Assembly: GCF_036345995.1 (NCBI RefSeq)
Contig: NZ_CP107796.1
Coordinates: 3,410,001 to 3,474,000 of the forward strand
Length of the DNA: 64,000 bases
Origin: Streptomyces sp. NBC_00557
GTDB taxonomy: Bacteria; Actinomycetota; Actinomycetes; Streptomycetales; Streptomycetaceae
Direction of reading: 5' to 3'
The notes beneath the pieces are model-generated. The model did not search any database. It was given only the letters and a program-made list of their open reading frames with translations, and was not told the origin of the DNA. Numbering within the stretch: the first letter of the stretch is position 1; every line of letters starts with the position of its first letter. A program made the position numbers and the translations under genes. This document shows positions 1 through 64,000 of this stretch, one piece after another.

Positions 1-2
1 AC

Positions 3-533
3 CTGGACGCCCAGGGCGAGCTGCCCGACGTGGTGGTGGCGGACGTACGGATGCCGCCGACGCACACCGACGAGGGCGTGCGGGCGGCCGTACGGCTGCG
101 GAAGGCGCATCCGGGGCTCGGGGTGCTGGTGCTGTCGCAGTACGTGGAGGAGCGGTACGCCACCGAGCTGCTGGCCGGCTCCAGCCGGGGCGTGGGCTAC
201 CTGCTCAAGGACCGGGTCGCCGAGGTGCGCGAGTTCGTGGACGCGGTGGTGCGGGTGGCCCAGGGCGGTACGGCGCTGGACCCCGAGGTGGTGGCGCAGC
301 TGCTCGGCCGCAGCCGCAAGCAGGACGTGCTGGCGGGGCTCACGCCGCGGGAGCGCGAGGTGCTCGGGCTGATGGCGGAGGGCCGCACGAACTCGGCGAT
401 CGCCAAGCAGCTGGTGGTCAGCGACGGCGCCGTGGAGAAGCACGTCAGCAACATCTTCCTGAAGCTCGGCCTGGCTCCGAGCGAAGGGGACCACCGGCGT
501 GTTCTGGCCGTGCTGACCTATCTGAACTCCTGA
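3..533 (+). CDS. NarL/LuxR-family response regulator (5' end outside window)
   Basis: This is a DNA-binding response regulator of a two-component system, cut by the left edge of the window; the reading frame is open from base 3. The visible part holds the core of the receiver domain, including the phospho-acceptor Asp in VVVADVRMPP and the conserved Lys in YLLKDRV. A C-terminal LuxR-type helix-turn-helix follows (LTPREREVLGLMAEG through AIAKQLVVSDGAVEKHVSN). The partner histidine kinase would be expected upstream, off the window. The last residues (LTYLNS) are typical for this subfamily in Streptomyces. The regulon cannot be inferred. Confidence 0.93.
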   Translation: MDAQGELPDVVVADVRMPPTHTDEGVRAAVRLRKAHPGLGVLVLSQYVEERYATELLAGSSRGVGYLLKDRVAEVREFVDAVVRVAQGGTALDPEVVAQLLGRSRKQDVLAGLTPREREVLGLMAEGRTNSAIAKQLVVSDGAVEKHVSNIFLKLGLAPSEGDHRRVLAVLTYLNS

Positions 534-737
534 CCGAACGACACTGTGTCAGCGGGGCGTCAGACGGTCCGGCTTCTGTGGATGGCGGGTACCCGGGAGG
601 AAGACCGGAGGAGGCAACCGGGAAAGGACGCCCCCACGTCAGCGCCGTGCCGACCCGAAAGCGCCCGCAGCATCACGCGCAAGCGCCACAGGCCGACTCG
701 AATTGTCGTCCAATCCGTGGATGGCCTCGGGAAGGCG

Positions 738-756
738 ACCCTAACCGACGTAGGGT
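738..756. promoter_or_regulatory. Perfect palindrome upstream of korA (putative operator)
   Basis: ACCCTA (738-743), seven bases, then TAGGGT (751-756) form a perfect inverted repeat ending 65 bp before the korA start. It sits where a repressor or redox regulator of korAB would be expected. I cannot assign it to a known Streptomyces regulator. Confidence 0.45.
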
Positions 757-821
757 TGATCCTGGGATGGTCCGTGGGATGACCACGCCCCGGACAGCCG
801 CCTCGAAGGAGGTCCAGTTCA

Positions 822-2742
822 GTGACCAGCCAGGTCAGCAGCCAGGCGGAGCAGACCGACGGAGCCGTCGTCGGAGAACAGCGCAAACCGGGTGGCGCCA
901 AGGATGTCCGGCGTCTGGATCGGGTGATCATCCGGTTTGCGGGGGACTCGGGTGACGGTATGCAGCTCACCGGGGACCGGTTCACCTCGGAGACAGCGTC
1001 GTTCGGCAACGACCTTTCGACGCTGCCGAACTTTCCCGCCGAGATCCGTGCTCCGGCCGGCACCCTGCCCGGTGTGTCGTCGTTCCAGCTGCATTTCGCC
1101 GACCACGACATCCTCACCCCGGGTGACGCGCCGAACGTGCTGGTCGCGATGAACCCGGCCGCGCTGAAGGCGAACATCGGCGATCTCCCGCGCGGCGCGG
1201 AGATCATCGTCAACACCGACGAGTTCACCAAGCGCGCCCTGCAGAAGGTCGGCTACGACGTCTCCCCGCTGGAGGACGGCACACTCGACGGCTACAGCCT
1301 GCACCCGGTGCCGCTGACCACGCTGACGGTGCAGGCGCTGAAGGACTTCGACCTGTCCCGCAAGGAGGCCGAGCGCAGCAAGAACATGTTCGCCCTCGGT
1401 CTGCTGTCGTGGATGTACCACCGGCCCACGGAGGGCACGGAGAAGTTCCTGAAGGCCAAGTTCGCGAAGAAGCCCGAGATCATGGCGGCGAACATCGCCG
1501 CGTTCCGGGCGGGCTGGAACTTCGGGGAGACGACGGAGGACTTCGCGGTCTCCTACGAGGTCGCCCCGGCGGCCGCCGCGTTCCCGACCGGTACCTACCG
1601 CAACATCTCCGGCAACCTGGCCCTGGCCTACGGCCTGATCACCGCCTCGCAGCAGGCCGATCTGCCGTTGTTCCTGGGCTCGTATCCGATCACCCCGGCC
1701 TCCGACATCCTGCACGAACTGTCCAAGCACAAGAACTTCGGGGTGCGCACCTTCCAGGCGGAGGACGAGATCGCCGGGATCGGCGCCGCGCTGGGCGCGG
1801 CCTTCGGCGGCTCCCTGGCGGTGACCACCACCTCCGGCCCCGGCATCGCGCTCAAGAGCGAGACGATCGGCCTCGCGGTCTCCCTGGAGTTGCCGCTGCT
1901 GGTGGTGGACATCCAGCGCGGCGGGCCGTCGACGGGGCTGCCGACCAAGACCGAGCAGGCGGACCTGTTGCAGGCGATGTTCGGCCGCAACGGCGAGGCG
2001 CCGGTGCCGATCGTGGCGCCGAAGACTCCGGCGGACTGCTTCGATGCGGCCCTGGAGGCGGCCAGGATCGCGCTGACCTACCGCACCCCGGTCATGCTCC
2101 TGTCCGACGGGTATCTGGCCAACGGCTCGGAGCCGTGGCGGATCCCGGACCTTCAGGAGCTGCCCGACCTGCGGGTGCAGTTCGCCTCCGGCCCCAACCA
2201 CACCCTGGACGACGGCACCGAGGTGTTCTGGCCGTACAAGCGTGATCCGCAGACGCTGGCGCGGCCGTGGGCGGTCCCGGGCACACCGGGGCTGGAGCAC
2301 CGTATCGGCGGGATCGAGAAGCAGGACGGCACCGGGAACATCTCCTACGACCCGGCCAACCACGACTTCATGGTCCGCACCCGGCAGGCCAAGATCGACG
2401 GCATCGAGGTTCCCGACGTGGAGGTCGACGACCCGCACGGCGCGGCCACGCTGGTGCTCGGCTGGGGCTCGACGTATGGGCCGATCACGGCGGCGGTACG
2501 CAGGCTGCGCGCGGCCGGAGCCTCCATCGCCCAGGCCCACCTGCGTCACCTCAACCCCTTCCCGCGGAATCTGGGCGAGGTCCTGGGCCGGTACGACACG
2601 GTGGTGATCCCGGAGATGAACCTCGGGCAGCTGGCCACCCTGATCCGGGCGAGGTACCTCATCGACGCCCGCTCCTACAACCAGGTCAACGGCATGCCGT
2701 TCAAGGCGGAACAGCTCGCCAAGGCGCTGAAGGAGGCCATCG

Positions 2743-2750
<8 letters not shown>
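822..2750 (+). CDS. korA: 2-oxoglutarate:ferredoxin oxidoreductase, alpha (gamma-alpha fused) subunit
   Basis: This is the large subunit of a two-subunit 2-oxoacid:ferredoxin oxidoreductase. With KorB it converts 2-oxoglutarate and CoA to succinyl-CoA and CO2 and reduces ferredoxin. The 642-aa length fits the gamma-alpha fusion class. The N-terminal gamma-like domain starts near residue 35 (FAGDSGDGMQLTG). The pyrimidine-binding-type alpha domain starts near residue 225 and carries YPITPASD near residue 288. The GTG start at 822 has an AAGGAGGT Shine-Dalgarno sequence about 7 bp upstream. The stop overlaps the korB start by 8 bp, implying translational coupling. Pyruvate or another 2-oxoacid as substrate cannot be excluded from sequence alone. 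Confidence 0.93.
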
Positions 2751-3804
<1,054 letters not shown>

Positions 3805-3817
3805 CGACGCCGTTCCA

Positions 3818-4222
3818 TCACGAGGCCCGGGACCGTACGTCCCGGGCCTCGTCGTATGCCCGGCGGGCGCTGAGCACGTCGTCCATGCGCCGCTCGGTCC
3901 ACCGGGCCAGCGCCTGCACCTGTTCCGCCGCCTCACGGCCGAGGCCGGTGAGCGAGTAGTCGACGCGCGGCGGGATGACGGGCTTGGCGTCCCGGTGCAC
4001 GAGACCGTCGCGCTCCAGGGTCTGGAGGGTCTGCGCGAGCATCTTCTCGCTGACGCCGCGCCCGCCGAGGCCGCTGATTGCCCGGCGCAGCTCGCTGAAC
4101 CGGTAGGGGCGGTCGAGGAGCTGGATCAGGACCAGCACCCCCCAGCGGCTGGTGACGTGCTCCAGGACGAGGCGGTGGGGGCACAGGGTCTCGGGATCGC
4201 CCGACCGATCACTTACCGACAC
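3818..4222 (-). CDS. HxlR-family winged-helix transcriptional regulator
   Basis: This is a 134-aa single-domain MarR-like winged-helix protein of the HxlR class. The family core is clear, from LCPHRLVLEHVTSRWGVLVL (Cys near residue 14) to YRFSELRRAISGLGGRGVSE and the wing segment LVHRDAKPVIPPRVDYSLT. HxlR proteins often sense quinones, aldehydes or electrophiles through a conserved N-terminal Cys and repress a divergent detoxifying reductase. The divergent QorB-like gene 91 bp away fits that arrangement exactly, resembling the qorB/ytfH pair. The start is the GTG/ATG region at 4222. The operator is probably the palindrome in the shared promoter. Confidence 0.88.
   Translation of the reverse strand: MSVSDRSGDPETLCPHRLVLEHVTSRWGVLVLIQLLDRPYRFSELRRAISGLGGRGVSEKMLAQTLQTLERDGLVHRDAKPVIPPRVDYSLTGLGREAAEQVQALARWTERRMDDVLSARRAYDEARDVRSRAS
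3821..3851. terminator. Bidirectional hairpin between korB and the HxlR gene
   Basis: A perfect 13-bp stem (CGAGGCCCGGGAC, 3821-3833, with its complement at 3839-3851) flanks a 5-nt loop. It follows the korB stop by 17 bp and also encodes the last codons of the convergent HxlR gene. It has no long T-tract, as is common for high-GC Gram-positive terminators. Confidence 0.75.
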
Positions 4223-4225
4223 GCC

Positions 4226-4250
4226 AGTACCTTACTTCAAAGTGGGTACT
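4226..4250. promoter_or_regulatory. Inverted repeat in the HxlR/qorB divergent promoter
   Basis: AGTACC (4226-4231) and GGTACT (4245-4250) are complementary arms around a 13-bp centre. Related half-sites follow (TACTTT, AAGTAAG). Its position between the two divergent starts fits the HxlR operator. Confidence 0.5.
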
Positions 4251-4313
4251 TTCCATAAGTAAGCGCACTTCCTAGGGTGAGTGGCATACCCACCGCACAA
4301 GGAGTCGTGAACC

Positions 4314-5168
4314 ATGAGCATCGTCGTCACCGGAGCCACCGGCCACCTCGGCCGCCATGTCGTGGAGCAGCTGCTGGAGAAGGTTCCGGCGGAGCAGATC
4401 ACCGCCGTCGTGCGCGACGCGGCGAAGGCCGCCGACTTCGCCGCCCGTGGTGTCAGGCTGGCCGTCGCCGACTACAACGCGCCCGAGACCTTCGACGGCC
4501 TGTTCGCCGCCGGCGACAAGGTGCTGCTGATCTCCGGCAACGAGTTCGACAAGGGCCGGGTGGGGCAGCACCAGGTCGTCATCGACGCGGCGAAGGCGGC
4601 CGGTGTGGCGCTGCTCGCGTACACCAGCGCCCCGGGCAGCCTGACCGCCACGCTCGCCGACGACCACCGGGCGACGGAGCAGGCGCTGCTCGCCTCCGGC
4701 CTGCCGTACAGCCTGCTGCGCAACGGCTGGTACCACGAGAACTACACCGAGAACCTCGCCCCGGTGCTGGAGCACGGCGCGGTCGTGCAGGCCGCCGGCG
4801 ACGGCCGGGTCTCCTCCGCCGCCCGCGCCGACTACGCCGCCGCGGCGGTCGCGGTGCTCACCGGCGAGGGCCACGAGAACACGACGTACGAGCTGGGCGG
4901 CGACGAGGCGTGGAGCTTCGCCGAGTACGCGGCCGAGCTGAGCCGGCAGACCGGCAGGGAGATCGCGTACACCCCGGTCTCGGTCGAGGCCCTGACCGGC
5001 ATCCTGACCGGCGTCGGGGTGCCCGGGCCGCTCGCGGCGGTCCTGGCCGGCGTGGACGCCTCGATCGAGAAGGGCGAGCTGGTGATCACCTCCGGCGACC
5101 TGTCGCGGCTGATCGGACGCCCCACCACCCCGCTGACGGAGGCGGTCACCGCCGCCCTCAAGGGCTGA
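4314..5168 (+). CDS. NmrA/QorB-like NAD(P)H:quinone oxidoreductase (atypical SDR)
   Basis: This is a cytosolic 284-aa NAD(P)-binding protein of the atypical short-chain dehydrogenase class. The N-terminal Rossmann motif VTGATGHLGRHVVEQL begins at residue 4. The later pattern (DYNAPETFDGLF, YTSAPGS, LRNGWYHENY, GRVSSAARADYAAAAVAVL) matches QorB/YtfG-type quinone reductases. The expected reaction is NADPH-dependent reduction of small quinones. The ATG at 4314 follows an AAGGAG Shine-Dalgarno sequence. It is transcribed away from the HxlR gene, which probably represses it. A nested hairpin lies downstream. The real substrate is unknown. Confidence 0.85.
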   Translation: MSIVVTGATGHLGRHVVEQLLEKVPAEQITAVVRDAAKAADFAARGVRLAVADYNAPETFDGLFAAGDKVLLISGNEFDKGRVGQHQVVIDAAKAAGVALLAYTSAPGSLTATLADDHRATEQALLASGLPYSLLRNGWYHENYTENLAPVLEHGAVVQAAGDGRVSSAARADYAAAAVAVLTGEGHENTTYELGGDEAWSFAEYAAELSRQTGREIAYTPVSVEALTGILTGVGVPGPLAAVLAGVDASIEKGELVITSGDLSRLIGRPTTPLTEAVTAALKG

Positions 5169-5204
5169 TCACCGGCCCCTGCCCGGCTGTCGCCCTTCGA
5201 CCAT

Positions 5205-5246
5205 CCCGCTGTCATGACCGTATACCGATACGCGCATGACAGCGGG
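5205..5246. terminator. Nested perfect hairpin between the qorB-like gene and rarD
   Basis: The 12-bp arms CCCGCTGTCATG (5205-5216) and CATGACAGCGGG (5235-5246) are perfectly complementary. Inside the 18-nt loop, CGTAT (5219-5223) and ATACG (5228-5232) can pair again. It is placed 36 bp after the reductase stop, so a terminator is likely. A protein-binding palindrome for rarD is the alternative. Confidence 0.5.
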
Positions 5247-5300
5247 GGGTCCTCGGCGCTACCTTCGTTCTCGCGTGTCTGACTGCGAGAGGAGGGGCCG

Positions 5301-6356
5301 GTGGCCGAGAAGTCCAAGGGTGAGCACCGGATAGGCCTGCTGAACGGTTTCGCCGCCTACGGCATGTGGGGCCTGGTGCCCCTGTTCTGGCCCCTGCTGA
5401 AGCCCGCCGGGGCGATGGAGATCCTCGCCCACCGCATGGTGTGGTCCCTGCTCGTCGTCGCCGTCGCCCTGGTGTTCGCCCGGCGCTGGGCCTGGGCGGG
5501 GCAGCTGCTGCGCCAGCCGCGCCGGCTCGCGCTGGTCACCGTGGCGGCCGCCGTCATCACCGTGAACTGGGGCGTCTACATCTGGGCCGTGAACGCCGGC
5601 CATGTGGTCGAGGCCTCCCTCGGGTACTTCATCAATCCGCTGGTGACCATCGCGATGGGCGTGCTGCTGCTGAAGGAGCGGCTGCGGCCCGTGCAGTGGG
5701 CGGCGGTCGCCACCGGCCTCGCCGCCGTCGTGGTCCTGACCATCGGCTACGGCCGTCCGCCGTGGATCTCCCTGGTGCTCGCCTGCTCCTTCGCCACCTA
5801 CGGCCTGGTGAAGAAGAAGGTCGACCTCGGCGGCGTCGAGTCGCTGGCCGCCGAGACCGCGATCCAGTTCCTGCCCGCGCTCGGCTATCTGCTGTGGCTC
5901 GGCGCACACGGCAGGGCGAGCTTCGTGAACGAGGGCGCCGGGCACGCCGCCCTGCTCGCCTCCACCGGTCTCGTCACCGCGGTACCGCTGGTGTGCTTCG
6001 GCGCGGCGGCGATCCGCGTCCCGCTGTCCACGCTGGGCCTGCTGCAGTACCTCGCGCCCGTCTTCCAGTTCCTGCTCGGCATCCTCTACTTCCACGAGGC
6101 CATGCCGCCCGAGCGCTGGGCCGGGTTCGCGCTGGTCTGGCTGGCGCTGATGCTCCTCACGGGCGACGCGCTGCGCTCCGCCCGCCGGGGCGCACGTGCG
6201 CTCGCCAGGGCGACCGCGGCCGCGGGCAACGGCCTGCCGGCCGGCACGGCCGGGACCGCCGTACGCACCGCGGAGAGCCTGATCTCCGGGTCCGACCCGG
6301 ACACGGAGAAGGTGACCCCCGGACCCGATCCGGAGGCGGAGGCCGCGACGCCGTAG
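5301..6356 (+). CDS. rarD: RarD/EamA-family drug/metabolite transporter
   Basis: This is an integral membrane permease of the DMT superfamily. The 351-aa sequence contains about ten hydrophobic helices in two EamA halves. The N-terminus GFAAYGMWGLVPLFWPLLK and the later NWGVYIWAVNAGHVVEASLGY are the RarD signature segments. The C-terminal 60 residues are hydrophilic and probably cytosolic. GTG at 5301 is preceded by GAGAGGAGGG, a strong Shine-Dalgarno sequence. Substrates of RarD proteins are not established; the name comes from chloramphenicol-sensitivity annotation in other bacteria. Confidence 0.88.
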   Translation: MAEKSKGEHRIGLLNGFAAYGMWGLVPLFWPLLKPAGAMEILAHRMVWSLLVVAVALVFARRWAWAGQLLRQPRRLALVTVAAAVITVNWGVYIWAVNAGHVVEASLGYFINPLVTIAMGVLLLKERLRPVQWAAVATGLAAVVVLTIGYGRPPWISLVLACSFATYGLVKKKVDLGGVESLAAETAIQFLPALGYLLWLGAHGRASFVNEGAGHAALLASTGLVTAVPLVCFGAAAIRVPLSTLGLLQYLAPVFQFLLGILYFHEAMPPERWAGFALVWLALMLLTGDALRSARRGARALARATAAAGNGLPAGTAGTAVRTAESLISGSDPDTEKVTPGPDPEAEAATP

Positions 6357-6408
6357 CCGACCCGGAGCCTGCGGAACCGCCTCCTCCAGCGGGTGGGCGC
6401 GGCTATAA

Positions 6409-6909
6409 GTGGTCACCATGACCACTCCGACACCCGGCGCCACGCCCACTCCCACGCCCGCGCCGCTGCACTGGAAGCTCGTCGTCGACGCGGCCGACCC
6501 GCACGCCCAGGCCGACTTCTGGGCCGCCGCACTGCACTACACGGCCGAGGACAACAGCGCCCTGGTCGAGCGGCTGCTGTCCCTCGGCGCGCTGCCCGTC
6601 GAGGCCACGGTCGAGTACCGCGGCCGGTCCGCCTTCCGCGATCTGATCGCCGTACGGCATCCCGAGGACCCGTACGACCCGGAGACCGGCACGGGGCTCG
6701 GGCGGCGGCTGCTGTTCCAGCGCGTGCCGGAGGCGAAGACCGTCAAGAACCGGCTCCACCTCGACGTGCACGTCGGCCCGGAGCGGCGCGCGGCGGAGGC
6801 GGCGCGGCTGGAGGCGCTGGGCGCGCGCGTGGTGCGCGAGGTGAACGAGCCCGCCGGGCAGTGGCTGCTGATGGCCGACCCGGAGGGCAACGAATTCTGC
6901 CTGCAGTAG
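6409..6909 (+). CDS. VOC-superfamily (glyoxalase/bleomycin-resistance-like) protein
   Basis: This is a small cytosolic protein of 163-166 aa with one vicinal-oxygen-chelate fold. It opens with LHWKLVVDAADPHAQADFWA and closes with WLLMADPEGNEFCLQ, the usual ends of a Glyoxalase_6-type domain. HLDVHVGPERR is the second-half metal-side segment. Two starts are possible, GTG 6409 and ATG 6418, and neither has a clear Shine-Dalgarno sequence. The substrate is unknown; enzymatic, binding or resistance roles are all seen in this superfamily. Confidence 0.8.
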   Translation: MVTMTTPTPGATPTPTPAPLHWKLVVDAADPHAQADFWAAALHYTAEDNSALVERLLSLGALPVEATVEYRGRSAFRDLIAVRHPEDPYDPETGTGLGRRLLFQRVPEAKTVKNRLHLDVHVGPERRAAEAARLEALGARVVREVNEPAGQWLLMADPEGNEFCLQ

Positions 6910-6950
6910 GAATCCCGACCCGCGGCAGGCGGGACTGTGCGGGACGCCGG

Positions 6951-8129
6951 TTACGGCCGCGCGGCGCGGGCCGCCCGGTCGGTGAGGCGGACCATGCGGG
7001 CGCGGGCCGACTCCAGCGGGCGCGGGTCGTCGGCGGCGGGGCCCGGCTCGTTGGTGAGGTCCGTCCACAGCTCGATCAGGTCGTGGCCGAGCCGCAGGCC
7101 CTCCTCGGGGTCACGCACCGCGCGCCACGCGGTCGCCGCGCTCTGCACGTTCCCGTAGGCGGCCTCCGCGTCCCGCGCCTGCCGGCGCAGCCGGGCGAGG
7201 TCCAGGGACTGCCGGCAGGCGCGGACCGGGTCCCCTCCCAGATAGGCGATGTAGGCGGACAGTTCGCGCAGGTGCAGCACCTCGGCGTGGCCGGGGCCCA
7301 GCACGGTGGTCGCCTCGGCGACGGTACGGCCGGCGAGTTCCGCCGCCGCCTCGATACGGCCGGACCGCACGGCCTCGTTGATCCGCGCCATGGGCCCGGC
7401 GAGCAGTTCGGCGCCCTCCGCGGTCTCGGTCAGGGGTCCGTCCCCGAGCACCTCCTCCGCCACGGCGTCGAAACCCCGGGGAGGAGTGGGGGTGGCCGTG
7501 GTCGGGGCCATGGACGCGAGATCGGGCTCCGGGTCAGCGACGACGGGTGCCGGGGCCTGCACGGCTCGCATGACCGGCGCGGGGCCGAACTGTCCCGTCG
7601 GCGCCTGTGAGGTCCCGGCCGGAACGGGCTGCGGCCGCGTCACGGGCGGCGCGTCCTGCACGCCCGTCGGCGAGACGGCGTCCACGACGGCAGGCTGCTC
7701 CTGCGACAGCGCCGGGGAGCCGGGCTGCGCGCTCGGCGGCCTCGGCACCGTGACCGGCTCCTGCCGCGACACCCCGGCCGCCGTGGCCGACCGCCCCGGT
7801 GCGGCCGCGGCCGCCACGCTCGGCTTCACCGGCGTGGCCACCCGTACCGCCTCGCCCGTGACCCGGCTTGAGCCGTCCGCCGAGACCTCCAGGGGAACCA
7901 CACAGCCCTCACGGTCGTCGTGGATCGTGGCGCGTATGGGGGCGCCGACGCTGATGGCCAGGCGCTGGAGGTGGTCAAGGACGGCCTGCTGGATCTCCTC
8001 ACCCGGCGCCGCCACCACCGACGTCCCGCCCACCGACGCGCCTCCCGTGCCGAACACCCGGACCGGTATCACCGCCGGATGCGCCGCGGGCTGCTGCGCC
8101 CGCTTCTTCTCGAAGCTGACTCGAGACAT
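6951..8129 (-). CDS. Hypothetical protein with Pro-rich linker and TPR-like C-terminus
   Basis: This 392-aa protein has three parts. The first is an N-terminal globular region of about 100 aa (PVRVFGTGGASVGG to IRATIHDDREGCVVPLEV). The second is a long Pro/Ala/Thr-rich linker. The third is a helical C-terminal region from about residue 240 with tetratricopeptide-like spacing (RIEAAAELAGRTVAEATTVL, ELSAYIAYLGGDPVRACRQS). The linker contains GQFGPAPVMRA, a motif that recurs in the kinase at 55.4-57.2 kb. ATG at 8129 is preceded by GGGAGTGAGGG. I do not recognise a characterised family. A scaffold role is only a guess. Confidence 0.7.
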   Translation of the reverse strand: MSRVSFEKKRAQQPAAHPAVIPVRVFGTGGASVGGTSVVAAPGEEIQQAVLDHLQRLAISVGAPIRATIHDDREGCVVPLEVSADGSSRVTGEAVRVATPVKPSVAAAAAPGRSATAAGVSRQEPVTVPRPPSAQPGSPALSQEQPAVVDAVSPTGVQDAPPVTRPQPVPAGTSQAPTGQFGPAPVMRAVQAPAPVVADPEPDLASMAPTTATPTPPRGFDAVAEEVLGDGPLTETAEGAELLAGPMARINEAVRSGRIEAAAELAGRTVAEATTVLGPGHAEVLHLRELSAYIAYLGGDPVRACRQSLDLARLRRQARDAEAAYGNVQSAATAWRAVRDPEEGLRLGHDLIELWTDLTNEPGPAADDPRPLESARARMVRLTDRAARAARP

Positions 8130-8290
8130 CGGTCTTCCCTCACTCCCCCGGCGTCGCGATCCGGTCGTACGCGTCCTGCCAACCAGTGTGTCGGCCCGCT
8201 TCGGCTTCCGCGTCACCGCAGCGTCACAGCCTCGCACCAGCCGCACCCCGGCACCCGGCGCGGACCGCCCTGGCGCGACTTGCTTGCGTG

Positions 8291-8303
8291 TGCATAAAAT
8301 GCA
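8291..8303. promoter_or_regulatory. TGCAT-AAA-ATGCA palindrome in a divergent promoter region
   Basis: A short perfect inverted repeat lies in an AT-richer patch 40 bp before the FMN-reductase start. It is between divergent genes and may contain promoter or operator elements. Assignment to a regulator is not possible. Confidence 0.3.
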
Positions 8304-8342
8304 TGCGCCTTTATCAGTCGTACGACACGCCCTGGGGGACCC

Positions 8343-8930
8343 ATGAGCCGTCGTTTCCTCTTCGTCCTGGGCAGCGCCCGCGCCGAGGGCAACACCGAAC
8401 TGCTGGCCCGCGCGGCGGCCGAGCAACTGCCCGGCGACGTCGAGCAGCGCTGGATCCGCCTGGCCGAGCATCCCCTGCCCGACTTCGTGGACCTGCGGCA
8501 CGACAGCGACCATGTGCGGCCGCCGTCCGACAGCACCACCGGTCTGCTGCTGGACGCCACCCTCGCGGCCACGGACATCGTGATCGCTTCCCCGCTGTAC
8601 TGGTACTCGGTGTCCGGCCTGACCAAGCGCTACCTGGACTACTGGTCGGCCTGGCTGCGCACCCCCGGCGTCGACTTCAGGGCGACCCTCGCCGGGCGCA
8701 CGCTCTGGGGCGTCGCCGCGCTCGCCGACTCCGAGCCGTCCGTCGCCGACCCTTACGTGGGCACGCTCAACAACTCGGCCGCCTACCTGGGGATGCGCTT
8801 CGGCGGGGTGCTGCTCGGCAACGGCAGCGCGCCCGGTGACGTGCTGAAGGACACCGACGCGCTGGCCCGCGCGAAGACGTTCTTCGCACAGGACGCGCCC
8901 CTCGCGCGGTTCCCGCACCAGACCGCCTAG
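8343..8930 (+). CDS. NADPH-dependent FMN reductase / flavodoxin-fold oxidoreductase
   Basis: This is a 195-aa cytosolic flavodoxin-like protein of the NAD(P)H:FMN/quinone oxidoreductase family. The FMN phosphate loop is SARAEGNTELLARA (residues about 10-23). The second FMN contact region is ASPLYWYSVSGLTKRYLDY, typical of this class. The C-terminal helix region (LKDTDALARAKTFFAQ) is complete. The ATG at 8343 lies next to a divergent promoter. Likely substrates are quinones, chromate or other electron acceptors; none is indicated by the neighbours. Confidence 0.85.
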   Translation: MSRRFLFVLGSARAEGNTELLARAAAEQLPGDVEQRWIRLAEHPLPDFVDLRHDSDHVRPPSDSTTGLLLDATLAATDIVIASPLYWYSVSGLTKRYLDYWSAWLRTPGVDFRATLAGRTLWGVAALADSEPSVADPYVGTLNNSAAYLGMRFGGVLLGNGSAPGDVLKDTDALARAKTFFAQDAPLARFPHQTA

Positions 8931-8954
8931 CACGCTCCGGAAGGCGGGCAACGC

Positions 8955-9998
8955 CTACGCGCTGATGTCCTTCGCCGTGAACCGCGCCCAGGCCGCCGAG
9001 CCGAACACGGCCGCGTACAGCGCCTGCAGGCCGAGGTTCTTCGTCAGGTCGTCCCAGTAGACGGGGTCGCGCATCAGGTCGGCGAAGGACAGCCAGTAGT
9101 GCGAGAAGAAGTACGGCCGCAGGGCGTGCAGCTGGGGTATCTGGTCGAGTATCTGAACGGTGATGAGCAACCCGACGGTGGTGGCCATCGCCGCGATGCC
9201 GCTGCTCGTGAGCGTCGACACGAACAGGCCGAGCGCCGCCACGCCGACCAGTGAGGCAGCGACCACGAGGGCGATCAGCAGGGCCCGGGCAAGGCCTTCG
9301 GCGAAGCTGATCCGCGTACCGGATATCGTCGTCAGCTCGCCGAGCGGGAAGAGCAGCGCACCCACGATCAGCGCGGAGACGGCGACGACCAGCGTGGCCA
9401 GCACACAGAAGGCCAGCACGGTCGTGTACTTGGTGAGCAGCAGCCGGGTACGGCCGGCCGGCGCGACCAGCAGATAGCGCAGGGTGCCCGCGCCGGCCTC
9501 GCCCGCTATCGCGTCGCCCGCGACGACCCCCACGGCCATCGGCAGGAAGAACGGCAGCGTCGCGGCGAGTGCCGTGAACACCAGGAACAGGCCGTTGTTG
9601 GTGATCTGCGTGATGAACGCCGGGCCCTGGCCACTGTGGTCCGCCGTCCCACCGCCCCGCGTCTGGATCTTCACCGCGATCCCCACCAGCACCGGCACGG
9701 CGGCCAGCACCCCGAGCAGCGCGAGCGTGCGCCAGCGGCGCAGCGTCGTGACGAGCTCACTGCGCAGCAGCCCGAACGCCCACAGGGGGCTCGGCCTGCG
9801 TACGGCCGGCGCGGGAGCCGGCCCGGACTCGGGGGTCGGCCCGGACTCGGGGGTCGGCCCGGGCTCGGTGGTCGGCCCGGGCTCGGAGATCAGCTCGGCC
9901 TTCTCAGTCGTCCCGGACGCGGGGACCGGCTCTGCCTCCGGGGCCGGCCCGGAGGCGGGGACCGGCTCGCCTCCGGGAAACGTCTCAGCCCGCGACAT
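8955..9998 (-). CDS. ABC-2-type transporter permease
   Basis: This is the membrane subunit of an ABC exporter whose ATPase is encoded immediately upstream with a 14-bp overlap. After a disordered Pro/Glu/Gly-rich N-terminus of about 75 residues there are about six hydrophobic helices. They include LALLGVLAAVPVLVGIAV and TLPFFLPMAVGVVAGDAIAG; the latter, followed by GTLRYLLVAP, is typical of ABC-2 permeases. The N-terminal region is encoded by 18-bp tandem repeats (9820-9891). It is co-directional with the LolA-like gene further upstream, suggesting a three-gene envelope unit. The substrate is unknown. Confidence 0.88.
   Translation of the reverse strand: MSRAETFPGGEPVPASGPAPEAEPVPASGTTEKAELISEPGPTTEPGPTPESGPTPESGPAPAPAVRRPSPLWAFGLLRSELVTTLRRWRTLALLGVLAAVPVLVGIAVKIQTRGGGTADHSGQGPAFITQITNNGLFLVFTALAATLPFFLPMAVGVVAGDAIAGEAGAGTLRYLLVAPAGRTRLLLTKYTTVLAFCVLATLVVAVSALIVGALLFPLGELTTISGTRISFAEGLARALLIALVVAASLVGVAALGLFVSTLTSSGIAAMATTVGLLITVQILDQIPQLHALRPYFFSHYWLSFADLMRDPVYWDDLTKNLGLQALYAAVFGSAAWARFTAKDISA
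9820..9891. repeat. Four 18-bp tandem repeats inside the permease gene
   Basis: Four consecutive units of 18 bp (starts 9820, 9838, 9856, 9874) differ by one to four bases. Each encodes a Gly-Pro-Thr-x-Glu-type hexapeptide in the cytosolic N-terminal tail. The copy number could vary between strains without changing the frame. Confidence 0.85.
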
Positions 9999-11031
9999 CG
10001 AAGCCCTCCCCCGTCAGTGCCACGAACGCGTCCTCCAGCGAGGCCCGTTCGACCGTGAAGCCCCGGACCCGTACCCCCGCCGCGACCAGGGCCGCGTTCA
10101 CCTCGGCCAGGTCCCGCGCCGGCGGTTCGCCCGTGACCCGGTCACCCTCGGCGGTGACGTCCCCGACGCCCTGTTCCTTCAGCACCCTGGCCGCCTCGGC
10201 CGGATCCGGGGTCGTCACCACCAGCCGGCCGCGCGCCCCGGCCGCCAGGTCGGCCACCGCTCCCTGGGTGATGAGCCGGCCGCGTGCCATGACCGCGGCA
10301 TGGGTGCAGACCTGCTCGATCTCGTCGAGGAGATGGGAGGAGAGGAAGACCGTCGTGCCGTCGGCGGCCAGCTCCCGGATCAGGGTGCGGATCTCGCGCA
10401 TGCCCTGCGGGTCGAGGCCGTTGGTGGGCTCGTCCAGCACGAGCAGCCGGCGCGGCTGGAGCAGCGCGGCGGCGAGGCCGAGGCGCTGCTTCATGCCGAG
10501 CGAGTACGCCTTCGCCTTCTTGCCGGCGGCCGCCGCGAGACCCACCCGGTCCAGGGCGGCGGCGACACGGGCACGCCGCGTGCGGGGGTCGGCGGTCGGG
10601 TCGGCGGCGTCGTAGCGCAGCAGGTTGTCCCGGCCGGAGAGGAAGCCGTACAGGGCCGGACCCTCGATGAGCGCGCCGACCTGGGGAAGGACGGACCGGG
10701 CCGCCCGGGGCATCGGGCGGCCCAGCACGCGGGCCGTGCCCGCGGTCGGCTCGATCAGGCCCATCAGCATGCGGATGGTGGTGGTCTTGCCCGAGCCGTT
10801 CGGACCGAGGAAGCCGAAGACGCTGCCCGCCGGGACGGTCAGGTCGAGGCCGTCCACGGCGAGCTGTCCGCCGCGGTAGCGCTTGGTCAGGCCGCGGGTG
10901 GCGATGACGCTCGCCTCCGCGTCCTCCGGGACACGCTCCTCCGGCTGCCCCGGGGCACGCTCTTCCGGGTGCCCCGGGGCACGCTCTTCGGCGTCCCCCG
11001 CCTCCCGCTGCGTGGCGGACGGTCCGTCCAT
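9985..11031 (-). CDS. ABC transporter ATP-binding protein
   Basis: This is the nucleotide-binding subunit of the ABC-2 exporter, 348 aa from the chosen start. Walker A is GPNGSGKTTTIRML, the signature is YSLGMKQRLGLA, and Walker B is LLVLDEPTNGLDP, followed by the switch region SSHLLDEIEQV. The ATG at 11031 is chosen over 11070 because GGGGGAG lies about 6 bp upstream. The first 45 residues contain three 8-residue repeats (EERAPGHP-like) before the ATPase domain proper (VIATRGLTKRYRGG). The C-terminal 80 residues match the regulatory extension seen in antibiotic- or lipid-exporting ABC-2 ATPases. Confidence 0.9.
   Translation of the reverse strand: MDGPSATQREAGDAEERAPGHPEERAPGQPEERVPEDAEASVIATRGLTKRYRGGQLAVDGLDLTVPAGSVFGFLGPNGSGKTTTIRMLMGLIEPTAGTARVLGRPMPRAARSVLPQVGALIEGPALYGFLSGRDNLLRYDAADPTADPRTRRARVAAALDRVGLAAAAGKKAKAYSLGMKQRLGLAAALLQPRRLLVLDEPTNGLDPQGMREIRTLIRELAADGTTVFLSSHLLDEIEQVCTHAAVMARGRLITQGAVADLAAGARGRLVVTTPDPAEAARVLKEQGVGDVTAEGDRVTGEPPARDLAEVNAALVAAGVRVRGFTVERASLEDAFVALTGEGFDVAG
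10928..10999. repeat. Three 24-bp tandem repeats in the ATPase N-terminus
   Basis: Units at 10928-10951, 10952-10975 and 10976-10999 are near-identical 24-mers. They encode an acidic octapeptide repeat upstream of the ATPase fold. Together with the repeats in the permease gene, both exporter subunits carry repeat-encoded tails. Confidence 0.8.
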
Positions 11032-11103
11032 CGGCTCCCCCCCTCGATGCGTGCTCTTCTGAAGGGTCAACGTCCGGTCACGGTCCGTAGTGCCCGAAGC
11101 GGG

Positions 11104-12318
11104 TCACTTTCGCGCGTCGGCCGCCTTCACCAGGGCGTCCTTGGTGACCGCGCCGACGTACACCTTGCCGTCGTCGGTGATCAGGGCGTTGACCAGACGG
11201 GTGGAGAAGAACGTGCCCTTGCCGAACCCGCCCGACACCTTGTCGCCCAGCGAGCCGAGGAAGCCGCCGAGGTCACCGGTCTTGGAGCCGGCCGGCAGGC
11301 CGCCCTTGGCGCCGGTGTCGAAGGTGGCGATGGACGTCCAGCCCTTGCCGAGGACGTCGGAGCCGTTCATGCCCTTGCCGAAGCCCTCGCCGGTCGCCCG
11401 CTCGTGCTTCCGGGGCGCCGCGTCTTGCTTCTGCTCCGTCACCTTCGCGCCCTTGGGCGGGGTGAAGGCGAAGGTGGAGGCGGCCGGTTTGGCGAAGGAG
11501 ACCTGGGCGAAGCCCACGTCGAGGACGGCGGCGCCGCCGCTCTTCGGGGTCAGCGTGAACTTCAGCGGCATGCCCGTCTTCGCGTCGACGGCGATGCTGA
11601 TCGCGCCGACCGTGGTGCCGGACTGGCGGGGCTTGACCAGCAGCTTGTAGGCGTCGCGGCCGGCGACCCGCTCGGTGCCGTCGACGGTGACGGACGTGGT
11701 GTCGTCCACCGACTTCAGGGCCTGGCCGGCGAAGTCCTTCGGGGTGGCCGGGGGCTCGGCCCGGTGCTCCGTGCCGGAGTCGGCCGCGGTGCCGTGGTAG
11801 ACCTCGTTGCTCTTGCTGTCGTAGCCCCACACGTTCTTGCCGTTGTGGATGAGGCTGTACTCGGAGCCGCTCTCCAGCAGCGACAGCTTCTGCTTTTCCG
11901 GGCCGTCGGCGGCGACGCGCAGGGTGTGCGTGCCGGAGACCAGTTCGGTGAGCTTGGACTGCGGGTCGGCGGAGGAGCCGTCGCCGGAGCCCTTGGCGGC
12001 GCCGGAGGCCAGGCTGTTCTCCAGGCCGCCGAGGTCGGGCAGGCCGAGGTCGGTGTCGATCCGCACGGTCCCGGACATCTGCTGGACGTCCGACTTGGCG
12101 ATCTTCTCGATGAGCTGCTGGGCGGTGATCTTGGGCAGGTCGGGGTCACCGGAGGCGGCGAGCGCCGGGACCAGACCGATCGTGGCCGCAGCCACACCCA
12201 CCACCGCGACCGGGACCGCGTAGCGGGCGGCCTTGCGGCGGCCGGCGTGCGCTTCCTCGTCCCGCGTGGCGTCCACTCGTGCGGCGTCCACTGCGTCGTC
12301 GGATTCGTACGGTGCCAT
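11104..12318 (-). CDS. LolA/RseB-like exported lipoprotein-carrier-fold protein
   Basis: This 404-aa protein has a cytosolic head of about 35 residues and one transmembrane/signal helix (YAVPVAVVGVAAATIGLVPAL). A large extracellular domain with LolA/DUF2092-type beta structure follows (IEKIAKSDVQQMSGTVRIDT, YKLLVKPRQSGTTVGAISIA, VDAKTGMPLKFTLTPKSGG). ATG at 12318 is preceded by GGAGGT with 9-nt spacing. In Actinobacteria such proteins probably sense or carry lipids in the envelope; this is inferred from the fold only. The ABC exporter genes follow after 72 bp in the same direction, so a joint envelope role is plausible. Confidence 0.78.
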   Translation of the reverse strand: MAPYESDDAVDAARVDATRDEEAHAGRRKAARYAVPVAVVGVAAATIGLVPALAASGDPDLPKITAQQLIEKIAKSDVQQMSGTVRIDTDLGLPDLGGLENSLASGAAKGSGDGSSADPQSKLTELVSGTHTLRVAADGPEKQKLSLLESGSEYSLIHNGKNVWGYDSKSNEVYHGTAADSGTEHRAEPPATPKDFAGQALKSVDDTTSVTVDGTERVAGRDAYKLLVKPRQSGTTVGAISIAVDAKTGMPLKFTLTPKSGGAAVLDVGFAQVSFAKPAASTFAFTPPKGAKVTEQKQDAAPRKHERATGEGFGKGMNGSDVLGKGWTSIATFDTGAKGGLPAGSKTGDLGGFLGSLGDKVSGGFGKGTFFSTRLVNALITDDGKVYVGAVTKDALVKAADARK

Positions 12319-12380
12319 GTCTGCCTTACCTCCGTCGTCGGCGGCGGCTGTCCTCACGCTGGTCCACCTGAGCCGCCATT

Positions 12381-12429
12381 CTCACCCGAATCGGTGAGGA
12401 GTGGTGATTTCCGTGGTTTCCATCTCACC
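12381..12429. promoter_or_regulatory. GGTGAG inverted/direct repeats upstream of the LolA-like gene
   Basis: CTCACC (12381-12386) pairs with GGTGAG (12393-12398), and another CTCACC lies at 12424-12429 in the same AATCGG context. The three half-sites lie 63-111 bp before the LolA-like start. They look like an operator; no regulator is assigned. Confidence 0.35.
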
Positions 12430-12566
12430 AAATCGGCCTTGAGGAAGCGTCAGACCTCGGAGCCAACTCCGTGTACTCCTGCGGTATGACGCGCAGGGCA
12501 TCCGGCTGCGCCGACCCGTAGGGGTCCACCGGAACGGAGGGGGCCGTACGGGGCGGGAGGGTCGTT

Positions 12567-12634
12567 CGGACACGGGGCCCGAGGTCGCACGGACACGCGG
12601 CCCGAAGTCGCACACGTACAGGCCGGAGGTCGCA
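12567..12634. repeat. 23-bp tandem repeats in an intergenic region
   Basis: Two 23-bp units (12567-12589, 12590-12612) differ at two positions, and a degenerate 22-bp third copy ends at 12634. Each ends in a GTCGCA core. They occupy the 424-bp gap (12319-12742) between the polyprenyl synthase stop and the LolA-like start. In this gap I see no gene, only these repeats and the GGTGAG half-sites. Confidence 0.7.
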
Positions 12635-12742
12635 CGGGTACGCTCGCGATTTCGTGCAGGCACGCGCGCGTGGCCGTACGAGGTGGCGTGGCGCCGGAGT
12701 CCGACGTGGCGCGCGTCGTCGGAGGAGTGCGGGCGAGGCGGG

Positions 12743-13753
12743 TCAGCCGGCCCGGTGGACGACCGCGTCGCACAGCTCCAGCAGCGCCGCCTTGGCGTCG
12801 CACTCCCGCAGCGGGGCGAGCGCGGCGCGGGCCTCCTCCGCGTACCGGACGGTGTCCCGGCGGGCCTGCTCCAGCGCGGGGTGGGCGCGCAGCGCGGCCA
12901 GCGCCTCGGCGTGCCGGGCGTCGTCGCTGAGGTCCGAGTCCAGCAGCTCGCACAGGGCGATGTCCTCGGGCAGCCGCAGGCGGGCGGCGCGCTCGCGCAG
13001 CCGGAGCACGGGCAGCGTGGGGATGCCCTCGCGCAGGTCGGTGCCCGGTGTCTTGCCCGACTCGTGGGAGTCGGAGGCGACGTCCAGGACGTCGTCGGCG
13101 AGCTGGAAGGCGACCCCGAGCCGCTCGCCGTACTGGGTGAGCACGTCGACGACCGTCTCGTCGGCGCCCGACATCATCGCCCCGAACCGGCAGGACACGG
13201 CCACCAGCGAGCCCGTCTTGCCGGCGAGCACGTCGAGGTAGTGCTCGACCGGGTCGCGGCCGTCGGAGGGACCGGCGGTCTCCAGGATCTGGCCGGTGAC
13301 CAGCCGTTCGAACGCGAGGGCCTGCACCCGGACCGCCTCGGGGCCGAGGTCGGCGAGGATCTGGGAGGCGCGGGCGAAGAGGAAGTCGCCGGTGAGGACC
13401 GCGACGGAGTTGCCCCAGCGGGTGTTGGCGCTGTCCACGCCGCGTCGCACGGCCGCCTCGTCCATGACGTCGTCGTGGTACAGCGTGGCCAGGTGGGTCA
13501 GCTCCACGACCACGGCCGACGGCACGACGCCCGGCGCGTAGGGGTCGCCGAACTGGGCCGCGAGCATCACGAGCAGCGGCCGGAACCGCTTCCCGCCGGC
13601 CCGTACGAGGTGCTGCGCTGCCTCCGTGATGAACGGGACCTCGCTCTTGGTGGCCTCGAGCAAGCCTTCCTCGACAGCCGCCAATCCGGCCTGGACATCG
13701 GCTTCCAGAGCCTGGTCCCGCACGCTCAGCCCGAACGGCCCGACGACGGTCAC
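12743..13753 (-). CDS. Long-chain (E)-polyprenyl diphosphate synthase (hepta/octa/nonaprenyl type)
   Basis: This prenyltransferase extends allylic diphosphates with isopentenyl diphosphate to make the menaquinone side chain. The 336-aa protein has AGGKRFRPLLVML, the first Asp-rich motif region LYHDDVMDEAAVRRG, KTGSLVAVSCRFGA, and the second Asp-rich motif AFQLADDVLDVASD. The absence of bulky residues just before the first motif is compatible with a long-chain product; chain length cannot be fixed by eye. GTG at 13753 has AGGAGA upstream. Its presence near menG, mqnA, mqnC and nuo supports a quinone role. Confidence 0.9.
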   Translation of the reverse strand: MTVVGPFGLSVRDQALEADVQAGLAAVEEGLLEATKSEVPFITEAAQHLVRAGGKRFRPLLVMLAAQFGDPYAPGVVPSAVVVELTHLATLYHDDVMDEAAVRRGVDSANTRWGNSVAVLTGDFLFARASQILADLGPEAVRVQALAFERLVTGQILETAGPSDGRDPVEHYLDVLAGKTGSLVAVSCRFGAMMSGADETVVDVLTQYGERLGVAFQLADDVLDVASDSHESGKTPGTDLREGIPTLPVLRLRERAARLRLPEDIALCELLDSDLSDDARHAEALAALRAHPALEQARRDTVRYAEEARAALAPLRECDAKAALLELCDAVVHRAG

Positions 13754-14142
13754 GAGGGGTCTCCTGTCTGCTGGTGTCTACTGGCGATTACACGGTTTGT
13801 CGATAGGTCGCTGCCATCACTCAAGTCAGCGTATCCGGTCCCTGTTCGATCACCGATAGCGCCCACCGGTCCAGCCCGGGTGCTACCGGGCCATGACCGG
13901 TATGTTTTCGATCAAGTGGTAAAAACGTACATTCATCGACTTAACAGGAACCCACCCGCTTTGTCGCGAACGACAGGCGGGCGGAGCCTCCCCGTGCACC
14001 CTCCTCCATGCCGCCGCGATCACCTACGGCATCGGCAGACATCGCGATCACCACGACAACGACGGGCACCATGCCACGGGTTCCGCCACTCAGCCGATCC
14101 ACGCAAATCCCTCATGTCGGATTTGGAATACTTTGTTATTTC

Positions 14143-14156
14143 GTGAGTTGGGTCAC
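14143..14156. promoter_or_regulatory. Crp-type site upstream of the SLT gene
   Basis: GTG, six bases, then GTCAC matches the Streptomyces Crp consensus GTG-N6-GNCAC exactly. It lies about 240 bp before the riboswitch in the long divergent region 13754-14544. The match is short and one chance occurrence in the window would not surprise. Confidence 0.35.
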
Positions 14157-14384
14157 GCGCCGCCTCACAGGCGGGAACCCGCCGCACCCCTCTCCCTCTT
14201 TGCCCGGGCGGCGAGTTGAGACTTGGCAACCGCAAAGGATCAAGTACCCCACACGGCATCGATCAAGGCCAAATGGGGCATTATGTGACGCAGACACTTG
14301 TTCCCGGCGTGTGCTCTCGCATACCTTCCCGGCCGTCGGGCGGACGCCGAATCCTGCCGCCGCCCGCTCACCCATCCACGGACC

Positions 14385-14537
14385 ATTCGTACGGCAGGAG
14401 CGGGGGACCCAGGTAAGTCGCCGGACCGGTCGGCACCGCACCGGTACGGCTAGGGGTGAAGCCGTGTCTCCTTTGGGCACGGCCGGGCACCTCCCCGCCC
14501 GAACCCGACAGCTCACCTCGCAGGCGTCGGAGAGGAA
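14385..14537 (+). ncRNA. c-di-AMP (ydaO/yuaA) riboswitch
   Basis: The leader of the SLT gene carries the conserved ydaO blocks in order. These are GGAGCGGGGGACCCA (from 14397), GGCTAGGGGTGAAGCC (from 14448), and a CGGGCAC segment with CCCGAACCCGACAGCT followed by CACCTCGCAGGCGTCGG. The last block runs into GGAGAGGA, the Shine-Dalgarno sequence of the ATG at 14545. In Streptomyces this class precedes cell-wall hydrolase genes such as rpfA and represses them when c-di-AMP is high. The rest of the gap (13754-14384) shows an AT-richer promoter-like region but no gene. Confidence 0.92.
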
Positions 14538-14544
14538 CGTCCCC

Positions 14545-15033
14545 ATGCCTGCAGCCGCTCGGCACCGCCGACCCCGCAACAGCCGCCTCGCCCGCGTCCT
14601 CGCCGCCGCCGGCACCGGCGCCGCCGTACTCGCCCTGCCGCTCATCGGCGCCACCAGCGCCTCCGCGGCCACCACCAGCGGCACCACGACCCCCGCCACC
14701 CCCGGCGGGTACCGGAACAACCTGGACGGCTGGATCCGCCAGTCGCTCGCGATCATGTCCCAGAAGGGCATCCCCGGCACCTACGACGGCATTTACCGCA
14801 ACATCATGCGGGAGTCCTCCGGCAACCCGAACGCCGTCAACCTGTGGGACTCCAACGCCGCCGCGGGCATCCCGTCCAAGGGCCTGCTCCAGGTGATCGA
14901 TCCCACGTTCAAGGCGTACCACGTGGCCGGCACCTCCTTCAGCCCGTACGACCCCGTCGCCAACATCACCGCGGCCTGCAACTACGCCGCCGCCCGCTAC
15001 GGGTCCATCGACAACGTCAACAGCGCCTACTGA
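14545..15033 (+). CDS. Secreted SLT-domain lytic transglycosylase (muralytic enzyme)
   Basis: This is a 162-aa exported peptidoglycan hydrolase. A signal peptide (basic start, then RVLAAAGTGAAVLALPLIGA, cleavage near SASAAT) precedes one compact transglycosylase domain. That domain shows RNIMRESSGNPNAVNLWD with the catalytic Glu in RESSGNP, and GLLQVIDPTFKAYH. There is no LysM or other anchor, unlike RpfA. The ATG at 14545 is chosen because the riboswitch ends in its Shine-Dalgarno sequence. Longer frames upstream lie inside the RNA leader. The enzyme likely acts in germination or growth under c-di-AMP control. Confidence 0.9.
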   Translation: MPAAARHRRPRNSRLARVLAAAGTGAAVLALPLIGATSASAATTSGTTTPATPGGYRNNLDGWIRQSLAIMSQKGIPGTYDGIYRNIMRESSGNPNAVNLWDSNAAAGIPSKGLLQVIDPTFKAYHVAGTSFSPYDPVANITAACNYAAARYGSIDNVNSAY

Positions 15034-15213
15034 CGGCCCTCCACACACCTCCACAGCCCACTCCCTGAGGGCCCCTGCGCCTCCACGGGCCCGCCCCTGA
15101 ACGGTCCAGCGACTCCGGCCGCCGCCGGCGCCGCGGCCGCTCCGACCCCGGCCGCCCGGCACGTTCCCCGCACCTGACGGACGGGGGTGTACCGGGCGGC
15201 CGCCGGGCATCCG

Positions 15214-15250
15214 GCACGCGTGCGCGTGCGCGCGTACACGCGCACACGCG
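15214..15250. repeat. 37-nt alternating purine-pyrimidine tract
   Basis: Every base from 15214 to 15250 alternates purine and pyrimidine (mostly GC/GT/AC steps), a composition prone to Z-DNA. It lies in the 288-bp gap between two convergent genes, where I see no other feature. Confidence 0.7.
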
Positions 15251-15321
15251 GGCCGCGCGCGGCCTTCGCCGGGCGGCCGAGTACCGATGTGCCGGCGGCC
15301 GGTCCGTCCGGTGCGCGAGGG

Positions 15322-16134
15322 TCAGCGGACCGGAAACAGTCGTTCGAGGGCGACGGCGACGCCGTCGTCCTCGTTCGACAGGGTGATCTCGTCCGCCACC
15401 GCCTTGAGTTCGGGATGCGCGTTGGCCATGGCGATCCCGCGCCCCGCCCAGTCGAACATCGGGATGTCGTTGGGCATGTCGCCGAACGCCAGCGCCTCCC
15501 CCGCCGCGACCCCGAGACGCTCGGCGGCCAGCGCGAGACCGGTCGCCTTGGTCACCCCGCACGGCTGCAGCTCCACGGTCCCCGGCCCGGACATGGTGAC
15601 CGTGGCCAGCGAGCCCACCACCGCGCGCGCCACGGCCGCCAACTCGTCGTCCGACAGGACGGCATGGCGCAGCAGCACCTTGCTGATCGGCGCGCACCAC
15701 AGGTCGTCGCGCCGGCCGACCCGGACCGCCGGCAGGGTCGGGTGCGGCATCCGGTACCCGGGCTCGATGAGCGTGAGCCCCTCCACGCCGTCCTGGTCGA
15801 CGGCCGCGTAGACCTGCCCCACCTCGGCCTCGATCTTGCCGAGCGCGGTCTCGGCGAGCTCCCGGTCCAGCCGGACCGACCACAGCAGCCGGCCGCTCCC
15901 GGCGTCGTAGACCTGTGCGCCCTGTCCGCACACCGCGAGCCCCGTGCAGCCGAGGCGCGCGAGCAGGGGCCGTACCCGCGGGGCCGGGCGGCCCGTGACC
16001 ACCAGGTGCCGGGCGCCGGCCCGCGCCACCCGCGCGAGCGCGGCGAACGACCGGTCGGAGACGGTGTCGTCGCCGCGCAGCAGCGTTCCGTCCAGGTCGG
16101 TGGCGATCAGTGCATATGCGGGGGAGGCTGCCAT
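15322..16134 (-). CDS. Cof-type HAD-superfamily hydrolase
   Basis: This is a 270-aa cytosolic phosphatase with a type IIB cap. Motif I is LIATDLDGTLLRGDD near residue 10. Motif II is HLVVTGRPAPRV. Motif III/IV is ALAFGDMPNDIPMFDWAG, followed by GIAMANAHPELKAVADEIT near the C-terminus. These match Cof/YidA-like sugar-phosphate or cofactor-phosphate phosphatases; the substrate is not predictable. The ATG at 16134 lies after a short gap from the upstream flavoprotein gene in the same direction. Confidence 0.88.
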   Translation of the reverse strand: MAASPAYALIATDLDGTLLRGDDTVSDRSFAALARVARAGARHLVVTGRPAPRVRPLLARLGCTGLAVCGQGAQVYDAGSGRLLWSVRLDRELAETALGKIEAEVGQVYAAVDQDGVEGLTLIEPGYRMPHPTLPAVRVGRRDDLWCAPISKVLLRHAVLSDDELAAVARAVVGSLATVTMSGPGTVELQPCGVTKATGLALAAERLGVAAGEALAFGDMPNDIPMFDWAGRGIAMANAHPELKAVADEITLSNEDDGVAVALERLFPVR

Positions 16135-16293
16135 GATCAGAGAATACGGATACCGCGCCCCCTCGACTCACCGTGCCGCCCTGCGCACTTACGTGCTGAT
16201 CGGCCCCAAGTGGCGTTCCCCCGCTCCCTGATGGCCGGCTCGAGGGGTGACCGGACGCGGGCCGGTGACGTGACGCATGGTTCCGCATCCGTG

Positions 16294-17496
16294 TCAGCCG
16301 TGTGCCGCCGCCAGGTGTTTCGCCAGGCGCGGGGAGGCGAACTCCGTGCCGCAGACGAAACGCATCACCGGGCCGTACGACGACGCCGCCGGCAGACCGG
16401 TGAAGTACAGGCCGGGGACGGACGACGCGAAGCCGGCGCCGAGCTTGGGGGCGCCGCGGCTCACCGCGAGCCGGGTGCGCAGTCCGTGGCCGAGGAAGTC
16501 CATCGCCGCGATGTCGACGCGGTAGCCGGTGGCGGCGATGACGTGGTCGGCGGTGAGCCGCTCGGTGCGCCCGCCGTGGGTGCGGACGGTGAGGACGGGG
16601 CTGCCGTCCGGCGCCTCCGCGGCCACGACCCGCTCCACCTCCTGCACCTGTACGGCGCTTTCGAAGCGCTCGCGCAGCCACCAGGCACCGAGCGGGCCGA
16701 GGACCCGGCGGACCAGGAAGTGCCGCGCGGCCTCGGGCAGATAGCGGTAGGGGTGCGGGTAGTAGCTGAGCGCCCACAGCGACCAGGCGCGGCCGAACGG
16801 GGACTCGGGCCGCAGTTTCGGCTGCTTCCAGGGTGGGGCGCCGAAGGCCACCCGGCCACGGCCGCGCGCGACGACACGCACGCGTGCCCCCGCTTCGGCA
16901 GCGAGCGCCGCCGTCTCCAGCGCGGACTGGCCGGCGCCGACCACGATCAGCTCCTTGCGGGCGAAGCGGCCCAGGTCGTGGTGCTGGGAACTGTGCGAGA
17001 CCGCTGCGGTGGGCGCCGGTCCGTCGGCCGCGGCACCCGCGAGCTCCGCCGGCAGATACGCCAGGCCCGACAGCCCGGTGGCGACGACGACCGCGCGCGC
17101 GGTGAACATCTCACCCGAGTCCAGTTTCAGTTCGAAGCCGCCGCTGTTGTCGCGGTCCACGGAGACGACCCGCACCCGCTCCAGGTCGGGCACCAGCTGC
17201 TGCTGGAACCACTCGCCGTAGGCGATGAACGTCTCCACCGGGATGATGTCCTCGTCGGTCACCAGGCGGCGGATGCCGGCCGCGTCGCAGTAGTCGGCGA
17301 GGGTGTGTCCGGGCTGGGGGCAGTCGAAGTCGGAGGCGGCGGGCGTGGACTTCAGAAGCATGCCCTCGGGCATGTGGTCGCGCCAGCTGACCACGGGGTC
17401 GCCGAAGACGCGGACGGGAACGCCGCGCGCCCGCAGATGGGCGGCGGTGGACAGGCCGAACGGCCCGGCCCCGATCACTGCAACCGGTCGAGTCAC
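16294..17496 (-). CDS. FAD/NAD(P)-dependent oxidoreductase, CzcO-like flavin monooxygenase class
   Basis: This is a 400-aa two-dinucleotide-binding flavoprotein. The FAD motif VAVIGAGPFGLSTAAHL is at the N-terminus. The NADPH motif ELIVVGAGQSALETAALAAE is near residue 195, and an ATGYRVD closing motif lies near residue 340. The class includes Baeyer-Villiger and N-hydroxylating monooxygenases. GTG at 17496 is chosen because GGGAGGGA lies just upstream; it gives the motif at residue 4. It is 45 bp downstream of the ATP-grasp gene and probably co-transcribed. The substrate is unknown. Confidence 0.82.
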   Translation of the reverse strand: MTRPVAVIGAGPFGLSTAAHLRARGVPVRVFGDPVVSWRDHMPEGMLLKSTPAASDFDCPQPGHTLADYCDAAGIRRLVTDEDIIPVETFIAYGEWFQQQLVPDLERVRVVSVDRDNSGGFELKLDSGEMFTARAVVVATGLSGLAYLPAELAGAAADGPAPTAAVSHSSQHHDLGRFARKELIVVGAGQSALETAALAAEAGARVRVVARGRGRVAFGAPPWKQPKLRPESPFGRAWSLWALSYYPHPYRYLPEAARHFLVRRVLGPLGAWWLRERFESAVQVQEVERVVAAEAPDGSPVLTVRTHGGRTERLTADHVIAATGYRVDIAAMDFLGHGLRTRLAVSRGAPKLGAGFASSVPGLYFTGLPAASSYGPVMRFVCGTEFASPRLAKHLAAAHG

Positions 17497-17541
17497 GAAG
17501 TCCCTCCCCAGGACACGGTGTGCCACGCGCGGTGGCCTTGC

Positions 17542-18807
17542 CTACTTCGTGGAAGTGCCGCTGCCGCGGCGGTTGGTCCGCCACAGCTGATACAGGTGCT
17601 TCGCGCCCGGGCGCACGAAGCGGGCGAGCATCGTGAGGAACGGCAGCGGGTCGTCACCCGCGAACCAGGCCAGCTCCGTCCCGCTCGCCCTCGCCGGCGC
17701 GTGCGGCGTCGTATAGCCGCTGCGGCGGTAGGCGAGGAGGGCGGGCAGGTCGATGTTCTCCACGATGTAGCGGTGGCCGGCCCGCTGTTCCCCCTCCGGA
17801 ACGGGGCGGCCGGTCAGGTTCAGATGCATCGCGCGTACGACGTCCACGCCCGACTCGTTCTCGAACAGCCGGAACTGGGCGCCCATGCGCGGGTTGAAGT
17901 CGAGGAGCTTGTACTGTCCGTCGCGCCGGTCGAAGCGCAGGTCGAGGTCGATGATGCCGCTGTAGCCGATCTGTTTGATGAAACGCGCGGCGAGGTCGGC
18001 GAGTTCCGGATTGTCGACGACGTACGCGTTCGCCGTCATGCCGGCGTGCGGCGGCCACGAGCGCACCTTGACGCCGGTGAACAGCGCGAGCGGGCTGGAG
18101 TCCTGGTCGAAGCAGGCGTGCACGATCCAGTCCTCGGCCTCCTCGCGCGGCAGGTACTCCTGGAGGATCACGCCGGGTCTGTCGCCCCAGTCACGCGCGA
18201 GGGAGAGCAGCCCCGCGCGCGTGGCGATCTTCGTGGTGCCGTTGACGGCGGGCTTGCTGCGCCGGACGAACGCCTCCCGGTTCTTGGCCACCACCGGGAA
18301 GCGGGCCGTGTCGGCGAAGGCGACGATGTCCTCGTACGACTCCGGGAACGCCGACGCGGGACTGGCCAGGCCGTGCTCCACGCACAGTTCGTGCAGACCC
18401 TGCTTGCTGGCGAGCCGGCGCGGCAGCCCGGGATCGACGCGCGGGAACAGAAAGGAACCGGCCAGCTCGTCCTGGTGCTCGGCGATCAGTACGGCGGCCT
18501 CCTCGTCCGTGGGGACGAGGACGGCGGGGCGGCCGATACGGCGGCCGACGCGCAGCAGCCCCTCGACCAGGTGTCCGGGGTCCTCCGCGCCGGTCGTCGG
18601 CCACACGAAGGCCCTCTTCAGATAGCGCGAGGAGGCCGCGGGCGTGTACGCGTCCTCCGTGATGGCGTACATGGGCACACCCAGCCGGCCCAGGCTGCGG
18701 ATGGCGCCGACGCCGCCGTGGTGCAGCGGATAGTCGCCGAACTTGACGATCAGTCCCGGCACGTCCCGGTCCGCCTCGAATGGCACACCGACGGTGTCTC
18801 CGGCCAC
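17542..18807 (-). CDS. ATP-grasp carboxylate-amine ligase
   Basis: This is a cytosolic ATP-grasp enzyme that should activate a carboxylate as acyl phosphate and couple it to an amine. The N-terminal Rossmann-like part is LIVKFGDYPLHHGGVGAIRS. The ATP-grasp core includes FPVVAKNREAFVRRS, VILQEYLPREEAEDWI and the Mg-binding IDLDLRFDRRDGQYKLLDFN with NPRMGAQFRL. Three in-frame GTG codons compete (18846, 18819, 18807); 18807 has GGGGGGA close upstream and removes an odd Gly/His-rich tail. The substrate is not inferable. The flavoprotein gene follows in the same direction. Confidence 0.82.
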   Translation of the reverse strand: MAGDTVGVPFEADRDVPGLIVKFGDYPLHHGGVGAIRSLGRLGVPMYAITEDAYTPAASSRYLKRAFVWPTTGAEDPGHLVEGLLRVGRRIGRPAVLVPTDEEAAVLIAEHQDELAGSFLFPRVDPGLPRRLASKQGLHELCVEHGLASPASAFPESYEDIVAFADTARFPVVAKNREAFVRRSKPAVNGTTKIATRAGLLSLARDWGDRPGVILQEYLPREEAEDWIVHACFDQDSSPLALFTGVKVRSWPPHAGMTANAYVVDNPELADLAARFIKQIGYSGIIDLDLRFDRRDGQYKLLDFNPRMGAQFRLFENESGVDVVRAMHLNLTGRPVPEGEQRAGHRYIVENIDLPALLAYRRSGYTTPHAPARASGTELAWFAGDDPLPFLTMLARFVRPGAKHLYQLWRTNRRGSGTSTK

Positions 18808-19103
18808 GGGTCCCCCCACGTGTCCCCCCAAATGGAACGGACCCACCCCGTCCGTGTCCCCAAAGGACGCTAAGCCGGAATTGCCGCCTCCGACAAGGCC
18901 TATTCGGACATTGCGAACTCTTTAGGCGGGGTGCGGGCAACCTTTCGAAGGCCCCTCGACACATACCTTTCGGGCACTTCCCGGACACTCCTCGGAGCGC
19001 GGCATGGGGCTCTGCCCAAGACACGCATCACAGCCGTAACGTGTGGCCCGACCACATGGAACGATCGCCATGCACGGCCCGGATGAGAGTGAGGCAGCAC
19101 CCC

Positions 19104-20321
19104 ATGCCCCCCTTCGACGTCCCCGAGGGCGACCCCTTCGGCCCGCACAACCTTCCCTATGGCGTGTTCTCGCCCTCCGGCAGCACGGAGCGCAGGGTCG
19201 GTGTCCGGCTCGGGGACCAGGTCCTCGACGCGGGCGCCGCAGCCGCCGCCCTGGGCTCGCCGCACCACTCGCTGCTGGCGCGGCCCACCCTCAACGCACT
19301 GCTGGCCGCCGGCCGCCCGGCCTGGTCCGAGGTACGGCGCGCGCTCACGGACTGGGTCACCGACCCCGCGCACCGCGAGACCGTCGAGCCGCTGTTCCAC
19401 CCCCTGTCCGAGGTGACCCTGCACCTGCCTTTCGAGGTGGCGGACTACGTCGACTTCTACGCCTCGGAGAACCACGCCCGCAACGTCGGCCGGATCTTCC
19501 GCCCCGACGCCGAGGACTCCCTCACCCCCAACTGGAAGCACCTGCCGATCGGTTACCACGGCCGCTCCGGCACGGTCGTCGTGTCGGGCACGGACGTCGT
19601 ACGGCCGTCCGGGCAGCGCAAGGCCCCCACCGACCCGGCACCCGTCTTCGGCCCGTCGGTCCGGCTGGACATCGAGGCCGAGGTCGGCTTCGTCGTGGGC
19701 GTGCCCTCCGCCCTGGGCAGCCCGGTGCCACTGGACCGCTTCCGCGACCACGTCTTCGGGCTGTGCCTGCTCAACGACTGGTCCGCACGCGACATCCAGG
19801 CCTGGGAGTACGTCCCCCTCGGTCCCTTCCTCGGCAAGTCCTTCGCGACCTCCGTGTCGGCGTGGATCACCCCGCTGGAAGCGCTGGAGCACGCGCGCGT
19901 GGCGCCTCCGCAGCGCACGCACCCGCTGCTGCCCTACTTGGACGACTCGGCGCCCGGCATCGAACCCGGCGGCTACGACCTGCGGATCTCCATCGCCGTC
20001 AACGGGCATGTGGTCTCCGAGCCGCCGTTCTCGACCATGTACTGGACCGCCGCCCAGCAACTCGCCCACATGACCGTGAACGGCGCCTCGCTGCGCACCG
20101 GCGACCTGTACGGCTCGGGCACGGTGAGCGGCCCCGAGGAGCGCCAGCGCGGCTCGCTGCTGGAGCTGACCTGGAACGGCCGGGACCCCCTCGACCTCCC
20201 GGACGGCAAACGCGCCTTCCTTGAGGACGGCGACGTGGTGACCCTCTCGGCCTGGGCTCCTGGCGCCAACGGACTGCGTGTCGGCCTGGGTGAGGTCAGC
20301 GGGCGGATCGTGGCGGGCTGA
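19104..20321 (+). CDS. fahA: Fumarylacetoacetase
   Basis: This enzyme performs the last step of tyrosine/homogentisate catabolism, splitting fumarylacetoacetate into fumarate and acetoacetate. At 405 aa it has the full two-domain eukaryote-like length. The N-terminal small domain starts at PFGPHNLPYGVFS. The metal site region contains DYVDFYASENHARNVG and the long FAH core LCLLNDWSARDIQAWEYVPL with GKSFATSVSAW. ATG at 19104 follows GAGTGAGG. No other homogentisate genes are adjacent. A GC-rich hairpin follows the gene. Confidence 0.93.
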   Translation: MPPFDVPEGDPFGPHNLPYGVFSPSGSTERRVGVRLGDQVLDAGAAAAALGSPHHSLLARPTLNALLAAGRPAWSEVRRALTDWVTDPAHRETVEPLFHPLSEVTLHLPFEVADYVDFYASENHARNVGRIFRPDAEDSLTPNWKHLPIGYHGRSGTVVVSGTDVVRPSGQRKAPTDPAPVFGPSVRLDIEAEVGFVVGVPSALGSPVPLDRFRDHVFGLCLLNDWSARDIQAWEYVPLGPFLGKSFATSVSAWITPLEALEHARVAPPQRTHPLLPYLDDSAPGIEPGGYDLRISIAVNGHVVSEPPFSTMYWTAAQQLAHMTVNGASLRTGDLYGSGTVSGPEERQRGSLLELTWNGRDPLDLPDGKRAFLEDGDVVTLSAWAPGANGLRVGLGEVSGRIVAG

Positions 20322-20461
20322 CGGACGGCGGCGCGGCCTGGGCACGGGCGCCGGCACCTCGGTGATCCCGCCACCGCCGGCGCTCGTCTCCCCGGCCGCC
20401 GCCCTGCGGCTGGGCGACTCCTCCGCCCCCGTGCGGCGGGCGCCCCGACGCGAACGAAAGA

Positions 20462-20512
20462 GGCGGCCGGAGCCGCGGAACGGATCGTCTCCGAGACCTG
20501 ACTCCGGCCGCC
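20462..20512 (+). terminator. Hairpin after fahA
   Basis: Perfect 11-bp arms GGCGGCCGGAG (20462-20472) and CTCCGGCCGCC (20502-20512) flank a 29-nt loop and are followed by CTT. It lies in the 299-bp gap to the M56 gene, which shows no other element. Confidence 0.5.
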
Positions 20513-20620
20513 CTTCACCGTCATACTGGGCGGACACGCACCACGCGACGCGCCCTCGCGCGCATCGCTCCGCACCACCCGACACCCGACAACTCTCCGA
20601 TCAGGAACCGGAGCCCCGGC

Positions 20621-21559
20621 ATGACCGTCTGCCTGCTCCTGCTGAGCGTCGTCGCCCTCACGGCCGCCCTGCCGGTGCCGCGCGCGCTGACCCGCGCCGC
20701 ATGGCCCGAGCGGGAACCGGTGGTCGCGTTGTGGGTGTGGCAGTGCCTGGTCGCCACCGTCCTGCTGTGCTGCCTGGCCGCACTGGTCCTGGGCGCGGCG
20801 GCCGTCTTCCACACCGTCCGCGACCGGGTGTTCGCCCCCGCGCCGCCCTCCGTCACCGCCGCCTACGACCTCTCCTCCACGCCGGTGTGGGCCACCGCCC
20901 TCACCATGCTGCTGGCGTGCGGGGCAGCCTGGACGACGGCGATGCTGGCCCGGGAACTGGTGGAGGCCCGCCGCAGCCGCGGCCAGGCCCGTGCGCAGCT
21001 CCGGGAGCGCGCCCCCGACCTGCCGGCCGGGCTTCCGGCGGCGCGCGGCCCGATGCTGGTGCTGGAGGACGAGTACCCAGACGCCTGGTGGATGCCGGGG
21101 CACCCGCCGCAGCTGGTCGTGACGACCGGAGCGCTGCAACGCCTCACCGATCACCAGCTGGATGCCGTCCTCACCCATGAACGCGGGCACGCGCGTGCCC
21201 ATCACGACTGGCTGCTGCACCTGTCCACCGCGCTCGCCACGGGCTTCCCGCGCGTGCCGCTGTTCGCGCACTTCTGCGACCAGACGCACCGCCTGGTCGA
21301 GCTGGCCGCCGACGACACCGCGTCGCGGCGCTGCGGACACCTCACCACGGCTCTCGCCCTGATCGAGCTGAACCAGCACCGGGGCGTGCTGTCCTGCGCC
21401 TCCAGCCGGCGCCTCCTCGGCGAACGCGTGGACCGCCTGCTGGAGCCGCCGCCCCGGCTGCTCCGCCGGCACCGGGCCCTGACGACGACGGTGGCCGCAC
21501 TGGTGCCCCTGCTGCCCCTGCTGATCACGTTCGCCCCGGGCCTGACGGCACTGTCCTGA
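20621..21559 (+). CDS. M56-family (BlaR1/MecR1-like) membrane metallopeptidase
   Basis: This is a 312-aa integral membrane protease. Three N-terminal hydrophobic segments (from VCLLLLSVVALTAALP, LVATVLLCCLAALVLGAA, TALTMLLACGAAWTTAML) precede a zinc-peptidase domain. That domain has HERGHARAHHDW (HExxH type, near residue 190) and the downstream ELAADDTA Glu ligand. A final hydrophobic helix (VAALVPLLPLLITFA) closes the protein. There is no sensor penicillin-binding domain and no BlaI-type repressor next door, unlike classical pairs. The role is probably envelope-related proteolysis; the substrate is unknown. Confidence 0.85.
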   Translation: MTVCLLLLSVVALTAALPVPRALTRAAWPEREPVVALWVWQCLVATVLLCCLAALVLGAAAVFHTVRDRVFAPAPPSVTAAYDLSSTPVWATALTMLLACGAAWTTAMLARELVEARRSRGQARAQLRERAPDLPAGLPAARGPMLVLEDEYPDAWWMPGHPPQLVVTTGALQRLTDHQLDAVLTHERGHARAHHDWLLHLSTALATGFPRVPLFAHFCDQTHRLVELAADDTASRRCGHLTTALALIELNQHRGVLSCASSRRLLGERVDRLLEPPPRLLRRHRALTTTVAALVPLLPLLITFAPGLTALS

Positions 21560-21680
21560 CCGGCCCGCCGGGTGGCGCATCTGCCCGGCGGAACAGGCAG
21601 ACGCGCAGCTCAGTGCCGTATCCCACGGCCCCTCAGGCGGCGCAACACAGCGGCAACACCACTTTCCCTACCGCGTCGGT

Positions 21681-22481
21681 ATGGTTCCAGCCATGCCAGC
21701 CACCGACCGTCCCCGCGACCATGCCGGTCAGGGCGCCGCGACCACCGTCGCCGCCCACCGCACGCGTCGCCGGCTGCGTGCGGACCGGGCCCGGCAACTC
21801 GCCGATCTGCTGCGCCACCAGATCCTCACCGGCGCCTTCCACGGCGGCCCCCTCCCCCACGAATCGACCCTCGCCGCCGACTACCGCGCCTCCCGCAACA
21901 CCGTCCGCCAATCCCTGGACCTGCTGCGGGCCGAGAGCCTCGTGGAACGGCTGCCCGGCGTCGGCACCGTGGTCGTCGCCCGCAAATACCCGCACGGGCT
22001 CGACCGTCTGATGGGCCTCGCGGAAACCCTCCGCGAACACGGCCGCGTCACCAACGAGGTCCGCACCATGGGCCCCGCGCCCGCACCCGCCCCGGTGGCC
22101 GACCGCCTCCGCGTCCCCGCCGGCGCCGACGTCCTCTACATCGAACGCCTGCGCCGCCTGAACGGCCTGCCCCTCTCCCTCGACCTCACCTACATCCCGC
22201 TCGACCTCGGCACCGCCCTGCTCGGCGCAGACCTGGAGAACACCGATGTCTTCCGCCTCCTGGAAGCCATCACCGGCCGGCCCCTCGGCCACGCCGAGAT
22301 CACCCTGGAGGCGGTGACGGCGGACGCCCACTCCGCCGCCGTGCTCGAGGCCCCGCGCGGCGCCGCCGTACTCATGCTGGAACGCCTCACCCACCTCGCC
22401 GACGGCCGCCCCGTCGACCTGGAGTTCATCCGCTTCCGCGGCGACCGCATCACGATGAGCGGCCTGCTCCACCGGTCGTAG
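21681..22481 (+). CDS. GntR/HutC-family transcriptional regulator with UTRA domain
   Basis: This is a 266-aa repressor-type regulator. The N-terminal winged helix spans about residues 30-95 (LADLLRHQILTGAFHGGPLP, STLAADYRASRNTVRQSLDL, LVERLPGVGTVVV). A UTRA ligand domain follows (VLYIERLRRLNGLPLSLDLT to MTLERLTHLADGRPVDLEF-like end). Starts at 21681 and 21693 (ATG) are both possible, with no clear Shine-Dalgarno sequence. It directly precedes the ferredoxin/ABC/flavoprotein operon by 47 bp in the same direction. It is therefore the probable local regulator, and its UTRA ligand is likely the imported or processed compound. Confidence 0.88.
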   Translation: MVPAMPATDRPRDHAGQGAATTVAAHRTRRRLRADRARQLADLLRHQILTGAFHGGPLPHESTLAADYRASRNTVRQSLDLLRAESLVERLPGVGTVVVARKYPHGLDRLMGLAETLREHGRVTNEVRTMGPAPAPAPVADRLRVPAGADVLYIERLRRLNGLPLSLDLTYIPLDLGTALLGADLENTDVFRLLEAITGRPLGHAEITLEAVTADAHSAAVLEAPRGAAVLMLERLTHLADGRPVDLEFIRFRGDRITMSGLLHRS

Positions 22482-22528
22482 CGCACCCGCCGCACTCACC
22501 CCTGCCTGCACGTTTCCTGGAGACAGCC

Positions 22529-22756
22529 ATGCCCTTGGCGCCCCAGCGGGCCGACGTGCCCGTGACCATCGACGAGTCGAAGTGCATCGACGGCTGCACC
22601 CTCTGCGTGGACATGTGCCCGCTGGACTCCCTCGCCATCGACGAGACCAGCGGCAAGGCGTACATGCACGTCGACGAGTGCTGGTACTGCGGCCCGTGCG
22701 CGGCCCGCTGCCCCACCGGAGCCGTCACCGTCAACATGCCCTACCTGCTCCGGTGA
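22529..22756 (+). CDS. Dicluster 4Fe-4S ferredoxin, AprB-like
   Basis: This is a 75-aa electron carrier with two cluster motifs. The first is C-x3-C-x2-C-x3-CP in KCIDGCTLCVDMCP and the second is C-x2-C-x2-C-x3-CP in CWYCGPCAARCP. The Trp after the first Cys of cluster two (ECWYCGPC) and the short tail TGAVTVNMPYLLR resemble the ferredoxin half of adenylylsulfate reductase beta subunits. ATG 22529 has CTGGAGA upstream. It heads the operon and is the obvious redox partner of the flavoprotein encoded five genes in. It ends 14 bp before the binding-protein gene. Confidence 0.88.
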   Translation: MPLAPQRADVPVTIDESKCIDGCTLCVDMCPLDSLAIDETSGKAYMHVDECWYCGPCAARCPTGAVTVNMPYLLR

Positions 22757-22770
22757 GAGGTACAACCACC

Positions 22771-24114
22771 ATGAAACGAACCGCCGTCGCCGGATCCGCC
22801 GTCGCCCTTCTGCTTCCCCTGTCCGCCTGCGGCGGCAGCGCGGAGGCGGGCAGCGGCTCCACGGTCACCGTGACCGTCGGCTACCAGTCCAAGACCATCA
22901 ACACCGTCACCGCAGGCACCCTGCTGCGGTCCCTCGGCTCCTTCGAGAAGCAGCTCAACTCCCTGCACGACGGGCACACCTACAAGGTCGACTGGCAGGA
23001 CTACGCCACCGGCGCCCCGATCACCGCCCAGATGACCGCCGGAAAGATCGACATCGGTTCGATGGGTGACTTCCCGCTGCTGCTCAACGCGGCCCGCGGA
23101 AAGCAGCTCGGACGCCCCACCCGCCTGGTGTCGGTGACCGGCTACAACCTGCGCGGCGGTCTCAACACGGTCGTCACCGCACCCGACTCCAAGCTCACCA
23201 CCCTGCAGGACCTGAAGGGCAAGAAGGTCTCCACCAGCGTCGGATCCGCCGCCGACGGCACCCTCGTACGGGCCCTGCAGCGCGCCGGCATCGACCCGGA
23301 CAAGGGCATCTCCAAACTCAACCAGCAGCCGGCCGTGGGCGCCTCGGCGCTCTCCTCGGGCGGCGTGGACGCCCTGTCGCAGTTCGTGGCATGGCCGGGC
23401 CTGCTCGCCTACCAGGGCAAGGCGAAGGCCCTGTACGACGGCGCCGAGCTGAACCTGCCCACCTTCCACGGCGTCACCGCCCGCGAGGACTTCGCCCGGC
23501 GGCATCCGGCGGTTCTGGGGGCCTTCCTGAAGGCCCAGGCGGAGGCGACGGACTATCTCAGCGCCCATCCCGTGACCGCCGCCGAGAAGGTCGCCAAGGC
23601 CACCGGCCTGCCCGCCGAGGTCGTCTACCTCTACAACGGCGCTCACGGCATCGCCACCTTCGACCCGGCCGTCAAACCGCAGCTCGTCTCCGCGCTGAAG
23701 CAGGACGTGTCCGTGCTGAAGGCCGCCAAGCTGACCGGCGACGTCGACGTGGACTCCTTCGTCGACGACCGTTACGTCAAGAAGGCCCTCGGCGCGTCCT
23801 ACGCCCGGCGGCTAGCGGCCGGACCCGCCCCGGCCGCCGGCGAGGTATGGCCCAAGGGCAGTGAGAAGACCCTCTCCTTCAAGTCGCCCAACGAACTGCT
23901 GGCCTACGTGGCCGCCCACCAGGGCGGCATCCACGCCGCCTACGTACCGGACGCCACCACCGGCACCCTGTGGTTCGCCGACAAGGCGGTGTGGGTGGCC
24001 GACGGTGACCGGCTGCTGCCGTTCGTCGCCCCGTCAACGGCTCACGCGTACGTCACCGCCCACGGCGGCGCCCACACGGTGTCGTACCGGGAGGCCCTGG
24101 AGCGTGCCTCATGA
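22771..24114 (+). CDS. SsuA/TauA-like ABC substrate-binding lipoprotein with NosL-like C-terminal extension
   Basis: This is an exported solute-binding lipoprotein. The signal peptide ends in the lipobox LSAC with Cys at residue 20. Residues about 30-345 form the NMT1/SsuA-type binding fold (TVTVGYQSKTINTVTAGTLL, ITAQMTAGKIDIGSMGDFPL, LKGKKVSTSVGSAADGTLV). At 447 aa it is about 100 residues longer than SsuA. The extra part (from about residue 360) reads AAYVPDATTGTLWFADKAVW and later LLPFVAPSTAHAYVTAHGG. That resembles the NosL/metal-chaperone fold; this is my reading and was not tested. Its stop overlaps the permease start (ATGA). Confidence 0.85.
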   Translation: MKRTAVAGSAVALLLPLSACGGSAEAGSGSTVTVTVGYQSKTINTVTAGTLLRSLGSFEKQLNSLHDGHTYKVDWQDYATGAPITAQMTAGKIDIGSMGDFPLLLNAARGKQLGRPTRLVSVTGYNLRGGLNTVVTAPDSKLTTLQDLKGKKVSTSVGSAADGTLVRALQRAGIDPDKGISKLNQQPAVGASALSSGGVDALSQFVAWPGLLAYQGKAKALYDGAELNLPTFHGVTAREDFARRHPAVLGAFLKAQAEATDYLSAHPVTAAEKVAKATGLPAEVVYLYNGAHGIATFDPAVKPQLVSALKQDVSVLKAAKLTGDVDVDSFVDDRYVKKALGASYARRLAAGPAPAAGEVWPKGSEKTLSFKSPNELLAYVAAHQGGIHAAYVPDATTGTLWFADKAVWVADGDRLLPFVAPSTAHAYVTAHGGAHTVSYREALERAS

Positions 24115-25031
24115 CCCGGCATCCCCTGGCGCGGTATGCGCTCCGCACGGCCTCCCTCGCCGCTCTGCTCGGGCTGTGGCAGGTGCTGACCAGCCTGAAC
24201 GTCGACCTGTGGCTGCGTTTCTCGCAGTTCCCGACGGTCGCCGACGTGGCCCGCGCCTTCGCCGGCCGGCTCTCCGGCGGCGACTACTGGACCGATCTCA
24301 CCGACAGCCTCACCCGCATCCTCACCGGTTTCGCGCTGGCCGCCGTCCTCGGCGTGGCCACCGGCGTGCTGGTGGCCCGCTCGCGCCTGGCCGAGGACCT
24401 GCTCGGTCCGGTCCTGGAGGTGATCCGCCCGATCCCGGCGATCGCCCTCGTCCCGGTCGCGATCCTGCTGTTCCCCTCCAACGAGCAGGGCATCGTCTTC
24501 ATCACCTGCACCGCCGCCTTCTTCCCCGTCCTGGTCTCCACCCGGCACGCGGTCCGCGCGCTGCCGCCTGTCTGGGAGGAAGCGGTGCGCACCATGGGCG
24601 GCGGCCGGCTGCGGATCCTCGGTTCGGTCGTGCTGCCAGGGGCGCTGCCCGGCATCTTCGGCGGGCTGTCGGTCGGCATCGGCGTGTCGTGGATCTGCGT
24701 GATCTCCGCCGAGATGATCTCCGGCCAGTACGGGGTCGGCTACCGCACCTGGCAGGACTACACGGTGGTGAACTACCCGGGCGTCTTCGTCGGCATGGTC
24801 ACCATCGGCATCCTCGGCTGGGTCACCTCCACGGCCGTGGAACTCATCGGACGGCGCCTGACCCACTGGCTGCCCCGCGCCTCGTACATCCCCGTCGGCC
24901 GCGCCCGCGCGCCCCGGCCCGTCACAGCCCCCGTCCCCACCGATCGCGAGCCCGATCCCGAGCACCAGGCCCAGCGCGAGCAGCAGGGCGAGAAGGACAC
25001 CGAGGAGGCCCGTGATGAGCACCTCGTCTGA
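24111..25031 (+). CDS. ABC transporter permease, SsuC/TauC-like
   Basis: This is the membrane subunit of the importer, 306 aa with about six hydrophobic helices. The BPD_transp_1 EAA loop is EEAVRTMGGGRLRILGSVVL followed by PGALPGIFGG. N-terminal helix: AALLGLWQVLTSLNVDLWL. The last 45 residues are unusually hydrophilic (Pro-, Glu- and Gln-rich) and overlap the ATPase gene by 17 bp, so the tail may be partly a by-product of the overlap. The family normally imports sulfonates, nitrate, thiamine precursors or similar anions. No operon gene reveals the substrate. Confidence 0.9.
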   Translation: MTRHPLARYALRTASLAALLGLWQVLTSLNVDLWLRFSQFPTVADVARAFAGRLSGGDYWTDLTDSLTRILTGFALAAVLGVATGVLVARSRLAEDLLGPVLEVIRPIPAIALVPVAILLFPSNEQGIVFITCTAAFFPVLVSTRHAVRALPPVWEEAVRTMGGGRLRILGSVVLPGALPGIFGGLSVGIGVSWICVISAEMISGQYGVGYRTWQDYTVVNYPGVFVGMVTIGILGWVTSTAVELIGRRLTHWLPRASYIPVGRARAPRPVTAPVPTDREPDPEHQAQREQQGEKDTEEARDEHLV

Positions 25032-25806
25032 GACCGTGACCGCTCCCGTCGCGCCGGTTTCCGGGGACGCCGTGCGAGGCACCCGGCTCACCTTCCGGGC
25101 CGCCACGCTCGGCCGCCCGGGCGCGCCGGTGCTGTACGACGTCGGCCTGGACGTCTCCCCCGGTGAGATCCTCACCGTCGTCGGCCCTTCCGGCTGCGGC
25201 AAGTCCACGCTGCTGCGCACGCTCGCCGGGCTGCTGTCTCCGCTGGGCGGCACGGTGGAGGCGGACGGCGTCCCCTTGGCGGGGGCGTCGGCGGACCGGG
25301 CGCTGGTCTTCCAGGAGGACGCGCTGCTGCCGTGGCGCACCTTGCGCGGGAACGTCGAACTGCCGCTCGCCATCAGCGGCGTGCCGCGCGCGGAACGGCG
25401 TTCGCGCGCCGAGTCGTGGCTCGGCCGGGTCGGACTCAGCCTGCAGGCGGGGCAGTTGCCGCACCGGGTGTCCGGCGGGCAGCGCCAGCGCGCCCAGTTG
25501 GCCCGCGCGTTGGCGGACAGCCCGCGGGCCCTCCTGATGGACGAGCCCTTCGGCGCCCTGGACGCCCAGACCCGTTCGGGCATGCAGGACCTGCTGGTCG
25601 AGGTGTTGCGCGGCACCGGTGCGACCGTCGTCTTCGTCACGCACGACGTGGACGAGGCCCTCTTCCTCGGCGATCGTGTGGCCCTGCTCGGTTCCGGCCG
25701 GGTGGCCGCCGTACGGGACGTTCCCGGGCCGCGCGACCGCGGCGCCGTCGACGCCCCGGCCCGCGTGGCCCTGCGCCGCGACATCCTTTCCTCGCTCGGC
25801 TCCTGA
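25015..25806 (+). CDS. ABC transporter ATP-binding protein, SsuB/TauB-like
   Basis: This is the 263-aa ATPase of the importer. Walker A is VVGPSGCGKSTLLR, the Q-loop region is VFQEDALLPWRTLRGNVELP, the signature is VSGGQRQRAQLARAL, Walker B is LLMDEPFGALDAQTR, and the H-loop is VFVTHDVDEALFLGDRV. The Q-loop sequence with LLPW is typical of nitrate/sulfonate/taurine ATPases. ATG 25015 is preferred over GTG 25012 because of the GGAGG spacing. The flavoprotein gene starts 11 bp after its stop, completing the operon. Confidence 0.92.
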   Translation: MSTSSETVTAPVAPVSGDAVRGTRLTFRAATLGRPGAPVLYDVGLDVSPGEILTVVGPSGCGKSTLLRTLAGLLSPLGGTVEADGVPLAGASADRALVFQEDALLPWRTLRGNVELPLAISGVPRAERRSRAESWLGRVGLSLQAGQLPHRVSGGQRQRAQLARALADSPRALLMDEPFGALDAQTRSGMQDLLVEVLRGTGATVVFVTHDVDEALFLGDRVALLGSGRVAAVRDVPGPRDRGAVDAPARVALRRDILSSLGS

Positions 25807-25817
25807 AAGGCACCCCG

Positions 25818-28583
25818 GTGACCACCCCCGCGTCCACTTCCCTGGAGATTCCCGCCGTCACCGACGCCGAGGAGCTGAGCTGTGACGTCCTCGTCGTCGG
25901 CGGCGGCACCGCCGGCACCATGGCCGCGCTGACCGCCGCCGAGCGCGGCGCGAGGGTCCTGCTGCTGGAGAAGGCCCACGTCCGCCACTCCGGTGCGCTC
26001 GCCATGGGCATGGACGGCGTCAACAACGCGGTCGTTCCCGGCCGCGCCGAACCCGACGACTACGTCGCCGAGATCACCCGCGCCAACGACGGCATCGTCG
26101 ACCAGTCCACGGTCCGGCAGACCGCGACCCGCGGGTTCGCGATGGTCCAGCGGCTGGAGTCGTACGGGATCAAGTTCGAGAAGGACGAGCACGGAGAGTA
26201 CGCGGTGCGCCAGGTGCATCGCTCCGGCTCGTACGTACTGCCGATGCCAGAGGGCAAGGATGTCAAAAAGGTCCTGTACCGGCAGCTGCGGCGGCGCGAG
26301 ATGCGGGAACGGATCCGGATCGAGAACCGGGTGATGCCGGTGCGGGTCCTGACCGCCGGCGGGCGGGCCGTGGGCGTCGCCGGCTTCCACACGCGCACCG
26401 GCGCCTTCGTCACCGTCCGCGCGGGCGCCGTGATCCTCGCGACCGGCGCCTGCGGCCGGCTCGGCCTGCCCGCCTCCGGCTACCTCTACGGCACCTACGA
26501 GAACCCCACCAACGCCGGTGACGGGTACGCGATGGCCTACCACGCAGGCGCCGAGCTGACCGGCATCGAGTGCTTCCAGATCAACCCGCTGATCAAGGAC
26601 TACAACGGCCCGGCCTGCGCCTACGTCGCCAACCCTTTCGGCGGCTACCAGGTCAACCGGCACGGTGAGCGTTTCGTGGACTCCGACTACTGGTCGGGGC
26701 AGATGATGGCCGAGTTCGCCGCCGAGGTCGCCAGCGACCGCGGCCCGGTCTACCTCAAGCTCAGCCACCTTCCCGAGGAGTCGATCTCCGCGCTGGAGTC
26801 GATCCTGCATTCCACCGAGCGGCCCACTCGCGGCACGTTCCACGCCGGCCGCGGGCACGACTACCGTACCCACGACGTCGAGATGCACATCTCCGAGATC
26901 GGCCTGTGCGGCGGCCACTCGGCCTCCGGTGTCCGTGTCGACGACCACGCCCGTACGACCGTGCCCCGTCTGTACGCCGCCGGCGACCTCGCCTGCGTCC
27001 CGCACAACTACATGATCGGCGCTTTCGTCTTCGGCGACCTCGCGGGCGCGGACGCCGCTCAGTACACCGCGTACGAGGGGGAGCTTCCCGCCGACCAGGT
27101 GGCCGAGGCGCACGAGCTGATCTACCGCCCGCTGCGCAACCCGGACGGCCCGCCGCAGCCCCAGGTCGAGTACAAGTTGCGCCGCTTCGTGAACGACTAC
27201 GTGGCACCGCCGAAGTCCGGCGCCCGGCTCTCGCTCGCCCTGGAGGCCTTCGAGCGGATGCGCGCCGACATCGCGGCCATGGGCGCCCGCACCCCGCACG
27301 AGCTGATGCGCTGCGCCGAGGTGACGTTCATCCGGGACTGCGCCGAGATGGCCGCCCGTGCCTCTCTCGCCCGCACCGAGTCCCGCTGGGGCCTCTACCA
27401 CGACCGTCTCGACCATCCCGGCCGGGACGACGTGTCCTGGTTCCACCATCTCGATCTGCACAAGTCCCCCTCTGGTGCGATGGAGTTCACGGCTCGTCCC
27501 GTGGCTCCGTATCTGGTTCCGGTCGAGGAGTTCACGCCGGTCGGCGGTCCTTCCCGGCGGCTGGGCGAGGTCCGTGCCGAGGACGTGGCCACGGCCGGGC
27601 CGCGTGAGGCGGCACCGGTCGCCGGCGGACCGGTGTCCGTGCGCGCCGCCGCTGCGGCCGGCCGGGCCGGTACGCCGGGCACCGCCTCGCCCCGGCTCCT
27701 GGAACTGCTGGAGCTGGCCGAGGCGGAGCCCGAACTCGCCTTGCTGGAGCCGTACTTGGGCGACGCCGATCCTGCCGTCCGCCGTACGGCGGTCTCGGTC
27801 CTCACCGAGACCGTGCCGCCGGGCACCGCGCAGGCCCTGGCGGGTGCCCTCCTCGACCCCGATGCCGAGGTCCGTGCGACCGCCGCGGCCGTGCTGCGGG
27901 AGCTGGTCGAGACCCTGCCGCCGGAGCCCGCGCTGGGCGCCGCCCTGACCGGTGCCCTCGCCGCGGCCGACCCCGTGGTCCGGGCTGCCGCCCTTGATGT
28001 GCTGCGCGCGCTGCGGCTCGGTGGGGCCGGGGTGTTCGCGGCGGCGCTGGACGACCCCGACGTCACCGTCCGCACCGAGGCCGTACGGGCGCTCGTCTCG
28101 GTCGATGCGGTCGGGCTCCTCGCGCGTGCCGCGGACGATCCCGCCCGGGAGGTCCGGGTCGCGGTGGCCAAGGCCCTGGCCGCCGTCGGCACCGAGTCCC
28201 TGGCCTCTGCGGACCGTGATCTGCCGGTGGCCGCCCTGGGCCGGCTCACCGTGGACGGTGATCCGCTGGTGCGCGGTGCCGCGTTCGCCGCGCTGGCCGG
28301 TACCGGCTGCCCGGTGCCGCTCGCCGAGCGTGCCGTGGCCGCGCTGTCCGACCCGGCGTGGCAGGTCCGCGCGGGCGCCGCCACCGCCTTGTCGGTCGCC
28401 TCCGCCGAGACCGCGGTCCCCGCCCTCGCCAAGGCGCTGGCCGACTCGAACGCCGATGTCCGCAAGGCGGCGGTGCTGGCTCTGACCCGGCACCGTGCAG
28501 CCGAGGAGGCGCGTGCGGCGCTCGCCACGGCCACGGCCGACTCGGACGCGGACGTCAGGGCTTACGCGGCACGGGGCGTGTGA
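25818..28583 (+). CDS. AprA/FrdA-superfamily flavoprotein fused to HEAT repeats
   Basis: This 921-aa fusion has two halves. Residues about 20-560 form an FAD flavoprotein of the fumarate reductase/adenylylsulfate reductase superfamily. FAD motifs are DVLVVGGGTAGTMAALTAAE, ILATGACGRLG and LYAAGDLACVPHNYMIGAFV. The helical C-terminal capping region follows (LRRFVNDYVAPPKSG, FIRDCAEMAARASL). From about residue 630 to the end there are about nine HEAT-like repeats with D-x-VR cores (DADPAVRRTA, DPDAEVRATA, DSNADVRKAA, DSDADVRAYA). HEAT domains usually mediate protein contacts. The AprB-like ferredoxin and the importer share the operon. GTG 25818 has GAAAGG upstream. Reaction unknown; 5'-phosphosulfate chemistry is not implied. 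Confidence 0.85.
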   Translation: MTTPASTSLEIPAVTDAEELSCDVLVVGGGTAGTMAALTAAERGARVLLLEKAHVRHSGALAMGMDGVNNAVVPGRAEPDDYVAEITRANDGIVDQSTVRQTATRGFAMVQRLESYGIKFEKDEHGEYAVRQVHRSGSYVLPMPEGKDVKKVLYRQLRRREMRERIRIENRVMPVRVLTAGGRAVGVAGFHTRTGAFVTVRAGAVILATGACGRLGLPASGYLYGTYENPTNAGDGYAMAYHAGAELTGIECFQINPLIKDYNGPACAYVANPFGGYQVNRHGERFVDSDYWSGQMMAEFAAEVASDRGPVYLKLSHLPEESISALESILHSTERPTRGTFHAGRGHDYRTHDVEMHISEIGLCGGHSASGVRVDDHARTTVPRLYAAGDLACVPHNYMIGAFVFGDLAGADAAQYTAYEGELPADQVAEAHELIYRPLRNPDGPPQPQVEYKLRRFVNDYVAPPKSGARLSLALEAFERMRADIAAMGARTPHELMRCAEVTFIRDCAEMAARASLARTESRWGLYHDRLDHPGRDDVSWFHHLDLHKSPSGAMEFTARPVAPYLVPVEEFTPVGGPSRRLGEVRAEDVATAGPREAAPVAGGPVSVRAAAAAGRAGTPGTASPRLLELLELAEAEPELALLEPYLGDADPAVRRTAVSVLTETVPPGTAQALAGALLDPDAEVRATAAAVLRELVETLPPEPALGAALTGALAAADPVVRAAALDVLRALRLGGAGVFAAALDDPDVTVRTEAVRALVSVDAVGLLARAADDPAREVRVAVAKALAAVGTESLASADRDLPVAALGRLTVDGDPLVRGAAFAALAGTGCPVPLAERAVAALSDPAWQVRAGAATALSVASAETAVPALAKALADSNADVRKAAVLALTRHRAAEEARAALATATADSDADVRAYAARGV

Positions 28584-28613
28584 CCGTTCCCCGCATCCCC
28601 TTGGACGGGCTCG

Positions 28614-30605
<1,992 letters not shown>

Positions 30606-30687
30606 CGTCCTGTCCCCCGCCGGTCCCCCGTGTGTCGTATCTCGACCGCTGCCTCCACCATAGGGGCCCGGACCGACAGCCCCGGAG

Positions 30688-30696
30688 TTATCCACA
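30688..30696 (+). promoter_or_regulatory. DnaA-box sequence (TTATCCACA) upstream of recQ
   Basis: A perfect 9-mer DnaA-box sequence lies 83 bp before the recQ start. A TTGTCCACA, the Streptomyces-preferred form, occurs at 32390-32398 inside nuoN. Single boxes may titrate or respond to DnaA, or be chance. Confidence 0.3.
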
Positions 30697-30723
30697 GGCT
30701 CGTGGATCCTCCGTGGGCAGCGC

Positions 30724-30757
30724 GACGGCCCGGCACCCCCCGAAGTGCCGGGCCGTC
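30724..30757 (-). terminator. Terminator hairpin of the nuo operon
   Basis: Perfect 13-bp arms GACGGCCCGGCAC (30724-30736) and GTGCCGGGCCGTC (30745-30757) flank an 8-nt loop. It is centred about 35 bp past the nuoN stop and before recQ, and would separate the two transcription units. Confidence 0.75.
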
Positions 30758-30773
30758 GTGCTGCCGGGAAGTG

Positions 30774-32423
30774 TCAGCGCACGAACACTCCCGCCTGGCC
30801 GGCCAGGTCCAGGAAGTACTGCGGAGCCACACCCAGCACCAGCGTCACCGCGACGCCGACGGCGATCGCCATCATGGTCAGCGGGGACGGGACGGCCACC
30901 GTCGGGCCCTCCGGCCTGGGCTCGCTGAAGAACATCAGCACGATCACGCGGATGTAGAAGAACGCGGCGATCGCCGAGGAGATCACACCGATGACGACCA
31001 GCGGGGCCGCGCCGCCGTCCGCCGCCGCCTTGAACACGGCGAACTTCCCCGCGAAACCGGAGGTCAGCGGGATGCCGGCGAAGGCAAGGAGGAAGACGGC
31101 GAAGACGGCCGCGACCAGCGGGGAGCGGCGGCCCAGACCGGCCCACTTCGACAGGTGGGTGGCCTCGCCGCCGGCGTCGCGCACCAGCGTGACCACGGCG
31201 AACGCGCCGATCGTCACGAAGGAGTAGCCGGCCAGGTAGAAGAGGACCGAGGAGACGCCGTCCTTCGAGGTGGCGATGACACCCGCGAGGATGAATCCGG
31301 CGTGCGCGATGGACGAGTACGCCAGCAGCCGCTTGATGTCGGTCTGTGTGATCGCGACGATCGCGCCGCCGAGCATGGTGACGATCGCCACCGCCCACAT
31401 GACCGGCCGCCAGTCCCAGCGCATTCCGGGCAGGACGACGTACAGCAGGCGCAGCAGCGCGCCGAACGCGGCCACCTTCGTCGCCGCGGCCATGAAGCCG
31501 GTGACGGGCGTCGGCGCGCCCTGGTAGACGTCCGGCGTCCACATGTGGAACGGCACGGCGCCCACCTTGAACAGCAGGCCCATCACGATCAGGGCGCTGC
31601 CGAGCAGCAGCAGCGCGTCGTTGCCCATGGTGCCCGCGAGCGCCGGGTCGACGTTGGTGACCGTGCCGTCGACGACCTGGGCGATGCGTGCGTACGACAC
31701 GGAGCCCGCGTAGCCGTACAGCAGGGCGATGCCGAACAGGGTGAACGCGGAGGCGAACGCGCCGAGCAGGAAGTACTTGACGGCGGCTTCCTGCGACATC
31801 AGCCGCTTGCGGCGGGCCAGCGCGCACAGCAGGTACAGCGGCAGGGAGAAGACTTCCAGGGCCACGAACAGGGTCAGCAGGTCGTTGGCCGAGGGGAACA
31901 CCAGCATGCCGGAGATCGCGAAGAGCAGCAGCGGGAAGGCCTCGGTGGTGGTGAAACCGGCCTTGACCGCGGCCTTCTCGCTGTCGCTGCCGGGCACGGA
32001 GGCGGCCTGAGCGGCGAAGGAGTCGACGCGGTTGCCGTGCGCGGCCGGGTCCAGGCGCCGCTCGGCGAAGGTGAACAGGCCGACGAGTCCGGCCAGCAGG
32101 ATCGTGCCCTGCAGGAACAGGGACGGGCCGTCGACCGCGATCGCCCCCATGGCCGCGATGTGCGCCTTGGTGGTGCCGTAGCCGTCGGCGGCCAGCGCGA
32201 CCACCGCGGCGAACGCGGCGCACAGCGCGACGACGGACACGAACACCTGGGCGTAGTAGCGGGACCTGCGCGGGAGGAAGGCCTCGATCAGCACCCCGAC
32301 CAGGGCCGCGCCGACGACGATCAGCGTCGGCGACAACTGTCCGTACTCGATCTTGGGTGCCGGGATCTTCGTGATCGGGTCGGCCGCGGTTGTCCACAGG
32401 CTGTGGACGGCTGTTGTGCTCAC
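30774..32423 (-). CDS. nuoN: NADH-quinone oxidoreductase subunit N
   Basis: This is an antiporter-like membrane subunit of respiratory complex I, contributing one proton channel. The 549-aa sequence has about 14 helices with the typical PLWLHT-equivalent region KVGAVPFHMWTPDVYQGAPT and TQTDIKRLLAYSSIAHAGFI. The GTG start at 32423 overlaps the nuoM stop (GTGA), giving translational coupling. It is the last gene of the operon. Residues near the start (HSLWTT) are encoded by the TTGTCCACA sequence noted elsewhere. Confidence 0.95.
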   Translation of the reverse strand: MSTTAVHSLWTTAADPITKIPAPKIEYGQLSPTLIVVGAALVGVLIEAFLPRRSRYYAQVFVSVVALCAAFAAVVALAADGYGTTKAHIAAMGAIAVDGPSLFLQGTILLAGLVGLFTFAERRLDPAAHGNRVDSFAAQAASVPGSDSEKAAVKAGFTTTEAFPLLLFAISGMLVFPSANDLLTLFVALEVFSLPLYLLCALARRKRLMSQEAAVKYFLLGAFASAFTLFGIALLYGYAGSVSYARIAQVVDGTVTNVDPALAGTMGNDALLLLGSALIVMGLLFKVGAVPFHMWTPDVYQGAPTPVTGFMAAATKVAAFGALLRLLYVVLPGMRWDWRPVMWAVAIVTMLGGAIVAITQTDIKRLLAYSSIAHAGFILAGVIATSKDGVSSVLFYLAGYSFVTIGAFAVVTLVRDAGGEATHLSKWAGLGRRSPLVAAVFAVFLLAFAGIPLTSGFAGKFAVFKAAADGGAAPLVVIGVISSAIAAFFYIRVIVLMFFSEPRPEGPTVAVPSPLTMMAIAVGVAVTLVLGVAPQYFLDLAGQAGVFVR

Positions 32424-33991
32424 TTGGCCGCCTCCACCGAGGGCTTGGGGTCGGTCTTGTGTACGTCGGACATGGTCTGCTTGACCGCCGGGTTGACGAT
32501 GTCCGTGACGGGCTTCGGATAGACGCCCAGGAAGATCAGCAGGACGATCAGCGGGGCGACGACCAGCAGTTCCCGCACACGGAGGTCGGGCATCGCCGAC
32601 ACCTCGGGTTTCACCGGGCCCGTCATCGTCCGCTGATACAGCACGAGGGTGTAAAGGGCGGCGAGGACGATGCCGAAGGTGGCGATGATGCCGATCACCG
32701 GGTAACGCGTGAAGGTGCCGACCAGGACCAGGAACTCGCTCACGAACGGGGCGAGTCCGGGCAGCGAGAGGGTCGCGAGGCCGCCGATCAGGAAGGTGCC
32801 GGCGAGCACCGGGGCGACCTTCTGCACGCCTCCGTAGTCGGCGATGAGCCGCGAGCCGCGCCGGGAGATCAGGAAGCCGGCGACCAGCATCAGCGCGGCC
32901 GTGGAGATGCCGTGGTTGACCATGTAGAGGGTCGCACCGGACTGGCCCTGGCTGGTCATCGCGAAGATGCCCATGATGATGAAGCCGAAGTGCGAGATCG
33001 ACGCGTAGGCGACCAGGCGCTTGATGTCCCGCTGGCCGACGGCGAGCAGTGCGCCGTAGACGATGCTGATCAGGGCCAGGACGAGGATGACCGGCGTCGC
33101 CCACTTGCTGGCCTGCGGGAACAGCTGGAGGCAGAAGCGGAGCATCGCGAAGGTGCCCACCTTGTCGACGACCGCGGTGATGAGGACGGCGACCGGAGCG
33201 GTGGACTCCTGCATGGCGTTGGGCAGCCAGGTGTGCAGCGGCCACAGCGGCGCCTTCACCGCGAAGGCGAAGAAGAAGCCGAGGAACAGCCAGCGTTCGG
33301 TGCTCGTGGCCATGTGCAGCGAGCCGTTGGCGCGGGCCTGCGCGATCTCCTGGAGGCTGAAGTTCCCGGCGACCACGTAGAGGCCGATCACCGCGGCCAG
33401 CATGATCAGACCGCCGACCAGGTTGTAGAGCAGGAACTTCACCGCCGCGTACGACCGCTGGGTCGAGGCCGCTGCCTCGCCCTGCGCGTGGGCGCGGTCT
33501 CCGAAGCCGCCGATGAGGAAGTACATCGGGATGAGCATGGCTTCGAAGAAGATGTAGAAGAGGAAGACGTCGGTGGACTCGAAGGAGATCAGCACCATCG
33601 CCTCGACGGCGAGGATGAGGGCGAAGAAGCCCTGGGTGGGCCGCCAGCGGCGGCTGCCCGTCTCCAGCGGGTCGGCGTCGTGCCAGCCCGCGAGGATGAT
33701 GAACGGGATGAGGACGGCGGTCAGGGCGATCAGCGCCACCGCGATGCCGTCGACGCCCAGTTCGTAGCGCACGCCGAAGTCCTTGATCCAGGCGTGGGAC
33801 TCGGTGAGCTGGTAGCGGGAGCCGCCCGGGTCGAAGCGGACCAGGACGACGATCGCCAGGGCGAGCGTGGCGAGCGAGACGAGCAGCGCCAGCCACTTCG
33901 CGGCGGTGCGCTGCGCGGCCGGTACGGCGGCCGTGGCGACGGCCCCTACGGCCGGGAGCGCCGCCGTCGCTGTCAGCAGAGGAAAGGACAT
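32420..33991 (-). CDS. nuoM: NADH-quinone oxidoreductase subunit M
   Basis: This is an antiporter-like proton-channel subunit of complex I, 523 aa with about 14 helices. It carries the conserved VDGIAVALIALTAVLIPFII, FAFAVKAPLWPLHTWLPNAM (with the channel Lys) and VGQRDIKRLVAYASISHFGF segments. ATG 33991 follows AGAGGAAAGG and is 5 bp after the nuoL stop. The longer upstream frame is non-coding read-through of nuoL. Length is standard for the subunit. Confidence 0.96.
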   Translation of the reverse strand: MSFPLLTATAALPAVGAVATAAVPAAQRTAAKWLALLVSLATLALAIVVLVRFDPGGSRYQLTESHAWIKDFGVRYELGVDGIAVALIALTAVLIPFIILAGWHDADPLETGSRRWRPTQGFFALILAVEAMVLISFESTDVFLFYIFFEAMLIPMYFLIGGFGDRAHAQGEAAASTQRSYAAVKFLLYNLVGGLIMLAAVIGLYVVAGNFSLQEIAQARANGSLHMATSTERWLFLGFFFAFAVKAPLWPLHTWLPNAMQESTAPVAVLITAVVDKVGTFAMLRFCLQLFPQASKWATPVILVLALISIVYGALLAVGQRDIKRLVAYASISHFGFIIMGIFAMTSQGQSGATLYMVNHGISTAALMLVAGFLISRRGSRLIADYGGVQKVAPVLAGTFLIGGLATLSLPGLAPFVSEFLVLVGTFTRYPVIGIIATFGIVLAALYTLVLYQRTMTGPVKPEVSAMPDLRVRELLVVAPLIVLLIFLGVYPKPVTDIVNPAVKQTMSDVHKTDPKPSVEAAK

Positions 33992-33996
33992 CGGTA

Positions 33997-35943
33997 TCAG
34001 ACCGCCCTCATCAGCAGGGTGGCGGCGACCAGGAGTGCCGCACCGCCGAACATCGAGACCGCGTAGGAGCGGGCGAAGCCGTTCTGGATCCGGCGCAGCC
34101 GGCCGGACAGGCCGCCGAAGCCGGCCGCCGTGCCGTTGACGACGCCGTCGACCAGGGTGTGGTCGACGTACACCAGGGAGCGCGTGAGGTGTTCGCCGCC
34201 GCGCACCAGGACCACGTGGTTGAAGTCGTCCTGGAGCAGGTCGCGGCGGGCCGCGCGGGTGAGGAGCGAGCCGCGCGGGGCGACGGCGGGCACCGGCTTG
34301 CGGCCGTACTGGGCCCAGGCGATGCCGACACCGATGACCAGGCAGACCATGGTCGCGGCGGTGACCGTCGCGGCGCCGACCGGGGAGTGGCCCTCGCTGT
34401 GTCCGGTGACCGGTTCCAGCCACTTGAGGAAGCGGTCGCCGATGCTGAAGAAGCCACCGCCGAAGACGGAGCCGACGGCCAGCACGATCATCGGGATCGT
34501 CATGACCTTCGGGGACTCGTGCGGGTGCGGTTCGGCGTGCTCGCCGTGGTGCTCGGCGGCGGGCTCCGCGCTCGGGGCCTCAGGGGAGCGGGTGGGCTGG
34601 TTCTTCCAGCGCTCCTCGCCGAAGAACGTCATGAGCATCACGCGCGTCATGTAGAAGGCGGTGATGGCCGCGCCCAGCAGGGCCGCGCCGCCGAGGATCC
34701 AGCCCTCGGTGCCGCCCTTGGCGAAGGCCGCCTCGATGATCTTGTCCTTGGAGAAGAAGCCGGACAGGCCCGGGAAGCCGATGATGGCGAGGTAGCCGAG
34801 GCCGAAGGTGATGAAGGTGACCGGCATGTACGTGCGCAGGCCGCCGTACTTGCGCATGTCGACCTCGTCGTTCATGCCGTGCATGACGGAGCCGGCGCCG
34901 AGGAACAGGCCGGCTTTGAAGAAGCCGTGCGTCACCAGGTGCATGATCGCGAAGACGTAGCCGATGGGGCCGAGGCCCGCGGCGAGCACCATGTAGCCGA
35001 TCTGCGACATGGTCGAGCCGGCCAGCGCCTTCTTGATGTCGTCCTTGGCACAACCGACGATCGCACCGAACAGGAGCGTGACCGCGCCGACCACGGTGAC
35101 GGCGAGCTGTGCGTCGGGGGCGGCGTTGAAGATGGCTCCGGAGCGGACGATCAGGTACACGCCCGCGGTCACCATCGTCGCGGCGTGGATCAGGGCCGAG
35201 ACGGGCGTCGGGCCCTCCATGGCGTCGCCGAGCCAGGACTGCAGCGGCACCTGGGCGGACTTGCCGCAGGCGGCGAGCAGCAGCATCAGGCCGATGGCGG
35301 TCAGCTTGCCCTCGGAGGTGTCGCCGGTGTGGCTGAGGACCGGGCCGAAGGCGAAACTGCCGAAGGTGGTGAACATCAGCATGACCGCGATCGACAGGCC
35401 CATGTCGCCGACGCGGTTGACCAGGAAGGCCTTCTTCGCGGCCGTCGCGGCGCTGGGCTTGTGCTGCCAGAAGCCGATCAGCAGGTAGGAGGCGAGGCCG
35501 ACGCCCTCCCAGCCGACGTACAGCAGCAGGTAGTTGTCGGCGAGGACGAGCAGCAGCATCGCCGCGAGGAACAGGTTCAGGTAGCCGAAGAAGCGGCGGC
35601 GCCGCTCGTCGTGCTCCATGTACCCGACCGAGTAAAGGTGGATCAGCGAGCCGACGCCCGTGATGAGCAGGACGAACGTCATGGACAGCTGGTCCAGGCG
35701 GAAGGTGATGTCCGCCTGGAAGCCGGCCACCGGCACCCAGCTGAACAGGTGCTGCGTCAGCGTCCGGTTGTCGGCCCCCTTGCCCAGCAGGTCGGCGAAG
35801 AGGGCGATACCGAAGGCGAAGGAGACGAACGACAGCAGCGTGCCGATCCAGTGGCCGACGGCATCGAGCCGCCGGCCGCCGACCAGGAGGACGGCCGCTC
35901 CGAGCAGGGGCGCCGCGATGAGCAGCGCGATCAGGTTCTCCAC
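33997..35943 (-). CDS. nuoL: NADH-quinone oxidoreductase subunit L
   Basis: This is the largest antiporter-like subunit of complex I, 648 aa, with the long amphipathic lateral helix at the C-terminal side. Key segments are [56 protein letters not shown] and [21 protein letters not shown] cytosolic/His-rich loop ([17 protein letters not shown]) lies near residue 470, as in many Streptomyces NuoL. GTG 35943 lies 15 bp after the nuoK stop. Confidence 0.96.
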
Positions 35944-35958
35944 GATTCTTCCGACCCC

Positions 35959-36258
35959 TTACAGCTTCATCAGGCTGGCGTCGTCGACCGAGGCCGAGTG
36001 GCGGGTACGGAACAGCGACACGATGATCGCGAGGCCCACCACGACCTCCGCGGCGGCGACGACCATCGTGAAGAAGGCGATGATCTGGCCGTCGAGGTTG
36101 CCGTGCATCCGGGAGAAGGTGACGAACGCGAGGTTGCAGGCGTTCAGCATCAGCTCGATGCACATGAAGACCACGATGGCGTTGCGCCGGATCAGGACGC
36201 CCGTCGCGCCGATCGTGAACAGCAGGGCGGCGAGGTAGAGGTAGTTGACCGGGTTCAC
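35959..36258 (-). CDS. nuoK: NADH-quinone oxidoreductase subunit K
   Basis: This is a small 99-aa membrane subunit of complex I with three helices. The conserved membrane glutamates are in [15 protein letters not shown] and in [20 protein letters not shown]. The GTG start overlaps the nuoJ stop by the GTGA arrangement. Part of the E-channel near the quinone site. Confidence 0.96.
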
Positions 36259-37097
36259 TTCGACGCCTCCTCGGGCCGCTTGAACGTCGCCGGTTCGATG
36301 GCCCTGCGCTCCAGGCGTTCCTCCGCGCGCTGCTCCAGCGCCCGCAGGTCGTTGAGCGCCTCCGCCGACACGTCACGGATCTGGCCGCGTTCGCGCAGTG
36401 TCTTGCTGACGGTCAGCTCGGACGGGGTGCCGTCTGGGAGCAGACCCGCGATGTCGACCGCGTTGTGCCGGGCGTAGACGCCCGGGGCGGGCAGCGGCGG
36501 TACGTACTTGCCGTCCCTCACGCGCTGTTCGGACAGCTCGCGCTGGGTCCTGGCGCGCTCGGTGCGCTCGCGGTGGGTGAGCACCATGGCGCCGACGGCG
36601 GCCGTGATGAGCAGGGCGCCGGTGATTTCGAAGGCGAAGACGTACTTGGTGAAGATGAGGGAGGCGAGGCCCTCCACATTGCCGTTGGCGTTCGCCTGGC
36701 CGGTGCCGGCGAACTCCTTCAGGGAGGCGTTGCCGATGCCGGCGAACAGCAGGACGCCGAAGCCGATCCCGCACACCAGGGCCAGCCAGCGCTGGCCCTT
36801 GATGGTCTCCTTCAGGGAGTCCGCGGCCGTGACGCCGACGAGCATCACCACGAACAGGAACAGCATCATGATCGCGCCGGTGTAGACGACGATCTGCACG
36901 ATGCCCAGGAAGTAGGCGCCGTTGGCGAGGTAGAACACCGCCAGGACGATCATGGTTCCGGCGAGGCAGAGGGCGCTGTGCACGGCCTTCTTCATGAAGA
37001 CGGTGCACAGGGCGCCGATCACCGCGACGGTGCCGAGGACCCAGAACTGGAAGGCCTCACCGGTGGAGGTGGTGTAGGCGGCGAGCTGTGCGGTCAT
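36255..37097 (-). CDS. nuoJ: NADH-quinone oxidoreductase subunit J
   Basis: This 280-aa membrane subunit has five N-terminal helices, including the pi-bulge helix 3 region [21 protein letters not shown] cytosolic C-terminal tail of about 100 residues follows ([20 protein letters not shown]). The tail is longer than in E. coli (184 aa), as is usual in actinobacteria. ATG 37097 overlaps the nuoI stop (ATGA). Confidence 0.95.
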
Positions 37098-37735
37098 CGG
37101 CCGATCACCTTCTCCGAGGCCGGCTCGTCCTCGCCGAAGGTGGACGCGGCCTCCTGCGGGACCTCGCCCTTGGACAGGGCGACCTGGCGGACCGTGCCGG
37201 GCGCGGCCTGGGTCACCAGGCCCCGGTAGTAGTCCTGCTCGTCCGTCCCGGGGAAGATCGCGTGCGGTGTGTCGACCATGCCCTCTTCGAGGCCGGCGAG
37301 CAGCTGCTCCTTGGTGTAGATGAGGTTGGCGCGGCTGGAGTCGGCCAGTTCGAACTCGTTGGTCATCGTCAGCGCGCGCGTGGGGCACGCCTCGATGCAC
37401 AGGCCGCACAGGATGCAGCGGGCGTAGTTGATCTGGTAGACGCGGCCGTACCGCTCGCCCGGCGAGTAGCGCTCCTCGTCGGTGTTGTCGGCGCCTTCCA
37501 CGTAGATGGCGTCGGCTGGGCAGGCCCAGGCGCACAGCTCGCAGCCGACGCACTTCTCCAGGCCGTCCGGATGGCGGTTGAGCTGGTGCCGTCCGTGGAA
37601 CCGCGGAGCCGTGGTCTTCTTCTGCTCCGGGTACTGCTCGGTCAGCCGCTTCTTGAACATGGCCTTGAAGGTCACGCCGAAGCCGGCCACGGGGTTCAGG
37701 AAACCGGGCTTGGTCTCCTTGGGCTCCTCAGCCAT
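37094..37735 (-). CDS. nuoI: NADH-quinone oxidoreductase subunit I (2 x [4Fe-4S])
   Basis: This peripheral-arm subunit carries clusters N6a and N6b that pass electrons to NuoB. The two motifs are [20 protein letters not shown] and [20 protein letters not shown]. At 213 aa it has a C-terminal extension beyond residue 165 compared with E. coli (180 aa). ATG 37735 has AAGGAGG 6 bp upstream, inside the nuoH coding end (8-bp overlap). Longer in-frame starts further up are less likely. Confidence 0.96.
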
Positions 37736-39092
37736 CGGACGCCTCCTTTCCCTCCGTAGATCCGTCACTAACAGTGTCCGACCCGCCACTGACAATCAGC
37801 TCGCGCTCGCGGCGCGGCCGGCGCCTCGGCACCGGCGGCAGCTCCTGTCCGGGCAGCGGAGGCACGGGGAACCCGCCCGCCATCGGGTCGAATCCGGCCG
37901 GTTCGGCGGCGGGTTGCCCGGCCGCCTTGGCCTTCTCGCGGAACATGTCGACGAGGTAGGAGATCACCACCAGGGCGAGGACCGCGCCGCCGACGGGCAG
38001 GGCGATGTCGGCGAAGTCGTAGTGCTCGTTGCGCAGGGCCCGTACGGTCGCCACCAGCATCAGCCAGGTGACGGAGACCGGGATCAGGACCTTCCAGCCG
38101 AGCTTCATCAGCTGGTCGTAGCGCACGCGGGGGAGCGTGCCGCGCAGCCAGATGAAGAAGAACAGCAGCAGCTGGACCTTGATCACGAACCAGAGCAGCG
38201 GCCACCAGCCGTGGTTCGCGCCCTCCCAGAAGGTGCTGATCGGCCAGGGTGCGCGCCAGCCGCCGAGGAACAGGGTGGTCGACACGGAGGAGACCGTCAC
38301 CATGTTCACGTACTCGGCGAGCATGAACATCGCGAACTTGATGGACGAGTACTCGGTGTTGAAGCCGCCGACGAGGTCGCCCTCGGACTCCGGCATGTCG
38401 AAGGGGGCGCGGTTGGTCTCGCCGACCATCGTGACGATGTAGAGGATGAACGAGACCGGCAGCAGCAGGATGTACCAGCGGTCGTGCTGCTGCGCCACGA
38501 TCGTGGAGGTCGACATCGACCCCGAGTACAGGAACACCGAGGCGAACGCGGCGCCCATGGCGATCTCGTAGGAGATCATCTGCGCGCAGGAGCGCAGGCC
38601 GCCGAGCAGCGGGTAGGTGGATCCGGAGCTCCAGCCCGCCAGGACGATGCCGTAGATGCCCACGGAGGCGATGGCGAGGATGTAGAGCATCGCGATCGGC
38701 AGGTCGGTGAGCTGCATCGCGGTGCGCGTACCGAAGATCGAGATCTCGTTGTCGGCCGGGCCGAAGGGGATCACCGCGATCGCCATGAAGGCCGGGATGG
38801 CCGCGACGATCGGCGCAAGGACGTAGACCGCCTTGTCCGCGCGTTTGACGATGATGTCTTCCTTGAGCATCAGCTTCACGCCGTCGGCGAGCGACTGGAG
38901 CAGGCCCCAGGGGCCGTGCCGGTTCGGGCCGATGCGCAGCTGCATCCAGGCGACGACCTTGCGTTCCCAGACGATGGAGAACAGCACGGTCACCATCAGG
39001 AAGGCGAAGCAGAACACGGCCTTCACGACGACCAGCCACCAGGGGTCGCGGCCGAACATCGAGAGGTCTTCAGCTGCGAGGTACGGGCTCAT
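37728..39092 (-). CDS. nuoH: NADH-quinone oxidoreductase subunit H
   Basis: This membrane subunit forms part of the quinone-binding site and E-channel. The 454-aa protein has eight helices with [20 protein letters not shown], the quinone loop [20 protein letters not shown], the acidic [18 protein letters not shown] and [16 protein letters not shown] Pro/Arg-rich C-terminal tail of about 60 residues is an actinobacterial addition. ATG 39092 overlaps the nuoG stop (ATGA). Confidence 0.96.
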
Positions 39093-41593
39093 GCCTCCAC
39101 CTCCTCGGGGGCCTGTTCGGCGGATGCCGCCGGGCCGATGCGGACGAGTGAGCCGGGTCGTGCCCCGGTGTCGGAGGCGACGCCCGCGCCGGCCGAGTTC
39201 AGCGGGAGCCAGACCACCCGGTCGGGCATCTCGGTGATCTGCAGCGGCAGTTCCACGACGCCGGCCGGGCCGGTGACGGCGAGGATCCCGCCGTCCTGGA
39301 CCCCTGCCTCGGCCGCTGTCGCGGCGGACACGCGCGCGTGCGCGGCGTGCCGGGTGCCGGCGAGCGCCTCGTCGCCCTCCTGGAGGACGCCCTGGTCGAG
39401 GAGGAGCCGGTGCCCGGCGAGCACGGCCTCCCCGGCGGCGGGGCGGGGCAGCGTGCCCGCGGTCTCGTGCGGGTCGAGGGCGCGCGGGCCCTCCCAGAGG
39501 CCGAGCCGGTCGATCTCCGCCCGCGTGGTGCGCAGATCCGGCAGGCCCAGGTGGACGTCCATGGCGTCGGCGAGCATCTGCAGCACGCGCGCGTCGGTCG
39601 GCGCGAGACGGCGGGTCATCTGGTCGGGCTTGAGGGCGGCCTCGAAGAACCGCACCCTGCCCTCCCAGTTGAGGAACGTGCCCGCCTTCTCGGGGGCCGC
39701 GGCGACCGGCAGGACGACGTCGGCGTGCTCGGTGACCTCGCTGGGCCGCAGCTCCAGCGACACCAGGAAGCCGACGCTGTCGAGCGCTTCACGCGCGCGT
39801 GCCGGGTCGGGCAGGTCGGCGACCTCGACCCCGGCGACCAGGAGGGCCGACAGTTCACCGGTGGCGGCGGCCTCGATGATGTGGTGGGTGTCGCGGCCGT
39901 AGCGCACCGGAAGTTCGGCGAGCCCCCAGACTGCGGCGACCTCCTCCCGCGCGCGCGGGTCGGTTGCCGGGCGGCCGCCCGGCAGCAGCGACGGCAGCGC
40001 ACCGACCTCGATGGCGCCGCGTTCACCTGCCCGGCGCGGGATCCACACCAGCCGGGCGCCGGTGGCGGTGGCGGCGCGTACGGCGGCGGTGAGGCCGCCG
40101 GCGACCGCGGCGAGCCGCTCGCCGACGACGATGACCGCGCCCTCGGCGCGCAGCGCCTCCGCGGCCCGCGTGCCGGGCTCCTCCAGGCCGACGCCGCTCG
40201 CGAGGGCGTCCAGCCACTCGGTCTCGGTGCCGGGCGCGGCCGGCAGCAGGGTGCCGCCCGCCTTCTCCAGGCCCCGGGTGGCGTGCGTGGCCAGCGCGAA
40301 CACCTTCTGCTTGCGCTTGCGCCAGGCCTTGCGCAGCCGCAGGAAGACGCCGGGGGCCTCCTCCTCCGACTCGAAGCCGACCAGCAGGACGGCGGGCGCC
40401 TTCTCCAGGGAGGTGTAGGTGACGCCCGTGCCGTCGAGGTCGCGGCCGCGGCCGGCCACCCGGGAGGCGAGGAAGTCGGCCTCCTCGCCGCTGTGCACGC
40501 GCGCGCGGAAGTCGATGTCGTTGGTGTCGAGCGCCACGCGCGCGAACTTGCTGTAGGCGTAGGCGTCCTCGACGGTCAGCCGGCCGCCGATGAGGACGCC
40601 GGCCCGCGAGCGGGCGGCGGCGAGTCCGCGCGCGGCGGCCTCCAGGGCCTCCGGCCAGGAGGCGGGCTCCAGGACGCCGTCGGCGCCCCGGACGAGCGGG
40701 GTGTCGAGGCGGTCCTTGAGCTGCGCGTACCGGAACGCGAAGCGTCCCTTGTCGCAGATCCACTCCTCGTTGACCTCGGGGTCGTTCTCGGCGAGGCGCC
40801 GCATGACCTTGCCGCGCCGGTGGTCGGTGCGGATGGCGCAGCCGCCGGAGCAGTGCTCGCACACCGACGGCGAGGAGACGAGGTCGAAGGGGCGGGAGCG
40901 GAAACGGTAGGCCGCGGAGGTGAGCGCGCCGACGGGGCAGATCTGGATGGTGTTGCCGGAGAAGTACGACTCGAAGGGGTCGCCCTCGCCGGTGCCGACC
41001 TGCTGGAGGGCGCCCCGCTCGATCAGCTCGATCATCGGGTCGCCCGCGATCTGGTTGGAGAACCGGGTGCAGCGGGCGCACAGCACGCACCGCTCGCGGT
41101 CGAGCAGCACCTGGGTGGAGATCGGCACCGGCTTTTCGTAGGTGCGCTTCTTGCCGTCGAAGCGGGACTCGGCGTTGCCGTGCGACATGGCCTGGTTCTG
41201 CAGCGGGCACTCGCCGCCCTTGTCGCAGACCGGGCAGTCCAGCGGGTGGTTGATGAGCAGCAGCTCCATCACACCCTTCTGGGCCTTCTCCGCGACCGGG
41301 GAGGTGAGCTGTGTCCTCACCACCATGCCGTCGGTGCAGGTGATGGTGCAGGACGCCATCGGCTTGCGCTGGCCCTCGACCTCGACGATGCACTGGCGGC
41401 AGGCGCCGGCGGGGTCGAGCAGGGGGTGGTCGCAGAACCGGGGGACCTCGATGCCGAGTTGTTCGGCGGCGCGGATGACCAGGGTGCCCTTGGGCACGCT
41501 GGTCTCGATGCCGTCGATCGTCAGCGTGACGAGGTCCTCCGGCGGGACCGCCGCCTCGCCCCCACCTGTGGGAGCACTGGTGGTCACGGTCAT
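39089..41593 (-). CDS. nuoG: NADH-quinone oxidoreductase subunit G
   Basis: This is the large Fe-S subunit of the peripheral arm, 834 aa. In order it has a [2Fe-2S] site ([15 protein letters not shown]), the His-Cys N5 site ([18 protein letters not shown]), an N4 site ([20 protein letters not shown] with ICPVGALTS) and an N7-type [17 protein letters not shown] molybdopterin-oxidoreductase-like domain follows. ATG 41593 overlaps the nuoF stop (ATGA). The C-terminal domain is the molybdopterin-dinucleotide-binding fold without catalytic function. Confidence 0.96.
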
Positions 41594-42936
41594 GCGTTCA
41601 CCTCCGGGCGGTCCGCCCAGGCCGTCGACTTGGCCGGGTCGAAGGGGCAGCCCCGGCCCGTGATGTGCTGCTCGTACTCCTCGCGGAAGTACTTCAGCGA
41701 GGAGAAGATCGGGGACGCGGCGCCGTCGCCGAGGGCGCAGAAGGACTTGCCGTTGATGTTGTCGGCGATGTCGGCGAGCTTGTCGAGGTCGGCCATGGTG
41801 CCCTTGCCGGCCTCGATGTCCCGCAGCAACTGCACCAGCCAGTACGTCCCTTCGCGGCAGGGCGTGCACTTGCCGCAGGACTCGTGGGCGTAGAACTCGG
41901 TCCAGCGGGTCACCGCGCGCACCACGCAGGTCGTCTCGTCGAAGCACTGCAGGGCCTTGGTGCCGAGCATGGAGCCCGCGGCGCCCACTCCTTCGTAGTC
42001 GAGGGGGACGTCGAGGTGTTCGTCGGTGAACATCGGCGTCGAGGAGCCGCCCGGCGTCCAGAACTTCAGCCGGTGGCCGGGCCGCATGCCGCCGCTCATG
42101 TCGAGCAGCTGGCGCAGCGTGATGCCGAGCGGGGCCTCGTACTGGCCGGGGGCGGCGACGTGGCCGCTGAGCGAGTAGAGCGTGAAGCCCGGGGACTTCT
42201 CGCTGCCCATCGACCTGAACCAGTCTTTGCCGTTTTTCAGGATCGCGGGAACCGACGCGATCGACTCGACGTTGTTCACAACAGTCGGACAGGCGTAGAG
42301 GCCTTCCACGGCAGGGAAGGGGGGACGCAGCCGCGGTTGACCACGGCGGCCTTCGAGCGAGTCCAGCAGCGCGGTCTCCTCACCGCAGATGTACGCGCCG
42401 GCGCCGGCGTGCACGGTGAGGGTCAGGTCGAGTCCGCTGCCCAGGATGTTCTCGCCGAGGTAGCCCGCCGCGTGGGCCTCGCGCACGGCCTCGTGCAACC
42501 GCCGCAGAACGGGGACGACTTCACCACGCAGATAGATGAAGGCATGCGACGACCTGATGGCATAGCACGCGATCACAATGCCCTCGATGAGGCTGTGCGG
42601 GTTCGCGAAGAGGAGCGGGATGTCCTTGCAGGTTCCGGGCTCCGACTCGTCGGCGTTGACAACTAGATAGTGCGGTTTTCCATCTCCCTGCGGAATGAAC
42701 TGCCACTTCATTCCGGTCGGGAATCCGGCGCCGCCGCGGCCGCGCAGACCTGAGTCCTTGACGTACGCGATCACGTCGTCCGGTGACATGGCGAGCGCCT
42801 TGCGGAGCCCCTCGTACCCCTCGTGCCTCCGGTAGACGTCCAGGGTCCAGGACCGGTCCTCGTCCCAGAAGGCCGACAGCACGGGTGCGAGCAGCTTCTC
42901 GGGGCTCGTGTCCTTGACCTCGGGTACCACGGTCAT
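41590..42936 (-). CDS. nuoF: NADH-quinone oxidoreductase subunit F (NADH/FMN-binding)
   Basis: This subunit oxidises NADH using FMN and cluster N3. The 448-aa protein has the NADH glycine-rich [19 protein letters not shown]-site [16 protein letters not shown] and [19 protein letters not shown], and the N3 cysteines in [15 protein letters not shown] and the later [14 protein letters not shown] 42936 is preferred over GTG 42939 because the Shine-Dalgarno sequence GGAGGGGGA lies just upstream. The nuoE stop overlaps this start region. Confidence 0.96.
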
Positions 42937-43802
42937 CACTCCCCCTCCTCGGCGGTAGGCCCTGCCGGGTGGGCGGGGTCGGAGGCCGATGTCTCCTGCG
43001 GCGCGTCATGGGAGCTGAGGTGCTCGGACGGCGACGGTTCGTGCACCCTGCCCTGCGGCTCCTCATGCGGACCTCCGCGCGGATGGACCACGCGCGCGGG
43101 TGCGGCCTCTCCCTTCGCCAGGCGAAGGCCCACCAGCGACGCGGGTCCCGCACTGCCGCCCTCCTCGACGGCCCCGGGCCGCTCGTCGGGGAAGCCGGCC
43201 AGGATCCGCGCGGTCTCCTTGAACGTGCACAGCCGCGCCCCGCGCGTGGGCTGTACGGGCCGTCCCGCGCGCAGGTCGTCGACCAGGCGCTTGGCGCCGG
43301 CGGGCGTCTGGTTGTCGAAGAACTCCCAGTTGACCATCACGACCGGCGCGTAGTCGCAGGCCGCGTTGCACTCGATGTGCTCCAGGGTGATCTTGCCGTC
43401 GTCGGTGGTCTCGCCGTTGCCGACGCCCAGGTGCTCCTGGAGGGTCTCGAAGATCGCGTCTCCGCCCATCACCGCGCACAGCGTGTTGGTGCACACGCCG
43501 ACCTGGTAGTCGCCGGACGGCTTGCGCCGGTACATGGTGTAGAAGGTGGCGACGGCGGTGACCTCGGCCGTGGTCAGGTTCAGCATGTCCGCGCAGAACT
43601 GCATTCCGGTGCGCGTGACATGGCCCTCCTCCGACTGCACGAGGTGGAGCAGCGGAAGCAGGGCGGACCGGGAGTCCGGGTAGCGCGCGATGATCTCGCG
43701 CGCGTCCGCCTCCAGCCGGGCCCGGACGTCGTCCGGATACGCGGGTGCGGGCAGTTCGGGCATGCCCAGGCTGACGCCCCGCTCCGAAGAAGAGGTGGTC
43801 AC
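42936..43802 (-). CDS. nuoE: NADH-quinone oxidoreductase subunit E ([2Fe-2S]) with long C-terminal extension
   Basis: This subunit carries the [2Fe-2S] cluster N1a. Ligands appear in [14 protein letters not shown] and in [20 protein letters not shown]. The conserved thioredoxin-like domain ends near residue 195. About 90 further residues (Pro-, His-, Glu-rich, e.g. [20 protein letters not shown]) look disordered. GTG 43802 overlaps the nuoD stop (GTGA); ATG 43763 is an alternative start. The extension is discussed separately. Confidence 0.94.
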
Positions 43803-45124
43803 CGGTCGACGCCTCCCATCACGGGGTCGATGGACGCGACGGCGACGATGACGTCGGCGACCTGGCCGCCTTCGCACATCGCCGCCATGGCCTGCAGGTT
43901 GGTGAAGGACGGGTCGCGGAAGTGGACCCGGTAGGGGCGGGTCCCGCCGTCGGAGACGGCGTGCACGCCGAGCTCGCCCTTGGGGGACTCGACGGCCGCG
44001 TACGCCTGTCCCGGCGGGACGCGGAAGCCCTCGGTGACGAGCTTGAAGTGGTGGATCAGGGCCTCCATGGAGGTGCCCATGATCTTCTTGATGTGGTCGA
44101 GGGAGTTGCCGAGTCCGTCCGGGCCCAGGGCGAGCTGGGCGGGCCAGGCGATCTTCTTGTCGGCGACCATGACGGGGCCGGGCTGGAGCCGGTCGAGGCA
44201 CTGCTCGATGATCCTGAGTGACTGGCGCATCTCCTCCAGGCGGACCAGGAAGCGGCCGTAGGCGTCGCAGGTGTCGGCGGTCGGGATCTCGAAGTCGTAC
44301 GTCTCGTAGTCGCAGTACGGCTGTGCCTTGCGCAGGTCGTGCGGCAGGCCGGTGGAGCGCAGGATCGGGCCGGTGGCGCCGAGGGCCATGCAGCCGGCCA
44401 GGTCGAGGTAGCCGATGTCCTGCATGCGGGCCTTGAAGATGGGGTTCCCGGTGGCGAGCTTGTCGTACTCCGGGAGGTTCTTCTTCATCTTCTTCACGAA
44501 CTCGCGGATCTGGTCCACCGCGCCGGGCGGCAGGTCCTGGGCGAGTCCGCCGGGTCGGATGTACGCGTGGTTCATCCGAAGGCCCGTGATGAGCTCGTAG
44601 AGGTCGAGAATCATTTCACGATCACGGAAGCCGTAGATCATGATCGTGGTGGCGCCGAGCTCCATGCCGCCGGTGGCGATGCACACCAGGTGGGAGGACA
44701 TCCGGTTCAGCTCCATCAGGAGCACTCGGATGATCTTGGCGCGTTCGGTGATGTCGTCCTCGATGCCGAGGAGTTTCTCGACGGCGAGGCAGTAGGCGGT
44801 CTCGTTGAAGAAGGACGTCAGGTAGTCCATGCGCGTGACGAAGGTGGTGCCCTGCGTCCACGTGCGGTACTCGAGGTTCTTCTCGATGCCGGTGTGCAGA
44901 TAGCCGATGCCGCAGCGGGCCTCGGTGACCGTCTCGCCCTCGATCTCGAGGATCAGGCGGAGCACTCCGTGGGTGGAGGGGTGCTGGGGACCCATGTTGA
45001 CGACGATGCGTTCGTCGTCGGCGCGGGTCGCGGACTGGACGACCTCGTCCCAGTCGCCACCGGTGACCGTGTAGACGGTGCCCTCGGTGGTTTCCCGGGC
45101 GGCTGCTGACTGGGTGCTGCTCAC
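43799..45124 (-). CDS. nuoD: NADH-quinone oxidoreductase subunit D
   Basis: This is the 49-kDa-type subunit lining the quinone pocket, 441 aa. It has the signature [20 protein letters not shown] with the quinone-loop His, [37 protein letters not shown] and the C-terminal [13 protein letters not shown] 45124 has GGAGGT 7 bp upstream and overlaps the nuoC stop (GTGA). Standard length for actinobacteria. Confidence 0.97.
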
Positions 45125-45887
45125 GAGTACGACCTCCGCTGGTCCGGAGCCGGGATCTGGGCGCCCTTGTACTCGACGGGGATGCCGCCGAGGGGGTAGT
45201 CCTTGCGCTGCGGGTGGCCCTGCCAGTCGTCCGGCATCATGATCCGCGTCAGGGCCGGGTGACCGTCGAAGACGATTCCGAAGAAGTCGTACGTCTCGCG
45301 CTCGTGCCAGTCGTTCGTCGGATAGACGGAGACGAGCGACGGGATGTGCGGGTCGCTGTCGGGGGCGCTGACCTCGAGGCGGATCTGCCGGTTGTGGGTG
45401 ATCGAGCGCAGGTGGTAGACGGCGTGCAGCTCGCGTCCCTTGTCGTGCGGGTAGTGGACGCCGCTGACGCCGGTGCACAGCTCGAACCGCAGGGCCGGGT
45501 CGTCGCGCAGCGTGCGGGCGACGCGGACCAGGTGCTCGCGTTCGATGTGGAAGGTGATCTCGCCGCGGTCGACGACCGTCTTCTCGATGGCGTTGCCGGG
45601 GAGGAGTCCCTGTTCCTCCAGGGCGCCCTCCAGCTCGTCGGCGACCTCGTCGAACCAGCCGCCGTAGGGGCGGCTCGCCGGTCCCGGGAGTCGGACCGAG
45701 CGGACCAGGCCGCCGTAGCCGGAGGTGTCGCCGCCGTTGTTGGCGCCGAACATGCCGCGCTGGACGCGGATCTCCTCGCCGCCCTGACCGCGCTGGCCGG
45801 GGAGGTTGGAGGCGGAGAGGTCCTTTTCGGGGTTCACCCCGTTCGCGGACCCGTTCACGCCGTGCGTGCCGTTGCCGTTCGCGTCGC

Positions 45888-45891
<4 letters not shown>
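45121..45891 (-). CDS. nuoC: NADH-quinone oxidoreductase subunit C
   Basis: This is the 30-kDa-type subunit of the peripheral arm, 256 aa. The conserved core runs from [20 protein letters not shown] to [20 protein letters not shown], and ends in [20 protein letters not shown]. The first 70 residues are Asn/Gly/Ser-rich and low-complexity ([17 protein letters not shown]). It is separate from nuoD, unlike the E. coli nuoCD fusion. GTG 45891 overlaps the nuoB stop (GTGA). Confidence 0.96.
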
Positions 45892-46442
<551 letters not shown>

Positions 46443-46455
46443 GTCTAAAGGCCCC

Positions 46456-46815
46456 TCAGTCCCATTCCAGGCCGCCGCGCCGCCATACGTACGCGTACGC
46501 GACGAAGACGGTGAGCACGAAGAGCAGCATCTCCACGAGCCCGAAAATCCCCAGGGCGTCGAAGGTGACGGCCCAGGGGTAGAGGAAGACGATCTCGATG
46601 TCGAAGACGATGAAGAGCATCGCCGTCAGGTAGTACTTGATGGGGAAGCGCCCGCCGCCGGCCGGCGTGGGGGTCGGCTCGATACCGCACTCGTAGGCCT
46701 CGAGCTTGGCGCGGTTGTACCGCTTCGGACCGATCAGCGTGGCCATGACCACGGAGAAGATCGCAAAGCCTGCCCCGAGGGCTCCCAGTACGAGGATGGG
46801 CGCATACGCGTTCAC
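46456..46815 (-). CDS. nuoA: NADH-quinone oxidoreductase subunit A
   Basis: This is the first gene of the operon, a 119-aa three-helix membrane subunit. It has [40 protein letters not shown] and FLYPWAVTF, all conserved in NuoA. GTG 46815 is preceded by GAGAGGAGCGAGGAGC. The promoter must lie in the 750-bp divergent region towards the NlpC/P60 gene, where a Rex/Crp-type palindrome is found at 46931-46948. Confidence 0.96.
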
Positions 46816-46930
46816 CGCTCCTCGCTCCTCTCAGTCGGCACTGACTGCTGGCGGTTGCACTGGTGCACTGCGCTCACTTCCGCCTCACAAGTCCCTCGGA
46901 ACCCCGCCGTCCCGGGCGAAGATCGAGAAC

Positions 46931-46948
46931 ATGTGAAGCAGGTCACAA
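46931..46948 (-). promoter_or_regulatory. Rex-operator-like (ROP) / Crp-like palindrome upstream of nuoA
   Basis: TGTGA-N6-TCACA (46932-46947), extended on the right by another A, matches the Rex operator layout TTGTGAA-N4-TTCACAA with few mismatches. It also fits the Crp consensus. It lies 117 bp before the nuoA start. Rex control of nuo by NADH/NAD+ is established in S. coelicolor. A further GTG-N6-GACAC Crp-like match is at 46983-46996. Confidence 0.6.
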
Positions 46949-47302
46949 GCCCAGTTGCCACGCATCTTATGCCCGTCGCTCTGTGATCTGCGACACGGGG
47001 TATTGCACGACCTTTGTGATCTCCACCACCTGACGAAGGATCATGAAGTCGGATGATGAGTGATCTTCATACGCGAAGCGTTCAGTTGATCACCAGAAGT
47101 GACATTCTCGCTCGTCGTCGCAGGCAGGAGGGCGCGTCTCCATATCAAGAGTGTTCCGGTGCATGCAAATTGGCGCTGGACACGGACGGCTGATAGAGGG
47201 GCGCGTTCACACATCAGAGGGAGGCGCGGGGTGCGATGTGGACGGGGTCCGGACGCGTGCACGCGTTCACGAGCCGTGCGCATACAGGACGCCGCGTTTC
47301 AG

Positions 47303-47318
47303 GTAACCGTTCCGTGAC
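47303..47318. promoter_or_regulatory. GTnAC-N6-GTnAC direct repeat (AfsQ1/MtrA/GlnR-type box)
   Basis: GTAAC (47303-47307), six bases, then GTGAC (47314-47318) is an exact GTnAC-N6-GTnAC match. This pattern is bound by OmpR-family regulators of Streptomyces. It lies about 250 bp before the NlpC/P60 start. MtrA control of cell-wall hydrolases makes this position plausible. Confidence 0.4.
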
Positions 47319-47416
47319 CTCCGCCACATCGATGAGAGACCCCCGAGAACCGGGCTTGGCCAATCACCCCAACCGGTGGTAGGTGGGGAGCAATTCGGAC
47401 GTAATGATCAAAGACC

Positions 47417-47436
47417 GTGATCAAGCCCTTGATCAC
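47417..47436. promoter_or_regulatory. 20-bp perfect palindrome upstream of the NlpC/P60 gene
   Basis: GTGATCAAG-CC-CTTGATCAC is a perfect inverted repeat. TTGATCACC recurs at 47086-47094, and further TGATC-containing half-sites are nearby. The binding protein is not recognised. Apart from the regulatory elements listed, the 46816-47567 gap holds no gene. Confidence 0.5.
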
Positions 47437-47567
47437 CGGCGTCCGCAATGTCCGTTACGGCGTCAATAAAGAGCGACGCACCCGGGATTCTCGGTCTCGA
47501 TTGAGCAACTGTGGCGGAGCACACGTTTCTTGAAGATATGAAGGAGCCCCTGGTACCGGTTGTTCCC

Positions 47568-48377
47568 ATGTCCCACACCGCTCACATACGCAGCCACCGG
47601 AAGCCCCGCCGCAGCGCGTCGTCCCTCGCGATGCGGGCCGGAGTTGCCGGTGGCGTCCTCAGCACCCTGGCAGTCGCCGGGGCGTCCGGCTCGGCGAACG
47701 CGGCCGAGCCGGTGACGCAGACCCTCGAACTGCCCACCCTGACGGCCGACCTGGCCGCTCAGGCCGCCCAGTCCGCGGACGCCACCCAGCAGGCCGCCGC
47801 GAACTACCAGCTGCAGGCCGAGCGTGACGCGGCCGCCGCGAAGGCCGCGAAGCAGGCCAAGGCGGACCTCGCCGAGGCGAAGCAGAAGGCCGCCGAGGCG
47901 AAGAAGAAGGCCGAGGAGGCCGCCCGCAAGGCCGCCGCCGAGCGCGCCTCCCGCAACGCCGAGCGGACCACGCTCGCCGCCACGACGAGCGCCGGCACCT
48001 CCACGAGCGGCTCCACGGCCACCGGTTCGGCCGCCGCCGTCGTCGCCTTCGTCAAGGCGCAGATCGGCAAGGCGTACGTCTCCGGCGCCACCGGCCCGTC
48101 GGCGTACGACTGCTCCGGCCTGGTGCAGACCGCCTTCAAGCAGGTGGGCATCAGCCTGCCGCGCGTCTCCCAGGACCAGTCCACGGCCGGCACCCAGGTG
48201 TCGCTGAGCAACCTGCAGCCGGGCGACATCCTGTACTGGGGCAGCGCGGGCAGCGCCTACCACGTCGCGGTGTACGTGGGCGACGGCATGTTCGTCGGCG
48301 CACAGAACCCCTCCAGCGGCGTCGGGGAGCACCCGCTGTCGTACGACCCGCCGAGCGGCGCCGTGCGGGTGCTCTGA
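47568..48377 (+). CDS. Secreted NlpC/P60-family peptidoglycan endopeptidase
   Basis: This exported cell-wall hydrolase has a signal peptide (HRKPRRSASSLAMRAGVAGG, then GVLSTLAVAGASGSANAAE). An Ala/Lys/Glu-rich coiled coil follows (about residues 60-140, e.g. AKQAKADLAEAKQKAAEAKK), then a Ser/Thr-rich linker. The C-terminal NlpC/P60 domain has the catalytic Cys in AYDCSGLVQTAFKQVGISLP and the His in AYHVAVYVGDGMFVGAQ. Length is about 269 aa. Starts at 47511 (GTG), 47538 (ATG) and 47568 (ATG) are in frame and none has a convincing Shine-Dalgarno sequence; 47568 gives a normal signal peptide. It is divergent from nuoA. Confidence 0.88.
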   Translation: MSHTAHIRSHRKPRRSASSLAMRAGVAGGVLSTLAVAGASGSANAAEPVTQTLELPTLTADLAAQAAQSADATQQAAANYQLQAERDAAAAKAAKQAKADLAEAKQKAAEAKKKAEEAARKAAAERASRNAERTTLAATTSAGTSTSGSTATGSAAAVVAFVKAQIGKAYVSGATGPSAYDCSGLVQTAFKQVGISLPRVSQDQSTAGTQVSLSNLQPGDILYWGSAGSAYHVAVYVGDGMFVGAQNPSSGVGEHPLSYDPPSGAVRVL

Positions 48378-48527
48378 GGGCACCTGGCACCTCTCACGCG
48401 CGTAGGGCCGCAGCCGCTCGGGGGCAGCGGCCCTTGCGCCGTTCCCGGCGCGCCCCGGCGGTCTTCCTGGCATGCTCTCGCTCGGGCCGCCGTCCGGCGG
48501 TCCTCCACGAGCGAAGGAGACCGTGCG

Positions 48528-49151
48528 ATGCCACGCGTGTTCGTCCAGGGAAGGCCCGCCGCCCACTACCCCCGCCACGCCCCCGAGGCCGGGCGCGGCG
48601 CGGTGCGCCGGATCACCGAGGTGGGCGAGGAGGTCCTGCACAAGCCGTGCCGGGACGTCACGGAGTTCGGGCCGGACCTCGCCGCCCTCATCGATGACAT
48701 GTTCCTGACCCTGTACGTCGCCGAAGGCGCGGGCCTGGCGGCGAATCAGGTCGGGGTTGATCTGCGGCTGTTCGTGTACGACTGCCCCGATGACGATGGA
48801 ATCCGACATGTCGGACACATCGTCAATCCAGTGCTGGAAACGCCTACGATCGGGCGACGGCTGCTGGACGAGGGCGAGGGCTGCCTGTCGGTGCCGGGCG
48901 CGGTGATGGCCGTACCGCGGCCGGACCGGGCCGTCGTGCGCGGGCAGGACAGGGACGGCAACCCGATCGTCGTCGAGGGCACGGGGTACTTCGCGCGCTG
49001 CCTCGCCCACGAGACCGACCACACCAACGGCCACCTCTACCTGGACCGGCTCTCCAAGCGGGAGAAGAAGGACGCGCTGCGGCAGATGGCGGCCCGGCGG
49101 GACGAGGTGCTCGCCCGGCGGGCCGCCAACGCCGCGGCTCTCGCCTCCTAG
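48528..49151 (+). CDS. def: Peptide deformylase
   Basis: This Fe2+/Zn2+ hydrolase removes the formyl group from nascent proteins. All three motifs are present: [19 protein letters not shown] (motif 1), [19 protein letters not shown] (motif 2 with the metal Cys) and [18 protein letters not shown] (motif 3, HExxH). The 207-aa length includes an N-terminal extension of about 30 aa. ATG 48528 has GAAGGAG 8 bp upstream. The stop codon TAG lies in the target duplication of the downstream repeat element. Streptomyces usually has several paralogues. Confidence 0.95.
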
Positions 49152-49432
49152 GCCCTGTCGTCAAACTCCCTCCCCCAGCCTTCGGCCGGGGGGACCCCCA
49201 GCCCCGCGACGCCATGCACGCTCCCCCACTGCCTTAAGGGCGTGGGAGGTGCCCCCACTCGCCGCACCGGGCCCAGGCCCAAGTACGTCCAGTACGAGGG
49301 CCAGGGCCCGGCACTCCCCCAACCTTCGGCCGGGGGGACCCCCAGAGCACGCACCTACGGCATGCATCAGCTGCTCCGCAGCGGGCGCGAGGCCCGCCCT
49401 CCGGGCGGACGGCGGGAGTTTGACGACAGGAC
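49152..49432. mobile_element. MITE-like non-coding element with terminal inverted repeats
   Basis: A 281-bp element has 19-bp terminal inverted repeats with one mismatch (left 49152-49170, right 49414-49432), each carrying CCTGTCGTCAAACTCCC. It is flanked by CTAG on both sides (49148-49151, 49433-49436), consistent with a target duplication. Inside, a 31-bp hairpin-forming sequence occurs twice (49171-49201, 49315-49345). No transposase is encoded, so it would need a partner IS elsewhere. It sits exactly at the end of the deformylase gene. Confidence 0.8.
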
Positions 49433-49455
49433 CTAGTGCGGCCGTCGGCTCCTGG

Positions 49456-50748
49456 TCAGGCCTTCGGGGCCACCTTGCTCAGGCCGTTGATGATGCGGTC
49501 CATGGCGTCGCCGCCCGTGGGGTCGGTGAGGTTGGCCAGCAGCTTGAGGGTGAACTTCATCAGCAGCGGGTGCGTCAGGCCGCGCTGGGTGGCGATCTGC
49601 ATGACCTTCGGGTTGCCGATGAGCTTCACGAAGGCGCGGCCGAGGGTGTAGTAGCCGCCGTAGGTGTCCTTCAGCACGCGCGGGTAGCGCTGCAGCGCGA
49701 TCTCGCGCTGGGCGGGGGTGGCACGCGCGTGTGCCTGCACGATGACGTCGGCGGCGATCTGGCCGGACTCCATGGCGTAGGCGATGCCCTCGCCGTTGAA
49801 GGGGTTCACCAGGCCGCCGGCGTCGCCGACGAGCAGCAGGCCGCGCGTGTAGTGGGGCTGGCGGTTGAAGGCCATGGGGAGGGCGGCGCCGCGGATGGGG
49901 CCGGTCATGTTCTCGGGCGTGTAGCCCCAGTCCTCGGGCATGGAGGCGCACCAGGCCTTGAGGATCTCGCGCCAGTCCAGCTCCTTGAAGGCGGCGGAGG
50001 TGTTCAGCACGCCGAGGCCCACGTTGGACGTGCCGTCGCCCATGCCGAAGATCCAGCCGTAGCCGGGCAGCAGCCGGTCCTGGGGGCCGCGGCGGTCCCA
50101 CAGCTCCAGCCAGGACTCCAGGTAGTCGTCGTCGTGGCGGGGCGAGGTGAAGTAGGTGCGCACCGCGACGCCCATCGGGCGGTCCTCGCGGCGGTGCAGG
50201 CCCATCGCGAGGGACAGGCGGGTGGAGTTGCCGTCGGCGGCGACGACGAGCGGCGCGTGGAAGGTGACCTCGCGCTTCTCCTCGCCGAGCCTGGCGGTGA
50301 CGCCGGTGATGCGGCCGGTGCGGTCGTCGACGACCGGGCCGGAGACGTTGCAGCGCTCGAAGAGGCGGGCGCCCGCCTTCTGGGCGTTGCGGGCGAGCTG
50401 CTCGTCGAAGTCGTCGCGCTTGCGGACCAGTCCGTAGTTCGGGTAGGCGGCGAGTTCCGGCCAGTCCAGCTGGAGGCGGGAGCCGCCGCCGATGATGCGC
50501 AGGCCCTTGTTGCGCAGCCAGCCGGCCTCCTCGGAGATGTCGATGCCCATGGCGACGAGCTGCTTGACCGCGCGCGGGGTGAGGCCGTCGCCGCACACCT
50601 TCTCGCGCGGGAACTCGGTCTTCTCCAGCAGCAGGACGTCGAGACCGGCCCTGGCGAGGTGGTACGCGGTCGTGGAGCCGGCCGGCCCCGCGCCGACGAC
50701 GATGACGTCGGCGGTGTTCTCGGAGAGGGGCTCCTTCACGACGGTCAC
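49456..50748 (-). CDS. Geranylgeranyl reductase-family FAD oxidoreductase (menaquinone reductase-like)
   Basis: This is a 430-aa flavoprotein with FAD motif DVIVVGAGPAGSTTAYHLAR, the REKVCGDGLTPRAVKQL motif and the second FAD segment LLLVGDAGGLVNPFNGEGIA. These are hallmarks of the geranylgeranyl reductase family. In mycobacteria MenJ of this family reduces one isoprene double bond of menaquinone, and Streptomyces makes partially saturated MK-9. The presence of menG, mqnC and mqnA downstream and nuo upstream supports that role. GTG 50748 has GGGGAG upstream. Confidence 0.85.
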   Translation of the reverse strand: MTVVKEPLSENTADVIVVGAGPAGSTTAYHLARAGLDVLLLEKTEFPREKVCGDGLTPRAVKQLVAMGIDISEEAGWLRNKGLRIIGGGSRLQLDWPELAAYPNYGLVRKRDDFDEQLARNAQKAGARLFERCNVSGPVVDDRTGRITGVTARLGEEKREVTFHAPLVVAADGNSTRLSLAMGLHRREDRPMGVAVRTYFTSPRHDDDYLESWLELWDRRGPQDRLLPGYGWIFGMGDGTSNVGLGVLNTSAAFKELDWREILKAWCASMPEDWGYTPENMTGPIRGAALPMAFNRQPHYTRGLLLVGDAGGLVNPFNGEGIAYAMESGQIAADVIVQAHARATPAQREIALQRYPRVLKDTYGGYYTLGRAFVKLIGNPKVMQIATQRGLTHPLLMKFTLKLLANLTDPTGGDAMDRIINGLSKVAPKA

Positions 50749-50845
50749 GGCGGGATCTCCCCAAGTTCGAAATCTGCGTGCCGACCGGCACTGGACAGGG
50801 GCAGTCTATTCAGCAGAATTGATCACCCGGCTGAAGGGCTGCCCT

Positions 50846-51364
50846 GTGAACCGACCTCTCCCCGCGGTACGGCTGCGTGTTCCCACCCATGAGGACGCGA
50901 TCGCCTGGCACCGGGTCTTCGACGACCCCGAGGTCATGGAGTTCTACGGCGGCAGGTCGGCGGCCCTGTCGGTCTACGAGGAACTCACCGCGCGGCAGCG
51001 GCGGCACGACGCCGAACTCGGCTTCTGCCTGTGGACCGTGCTGGACGAGTCCGGTGAGGTCCTCGGGTTCACCGGAGCGCAGCCCTGGCGGCCCGGCTGG
51101 GGACCGGTCGGCGAGACGGAGATCGGCTGGCGGCTCGGGCGCGCGCACTGGGGCAAGGGGTACGTCACCGCGGCCGCGCACGAGACGCTGCGCCGGCTGC
51201 GGGCGGCCGGGGTCCCGGAGGTGGTGGCGATGGTACGGCCGGGCAACGAGCGGTCGATCGCGGTGACCCGACGGCTCGGCATGAAGCCGGCGGAGACCTA
51301 TCCGCATCCCACGCTGGACGAGGACGCCCTCTGCTTCCGCCTCCGTCTCGATGACGGACAGTAG
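50846..51364 (+). CDS. GNAT-family N-acetyltransferase (RimJ/RimL-like)
   Basis: This is a 172-aa acetyltransferase with the full GNAT fold. VRLRVPTHEDAIAWHRVFDD opens the domain. WRLGRAHWGKGYVTAAAHET contains the acetyl-CoA pyrophosphate loop, and VPEVVAMVRPGNERSIAVTR with LGMKPAETY ends it. GTG 50846 has AAGGG 9 bp upstream and directly follows the divergent quinone-reductase promoter. The substrate (amine, protein N-terminus or antibiotic) is not predictable. It ends 82 bp before the PASTA gene start in the same direction. Confidence 0.87.
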   Translation: MNRPLPAVRLRVPTHEDAIAWHRVFDDPEVMEFYGGRSAALSVYEELTARQRRHDAELGFCLWTVLDESGEVLGFTGAQPWRPGWGPVGETEIGWRLGRAHWGKGYVTAAAHETLRRLRAAGVPEVVAMVRPGNERSIAVTRRLGMKPAETYPHPTLDEDALCFRLRLDDGQ

Positions 51365-51446
51365 TCGTCTGTTACGGAAAGACACCGATCCCTTCCGGGC
51401 GGGGCGCGCGGGAGTTACCCTTCCAGTACCGCTGGGGGTGACATCT

Positions 51447-51782
51447 GTGCGCATAACACCCAAAACACCCGAAGTGCGCGTGCCACGGCTGGTCGGACTG
51501 ATGGCCGTGGACGCGCGCGAGACGGCCCGGGCGCAGGGCCTGTTCCTCAATGCGCCGGACCGCCCGGACTTCCACCGCGCGGTCGTCGACTACGTCGTAC
51601 GCCAGTATCCGCAGCCCGGCGCCGAGGTGCCGCGGGACTCGATGGTGTACGTGTGGTTCGACTTCGGTGAGGGCGAGGGCGGCGGGGGTGTGCGCGAGCC
51701 GCGCATCCCGCGACCGCCGGCCGGAGGGCTGCAACGCGAACTCGGCGAGCCAGGCGACGCCTTCGAGATGATCGACCGCTGA
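51447..51782 (+). CDS. Small PASTA-domain protein
   Basis: This 111-aa protein has one PASTA-like unit (EVRVPRLVGLMAVDARETAR to VVRQYPQPGAEVPRDSMVYV). A Gly/Glu/Pro-rich tail ending in DAFEMIDR follows. There is no signal peptide or membrane helix from the chosen start, so it may be cytosolic, unusual for a domain that normally binds muropeptides outside. GTG 51447 is chosen for its GGGGGTGA; an upstream start at 51351 would add 32 non-conserved-looking residues. It is convergent with menG. Confidence 0.7.
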   Translation: MRITPKTPEVRVPRLVGLMAVDARETARAQGLFLNAPDRPDFHRAVVDYVVRQYPQPGAEVPRDSMVYVWFDFGEGEGGGGVREPRIPRPPAGGLQRELGEPGDAFEMIDR

Positions 51783-51797
51783 CGCCCGGCGCGGGCC

Positions 51798-52493
51798 TCA
51801 GCTCTCCTTGAACCCCCGGTGCAGCGCGACCACACCGCCGGTGAGGTTGCGCCACGCCACCTTCGACCAGCCCGCCTTCCGCAGCCGCTCGGCGAGGGCG
51901 GGCTGGTCGGGCCAGGCGCGGATGGACTCGGCGAGGTAGACGTAGGCGTCCGGGTTGGAGGAGACGGCGCGCGCGACCGGCGGCAGGGCCCGCATCAGGT
52001 ACTCGGTGTAGACGGTGCGGAAGGGCGCCCAGGTCGGGTGCGAGAACTCGCAGATCACCACGCGTCCGCCGGGCCGGGTCACCCGGTGCATCTCGGCGAG
52101 GGCCGCGTCCGTGTCCTGCACGTTGCGCAGCCCGAAGGAGATCGTCACGGCGTCGAAGGTGTCGTCCTTGAACGGCAGCCGCGTGGCGTCGCCGGCCGTG
52201 AAGGGCAGCCAGGTGTGCCGCTTCTTGCCGACCTGGAGCATCCCCAGCGAGAAGTCGCAGGGGACCACGTAGGCGCCCGTGCGGGCGAAGGGCAGCGACG
52301 AGGTCGCCGTGCCGGCGGCGAGGTCGAGGACCTTCTGCGCGGGGCGTGCGTCGACCGCCTTCGCCACCTCCTTGCGCCAGCGCCGGTCCTGGCCGAGCGA
52401 CAGCACGTCGTTCGTCAGGTCGTACCGTTCCGCCACGTCGTCGAACATCGAGGCGACTTCGTGCGGCTGCTTGTTCAGGGAAGCGCGGGTCAC
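51798..52493 (-). CDS. menG: Demethylmenaquinone methyltransferase
   Basis: This is the SAM-dependent enzyme for the last ring step of menaquinone synthesis. The 231-aa UbiE/MenG protein has [30 protein letters not shown], motif [37 protein letters not shown] and [20 protein letters not shown] 52493 is the conserved start. Streptomyces lacks ubiquinone, so the substrate is demethylmenaquinone. It neighbours mqnC. Confidence 0.95.
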
Positions 52494-52516
52494 CCGCCCA
52501 TTGTTGCAGCCCCCTC

Positions 52517-52804
52517 TCACGGCAGGAGCCTCGGCTTCCTGCGTGCCGCGACGTCCTCGGCCCAGCCGCACAGCAGGACGAAGACGGCGATCAGGATCCA
52601 GCCGATGCCGAACATGAACCACTGGCTGTCCAGCGGCAGGTACGTCTCGAAGGCGGGCACGTCCCAGAACCGGTCGATCAGCGGGACGGCCAGGACCAGG
52701 GCGATCTCGTGGCGCGGAAGAGGAGTCGGGGGCGGACGACGCGGCGACCGACTGCAGCGGGGTGGAGCAGGAGGAGGGCGCGTTCGGCGGGGCGTCCGCG
52801 GAGG
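52517..52804 (-). pseudogene. Possible remnant of a small membrane protein
   Basis: Between the amidohydrolase-like gene and menG, the minus strand reads [20 protein letters not shown] and then [20 protein letters not shown], ending at a TGA (52517-52519). The composition, with two hydrophobic helices and an LDSQWFMF loop, looks like a genuine membrane protein. The frame is open back to the TAG of the upstream gene, but contains no ATG, GTG or TTG before the first helix. Start loss, a frameshift or a sequencing error would explain it. An internal GTG would leave only 47 residues. Confidence 0.4.
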
Positions 52805-53410
52805 CTAGCGGCGGCGGAAGAGCAGGCGGCCGTCGATGACCGTCGCCACGCAGGTGCCGGCTCCGCGCTCGGTCAGTTCCGTCTCGTCGTGGACGTCGAA
52901 GACCGCGAAGCGGGCGGCGGAGCCCGGGGTGCGCGGGGGTGCGGTCACGGGCGGCAGACCGGAGGCGAGCGGGTCGAGGGACGGGACGCCCCCGGGCCGC
53001 TCCGCACGGCCCGCGAGCGTGAGTCCGGTGCGCCGCACGGCGTCCCGGACCGCGCGGTTGCGCAGCGGCTCGCAGGCCGCCGCGACCGTGCCGTGGGCCA
53101 GCATCCGCTGCACTCCGCGCCGTGCGCTCGCTCCCCAGCGGACGTCGTCCAGCGCGAGCCCGGAGAGCGCGTCGCCGGTGAGCGGCTCGGTACCGAGGGC
53201 GTCGGCCTCCCGGGGATCCGGGTGGTACGCCTCCTCCAGCAGCTCCGTGCCATGCGGGTTGACGAACCCGGGGGTGATGATGCCGGGCCAGGTCCGCACG
53301 CGCGCGTGCGGGTACGCGGCGGCCAGCTCCTCCAGGGGGCCCGCGCCCGCGATCAGCGCGCCCTCGACGGCGAGGGCCCGCCCCCTGGAGTCGGCGTGAA
53401 TCGTCAGCAA
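52805..53410 (-). CDS. Imidazolonepropionase-like composite-domain protein (barrel-less amidohydrolase relative)
   Basis: This 201-aa protein begins like an amidohydrolase ([37 protein letters not shown]) and ends like one ([14 protein letters not shown]). The catalytic TIM barrel with its metal ligands is largely missing; NPHGTE replaces the usual HxH motif. Such short proteins recur in Streptomyces at this place. It sits between mqnC and menG on the same strand. It may be a non-catalytic partner or a decayed deaminase; neither is shown. It ends 7 bp after the mqnC promoter-proximal side begins to diverge. Confidence 0.65.
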
Positions 53411-53417
53411 GGCGCGG

Positions 53418-54617
53418 TCAGTTGGAGGTCAGCAGCTTCAGTTCCGGGTGGGCCGTGCCGCCCTCGATGGCCGTGGAGGAGATGTGGGAGACCACGCGGT
53501 CGTCGACGGGGTCGTTCGCCGGGTCGTCGTGGACGACGAGGTGCTCGTAGGTCGTGGAGCGCTGGGCCGGGACCCGTCCCGCCTTCCTGATCAGGTCGAT
53601 GATCTCCAGGCGGTTGGAGCGGTGCTTGGCGCCGGCCGAGGAGACCACGTTCTCCTCCAGCATGATCGAGCCCAGGTCGTCCGCGCCGTAGTGCAGCGAC
53701 AGCTGGCCGACCTCCTTGCCCGTGGTCAGCCACGAGCCCTGGATGTGCCGGACGTTGTCCAGGAAGAGGCGGGCGATGGCGATCATGCGGAGGTATTCGA
53801 AGATCGTGGCCTGGGTGCGGCCCTTCAGGTGGTTGTTCTCCGGCTGGTAGGTGTACGGGATGAAGGCGCGGAAGCCGCCCGTGCGGTCCTGCACGTCCCG
53901 GATCATCCGCAGGTGCTCGATGCGCTCGGCGTTGGTCTCGCCCGTGCCCATCAGCATGGTGGAGGTGGACTCCACGCCCAGCCGGTGCGCCGTCTCCATG
54001 ATCTCCAGCCAGCGCTCGCCGGACTCCTTCAGCGGCGCGATGGCCTTGCGGGGGCGCTCGGGGAGCAGTTCCGCGCCGGCGCCCGCGAAGGAGTCCAGGC
54101 CCGCCTCGTGGATGCGGGTGATGGCCTCCTCGACCGACACGCCGGAGATACGGGCCATGTGCTCGACCTCGGACGCGCCGAGGGAGTGGATGACCAGCTG
54201 CGGGAACGCCTCCTTGATGGCCCGGAAGTGCTTCTCGTAGTACTCGACGCCGTAGTCCGGGTGGTGGCCGCCCTGGAACATGATCTGGGTGCCGCCCAGC
54301 TCGACCGTCTCCGCGCAGCGGCGCAGGATGTCGTCGAGGTCGCGGGTCCAGCCCTTCTCCGTGTCCTTGGGGGCCGCGTAGAAGGCGCAGAACTTGCACG
54401 CCGTGACGCACACGTTCGTGTAGTTGATGTTCCGCTCGATGATGTACGTCGCGATGTGCTCGGTCCCGGCGTACATGCGGCGGCGTACGGCGTCGGCGGC
54501 GGCGCCCAGCGCGTGCAGCGGGGCGTCCCGGTAGAGCGCGAGGGCTTCCTCGGGCGTGATGCGTCCGCCCGCTGCGGCTCGGTCGAGCACGGACTGGAGG
54601 TCGGCCTTCTCGGTCAC
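53418..54617 (-). CDS. mqnC: Cyclic dehypoxanthinyl futalosine synthase (radical SAM)
   Basis: This radical-SAM enzyme of the futalosine menaquinone pathway closes the ring of dehypoxanthine futalosine. The cluster motif CVTACKFCAFY lies near residue 71-81. FQGGHHPDYGVEYYEKHFRA and MLMGTGETNAERIEHLRMIR are MqnC/MqnE-type segments. The protein is 399 aa. GTG 54617 has AAAGGGAG upstream. With mqnA at 57.3 kb and menG at 51.8 kb it marks a quinone-biosynthesis neighbourhood; mqnB, mqnD and mqnE are not in the window. Confidence 0.95.
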   Translation of the reverse strand: MTEKADLQSVLDRAAAGGRITPEEALALYRDAPLHALGAAADAVRRRMYAGTEHIATYIIERNINYTNVCVTACKFCAFYAAPKDTEKGWTRDLDDILRRCAETVELGGTQIMFQGGHHPDYGVEYYEKHFRAIKEAFPQLVIHSLGASEVEHMARISGVSVEEAITRIHEAGLDSFAGAGAELLPERPRKAIAPLKESGERWLEIMETAHRLGVESTSTMLMGTGETNAERIEHLRMIRDVQDRTGGFRAFIPYTYQPENNHLKGRTQATIFEYLRMIAIARLFLDNVRHIQGSWLTTGKEVGQLSLHYGADDLGSIMLEENVVSSAGAKHRSNRLEIIDLIRKAGRVPAQRSTTYEHLVVHDDPANDPVDDRVVSHISSTAIEGGTAHPELKLLTSN

Positions 54618-54686
54618 CGGCTCCCTTTCGTCACAGGGTGTGGACGGACCGAACCAGCCTACGCCAGCGCTTTCCCCGGACCGACG

Positions 54687-55415
54687 TCAGGCCGCGCACG
54701 CGCCGAGCAGCAGCCCGGCGAGGGCACCGGCCAGCAGGAACGGGCCGAAGGGGACCGCGGTCTTGCGGCCGGCCCGCCGTGCGACGAGGAGCGCCGCGCC
54801 GTACAGCGCGCCGAGCAGGAACCCGGCGAAGGCGCCGAGCAGGACGGTGGGCCAGCCGTACCAGCCGAGTACGGCGCCCGCCCCGACGGCCAGTTTCACG
54901 TCGCCGAAGCCCATGCCGCCCGGGTTGACGAGGTACAGCGCGCAGTAGCCGGCGCCGAGCGCGAGGGCGCCGTACAGCGCGGTGGGCCAGTGGCCGGCGT
55001 GCCCGGGCAGCAGCGCGGCGAGGCCCAGCAGGGCGAGGGCGGCGGCGGCGAGGGGCAGGGTCAGCGGATCGGGCAGCCGCCGCACCCTCAGGTCGACCAC
55101 GGCGAGCAGCACCCCGACGGGCGCGAGCAGCAGCCACACCGCCAGCTCGGGCCGGGCGCCGGTGGCGGCGGCGAGGGCGGCGCAGGTGAGGGCCGTGGCG
55201 ACCGCGGTGGGGGCTGCGGCCGTTCGGCGGGCGGCTGCACCGCAGGCGCCGCACGCGAGCCGGCCGAGCCAGCCTCGGATCGGGTGGCCGTCCGGGCAGC
55301 GGTCCCGCCAGGGTTCACCGGACGGTACGGCGAAACGGTAGGCGGCGCGGGGCAGCAGCGCACCGGCCAGCGCACCCCACAGGGCGGCGACGGCGGCCAG
55401 CGCGCCCGTGCTCAC
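54687..55415 (-). CDS. A24-family prepilin peptidase
   Basis: This is a 242-aa polytopic aspartyl protease with about seven hydrophobic helices. The two active-site Asp motifs are present: VVDLRVRRLPDPL and GGMGFGDVKLAVGAG (GxGD). A Cys-rich loop (CPDGHPIRGWLGRLACGACG) lies in the N-terminal third, as in bifunctional TFPP enzymes. GTG 55415 overlaps the kinase stop (GTGA), so the two are translationally coupled. The substrate would be type IV/Tad-like prepilins, none of which is in the window. Confidence 0.88.
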   Translation of the reverse strand: MSTGALAAVAALWGALAGALLPRAAYRFAVPSGEPWRDRCPDGHPIRGWLGRLACGACGAAARRTAAAPTAVATALTCAALAAATGARPELAVWLLLAPVGVLLAVVDLRVRRLPDPLTLPLAAAALALLGLAALLPGHAGHWPTALYGALALGAGYCALYLVNPGGMGFGDVKLAVGAGAVLGWYGWPTVLLGAFAGFLLGALYGAALLVARRAGRKTAVPFGPFLLAGALAGLLLGACAA

Positions 55416-57184
55416 CGTGCCGTACCGGCCTTCGACAGACGGGCCACCGGGTTGCCCTCGGCGGAACTGTCCGACGTGAACCTGAGATCGTCGCCGACCG
55501 GGGTCAACTCGACCTGGTGCGCGGTGGGCACGCAGTGGCCGGGGTTGTCCGCGGCACCCTTGGAGGTGGCGAGGACCTGGGTCTTCGTCACCTTCTTCAG
55601 GGTGAGGACGTCGGTGCACACGCCGCCGATCTGGTCGGTCTGCCGCAGGCGCCCCAACTCCTGCCCGACGGCGGCCTGGTGGACGGTGAGCCGGAAGGTG
55701 CCCGCGGGGAGGCTGCCGCCGAGGGCGGCGGCCTGCCCCTCCCAGGTGCCGAGGTAGCGGGCCGGGACCGCGCCGCGCCTGCCGCCTGGCTCGGCGGCGT
55801 CGCTGGAGGCTGCCGACGGCGCCGTCGAGACCGGGGGACGGCTGCCCTCGCCCCCCGCGGTGTCGTCGTGGAACCAGGGCCGCAGCAGCAGCCCTGCCCC
55901 CAGGCCGCCCACGACCAGCGCCCCGGCGACCGCCAGCACGACCGTGCAGCTCAGCCTGCGCCCGCGGCCGCCGTCCCCCGGCGCGGAGGCCGCCGCCACG
56001 CTGACGGAGAGCCGGCCGGGCGCGTCCGCGTCCCGTGGTCCGGGCACGACGGTCGGCGCCCCGGGCGCGGCCCCGTCCGCACCGGCCGCCGTCTTCGGTG
56101 GAGCCCCGGGCAGGGGAACCCCTGGTGGGCCGGGCGGCATGGGCGGTGGGCCCCCGGCATGCATCACCGGTGCCGGGCCGAAGGTGCCGCTCTGGCTCGC
56201 CGGGTTGGGGGCGGGCAGGACCGCCGGACCCGTCACCGCGGGCGTGTCGAAGGCCACCGGTCCCGAGCGCACCGGCTCCCCCGTGTTCGGTGTGTCCAGG
56301 TTCAGCAGGCGTACGGCGCTGCGGCTGACCTGTTCCACCAGGGGGCCGGGGAGCCAGCCGCCGGAGATCAGGCGGCCGGCGCCTTCGGGGGCGAGGCGGC
56401 GGCCGATGTCGGCCGGGGCCGGGCGGGTGGCCGGGTCCTTCGCCAGGCAGGCCGCCGCCAGCTCCCGCAACTCACCGGTGAGGGGACCGAGTTCGGGTTC
56501 CTCGTGGACGACCTTGTAGAGCAGCGCGGCCGAGGTGTCGCCGCGGAAGGGCGGTTCACCGGTGGCCGCGTGGACGAGGACCGCGCCGAGAGAGAAGACG
56601 TCGGCGGCGCCGGTGGCGCCCTTGCCGAGGATCTGCTCGGGGGCCATGTAGCCGGGCGAGCCGATGGACACGCCGGTGGAGGTCAGGGATGCCGTGCCGG
56701 CCATGGCCCGGGCGATGCCGAAGTCGATGAGCAGCGGCCCGTCCAGGGTCAGCAGGACGTTGGACGGCTTCACGTCCCGGTGCACGAGCCCGAGTTCGTG
56801 CACGGCCGCGAGCGCCTCGGCGAGGCCCGCGCCGAGGGCCCGTACGGTGTGCGCGGGCAGGGGGCCGGTGTCGGCGACGGCGGCGGCGAGGGAGGGGCCG
56901 GCCGCGTACGCCGTGGCGACCCACGGGACGGCCGCGTCCGGGTCGGCGTCGAGGACGGGCGCCGTCCAGGCGCCGCCGACCCGCCGTGCGGCCGCCACCT
57001 CGCGCCGGAACCGCGCGCGGAACTCCTCGTCCTGCGCGAAGTGCGGGTGCACGACCTTCACGGCGACCGTACGGCCGCCCGCGCTGCGGCCGAGGTAGAC
57101 CCGGCCCATGCCGCCGGAGCCCAGCCGGCCGAGCAGCCGGTACGGCCCGACGGCGGCCGGCTCGTCCGCGTCCAACGGCTGCAT
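55412..57184 (-). CDS. Transmembrane Hanks-type Ser/Thr protein kinase
   Basis: This is a 590-aa receptor-like kinase. The kinase domain (residues about 12-270) has the Gly loop LGSGGMGRVYLGRS, the Lys in VAVKVVHP, HRDVKPSNVLL, IDFGIARA and GSPGYMAPEQ. A Pro-rich linker containing GTFGPAPVMHA and PPPMPPGPPG precedes one transmembrane helix (CTVVLAVAGALVVGGLGAGL). The extracellular domain of about 130 aa (RYLGTWEGQAAALGG, with two Cys in GGVCTDV and GHCVPTA) is lipocalin-like. ATG 57184 has GGGGGGAG 5 bp upstream. The prepilin peptidase gene is coupled downstream. Confidence 0.92.
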   Translation of the reverse strand: MQPLDADEPAAVGPYRLLGRLGSGGMGRVYLGRSAGGRTVAVKVVHPHFAQDEEFRARFRREVAAARRVGGAWTAPVLDADPDAAVPWVATAYAAGPSLAAAVADTGPLPAHTVRALGAGLAEALAAVHELGLVHRDVKPSNVLLTLDGPLLIDFGIARAMAGTASLTSTGVSIGSPGYMAPEQILGKGATGAADVFSLGAVLVHAATGEPPFRGDTSAALLYKVVHEEPELGPLTGELRELAAACLAKDPATRPAPADIGRRLAPEGAGRLISGGWLPGPLVEQVSRSAVRLLNLDTPNTGEPVRSGPVAFDTPAVTGPAVLPAPNPASQSGTFGPAPVMHAGGPPPMPPGPPGVPLPGAPPKTAAGADGAAPGAPTVVPGPRDADAPGRLSVSVAAASAPGDGGRGRRLSCTVVLAVAGALVVGGLGAGLLLRPWFHDDTAGGEGSRPPVSTAPSAASSDAAEPGGRRGAVPARYLGTWEGQAAALGGSLPAGTFRLTVHQAAVGQELGRLRQTDQIGGVCTDVLTLKKVTKTQVLATSKGAADNPGHCVPTAHQVELTPVGDDLRFTSDSSAEGNPVARLSKAGTAR

Positions 57185-57262
57185 GCCGTGCTCCCCCCAC
57201 CGCCTGGCGACCCCGGCGCCGCCGACTCGAGCGCCTGTGGGAGGCAGCCTAGTGACGTGCGC

Positions 57263-58120
<858 letters not shown>

Positions 58121-58213
58121 CTAGACCCCGTCCTGTACGGTGCCGGTACCGGCCCCACCGCCGAACGGGTTAGCGGCGGTTCAAACATCCGGGTGACGTG
58201 ATCTTGACCTCTA

Positions 58214-58241
58214 TTGCATTCGGCTGCACGGATGCTAGGCT
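58214..58241 (+). promoter_or_regulatory. Putative promoter of the cold-shock gene
   Basis: TTGCAT (58214-58219) and TAGGCT (58236-58241) are spaced by 16 bp, a good vegetative-sigma-factor layout. Transcription would start near 58248, leaving a leader of about 150 nt. Confidence 0.5.
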
Positions 58242-58247
58242 TGCCGC

Positions 58248-58399
58248 AAGTTGCAGTTTGGTTTCCCTTGCAGTACAGAGCCTGCGGAGCATGTGACCGC
58301 GGGCTCTCGTCGTTTTCAGACGTATGCAGTTGTGCAGCACCAGTTTCACACTTGCAGGTTCTGGAGCAGGGCAACCCTTTTTGAGCCCAAGGAGGGCTT
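58248..58399 (+). promoter_or_regulatory. Long 5' leader of the cold-shock gene
   Basis: About 150 nt with no reading frame separate the promoter from the start. Long structured leaders that melt or refold at low temperature are typical of cold-shock genes. GGAGGG precedes the ATG. Confidence 0.5.
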
Positions 58400-58603
58400 A
58401 TGGCTACCGGAACCGTTAAGTGGTTCAACGCCGAAAAGGGCTTTGGCTTCATCGCCCAGGAGGGCGGCGGCCCCGACGTCTTCGTTCACTACTCCGCGAT
58501 CAACGCCACTGGCTTCCGCTCCCTCGAGGAGAACCAGGCGGTGTCCTTCGACGTCACGCAGGGCCCGAAGGGCCCGCAGGCGGAGAACGTCACCGCGATC
58601 TGA
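58400..58603 (+). CDS. Cold-shock protein (CspA family, ScoF-like)
   Basis: This 67-aa single-domain RNA/DNA chaperone has RNP1 KGFGFIAQ and RNP2 VFVHYSAI. It opens with [15 protein letters not shown] and ends in [11 protein letters not shown], characteristic of Streptomyces ScoF/SC7.0-type proteins. The AAGGAGGG leader end gives a strong Shine-Dalgarno sequence before ATG 58400. It is monocistronic, with a clear terminator after it. Confidence 0.95.
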
Positions 58604-58651
58604 TCTTCTGATCCGATCGCCCTGGTCGCAGAACCTGAGAGCAGTACCCAA

Positions 58652-58690
58652 GGAGCCCCGCGCCGTTCCGGCGACGGGGCTCCTGCCCTT
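58652..58690 (+). terminator. Intrinsic terminator of the cold-shock gene
   Basis: GGAGCCCCG (58652-58660) pairs with CGGGGCTCC (58675-58683) and is followed by TGCCCTTTTCC. It is the best T-tract-containing hairpin in the window. Confidence 0.88.
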
Positions 58691-58729
58691 TTCCGCCGTC
58701 ATCGCACTGATGAATTTCCGGCGAATTCT

Positions 58730-59332
58730 CTACGTGTGCTCCATGACGAGAAGGAAAGTCGTGCCCGGCAGCAGCGCCTCGTAGGAGTGCGGCACGTCTC
58801 CCCGGCAGGTCATGTAGTCGCCGGGGCCGAGTTCGGCCTCCTCCCCCGCCGGACCCGCCTTCACCCGGCCCGAGGCGACGATCAGGTGCTCGACCGTGCC
58901 GGGGATGTGGGGTTCGGAGACGCGGGCCGCGCCGGGCTCGGCGCACAGGCGGTAGATGTCCCGGCGGGCCCCGGGCGGGCTCGCGGACAGCAGGGTGGCG
59001 ACGTAGGCGGCCTGCCCCGAGGCGACCGACGGGCCCTCGCCGGCCCGGATCACCCGCACGCTCGGCGCCGGCGGTTCGACCAGGGTGCTGAACGGCACGC
59101 CCAGCGCGACCGCGAGCGCCCAGAGCGTCTCCACGTTCGGGTTGCCGCTCGCCGCCTCCAGCTGGGAGAGCGTGGACTTCGCGATGCCGGCGCGTTTGGC
59201 CAGCTCGGAGAGGGACAGGCCGGTGCGGGTGCGCTCCCGCTTGAGCGAGGCGGCGATCCATTCCAGCGGGAGGCGGGCGGCTGCGGGGGGCCGGGGAAGC
59301 GGCGGCTCGGACATGGCGTTCGTTCGCTCCAT
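58730..59332 (-). CDS. XRE-family regulator with cupin domain
   Basis: This is a 200-aa one-component regulator. The N-terminal HTH spans SLKRERTRTGLSLSELAKRA and GIAKSTLSQLEAASGNPNVE. The C-terminal cupin spans PHIPGTVEHLIVASGRVKAG, LGPGDYMTCRGDVPHSYEAL. Such regulators often control a divergent transporter in response to a small ligand; here azlCD begins 54 bp away. Starts at 59332 (ATG) or 59314 (ATG) are both possible. Confidence 0.88.
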   Translation of the reverse strand: MERTNAMSEPPLPRPPAAARLPLEWIAASLKRERTRTGLSLSELAKRAGIAKSTLSQLEAASGNPNVETLWALAVALGVPFSTLVEPPAPSVRVIRAGEGPSVASGQAAYVATLLSASPPGARRDIYRLCAEPGAARVSEPHIPGTVEHLIVASGRVKAGPAGEEAELGPGDYMTCRGDVPHSYEALLPGTTFLLVMEHT

Positions 59333-59386
59333 CGGTACGATCGTTCGGCTTGACGGACGGGTGCGTCACTGTCCATTGTAGAAAAC

Positions 59387-60103
59387 ATGCGTTCGGTGCA
59401 GCGAACACGCGTGGAGGATCCGGAGCACTCCGGTGCCATGTCCCTGGTGCGGGACAGCTCGCTCGTCTGGCTCGCCACCGGTGTCGTCGGCGTGTCCTTC
59501 GGGGCCGTCTCGGTCGCCGGGGGGCTGCCGGTGTGGGTGCCGGTGGTGATGTCCCTGGTGGTGTACGCCGGGTCGGCCCAGTTCAGCGCGGTGGGGGTGC
59601 TGCTCGCCGGGGGCGGTCCGGCCGCCGCGGCGGCGACGGGGCTGCTGCTCAACACCCGTACGGCCGCGTTCGGTCTGGCGGTGGCGGACGTCCTCGGGAG
59701 CGGGCGGGCGAGCCGGTTCCTCGGGGCGCATCTGGTCACCGACGAGACCGTCGCCTTCGCTCTCGCCCAGGACGATCCGGTACGACGGCGGCAGGCGTTC
59801 TGGATCTCCGGGCTCGGGCTGTTCGCCGTGTGGAACACCGGGGTGCTCGGCGGCGCGCTGGCCGGGGGCGCGCTGGGGGACACGGCGCGGTACGGGCTCG
59901 ACGCGGCGTTTCCGGCCGTGCTGGTGGCGCTGGTGCTGCCTCAGGTGCGGGCCGATGCGGTGGTACGGCGGTGCGCGCTGGCCGGGGCGGTGGTGGCTCT
60001 GGCGGTCACGCCCGCGGTGCCGTCCGGGGTGCCGGTGCTGCTCGCCCTGAGCGGGCTGCTGCTTTTCCGCCGTCGGCGGGGCGGAGCGGACGGCGCGGAA
60101 TGA
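59387..60103 (+). CDS. azlC: AzlC-family branched-chain amino acid permease
   Basis: This is the large subunit of an AzlCD-type exporter, 238 aa with about six helices. SLVWLATGVVGVSFGAVSVA, LVVYAGSAQFSAVGVL and AATGLLLNTRTAAFGLAVAD are family segments. The C-terminus is Arg/Gly-rich. ATG 59387 is the longest start; ATG 59438 (MSLVRDSS) is a good alternative and would place the palindrome in the leader. Its stop overlaps azlD (ATGA). The family exports branched-chain amino acid analogues. Confidence 0.88.
   Translation: MRSVQRTRVEDPEHSGAMSLVRDSSLVWLATGVVGVSFGAVSVAGGLPVWVPVVMSLVVYAGSAQFSAVGVLLAGGGPAAAAATGLLLNTRTAAFGLAVADVLGSGRASRFLGAHLVTDETVAFALAQDDPVRRRQAFWISGLGLFAVWNTGVLGGALAGGALGDTARYGLDAAFPAVLVALVLPQVRADAVVRRCALAGAVVALAVTPAVPSGVPVLLALSGLLLFRRRRGGADGAE
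59391..59406. promoter_or_regulatory. GTTCG-N6-CGAAC palindrome at the azlC start
   Basis: A perfect inverted repeat lies just inside the annotated azlC start, with further GTTCG half-sites towards the XRE gene. A TTGACG (-35-like) lies at 59350-59355. It is a plausible operator of the divergent XRE-cupin protein. Confidence 0.4.
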
Positions 60104-60414
60104 GTGCCGGTGTCGTCGTGATTCTCGTGCTGGCCGTGGGGACGTATGCGCTGCGGCTGGTGGGGCCGGTGCTGCACGGACGCGTCGCGATACCGGAGCG
60201 GGTGACGGAGCTTGCGTCGGCCGGGGCGGTGGTGTTGCTGGTGGCGCTGGCCGGCACGGGGGCGTTGACCGAGGGCGGGGGATTCGCCGGGGCCGCCCGG
60301 GTGGGCGGCGTGGCGGCGGGCGTGCTGCTGGCGTGGTTCAGGGCGCCGTTCGTCATGGTGGTCCTGGGGGCGGTGGGGGTGACGGCGTTGCTGAGGGCGA
60401 CCGGAGTCGCCTGA
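60100..60414 (+). CDS. azlD: AzlD-family branched-chain amino acid transport subunit
   Basis: This is the 104-aa small partner of AzlC, with three to four helices (VVVILVLAVGTYALRLVGPV, AGAVVLLVALAGTGALTEGG, MVVLGAVGVTALLRATGV). ATG 60100 overlaps the azlC stop, so the two subunits are translationally coupled. TYALRLVGP is the AzlD signature segment. Confidence 0.9.
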   Translation: MSAGVVVILVLAVGTYALRLVGPVLHGRVAIPERVTELASAGAVVLLVALAGTGALTEGGGFAGAARVGGVAAGVLLAWFRAPFVMVVLGAVGVTALLRATGVA

Positions 60415-60472
60415 CTCGCCCACCCGCCCGGGGCGACAGGGTTGTCGGTGCCGGGCTGTAGCGTCGCGCGGC

Positions 60473-61147
60473 GTGATCGAGGACGACTTTCTTGCTGCCA
60501 CCCGTACCTTCTACGACGCCGTAGCCGAGGACTACGCCGAGCAGTTCCGGGACCACCTGCGCGAGAGGCCGTTGGAGCGGGCCCTGCTCGGCGGGTTCGC
60601 CGAGATGGTGGGCGACGGTGGACGCGTCGCCGACCTCGGGTGCGGAACCGGCGTGGCCACCGCGTATCTCGCCTCCCTCGGTGTCGACGTCTTCGGGATC
60701 GACCTGTCCGAGTCGATGCTCGCCGTCGCCCGCCGCCGCCATCCGGAACTGCGTTTCCGGCAGGGCTCGATGCTGGACCTGGACCTCGCCGACGGCTCGC
60801 TCGCCGGCGCCGTCTCCTGGTACTCGAGCATCCACACCCCCGTCGACGGACTTCCCGCTCTGTTCGCCGAGTTCCACCGGGTGCTGAGGCCCGGCGGACA
60901 CCTGCTCCTCGCCTTCCAGGTGGGCGAGGAGACGCGGCGGCACGACCAGCCGTGGGGCCACCCCGTCGTCCTGGACTTCCACCGGCGCCGCCCCGAGCGG
61001 ATCGCCGGGCTGCTGGAGGACGCCGGGTTCGCGCTCGGCTCCAGCACCGTGCGCGCATCGGACGAGCGGGCCGGGGAGTCCAGCCCGCAGGCGTTTCTGT
61101 TCGCCCGTAAGCACTCCGGCCGGGCAGGCGCGCAAGAGCGATTTTGA
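60473..61147 (+). CDS. Class I SAM-dependent methyltransferase
   Basis: This is a 224-aa small-molecule-type methyltransferase. Motif I is VADLGCGTGVATAYLASLG, the post-I acidic residue is in VFGIDLSESMLAVARRR, and motif III is LRPGGHLLLAFQVGEE. The N-terminal helix FYDAVAEDYAEQFRDHL is typical of Methyltransf_11/25 proteins. GTG 60473 is the start, with weak Shine-Dalgarno. The SARP-like repeat array begins 2 bp after its stop codon. The substrate is unknown. Confidence 0.87.
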   Translation: MIEDDFLAATRTFYDAVAEDYAEQFRDHLRERPLERALLGGFAEMVGDGGRVADLGCGTGVATAYLASLGVDVFGIDLSESMLAVARRRHPELRFRQGSMLDLDLADGSLAGAVSWYSSIHTPVDGLPALFAEFHRVLRPGGHLLLAFQVGEETRRHDQPWGHPVVLDFHRRRPERIAGLLEDAGFALGSSTVRASDERAGESSPQAFLFARKHSGRAGAQERF

Positions 61148-61148
61148 G

Positions 61149-61203
61149 CGCTCGAGAACCGCTGGAGAAACGCTCGAGGACCACTCGAGAATCACTTGAA
61201 ACC
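61149..61203 (+). promoter_or_regulatory. Five-fold 11-bp repeat array with SARP-operator geometry
   Basis: Five units of exactly 11 bp run without gaps. The heptamers TCGAGAA, TGGAGAA, TCGAGGA, TCGAGAA and TTGAAAC start at 61152, 61163, 61174, 61185 and 61196, separated by 4-bp spacers (CCGC, ACGC, CCAC, TCAC). TCGAG-type heptamers at 11-bp spacing are the operators of SARP activators such as DnrI. The last unit contains TTGAAA, usable as a -35 element. The next gene downstream is the small secreted peptide at 61366. Confidence 0.7.
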
Positions 61204-61365
61204 AGGAGTACCGGTGGGCTGACCTGCTCCGGGAACCAGCGGGGAAGGCATGGGGATCGGCGGCCAAGAGCATCAGTCGCGTCGCCGGGGAGCAGCCGGC
61301 GGCCGGATGACGATCCGCTCCTGTGATCCGTCACCGCCGATCCGTCTCTTCCTGGGGGTTTCCAC

Positions 61366-61569
61366 ATGCGTGCCATCGCATCGCGTACGAAGACGGTTCT
61401 GGTCGCGCTCACCGGCACGGGCGTCATCGCGCTCGGCGCCGCGGCGGCCGTTCCGGCGGCCGGTGTGCCGGGCCCGCTCGTGCGCGTCGCCGCGGACCTC
61501 ACCGGTCACCCGGCGCACCCCGGCCCGGCCCTGGCGGACGACCGCGACCCCTTCGTCGTCGCACGCTGA
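61366..61569 (+). CDS. Small secreted peptide of unknown function
   Basis: This 67-aa protein has a clear signal sequence (basic MRAIASRTK, then TVLVALTGTGVIALGAAAAV) with likely cleavage near residue 30-33. The mature peptide is of about 35 residues (VPGPLVRVAADLTGHPAHPG, ending DDRDPFVVAR). It has no Cys. ATG 61366 follows CTGGGGG. It is about 160 bp downstream of the SARP-like array and convergent with the AfsR-like gene. I do not recognise a family; it does not show the repeat pattern of AfsS. Confidence 0.6.
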   Translation: MRAIASRTKTVLVALTGTGVIALGAAAAVPAAGVPGPLVRVAADLTGHPAHPGPALADDRDPFVVAR

Positions 61570-61584
61570 CGCACCCGGCGCCCC

Positions 61585-61640
61585 GCGTTCAGCAACCGGC
61601 GCTTCGGCGTTCAGCGCTTCAGCGCTTCAGCTTCAAGGTT
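61585..61640. repeat. TTCAGCG-type short repeats
   Basis: About seven imperfect 8-9-bp units related to GCGCTTCAG follow one another after the small peptide gene. They may form structured RNA at its 3' end. Confidence 0.5.
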
Positions 61641-61760
61641 CACCTTCAGCGTCGGCCACTGACCGCACCGCGCCCCGCGCGCCGGTCAGCGCAGCGACCA
61701 CGGCACCGTCCGGGCTCATCCCCCGGCCGGTGCCGTTTCCACGAGCACACCGGGAACACC

Positions 61761-61798
61761 GGGGACTCCGGGGGACTCCGGGGACTCCGGGGACTCCG
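61761..61798. repeat. Four GGGGACTCCG tandem repeats
   Basis: Four 9-10-bp units (61761, 61771, 61781, 61790) lie 36 bp beyond the AfsR-like stop codon. G-runs of three to five in each unit could allow a G-quadruplex on the plus strand. Confidence 0.7.
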
Positions 61799-61833
61799 GG
61801 ATCACCGGCCGTCGGCCGGCCCGGGCATCCGCG

Positions 61834-63999
61834 CTACAACCGCCGTCCCGCCTCCGTGACCCCCATCGCGTCGTACAGCGCCTGCGCCGCCCGCAGATGC
61901 CGGGACGCCGTTCGGCCGTCGCCCAGGGCCTCGGCCGCCTCGGCCATGCCGTGCAGGCCGCGGGCGATCTCGATGCGGTAGCCGAGGCGGGTGGCCAGTT
62001 CGTGGGCGCGGCGGTGGAGTTCCATGGCGCGGTCGGCCGCGCCGGCGCGCAGCTGGACCGCGCCCACCACGTTCACCACGGACGACTGGCGCAGCACCGT
62101 GCCGCCGGTGGCGACCAGGTCCAGGGCGCGCTCGGCGTGTTCGGCGGCCAGGCTCACCTCGCCGAAGCGCTGGCAGACGCGGGCCCAGTGGGCGAGGACG
62201 AAGGCCACGTTGCCCGGCTGGCGGGACTCGTCGCACAGTTCGAGCGCCTGGGACAGGACGGCCCGCGCCCGTTCGTCCTCGCCGAGGCCGAAGTGGGCCA
62301 GCGCCAGCCAGGCCAGCGAGGAGATCTCGTGGTTGCGTTCGCCGAGGCGCCGGTTCAGCTCGGTGGCGCGGGCGGCGAGCGAGGCGCCCTGGGCGTAGTG
62401 GCCCGACCAGGTCTGCACGGTGCTGAGGTTGACCAGCGCCTCCGCCTCCGCCCGGTCCATGCCCAGCTCCCGGTGCAGGGCGATGCCCTGGGTGAGGTAG
62501 GCGCGGGCCTCGTCGAAGTCGCCGAGCGCCCCGTGCAGCAGGCCGAGCACCTCGATGCTGAAGGCGCGGGTCCGCGGATCGGTGCCGTGGACGAGTTCCA
62601 GGGCCTCCTGGGCGGTGGTGATGCCGTCGTGGAAGTGGCCGAGCCACCACTGGCCCACGGCCAGGTTGCACAGGCTCAGGCTCAGCAGCACCGGGTCGTC
62701 GAGCTGCCGGCAGGCGGTCACCGCGACCCGGTTGACGACGCGGAACTCCTGGTAGTGGCCGCGCAGATGGAGGTAGAAGAGCACGTTGCGGGCGAGGAGC
62801 GCGGCGGTGCGGTGCATGCCGTGCGTGCCCGCCTGGGCGACGACCGCGAGCAGCGCCTCGCGCTCCCGGTCGAACCAGCACAGCGCCTGCTCGTCGTCGT
62901 CCAGGCGGGGCAGTTCGGCCGCGCCCGGCTCGGGCACGTCGCCGTAGCGGTTGCGGCCGGGGAAGAGGATCTCGCAGGCCTGGTCGGTGGCGAGCGTGTA
63001 GTACGTGACGAGCCGCTCCACCGCGCCTTCCGCGTCGTCCTCCGCCTCCCGCACGCTCATCGCGTACGTCCGCACCAGGTCGTGGAAGACGTACAGCCCC
63101 GCCTCGTGCTGTTCCAGCAGATGCGCGTCGAGCAGGTCCTCCAGGACGTCCTCGGCGTCATGGGCGGCGGCGCCGAGCAGGGCGGCGGCCGAGTGGACGT
63201 CGATGGCGCTGCCGGGGTGCAGCCCGAGCAGCCGGAAGGCGGCGCGCTGCTCCTGCTCCATGGCCTGGTACGACAGCCGGAGCGTGGCTTCGACGCTGCG
63301 CTCCCCCGCGCTGAGCTCGCGCAGCCGCCGGGTCTCGTCGGCGAGCCGGTCGACCAGGTACTGCACGGTCCAGCGGGGCCGGTTGCGCAGCCGGGCGGTG
63401 GTGACGCGCAGCGCGAGGGGCAGCCCGCCGCACAGGCCGGCGAGCCGGGCGACGGCCTGGGGTTCGGCGCCGGTGCGGTCGGCGCCGAGCATGCGGGTGA
63501 GCAGGGTGACGCTGTCGTCGGCGGAGAGCAGTCCGAGGGAGAGCCACTCGGCGCCGTCGAGGTCGAGCATGCGGACCCGGCCGGTGAGGACGGCGAGGCA
63601 GTCCTCGGAGGCGGGCAGCAGGGGCCGTACCTGGGCGGCGCCCGCGGCGTTGTCGAGGACGAGCAGCAGCTTCCGCTGTGCGGAAACGGTTCTCCACAAA
63701 GTGGTACGCCGCTCCAGGTCGTCCGGGATGCGTTCGTCGGGGACGCCCAGGGTGCGCAGCAGCGAGTGCAGCACGGCGCCCGGCTCCTGGGCCTTCTCGC
63801 CGGGGCTGAAACCGCGCAGGTCGACGAAGAGCTGCCCGTCGGGGTAGTCGGCGGCGAGCAGATGGGCGGCGTGCACGGCGAGCGCTGTCTTGCCGCTGCC
63901 GCCCATGCCGTCCACACCGATGATCCGGGTGCCCCCGCCCGCCGGGGCCCGGCCCACCTCGAGCAGGCGGGCCAGTTCCTCGTCGCGGCCGGTGAAGTC
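61834..63999 (-). CDS. AfsR-like STAND regulator (NB-ARC and TPR part; 5' end outside window)
   Basis: The right edge cuts this gene; 722 codons are visible. The frame opens with FTGRDEELARLLEV, then the P-loop GVDGMGGSGKTALAVHAAHL, Walker B KLLLVLDNAAG and GGLPLALRVTTARLRNRPRW, the NB-ARC pattern of AfsR/DnrI-type large regulators. A winged-helix-like segment and about eight TPR units follow (LSLCNLAVGQWWLGHFHDGI, EALVNLSTVQTWSGHYAQGA). The N-terminal DNA-binding and BTAD domains expected for a SARP would lie beyond 64000 and cannot be confirmed. It faces the SARP-like array 0.7 kb away. Confidence 0.88.
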   Translation of the reverse strand, partial: DFTGRDEELARLLEVGRAPAGGGTRIIGVDGMGGSGKTALAVHAAHLLAADYPDGQLFVDLRGFSPGEKAQEPGAVLHSLLRTLGVPDERIPDDLERRTTLWRTVSAQRKLLLVLDNAAGAAQVRPLLPASEDCLAVLTGRVRMLDLDGAEWLSLGLLSADDSVTLLTRMLGADRTGAEPQAVARLAGLCGGLPLALRVTTARLRNRPRWTVQYLVDRLADETRRLRELSAGERSVEATLRLSYQAMEQEQRAAFRLLGLHPGSAIDVHSAAALLGAAAHDAEDVLEDLLDAHLLEQHEAGLYVFHDLVRTYAMSVREAEDDAEGAVERLVTYYTLATDQACEILFPGRNRYGDVPEPGAAELPRLDDDEQALCWFDREREALLAVVAQAGTHGMHRTAALLARNVLFYLHLRGHYQEFRVVNRVAVTACRQLDDPVLLSLSLCNLAVGQWWLGHFHDGITTAQEALELVHGTDPRTRAFSIEVLGLLHGALGDFDEARAYLTQGIALHRELGMDRAEAEALVNLSTVQTWSGHYAQGASLAARATELNRRLGERNHEISSLAWLALAHFGLGEDERARAVLSQALELCDESRQPGNVAFVLAHWARVCQRFGEVSLAAEHAERALDLVATGGTVLRQSSVVNVVGAVQLRAGAADRAMELHRRAHELATRLGYRIEIARGLHGMAEAAEALGDGRTASRHLRAAQALYDAMGVTEAGRRL

Positions 64000-64000
64000 G

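Follow-up and report, generated by a model that had tools for sequence, protein, structure and literature searches.

To our knowledge, the known aerobic routes of sulfonate assimilation use oxygenases. The sulfonate importers SsuABC and TauABC consist of a receptor, one permease and an ATPase, and the importer described here is drawn from the same families. The enzyme that accompanies it shares fold and subunit plan with the dissimilatory APS reductase AprBA (PDB 1jnr). With the PAPS reductase of Methanothermococcus thermolithotrophicus, MtPAPSR (PDB 8a8o), it has in common a FAD-carrying alpha subunit of the fumarate-reductase family and a small ferredoxin-type subunit that carries two [4Fe-4S] clusters together with an electron-transfer tryptophan, Trp42 in MtPAPSR (PMC10322725). 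A further point of reference is the sulfite stress pair of Salmonella, in which YeiE senses sulfite and YeiH confers sulfite resistance (PMC12880088). Our search of the openly available literature returned no description of the operon or of its family, and passages of PMC13352529, PMC8557817, PMC7661421, PMC2996968 and PMC8305402 had nothing concerning the operon.

Layout and conservation of the operon

The window, a stretch of 64,000 nucleotides from the soil bacterium Streptomyces sp. NBC_00557 to which all coordinates refer, carries six genes on the + strand between 21681 and 28583. The intergenic distances are, in order, 47, 14, -4, -20 and 11 bp, the two negative values being gene overlaps, and the domain assignments of the proteins were reproduced with Pfam and NCBIfam. 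The compact six-gene operon that the first-pass annotation had described thus stands in its positions, gaps and two overlaps. Its conservation was followed in the 80 top-ranking of 514 relatives. This set is biased to close kin, and its record titles all name actinomycete genera. After four loci with short upstream sequence were dropped (L039, L067, L084 and L092), 76 loci remained in which the sequence ahead of the flavoprotein gene covers 5.5 kb or more. The complete set was present in 75 of these 76, with identical gene order and strand in 75/75, and the six genes fell inside 5.5 kb in 74; the exceptions were L076, which gave no GntR match, and L090, which has an insert. Scattering of the genes in relatives, an outcome that the same annotation had named as refuting, was not found, and its proposal of a single co-conserved system is borne out in this set. 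The flavoprotein was found in 137 of the 392 Streptomyces genomes searched and in 46 of the 394 searched from the class of the window organism, and it occurs also in Proteobacteria and Cyanobacteria. Two short-frame matches (G311 and G1316) could be further unfused copies or merely cut ones.

The first gene codes for a GntR/HutC-type regulator (21681..22481, + strand; Pfam UTRA 4.5e-35, GntR 7.7e-15) that would govern the operon, probably responding to the substrate. Upstream of it we found a conserved motif that had previously been missed, GGCGCAAYA-N5-GCAACA (21639..21658, + strand), a candidate activator site made of two direct repeats that resemble GCAACAC and are spaced by 11 bp. A looser regular expression, composed after viewing the sequences, matches 55/80 loci (best 80 of 514 relatives). 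The motif has a single match without mismatches in its own genome. At up to two mismatches there were 14 matches versus 11 for a backwards control pattern, and because these numbers are so close no regulon was found in our motif-based search across that genome. The sequence TATGGT (21680..21685, + strand) is a candidate -10 element, and translation of gntR may start at the ATG at 21695 on a leaderless transcript; a similar TATGGT...ATG arrangement appears in many Streptomyces loci. Rfam gave two matches only, both under the gathering score, which we regard as chance.

The flavoprotein and its ferredoxin

The last gene (25818-28583, + strand) encodes a catalytic part with an AprA-like FAD domain (25818..27542, + strand; assigned from NF010374, PDB 8a8o and conservation) fused to a HEAT-repeat part (27741..28583, + strand; Pfam HEAT_2 9.4e-25, with the strongest stretch starting at residue 642), which in other lineages is a separate gene. 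By score the protein is a member of NF010374 (PRK13800; 1639.7 bits, cut-off 1196) and of NF006131 (PRK08275; 862.9 bits, above cut-off), models whose name is generic and to which no function is assigned; NCBIfam and GenBank records name it a fumarate reductase/succinate dehydrogenase flavoprotein subunit. Its best PDB match is the alpha subunit of PAPS reductase (8a8o, 1.2e-53), and against the aprA model TIGR02061 it reaches 118.1 bits, far under the cut-off of 641.75. Its partner, an AprB-like ferredoxin of 75 aa with two [4Fe-4S] motifs (22529..22756, + strand; Pfam Fer4_7 4.5e-11), scores 37.1 bits against the aprB model TIGR02060 (cut-off 135.65). The tryptophan of its CW(Y/F)C motif is kept in 12/12 aligned ferredoxins, including that of the APSR-type locus L107.

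Several residue positions set the family apart. The position of AprA R265, which we take to be the substrate-site arginine, is Leu258 at 134/134 family places (not de-duplicated) and Arg in 5/5 APSR-type proteins, and that of AprA W234 is Tyr in 134/134. The equivalents of N74 and H398, whose roles we likewise presume, are kept as N69 (133/133) and H367 (134/134), the latter placed via a GGH block. Invariant residues of the flavoprotein are C252, C267, C364, C508, L258 and H367; the family-specific cysteines among them had been overlooked in the first-pass annotation, and C252, C267 and C364, which distinguish the window protein from MtPAPSR, would by the alignment lie close to the FAD. In the alignment a family-specific block stands in place of the MtPAPSR loop region 104-123. 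The window system differs from MtPAPSR also by its HEAT repeats, its own importer and the lack of adjoining sat/cysC genes.

In the tree the 13 rows of the family cluster together (support 100/99) and separately from the two SdhA-type rows of the same genome, which have long branches. The SdhA catalytic-arginine position, presumably R286, is Asn in the window protein (alignment to 1nek); across the family rows it is occupied by Asn, Gly or Ser. Identity as an APS/PAPS reductase was rejected on the aprA score far under cut-off and the leucine at the substrate-site arginine, and identity as a fumarate reductase on the separate clade and the asparagine. Judged from alignment and tree, the flavoprotein is AprBA-like in build, yet no APS/PAPS reductase, and is sister to the alpha subunits of these enzymes, its nearest relatives of known reaction. 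A place outside the families of known reaction is supported; the firm grouping inside one of them that had been put forward as a possible refutation did not appear.

The importer

The enzyme is accompanied by an ABC importer. Its receptor is an SsuA-family substrate-binding lipoprotein (22771..24114, + strand) for which TIGR01728 (SsuA) is the top NCBIfam model, at 143.1 bits under a cut-off of 163.5, as it is for the receptors of relatives L094 and L102 (122 and 113 bits against the same cut-off); its best PDB match is SsuA 2x26 (3.2e-18). Residues ~355-447 probably form a NosL-like C-terminal domain, also missed before, which as a C-terminal fragment matches NosL (PF05573) at 2.8e-4 and 21.7 bits (gathering score 24). 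Among relatives, the receptor of L099 exceeds that score (28.1 bits), five others give 13.3-21.7 bits and L093 gives no match. The permease (24111..25031, + strand; Pfam BPD_transp_1 2e-19) is followed by the ATPase (25012..25806, + strand, with an alternative ATG at 25015; Pfam ABC_tran 4.4e-29), whose nearest NCBIfam models are of TauB, NtrCD and SsuB types, every one under cut-off. In contrast to SsuABC/TauABC, the receptor belongs to a lineage of its own with the putative NosL-like extension, and the operon contains no monooxygenase or dioxygenase gene. The genome carries two SsuD-like monooxygenases away from the operon (474 and 467 bits, model cut-off 518).

Relatives and their neighbouring genes

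From 56 plasmid records 23 were taken, and removal of L093 (actinobacterial) and L107 (an APSR-type out-group) left 21 proteobacterial and cyanobacterial loci. The trio of flavoprotein, ferredoxin and HEAT protein was present in 21/21, with a cognate importer alongside in 16 and absent from five; the receptors can be aligned from end to end with that of the window, at 31-36% identity. Importer and enzyme are thus found together across three phyla, in agreement with the earlier view of them as one unit. FdxA occurred in only three of the plasmid loci (L100, L106 and L109) and FNR in only two (L106 and L109, each together with FdxA). TauE, TSUP or YeiH genes were present in 6/21, the YeiH of the cyanobacterial L095 reaching 219 bits against the TIGR00698 cut-off of 232.6. 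Counted on a 0.2-Mb scale after the loci had been viewed, 11/21 had an organosulfur or sulfite-export neighbour and 10/21 had none; an hpsN/hpsO organosulfur pair was found in one of five control stretches.

Extended gene sets were seen among eight actinobacterial loci in which the HEAT protein has a gene of its own; four of the eight come from one close Streptomyces group. A second ferredoxin, FdxA, adjoins 7/8, and a 2-oxoacid:ferredoxin oxidoreductase (KorAB) lies in the same gene string in 5/8, its place being taken in L169 (1/8) by a probable NAD(P)H:ferredoxin reductase; L171 has no additional gene. YeiH and a LysR regulator with YeiE as top NCBIfam model adjoin 5/8, a likeness to the Salmonella pair at scores under the curated cut-offs: in L135 and L169, 155 and 148 bits for the regulator (NF040889, cut-off 480) and 125 and 123 bits for YeiH (TIGR00698, cut-off 232.6). 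The second-best model for the regulators is a selenium-linked one. This pair is absent next to the window's operon, and a scan for ten marker families (YeiH, TauE, TSUP, FdxA, KorA, KorB, FNR, FprA-like, Mrp and DUF971) found none of them in the flanks examined of the 80 loci of this type, the window included (best 80 of 514). For this reason the function of the window operon rests on orthology, its flavoprotein being ~77-78% identical.

Proposed function and alternatives

The reading that we favour, and to which we give about an even chance, is that the operon couples an importer to a ferredoxin-driven AprBA-like reductase that reduces an organosulfur anion, probably a sulfonate, and frees sulfite. 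The lipoprotein, permease and ATPase would import this small anion, for which a sulfonate is the most likely identity. In the cytosol, electrons from reduced ferredoxin would travel by way of both clusters in the small subunit to the FAD, as the build of AprBA and PAPS reductase implies, and the flavoprotein would reduce the substrate, with sulfite freed for assimilation. The HEAT part, fused here and separate elsewhere, is a fixed subunit or scaffold. Substrate, direction and product are read from the neighbourhood of relatives: FdxA, KorAB, the NAD(P)H:ferredoxin reductase and FNR suggest a low-potential electron supply, and the YeiH/YeiE-like, TauE and TSUP genes suggest sulfite as product. 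The pairing of an importer with an enzyme that oxidises or reduces the imported compound, as first annotated, stands, narrowed by these neighbours to reduction over oxidation. Sulfonate use had been thought unlikely for want of an oxygenase or sat/cys genes nearby; the sulfite-export and organosulfur genes adjoining relatives speak against that judgement, as do the two SsuD-like proteins, both below cut-off, elsewhere in the genome. More tentatively, the operon could serve oxygen-independent sulfonate assimilation in aerobes by ferredoxin-driven reductive desulfonation, with the family cysteines replacing the arginine of APS reductase and sulfite as product. Charging of the ferredoxin would then fall to KorAB, to FNR or to a comparable reductase encoded in the extended operons.

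We consider it rather unlikely that importer and enzyme handle a sulfur-free compound, for example an oxyanion of nitrogen, phosphorus, selenium or arsenic or some further organic anion, and that the cluster and its sulfur neighbours share starvation islands. Receptors of the SsuA/NrtA/TauA type accept a range of anions, genes for amidase, M20, asparaginase and GNAT proteins are found repeatedly beside relatives, and both the plasmid loci lacking a sulfur neighbour and the selenium-linked second model fit this explanation. However, sulfite-export genes adjoin members of the family from Actinobacteria, Cyanobacteria, Burkholderiales and Acinetobacter, with none in the five control stretches, and M20, GNAT and luciferase-type neighbours fit organosulfur salvage too. 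Distinctly less probable is an enzyme of oxidase-type dehydrogenase kind, passing electrons from the imported compound through ferredoxin to FNR or a similar acceptor. FNR can in principle run in both directions, but KorAB, an enzyme that uses 2-oxoacids to charge ferredoxin, occurs in five of the eight extended loci and L169 has another ferredoxin-reducing type. PMC10322725 describes dissimilatory AprBA as reversible, whereas MtPAPSR, the closest characterised relative, is reported there to have no measurable reverse reaction.

A divergent APS or PAPS reductase serving assimilatory sulfate reduction is disfavoured and very improbable. PAPS reductase is indeed the closest solved relative and the two-subunit build is alike, but the leucine that replaces the arginine of APSR-type proteins and the replaced MtPAPSR loop argue against it, and it would leave the matched receptor and permease without a role in a cluster that has no sat/cysC. 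The least probable reading is that of an ordinary fumarate reductase/succinate dehydrogenase paralogue, which has the database name on its side. The clade is separate from the genome's own SdhA-type rows, the catalytic-arginine position is Asn in the window protein, and the operon has one dicluster ferredoxin with no SdhB-type subunit and no membrane anchor gene.

The favoured reading, sulfite release by a ferredoxin-driven reductase, is directly testable, since candidate electron donors and a sensor of the product can be read from the extended operons. The family may represent an unnamed way for aerobic bacteria to free sulfur from an imported compound. If this is true, many genomes would be misannotated at the flavoprotein locus, and common aerobic soil and plant-associated bacteria would release sulfur from organosulfur compounds with a strong reductant.

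Conservation of the operon

All six genes that the first-pass annotation had assigned to one operon were found on the plus strand at 21681..28583, with gaps of 47, 14, −4, −20 and 11 bp. Their Pfam and NCBIfam domains are GntR plus UTRA, a dicluster ferredoxin, an SsuA-family receptor, a permease, an ATPase and FAD_binding_2/Succ_DH_flav_C with HEAT repeats. At the gntR boundary (21639–21695) there are a direct-repeat motif, a TATGGT and a possible leaderless start of gntR, similar in many relatives. From their translations we take the neighbors to resemble a fumarylacetoacetase (18780–20321), an M56-type peptidase (20621–21559) and a RecQ-type helicase (28614–30695). The host genome (9.0 Mb), for which Streptomyces was closest among the genomes searched, has one copy of the flavoprotein above the model cut-off.

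The proposed co-conservation held in a sample of 80 loci, the best among 514 candidate relatives and therefore biased toward close kin. Upstream sequence of 5.5 kb or more was available for 76 of them; 75 of these had all six genes, in the same order and on one strand (75/75), and within a span of 5.5 kb in 74. Genera among these best 80 include Streptomyces, Nonomuraea, Actinomadura, Amycolatopsis, Mycobacterium and Nocardia. The flavoprotein was present in 8/296 genomes sampled across the phylum, 46/394 of the class, 41/397 from the order of one searched genome (G819), and 64/199 Streptomyces genomes in one search and 137/392 in another. In one Streptomyces genome (G483; loci L135 and L136), the fused six-gene version coexists with the unfused long one. 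In an Antrihabitans locus (L090, 2131–6914), a second SsuA-type importer, asparaginase-type and M20 deacylase-type genes are inserted between the ferredoxin and receptor genes.

The flavoprotein and its ferredoxin

Among solved structures, a methanogen PAPS reductase gave the best match to the flavoprotein with its alpha subunit (1.2e-53), followed by AprA (2.1e-27) and then SdhA types. The flavoprotein exceeded the cut-offs of NF010374 and NF006131, both models without a stated function, and scored far under the aprA, sdhA and frdA models. An alignment of 20 rows included 15 proteins of the family (Actinobacteria, Proteobacteria, Cyanobacteria), which were 56–83% identical to the window flavoprotein, versus 25–32% for five alphas of the APS/PAPS-reductase-like outgroup (APSR-type). 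The tree agreed with the expectation that the flavoprotein would fall outside the families of known reaction, since 13 family rows form one group (100/99) beside eight APSR-type rows (100/100); two long-branched SdhA-type rows from the own genome stand apart.

At 134 places, duplicates included, the family has Leu at the AprA R265 position and Tyr at W234, keeps K267, N74 and H398, and has invariant C252, C267, C364 and C508; the five APSR-type rows have Met, Gly and Val at C252, C267 and C364, and Arg at R265. The AprA residue roles are as we presume them to be, with numbering counted on the printed alignment, and the family-specific C252, C267 and C364 presumably sit beside positions lining the AprA substrate pocket. 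In the family, a block ending YVLPMP(E/N)G replaces the stretch of loop 104–123 of the Methanothermococcus thermolithotrophicus enzyme (MtPAPSR); excerpts of the paper on that enzyme state that it retains the catalytic residues of APS reductases, its specificity coming mainly from this loop (PMC10322725). The ferredoxin has the motifs C-x3-5-C-x2-C-x3-CP and CW(Y/F)CxPCxxxCP, with the Trp conserved in 12/12 aligned proteins. As the same excerpts propose Trp42 of the MtPAPSR small subunit as an electron relay to FAD (PMC10322725), this supports an AprBA-like path in which electrons would pass from the ferredoxin clusters to FAD.

The receptor

The window receptor matched the SsuA family with 143 bits, under the cut-off of 163.5. 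Operon receptors of different phyla, 31–36% identical to it, align along their length. Its C-terminus (23800–24111) resembles NosL (21.7 bits in the window fragment; cut-off 24); a Methylocystis receptor scored 28.1, over the cut-off, and five further receptors were weaker. Thus 7/8 operon-type receptors tested had a match at E 0.11 or better, L093 having none, and the fusion of SsuA-type receptor and NosL-like domain also occurs in other phyla. The window stretch contains neither Cys nor Met, so NosL-type copper binding is not suggested.

Three cyanobacterial loci encode, on the minus strand, a LysR regulator with a C-terminal operon-receptor domain (L095, 6559–8574; L097, 6301–8337; L124, 6574–8574). 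By phmmer, these domains scored 146–192 bits against five operon receptors and 115–127 against the window receptor, versus 23–47 against three generic SsuA receptors. This preference suggests that the cytosolic copy probably senses the same ligand as the operon receptor.

Neighbors of the related loci

By tblastn, 56 plasmid records matched, of which 23 were examined and 21, from other phyla, counted. Left out were L093, an actinobacterial locus with the complete six-gene set, and L107, where an APSR-type flavoprotein accompanies cysC and cysD. In all 21, the HEAT repeats are encoded by a gene of their own, together with the ferredoxin and a flavoprotein lacking HEAT. The cognate receptor, permease and ATPase lay alongside in 16/21; the importer was missing in L096, L100, L101 and L129, with a weak match only in L127. 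Regulators differ (GntR, Crp/Fnr or LysR), and genes for Fe-S assembly turn up repeatedly, as Mrp/NBP35 in cyanobacteria and as DUF971 in many Proteobacteria. FdxA and FNR lie inside the cluster in Methylobacterium (L106) and Variovorax (L109), and FdxA in Acidithiobacillus (L100).

Eight actinobacterial loci have a flavoprotein lacking the HEAT fusion (L135+L137, L168–L171, L176–L178), about five independent lineages since four (L135, L176, L177, L178) form a close Streptomyces group with flavoproteins 94–100% identical. By tblastn and ORFs, all eight had the ferredoxin, HEAT, receptor, permease and ATPase genes. FdxA was found in 7/8, KorA and KorB in 5/8 and Mrp in 7/8, KorA exceeding the OAFO_sf cut-off (641.8 versus 482.75); L171 had none of these nor an FprA-like gene. 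An NAD(P)/FAD oxidoreductase in one locus (L169), with weak GltD-type NCBIfam matches only, we take to be FprA-like. Differing ferredoxin-reducing enzymes at the same place point to a reductase.

A YeiH and a LysR gene adjoin 5/8 of these loci (L135, L169, L176, L177, L178). For the two tested (L135, L169), the top LysR model was YeiE, at 155 and 148 bits against a cut-off of 480, and the sole transporter model was YeiH, at 125 and 123 bits against a cut-off of 232.6. Excerpts of a Salmonella study report that YeiE responds to sulfite and YeiH confers sulfite resistance (PMC12880088). TauE/SafE, TSUP or YeiH genes occur in 6/21 plasmid loci (L095, L097, L098, L103, L124, L128), including two pairs of close kin. 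A sulfur neighbor is present in 11/21, a count made after the loci were seen, once organosulfur genes are included (second SsuA systems, SfnB-like, luciferase-type enzymes, 3-mercaptopropionate dioxygenase, metX). Downstream in Paraburkholderia L125 (15529–19572) lie genes for a luciferase-type enzyme, a 3-mercaptopropionate dioxygenase and a rhodanese. Recurrent amidohydrolase and GNAT genes (L090, L096, L099, L102, L106) may point to an acylated or amino substrate.

None of ten marker families (YeiH, TauE, TSUP, FdxA, KorA, KorB, FNR, FprA-like, Mrp, DUF971) was found by tblastn in five 50-kb control stretches of the same plasmids, one of which had an hpsN/hpsO organosulfur pair. Nor did any turn up in the 1.74 Mb of the 80 window-type loci (best 80 of 514 relatives), so the window locus itself is without direct sign of sulfur or an electron donor. 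Its putative link to both rests on orthology, the flavoproteins of the fused and unfused actinobacterial types being about 77–78% identical.

A probable importer-reductase system

The importer-reductase system of AprBA-like build is real, tightly conserved and widespread, and we found no description of it in the literature searched. In the best-supported mechanism, to which we give an even chance, a low-potential ferredoxin would reduce a predicted organosulfur anion, and sulfite would be released. Elsewhere, the own genome encodes two SsuD-like monooxygenases (7197158–7198219 and 7498205–7499260 of its contig C1), which score 474 and 467 bits against a cut-off of 518. It also has a single, weak match of sulfite-reductase type, at 138 bits against a cut-off of 731.5, so that the operon would add to ordinary sulfonate use, not replace it.
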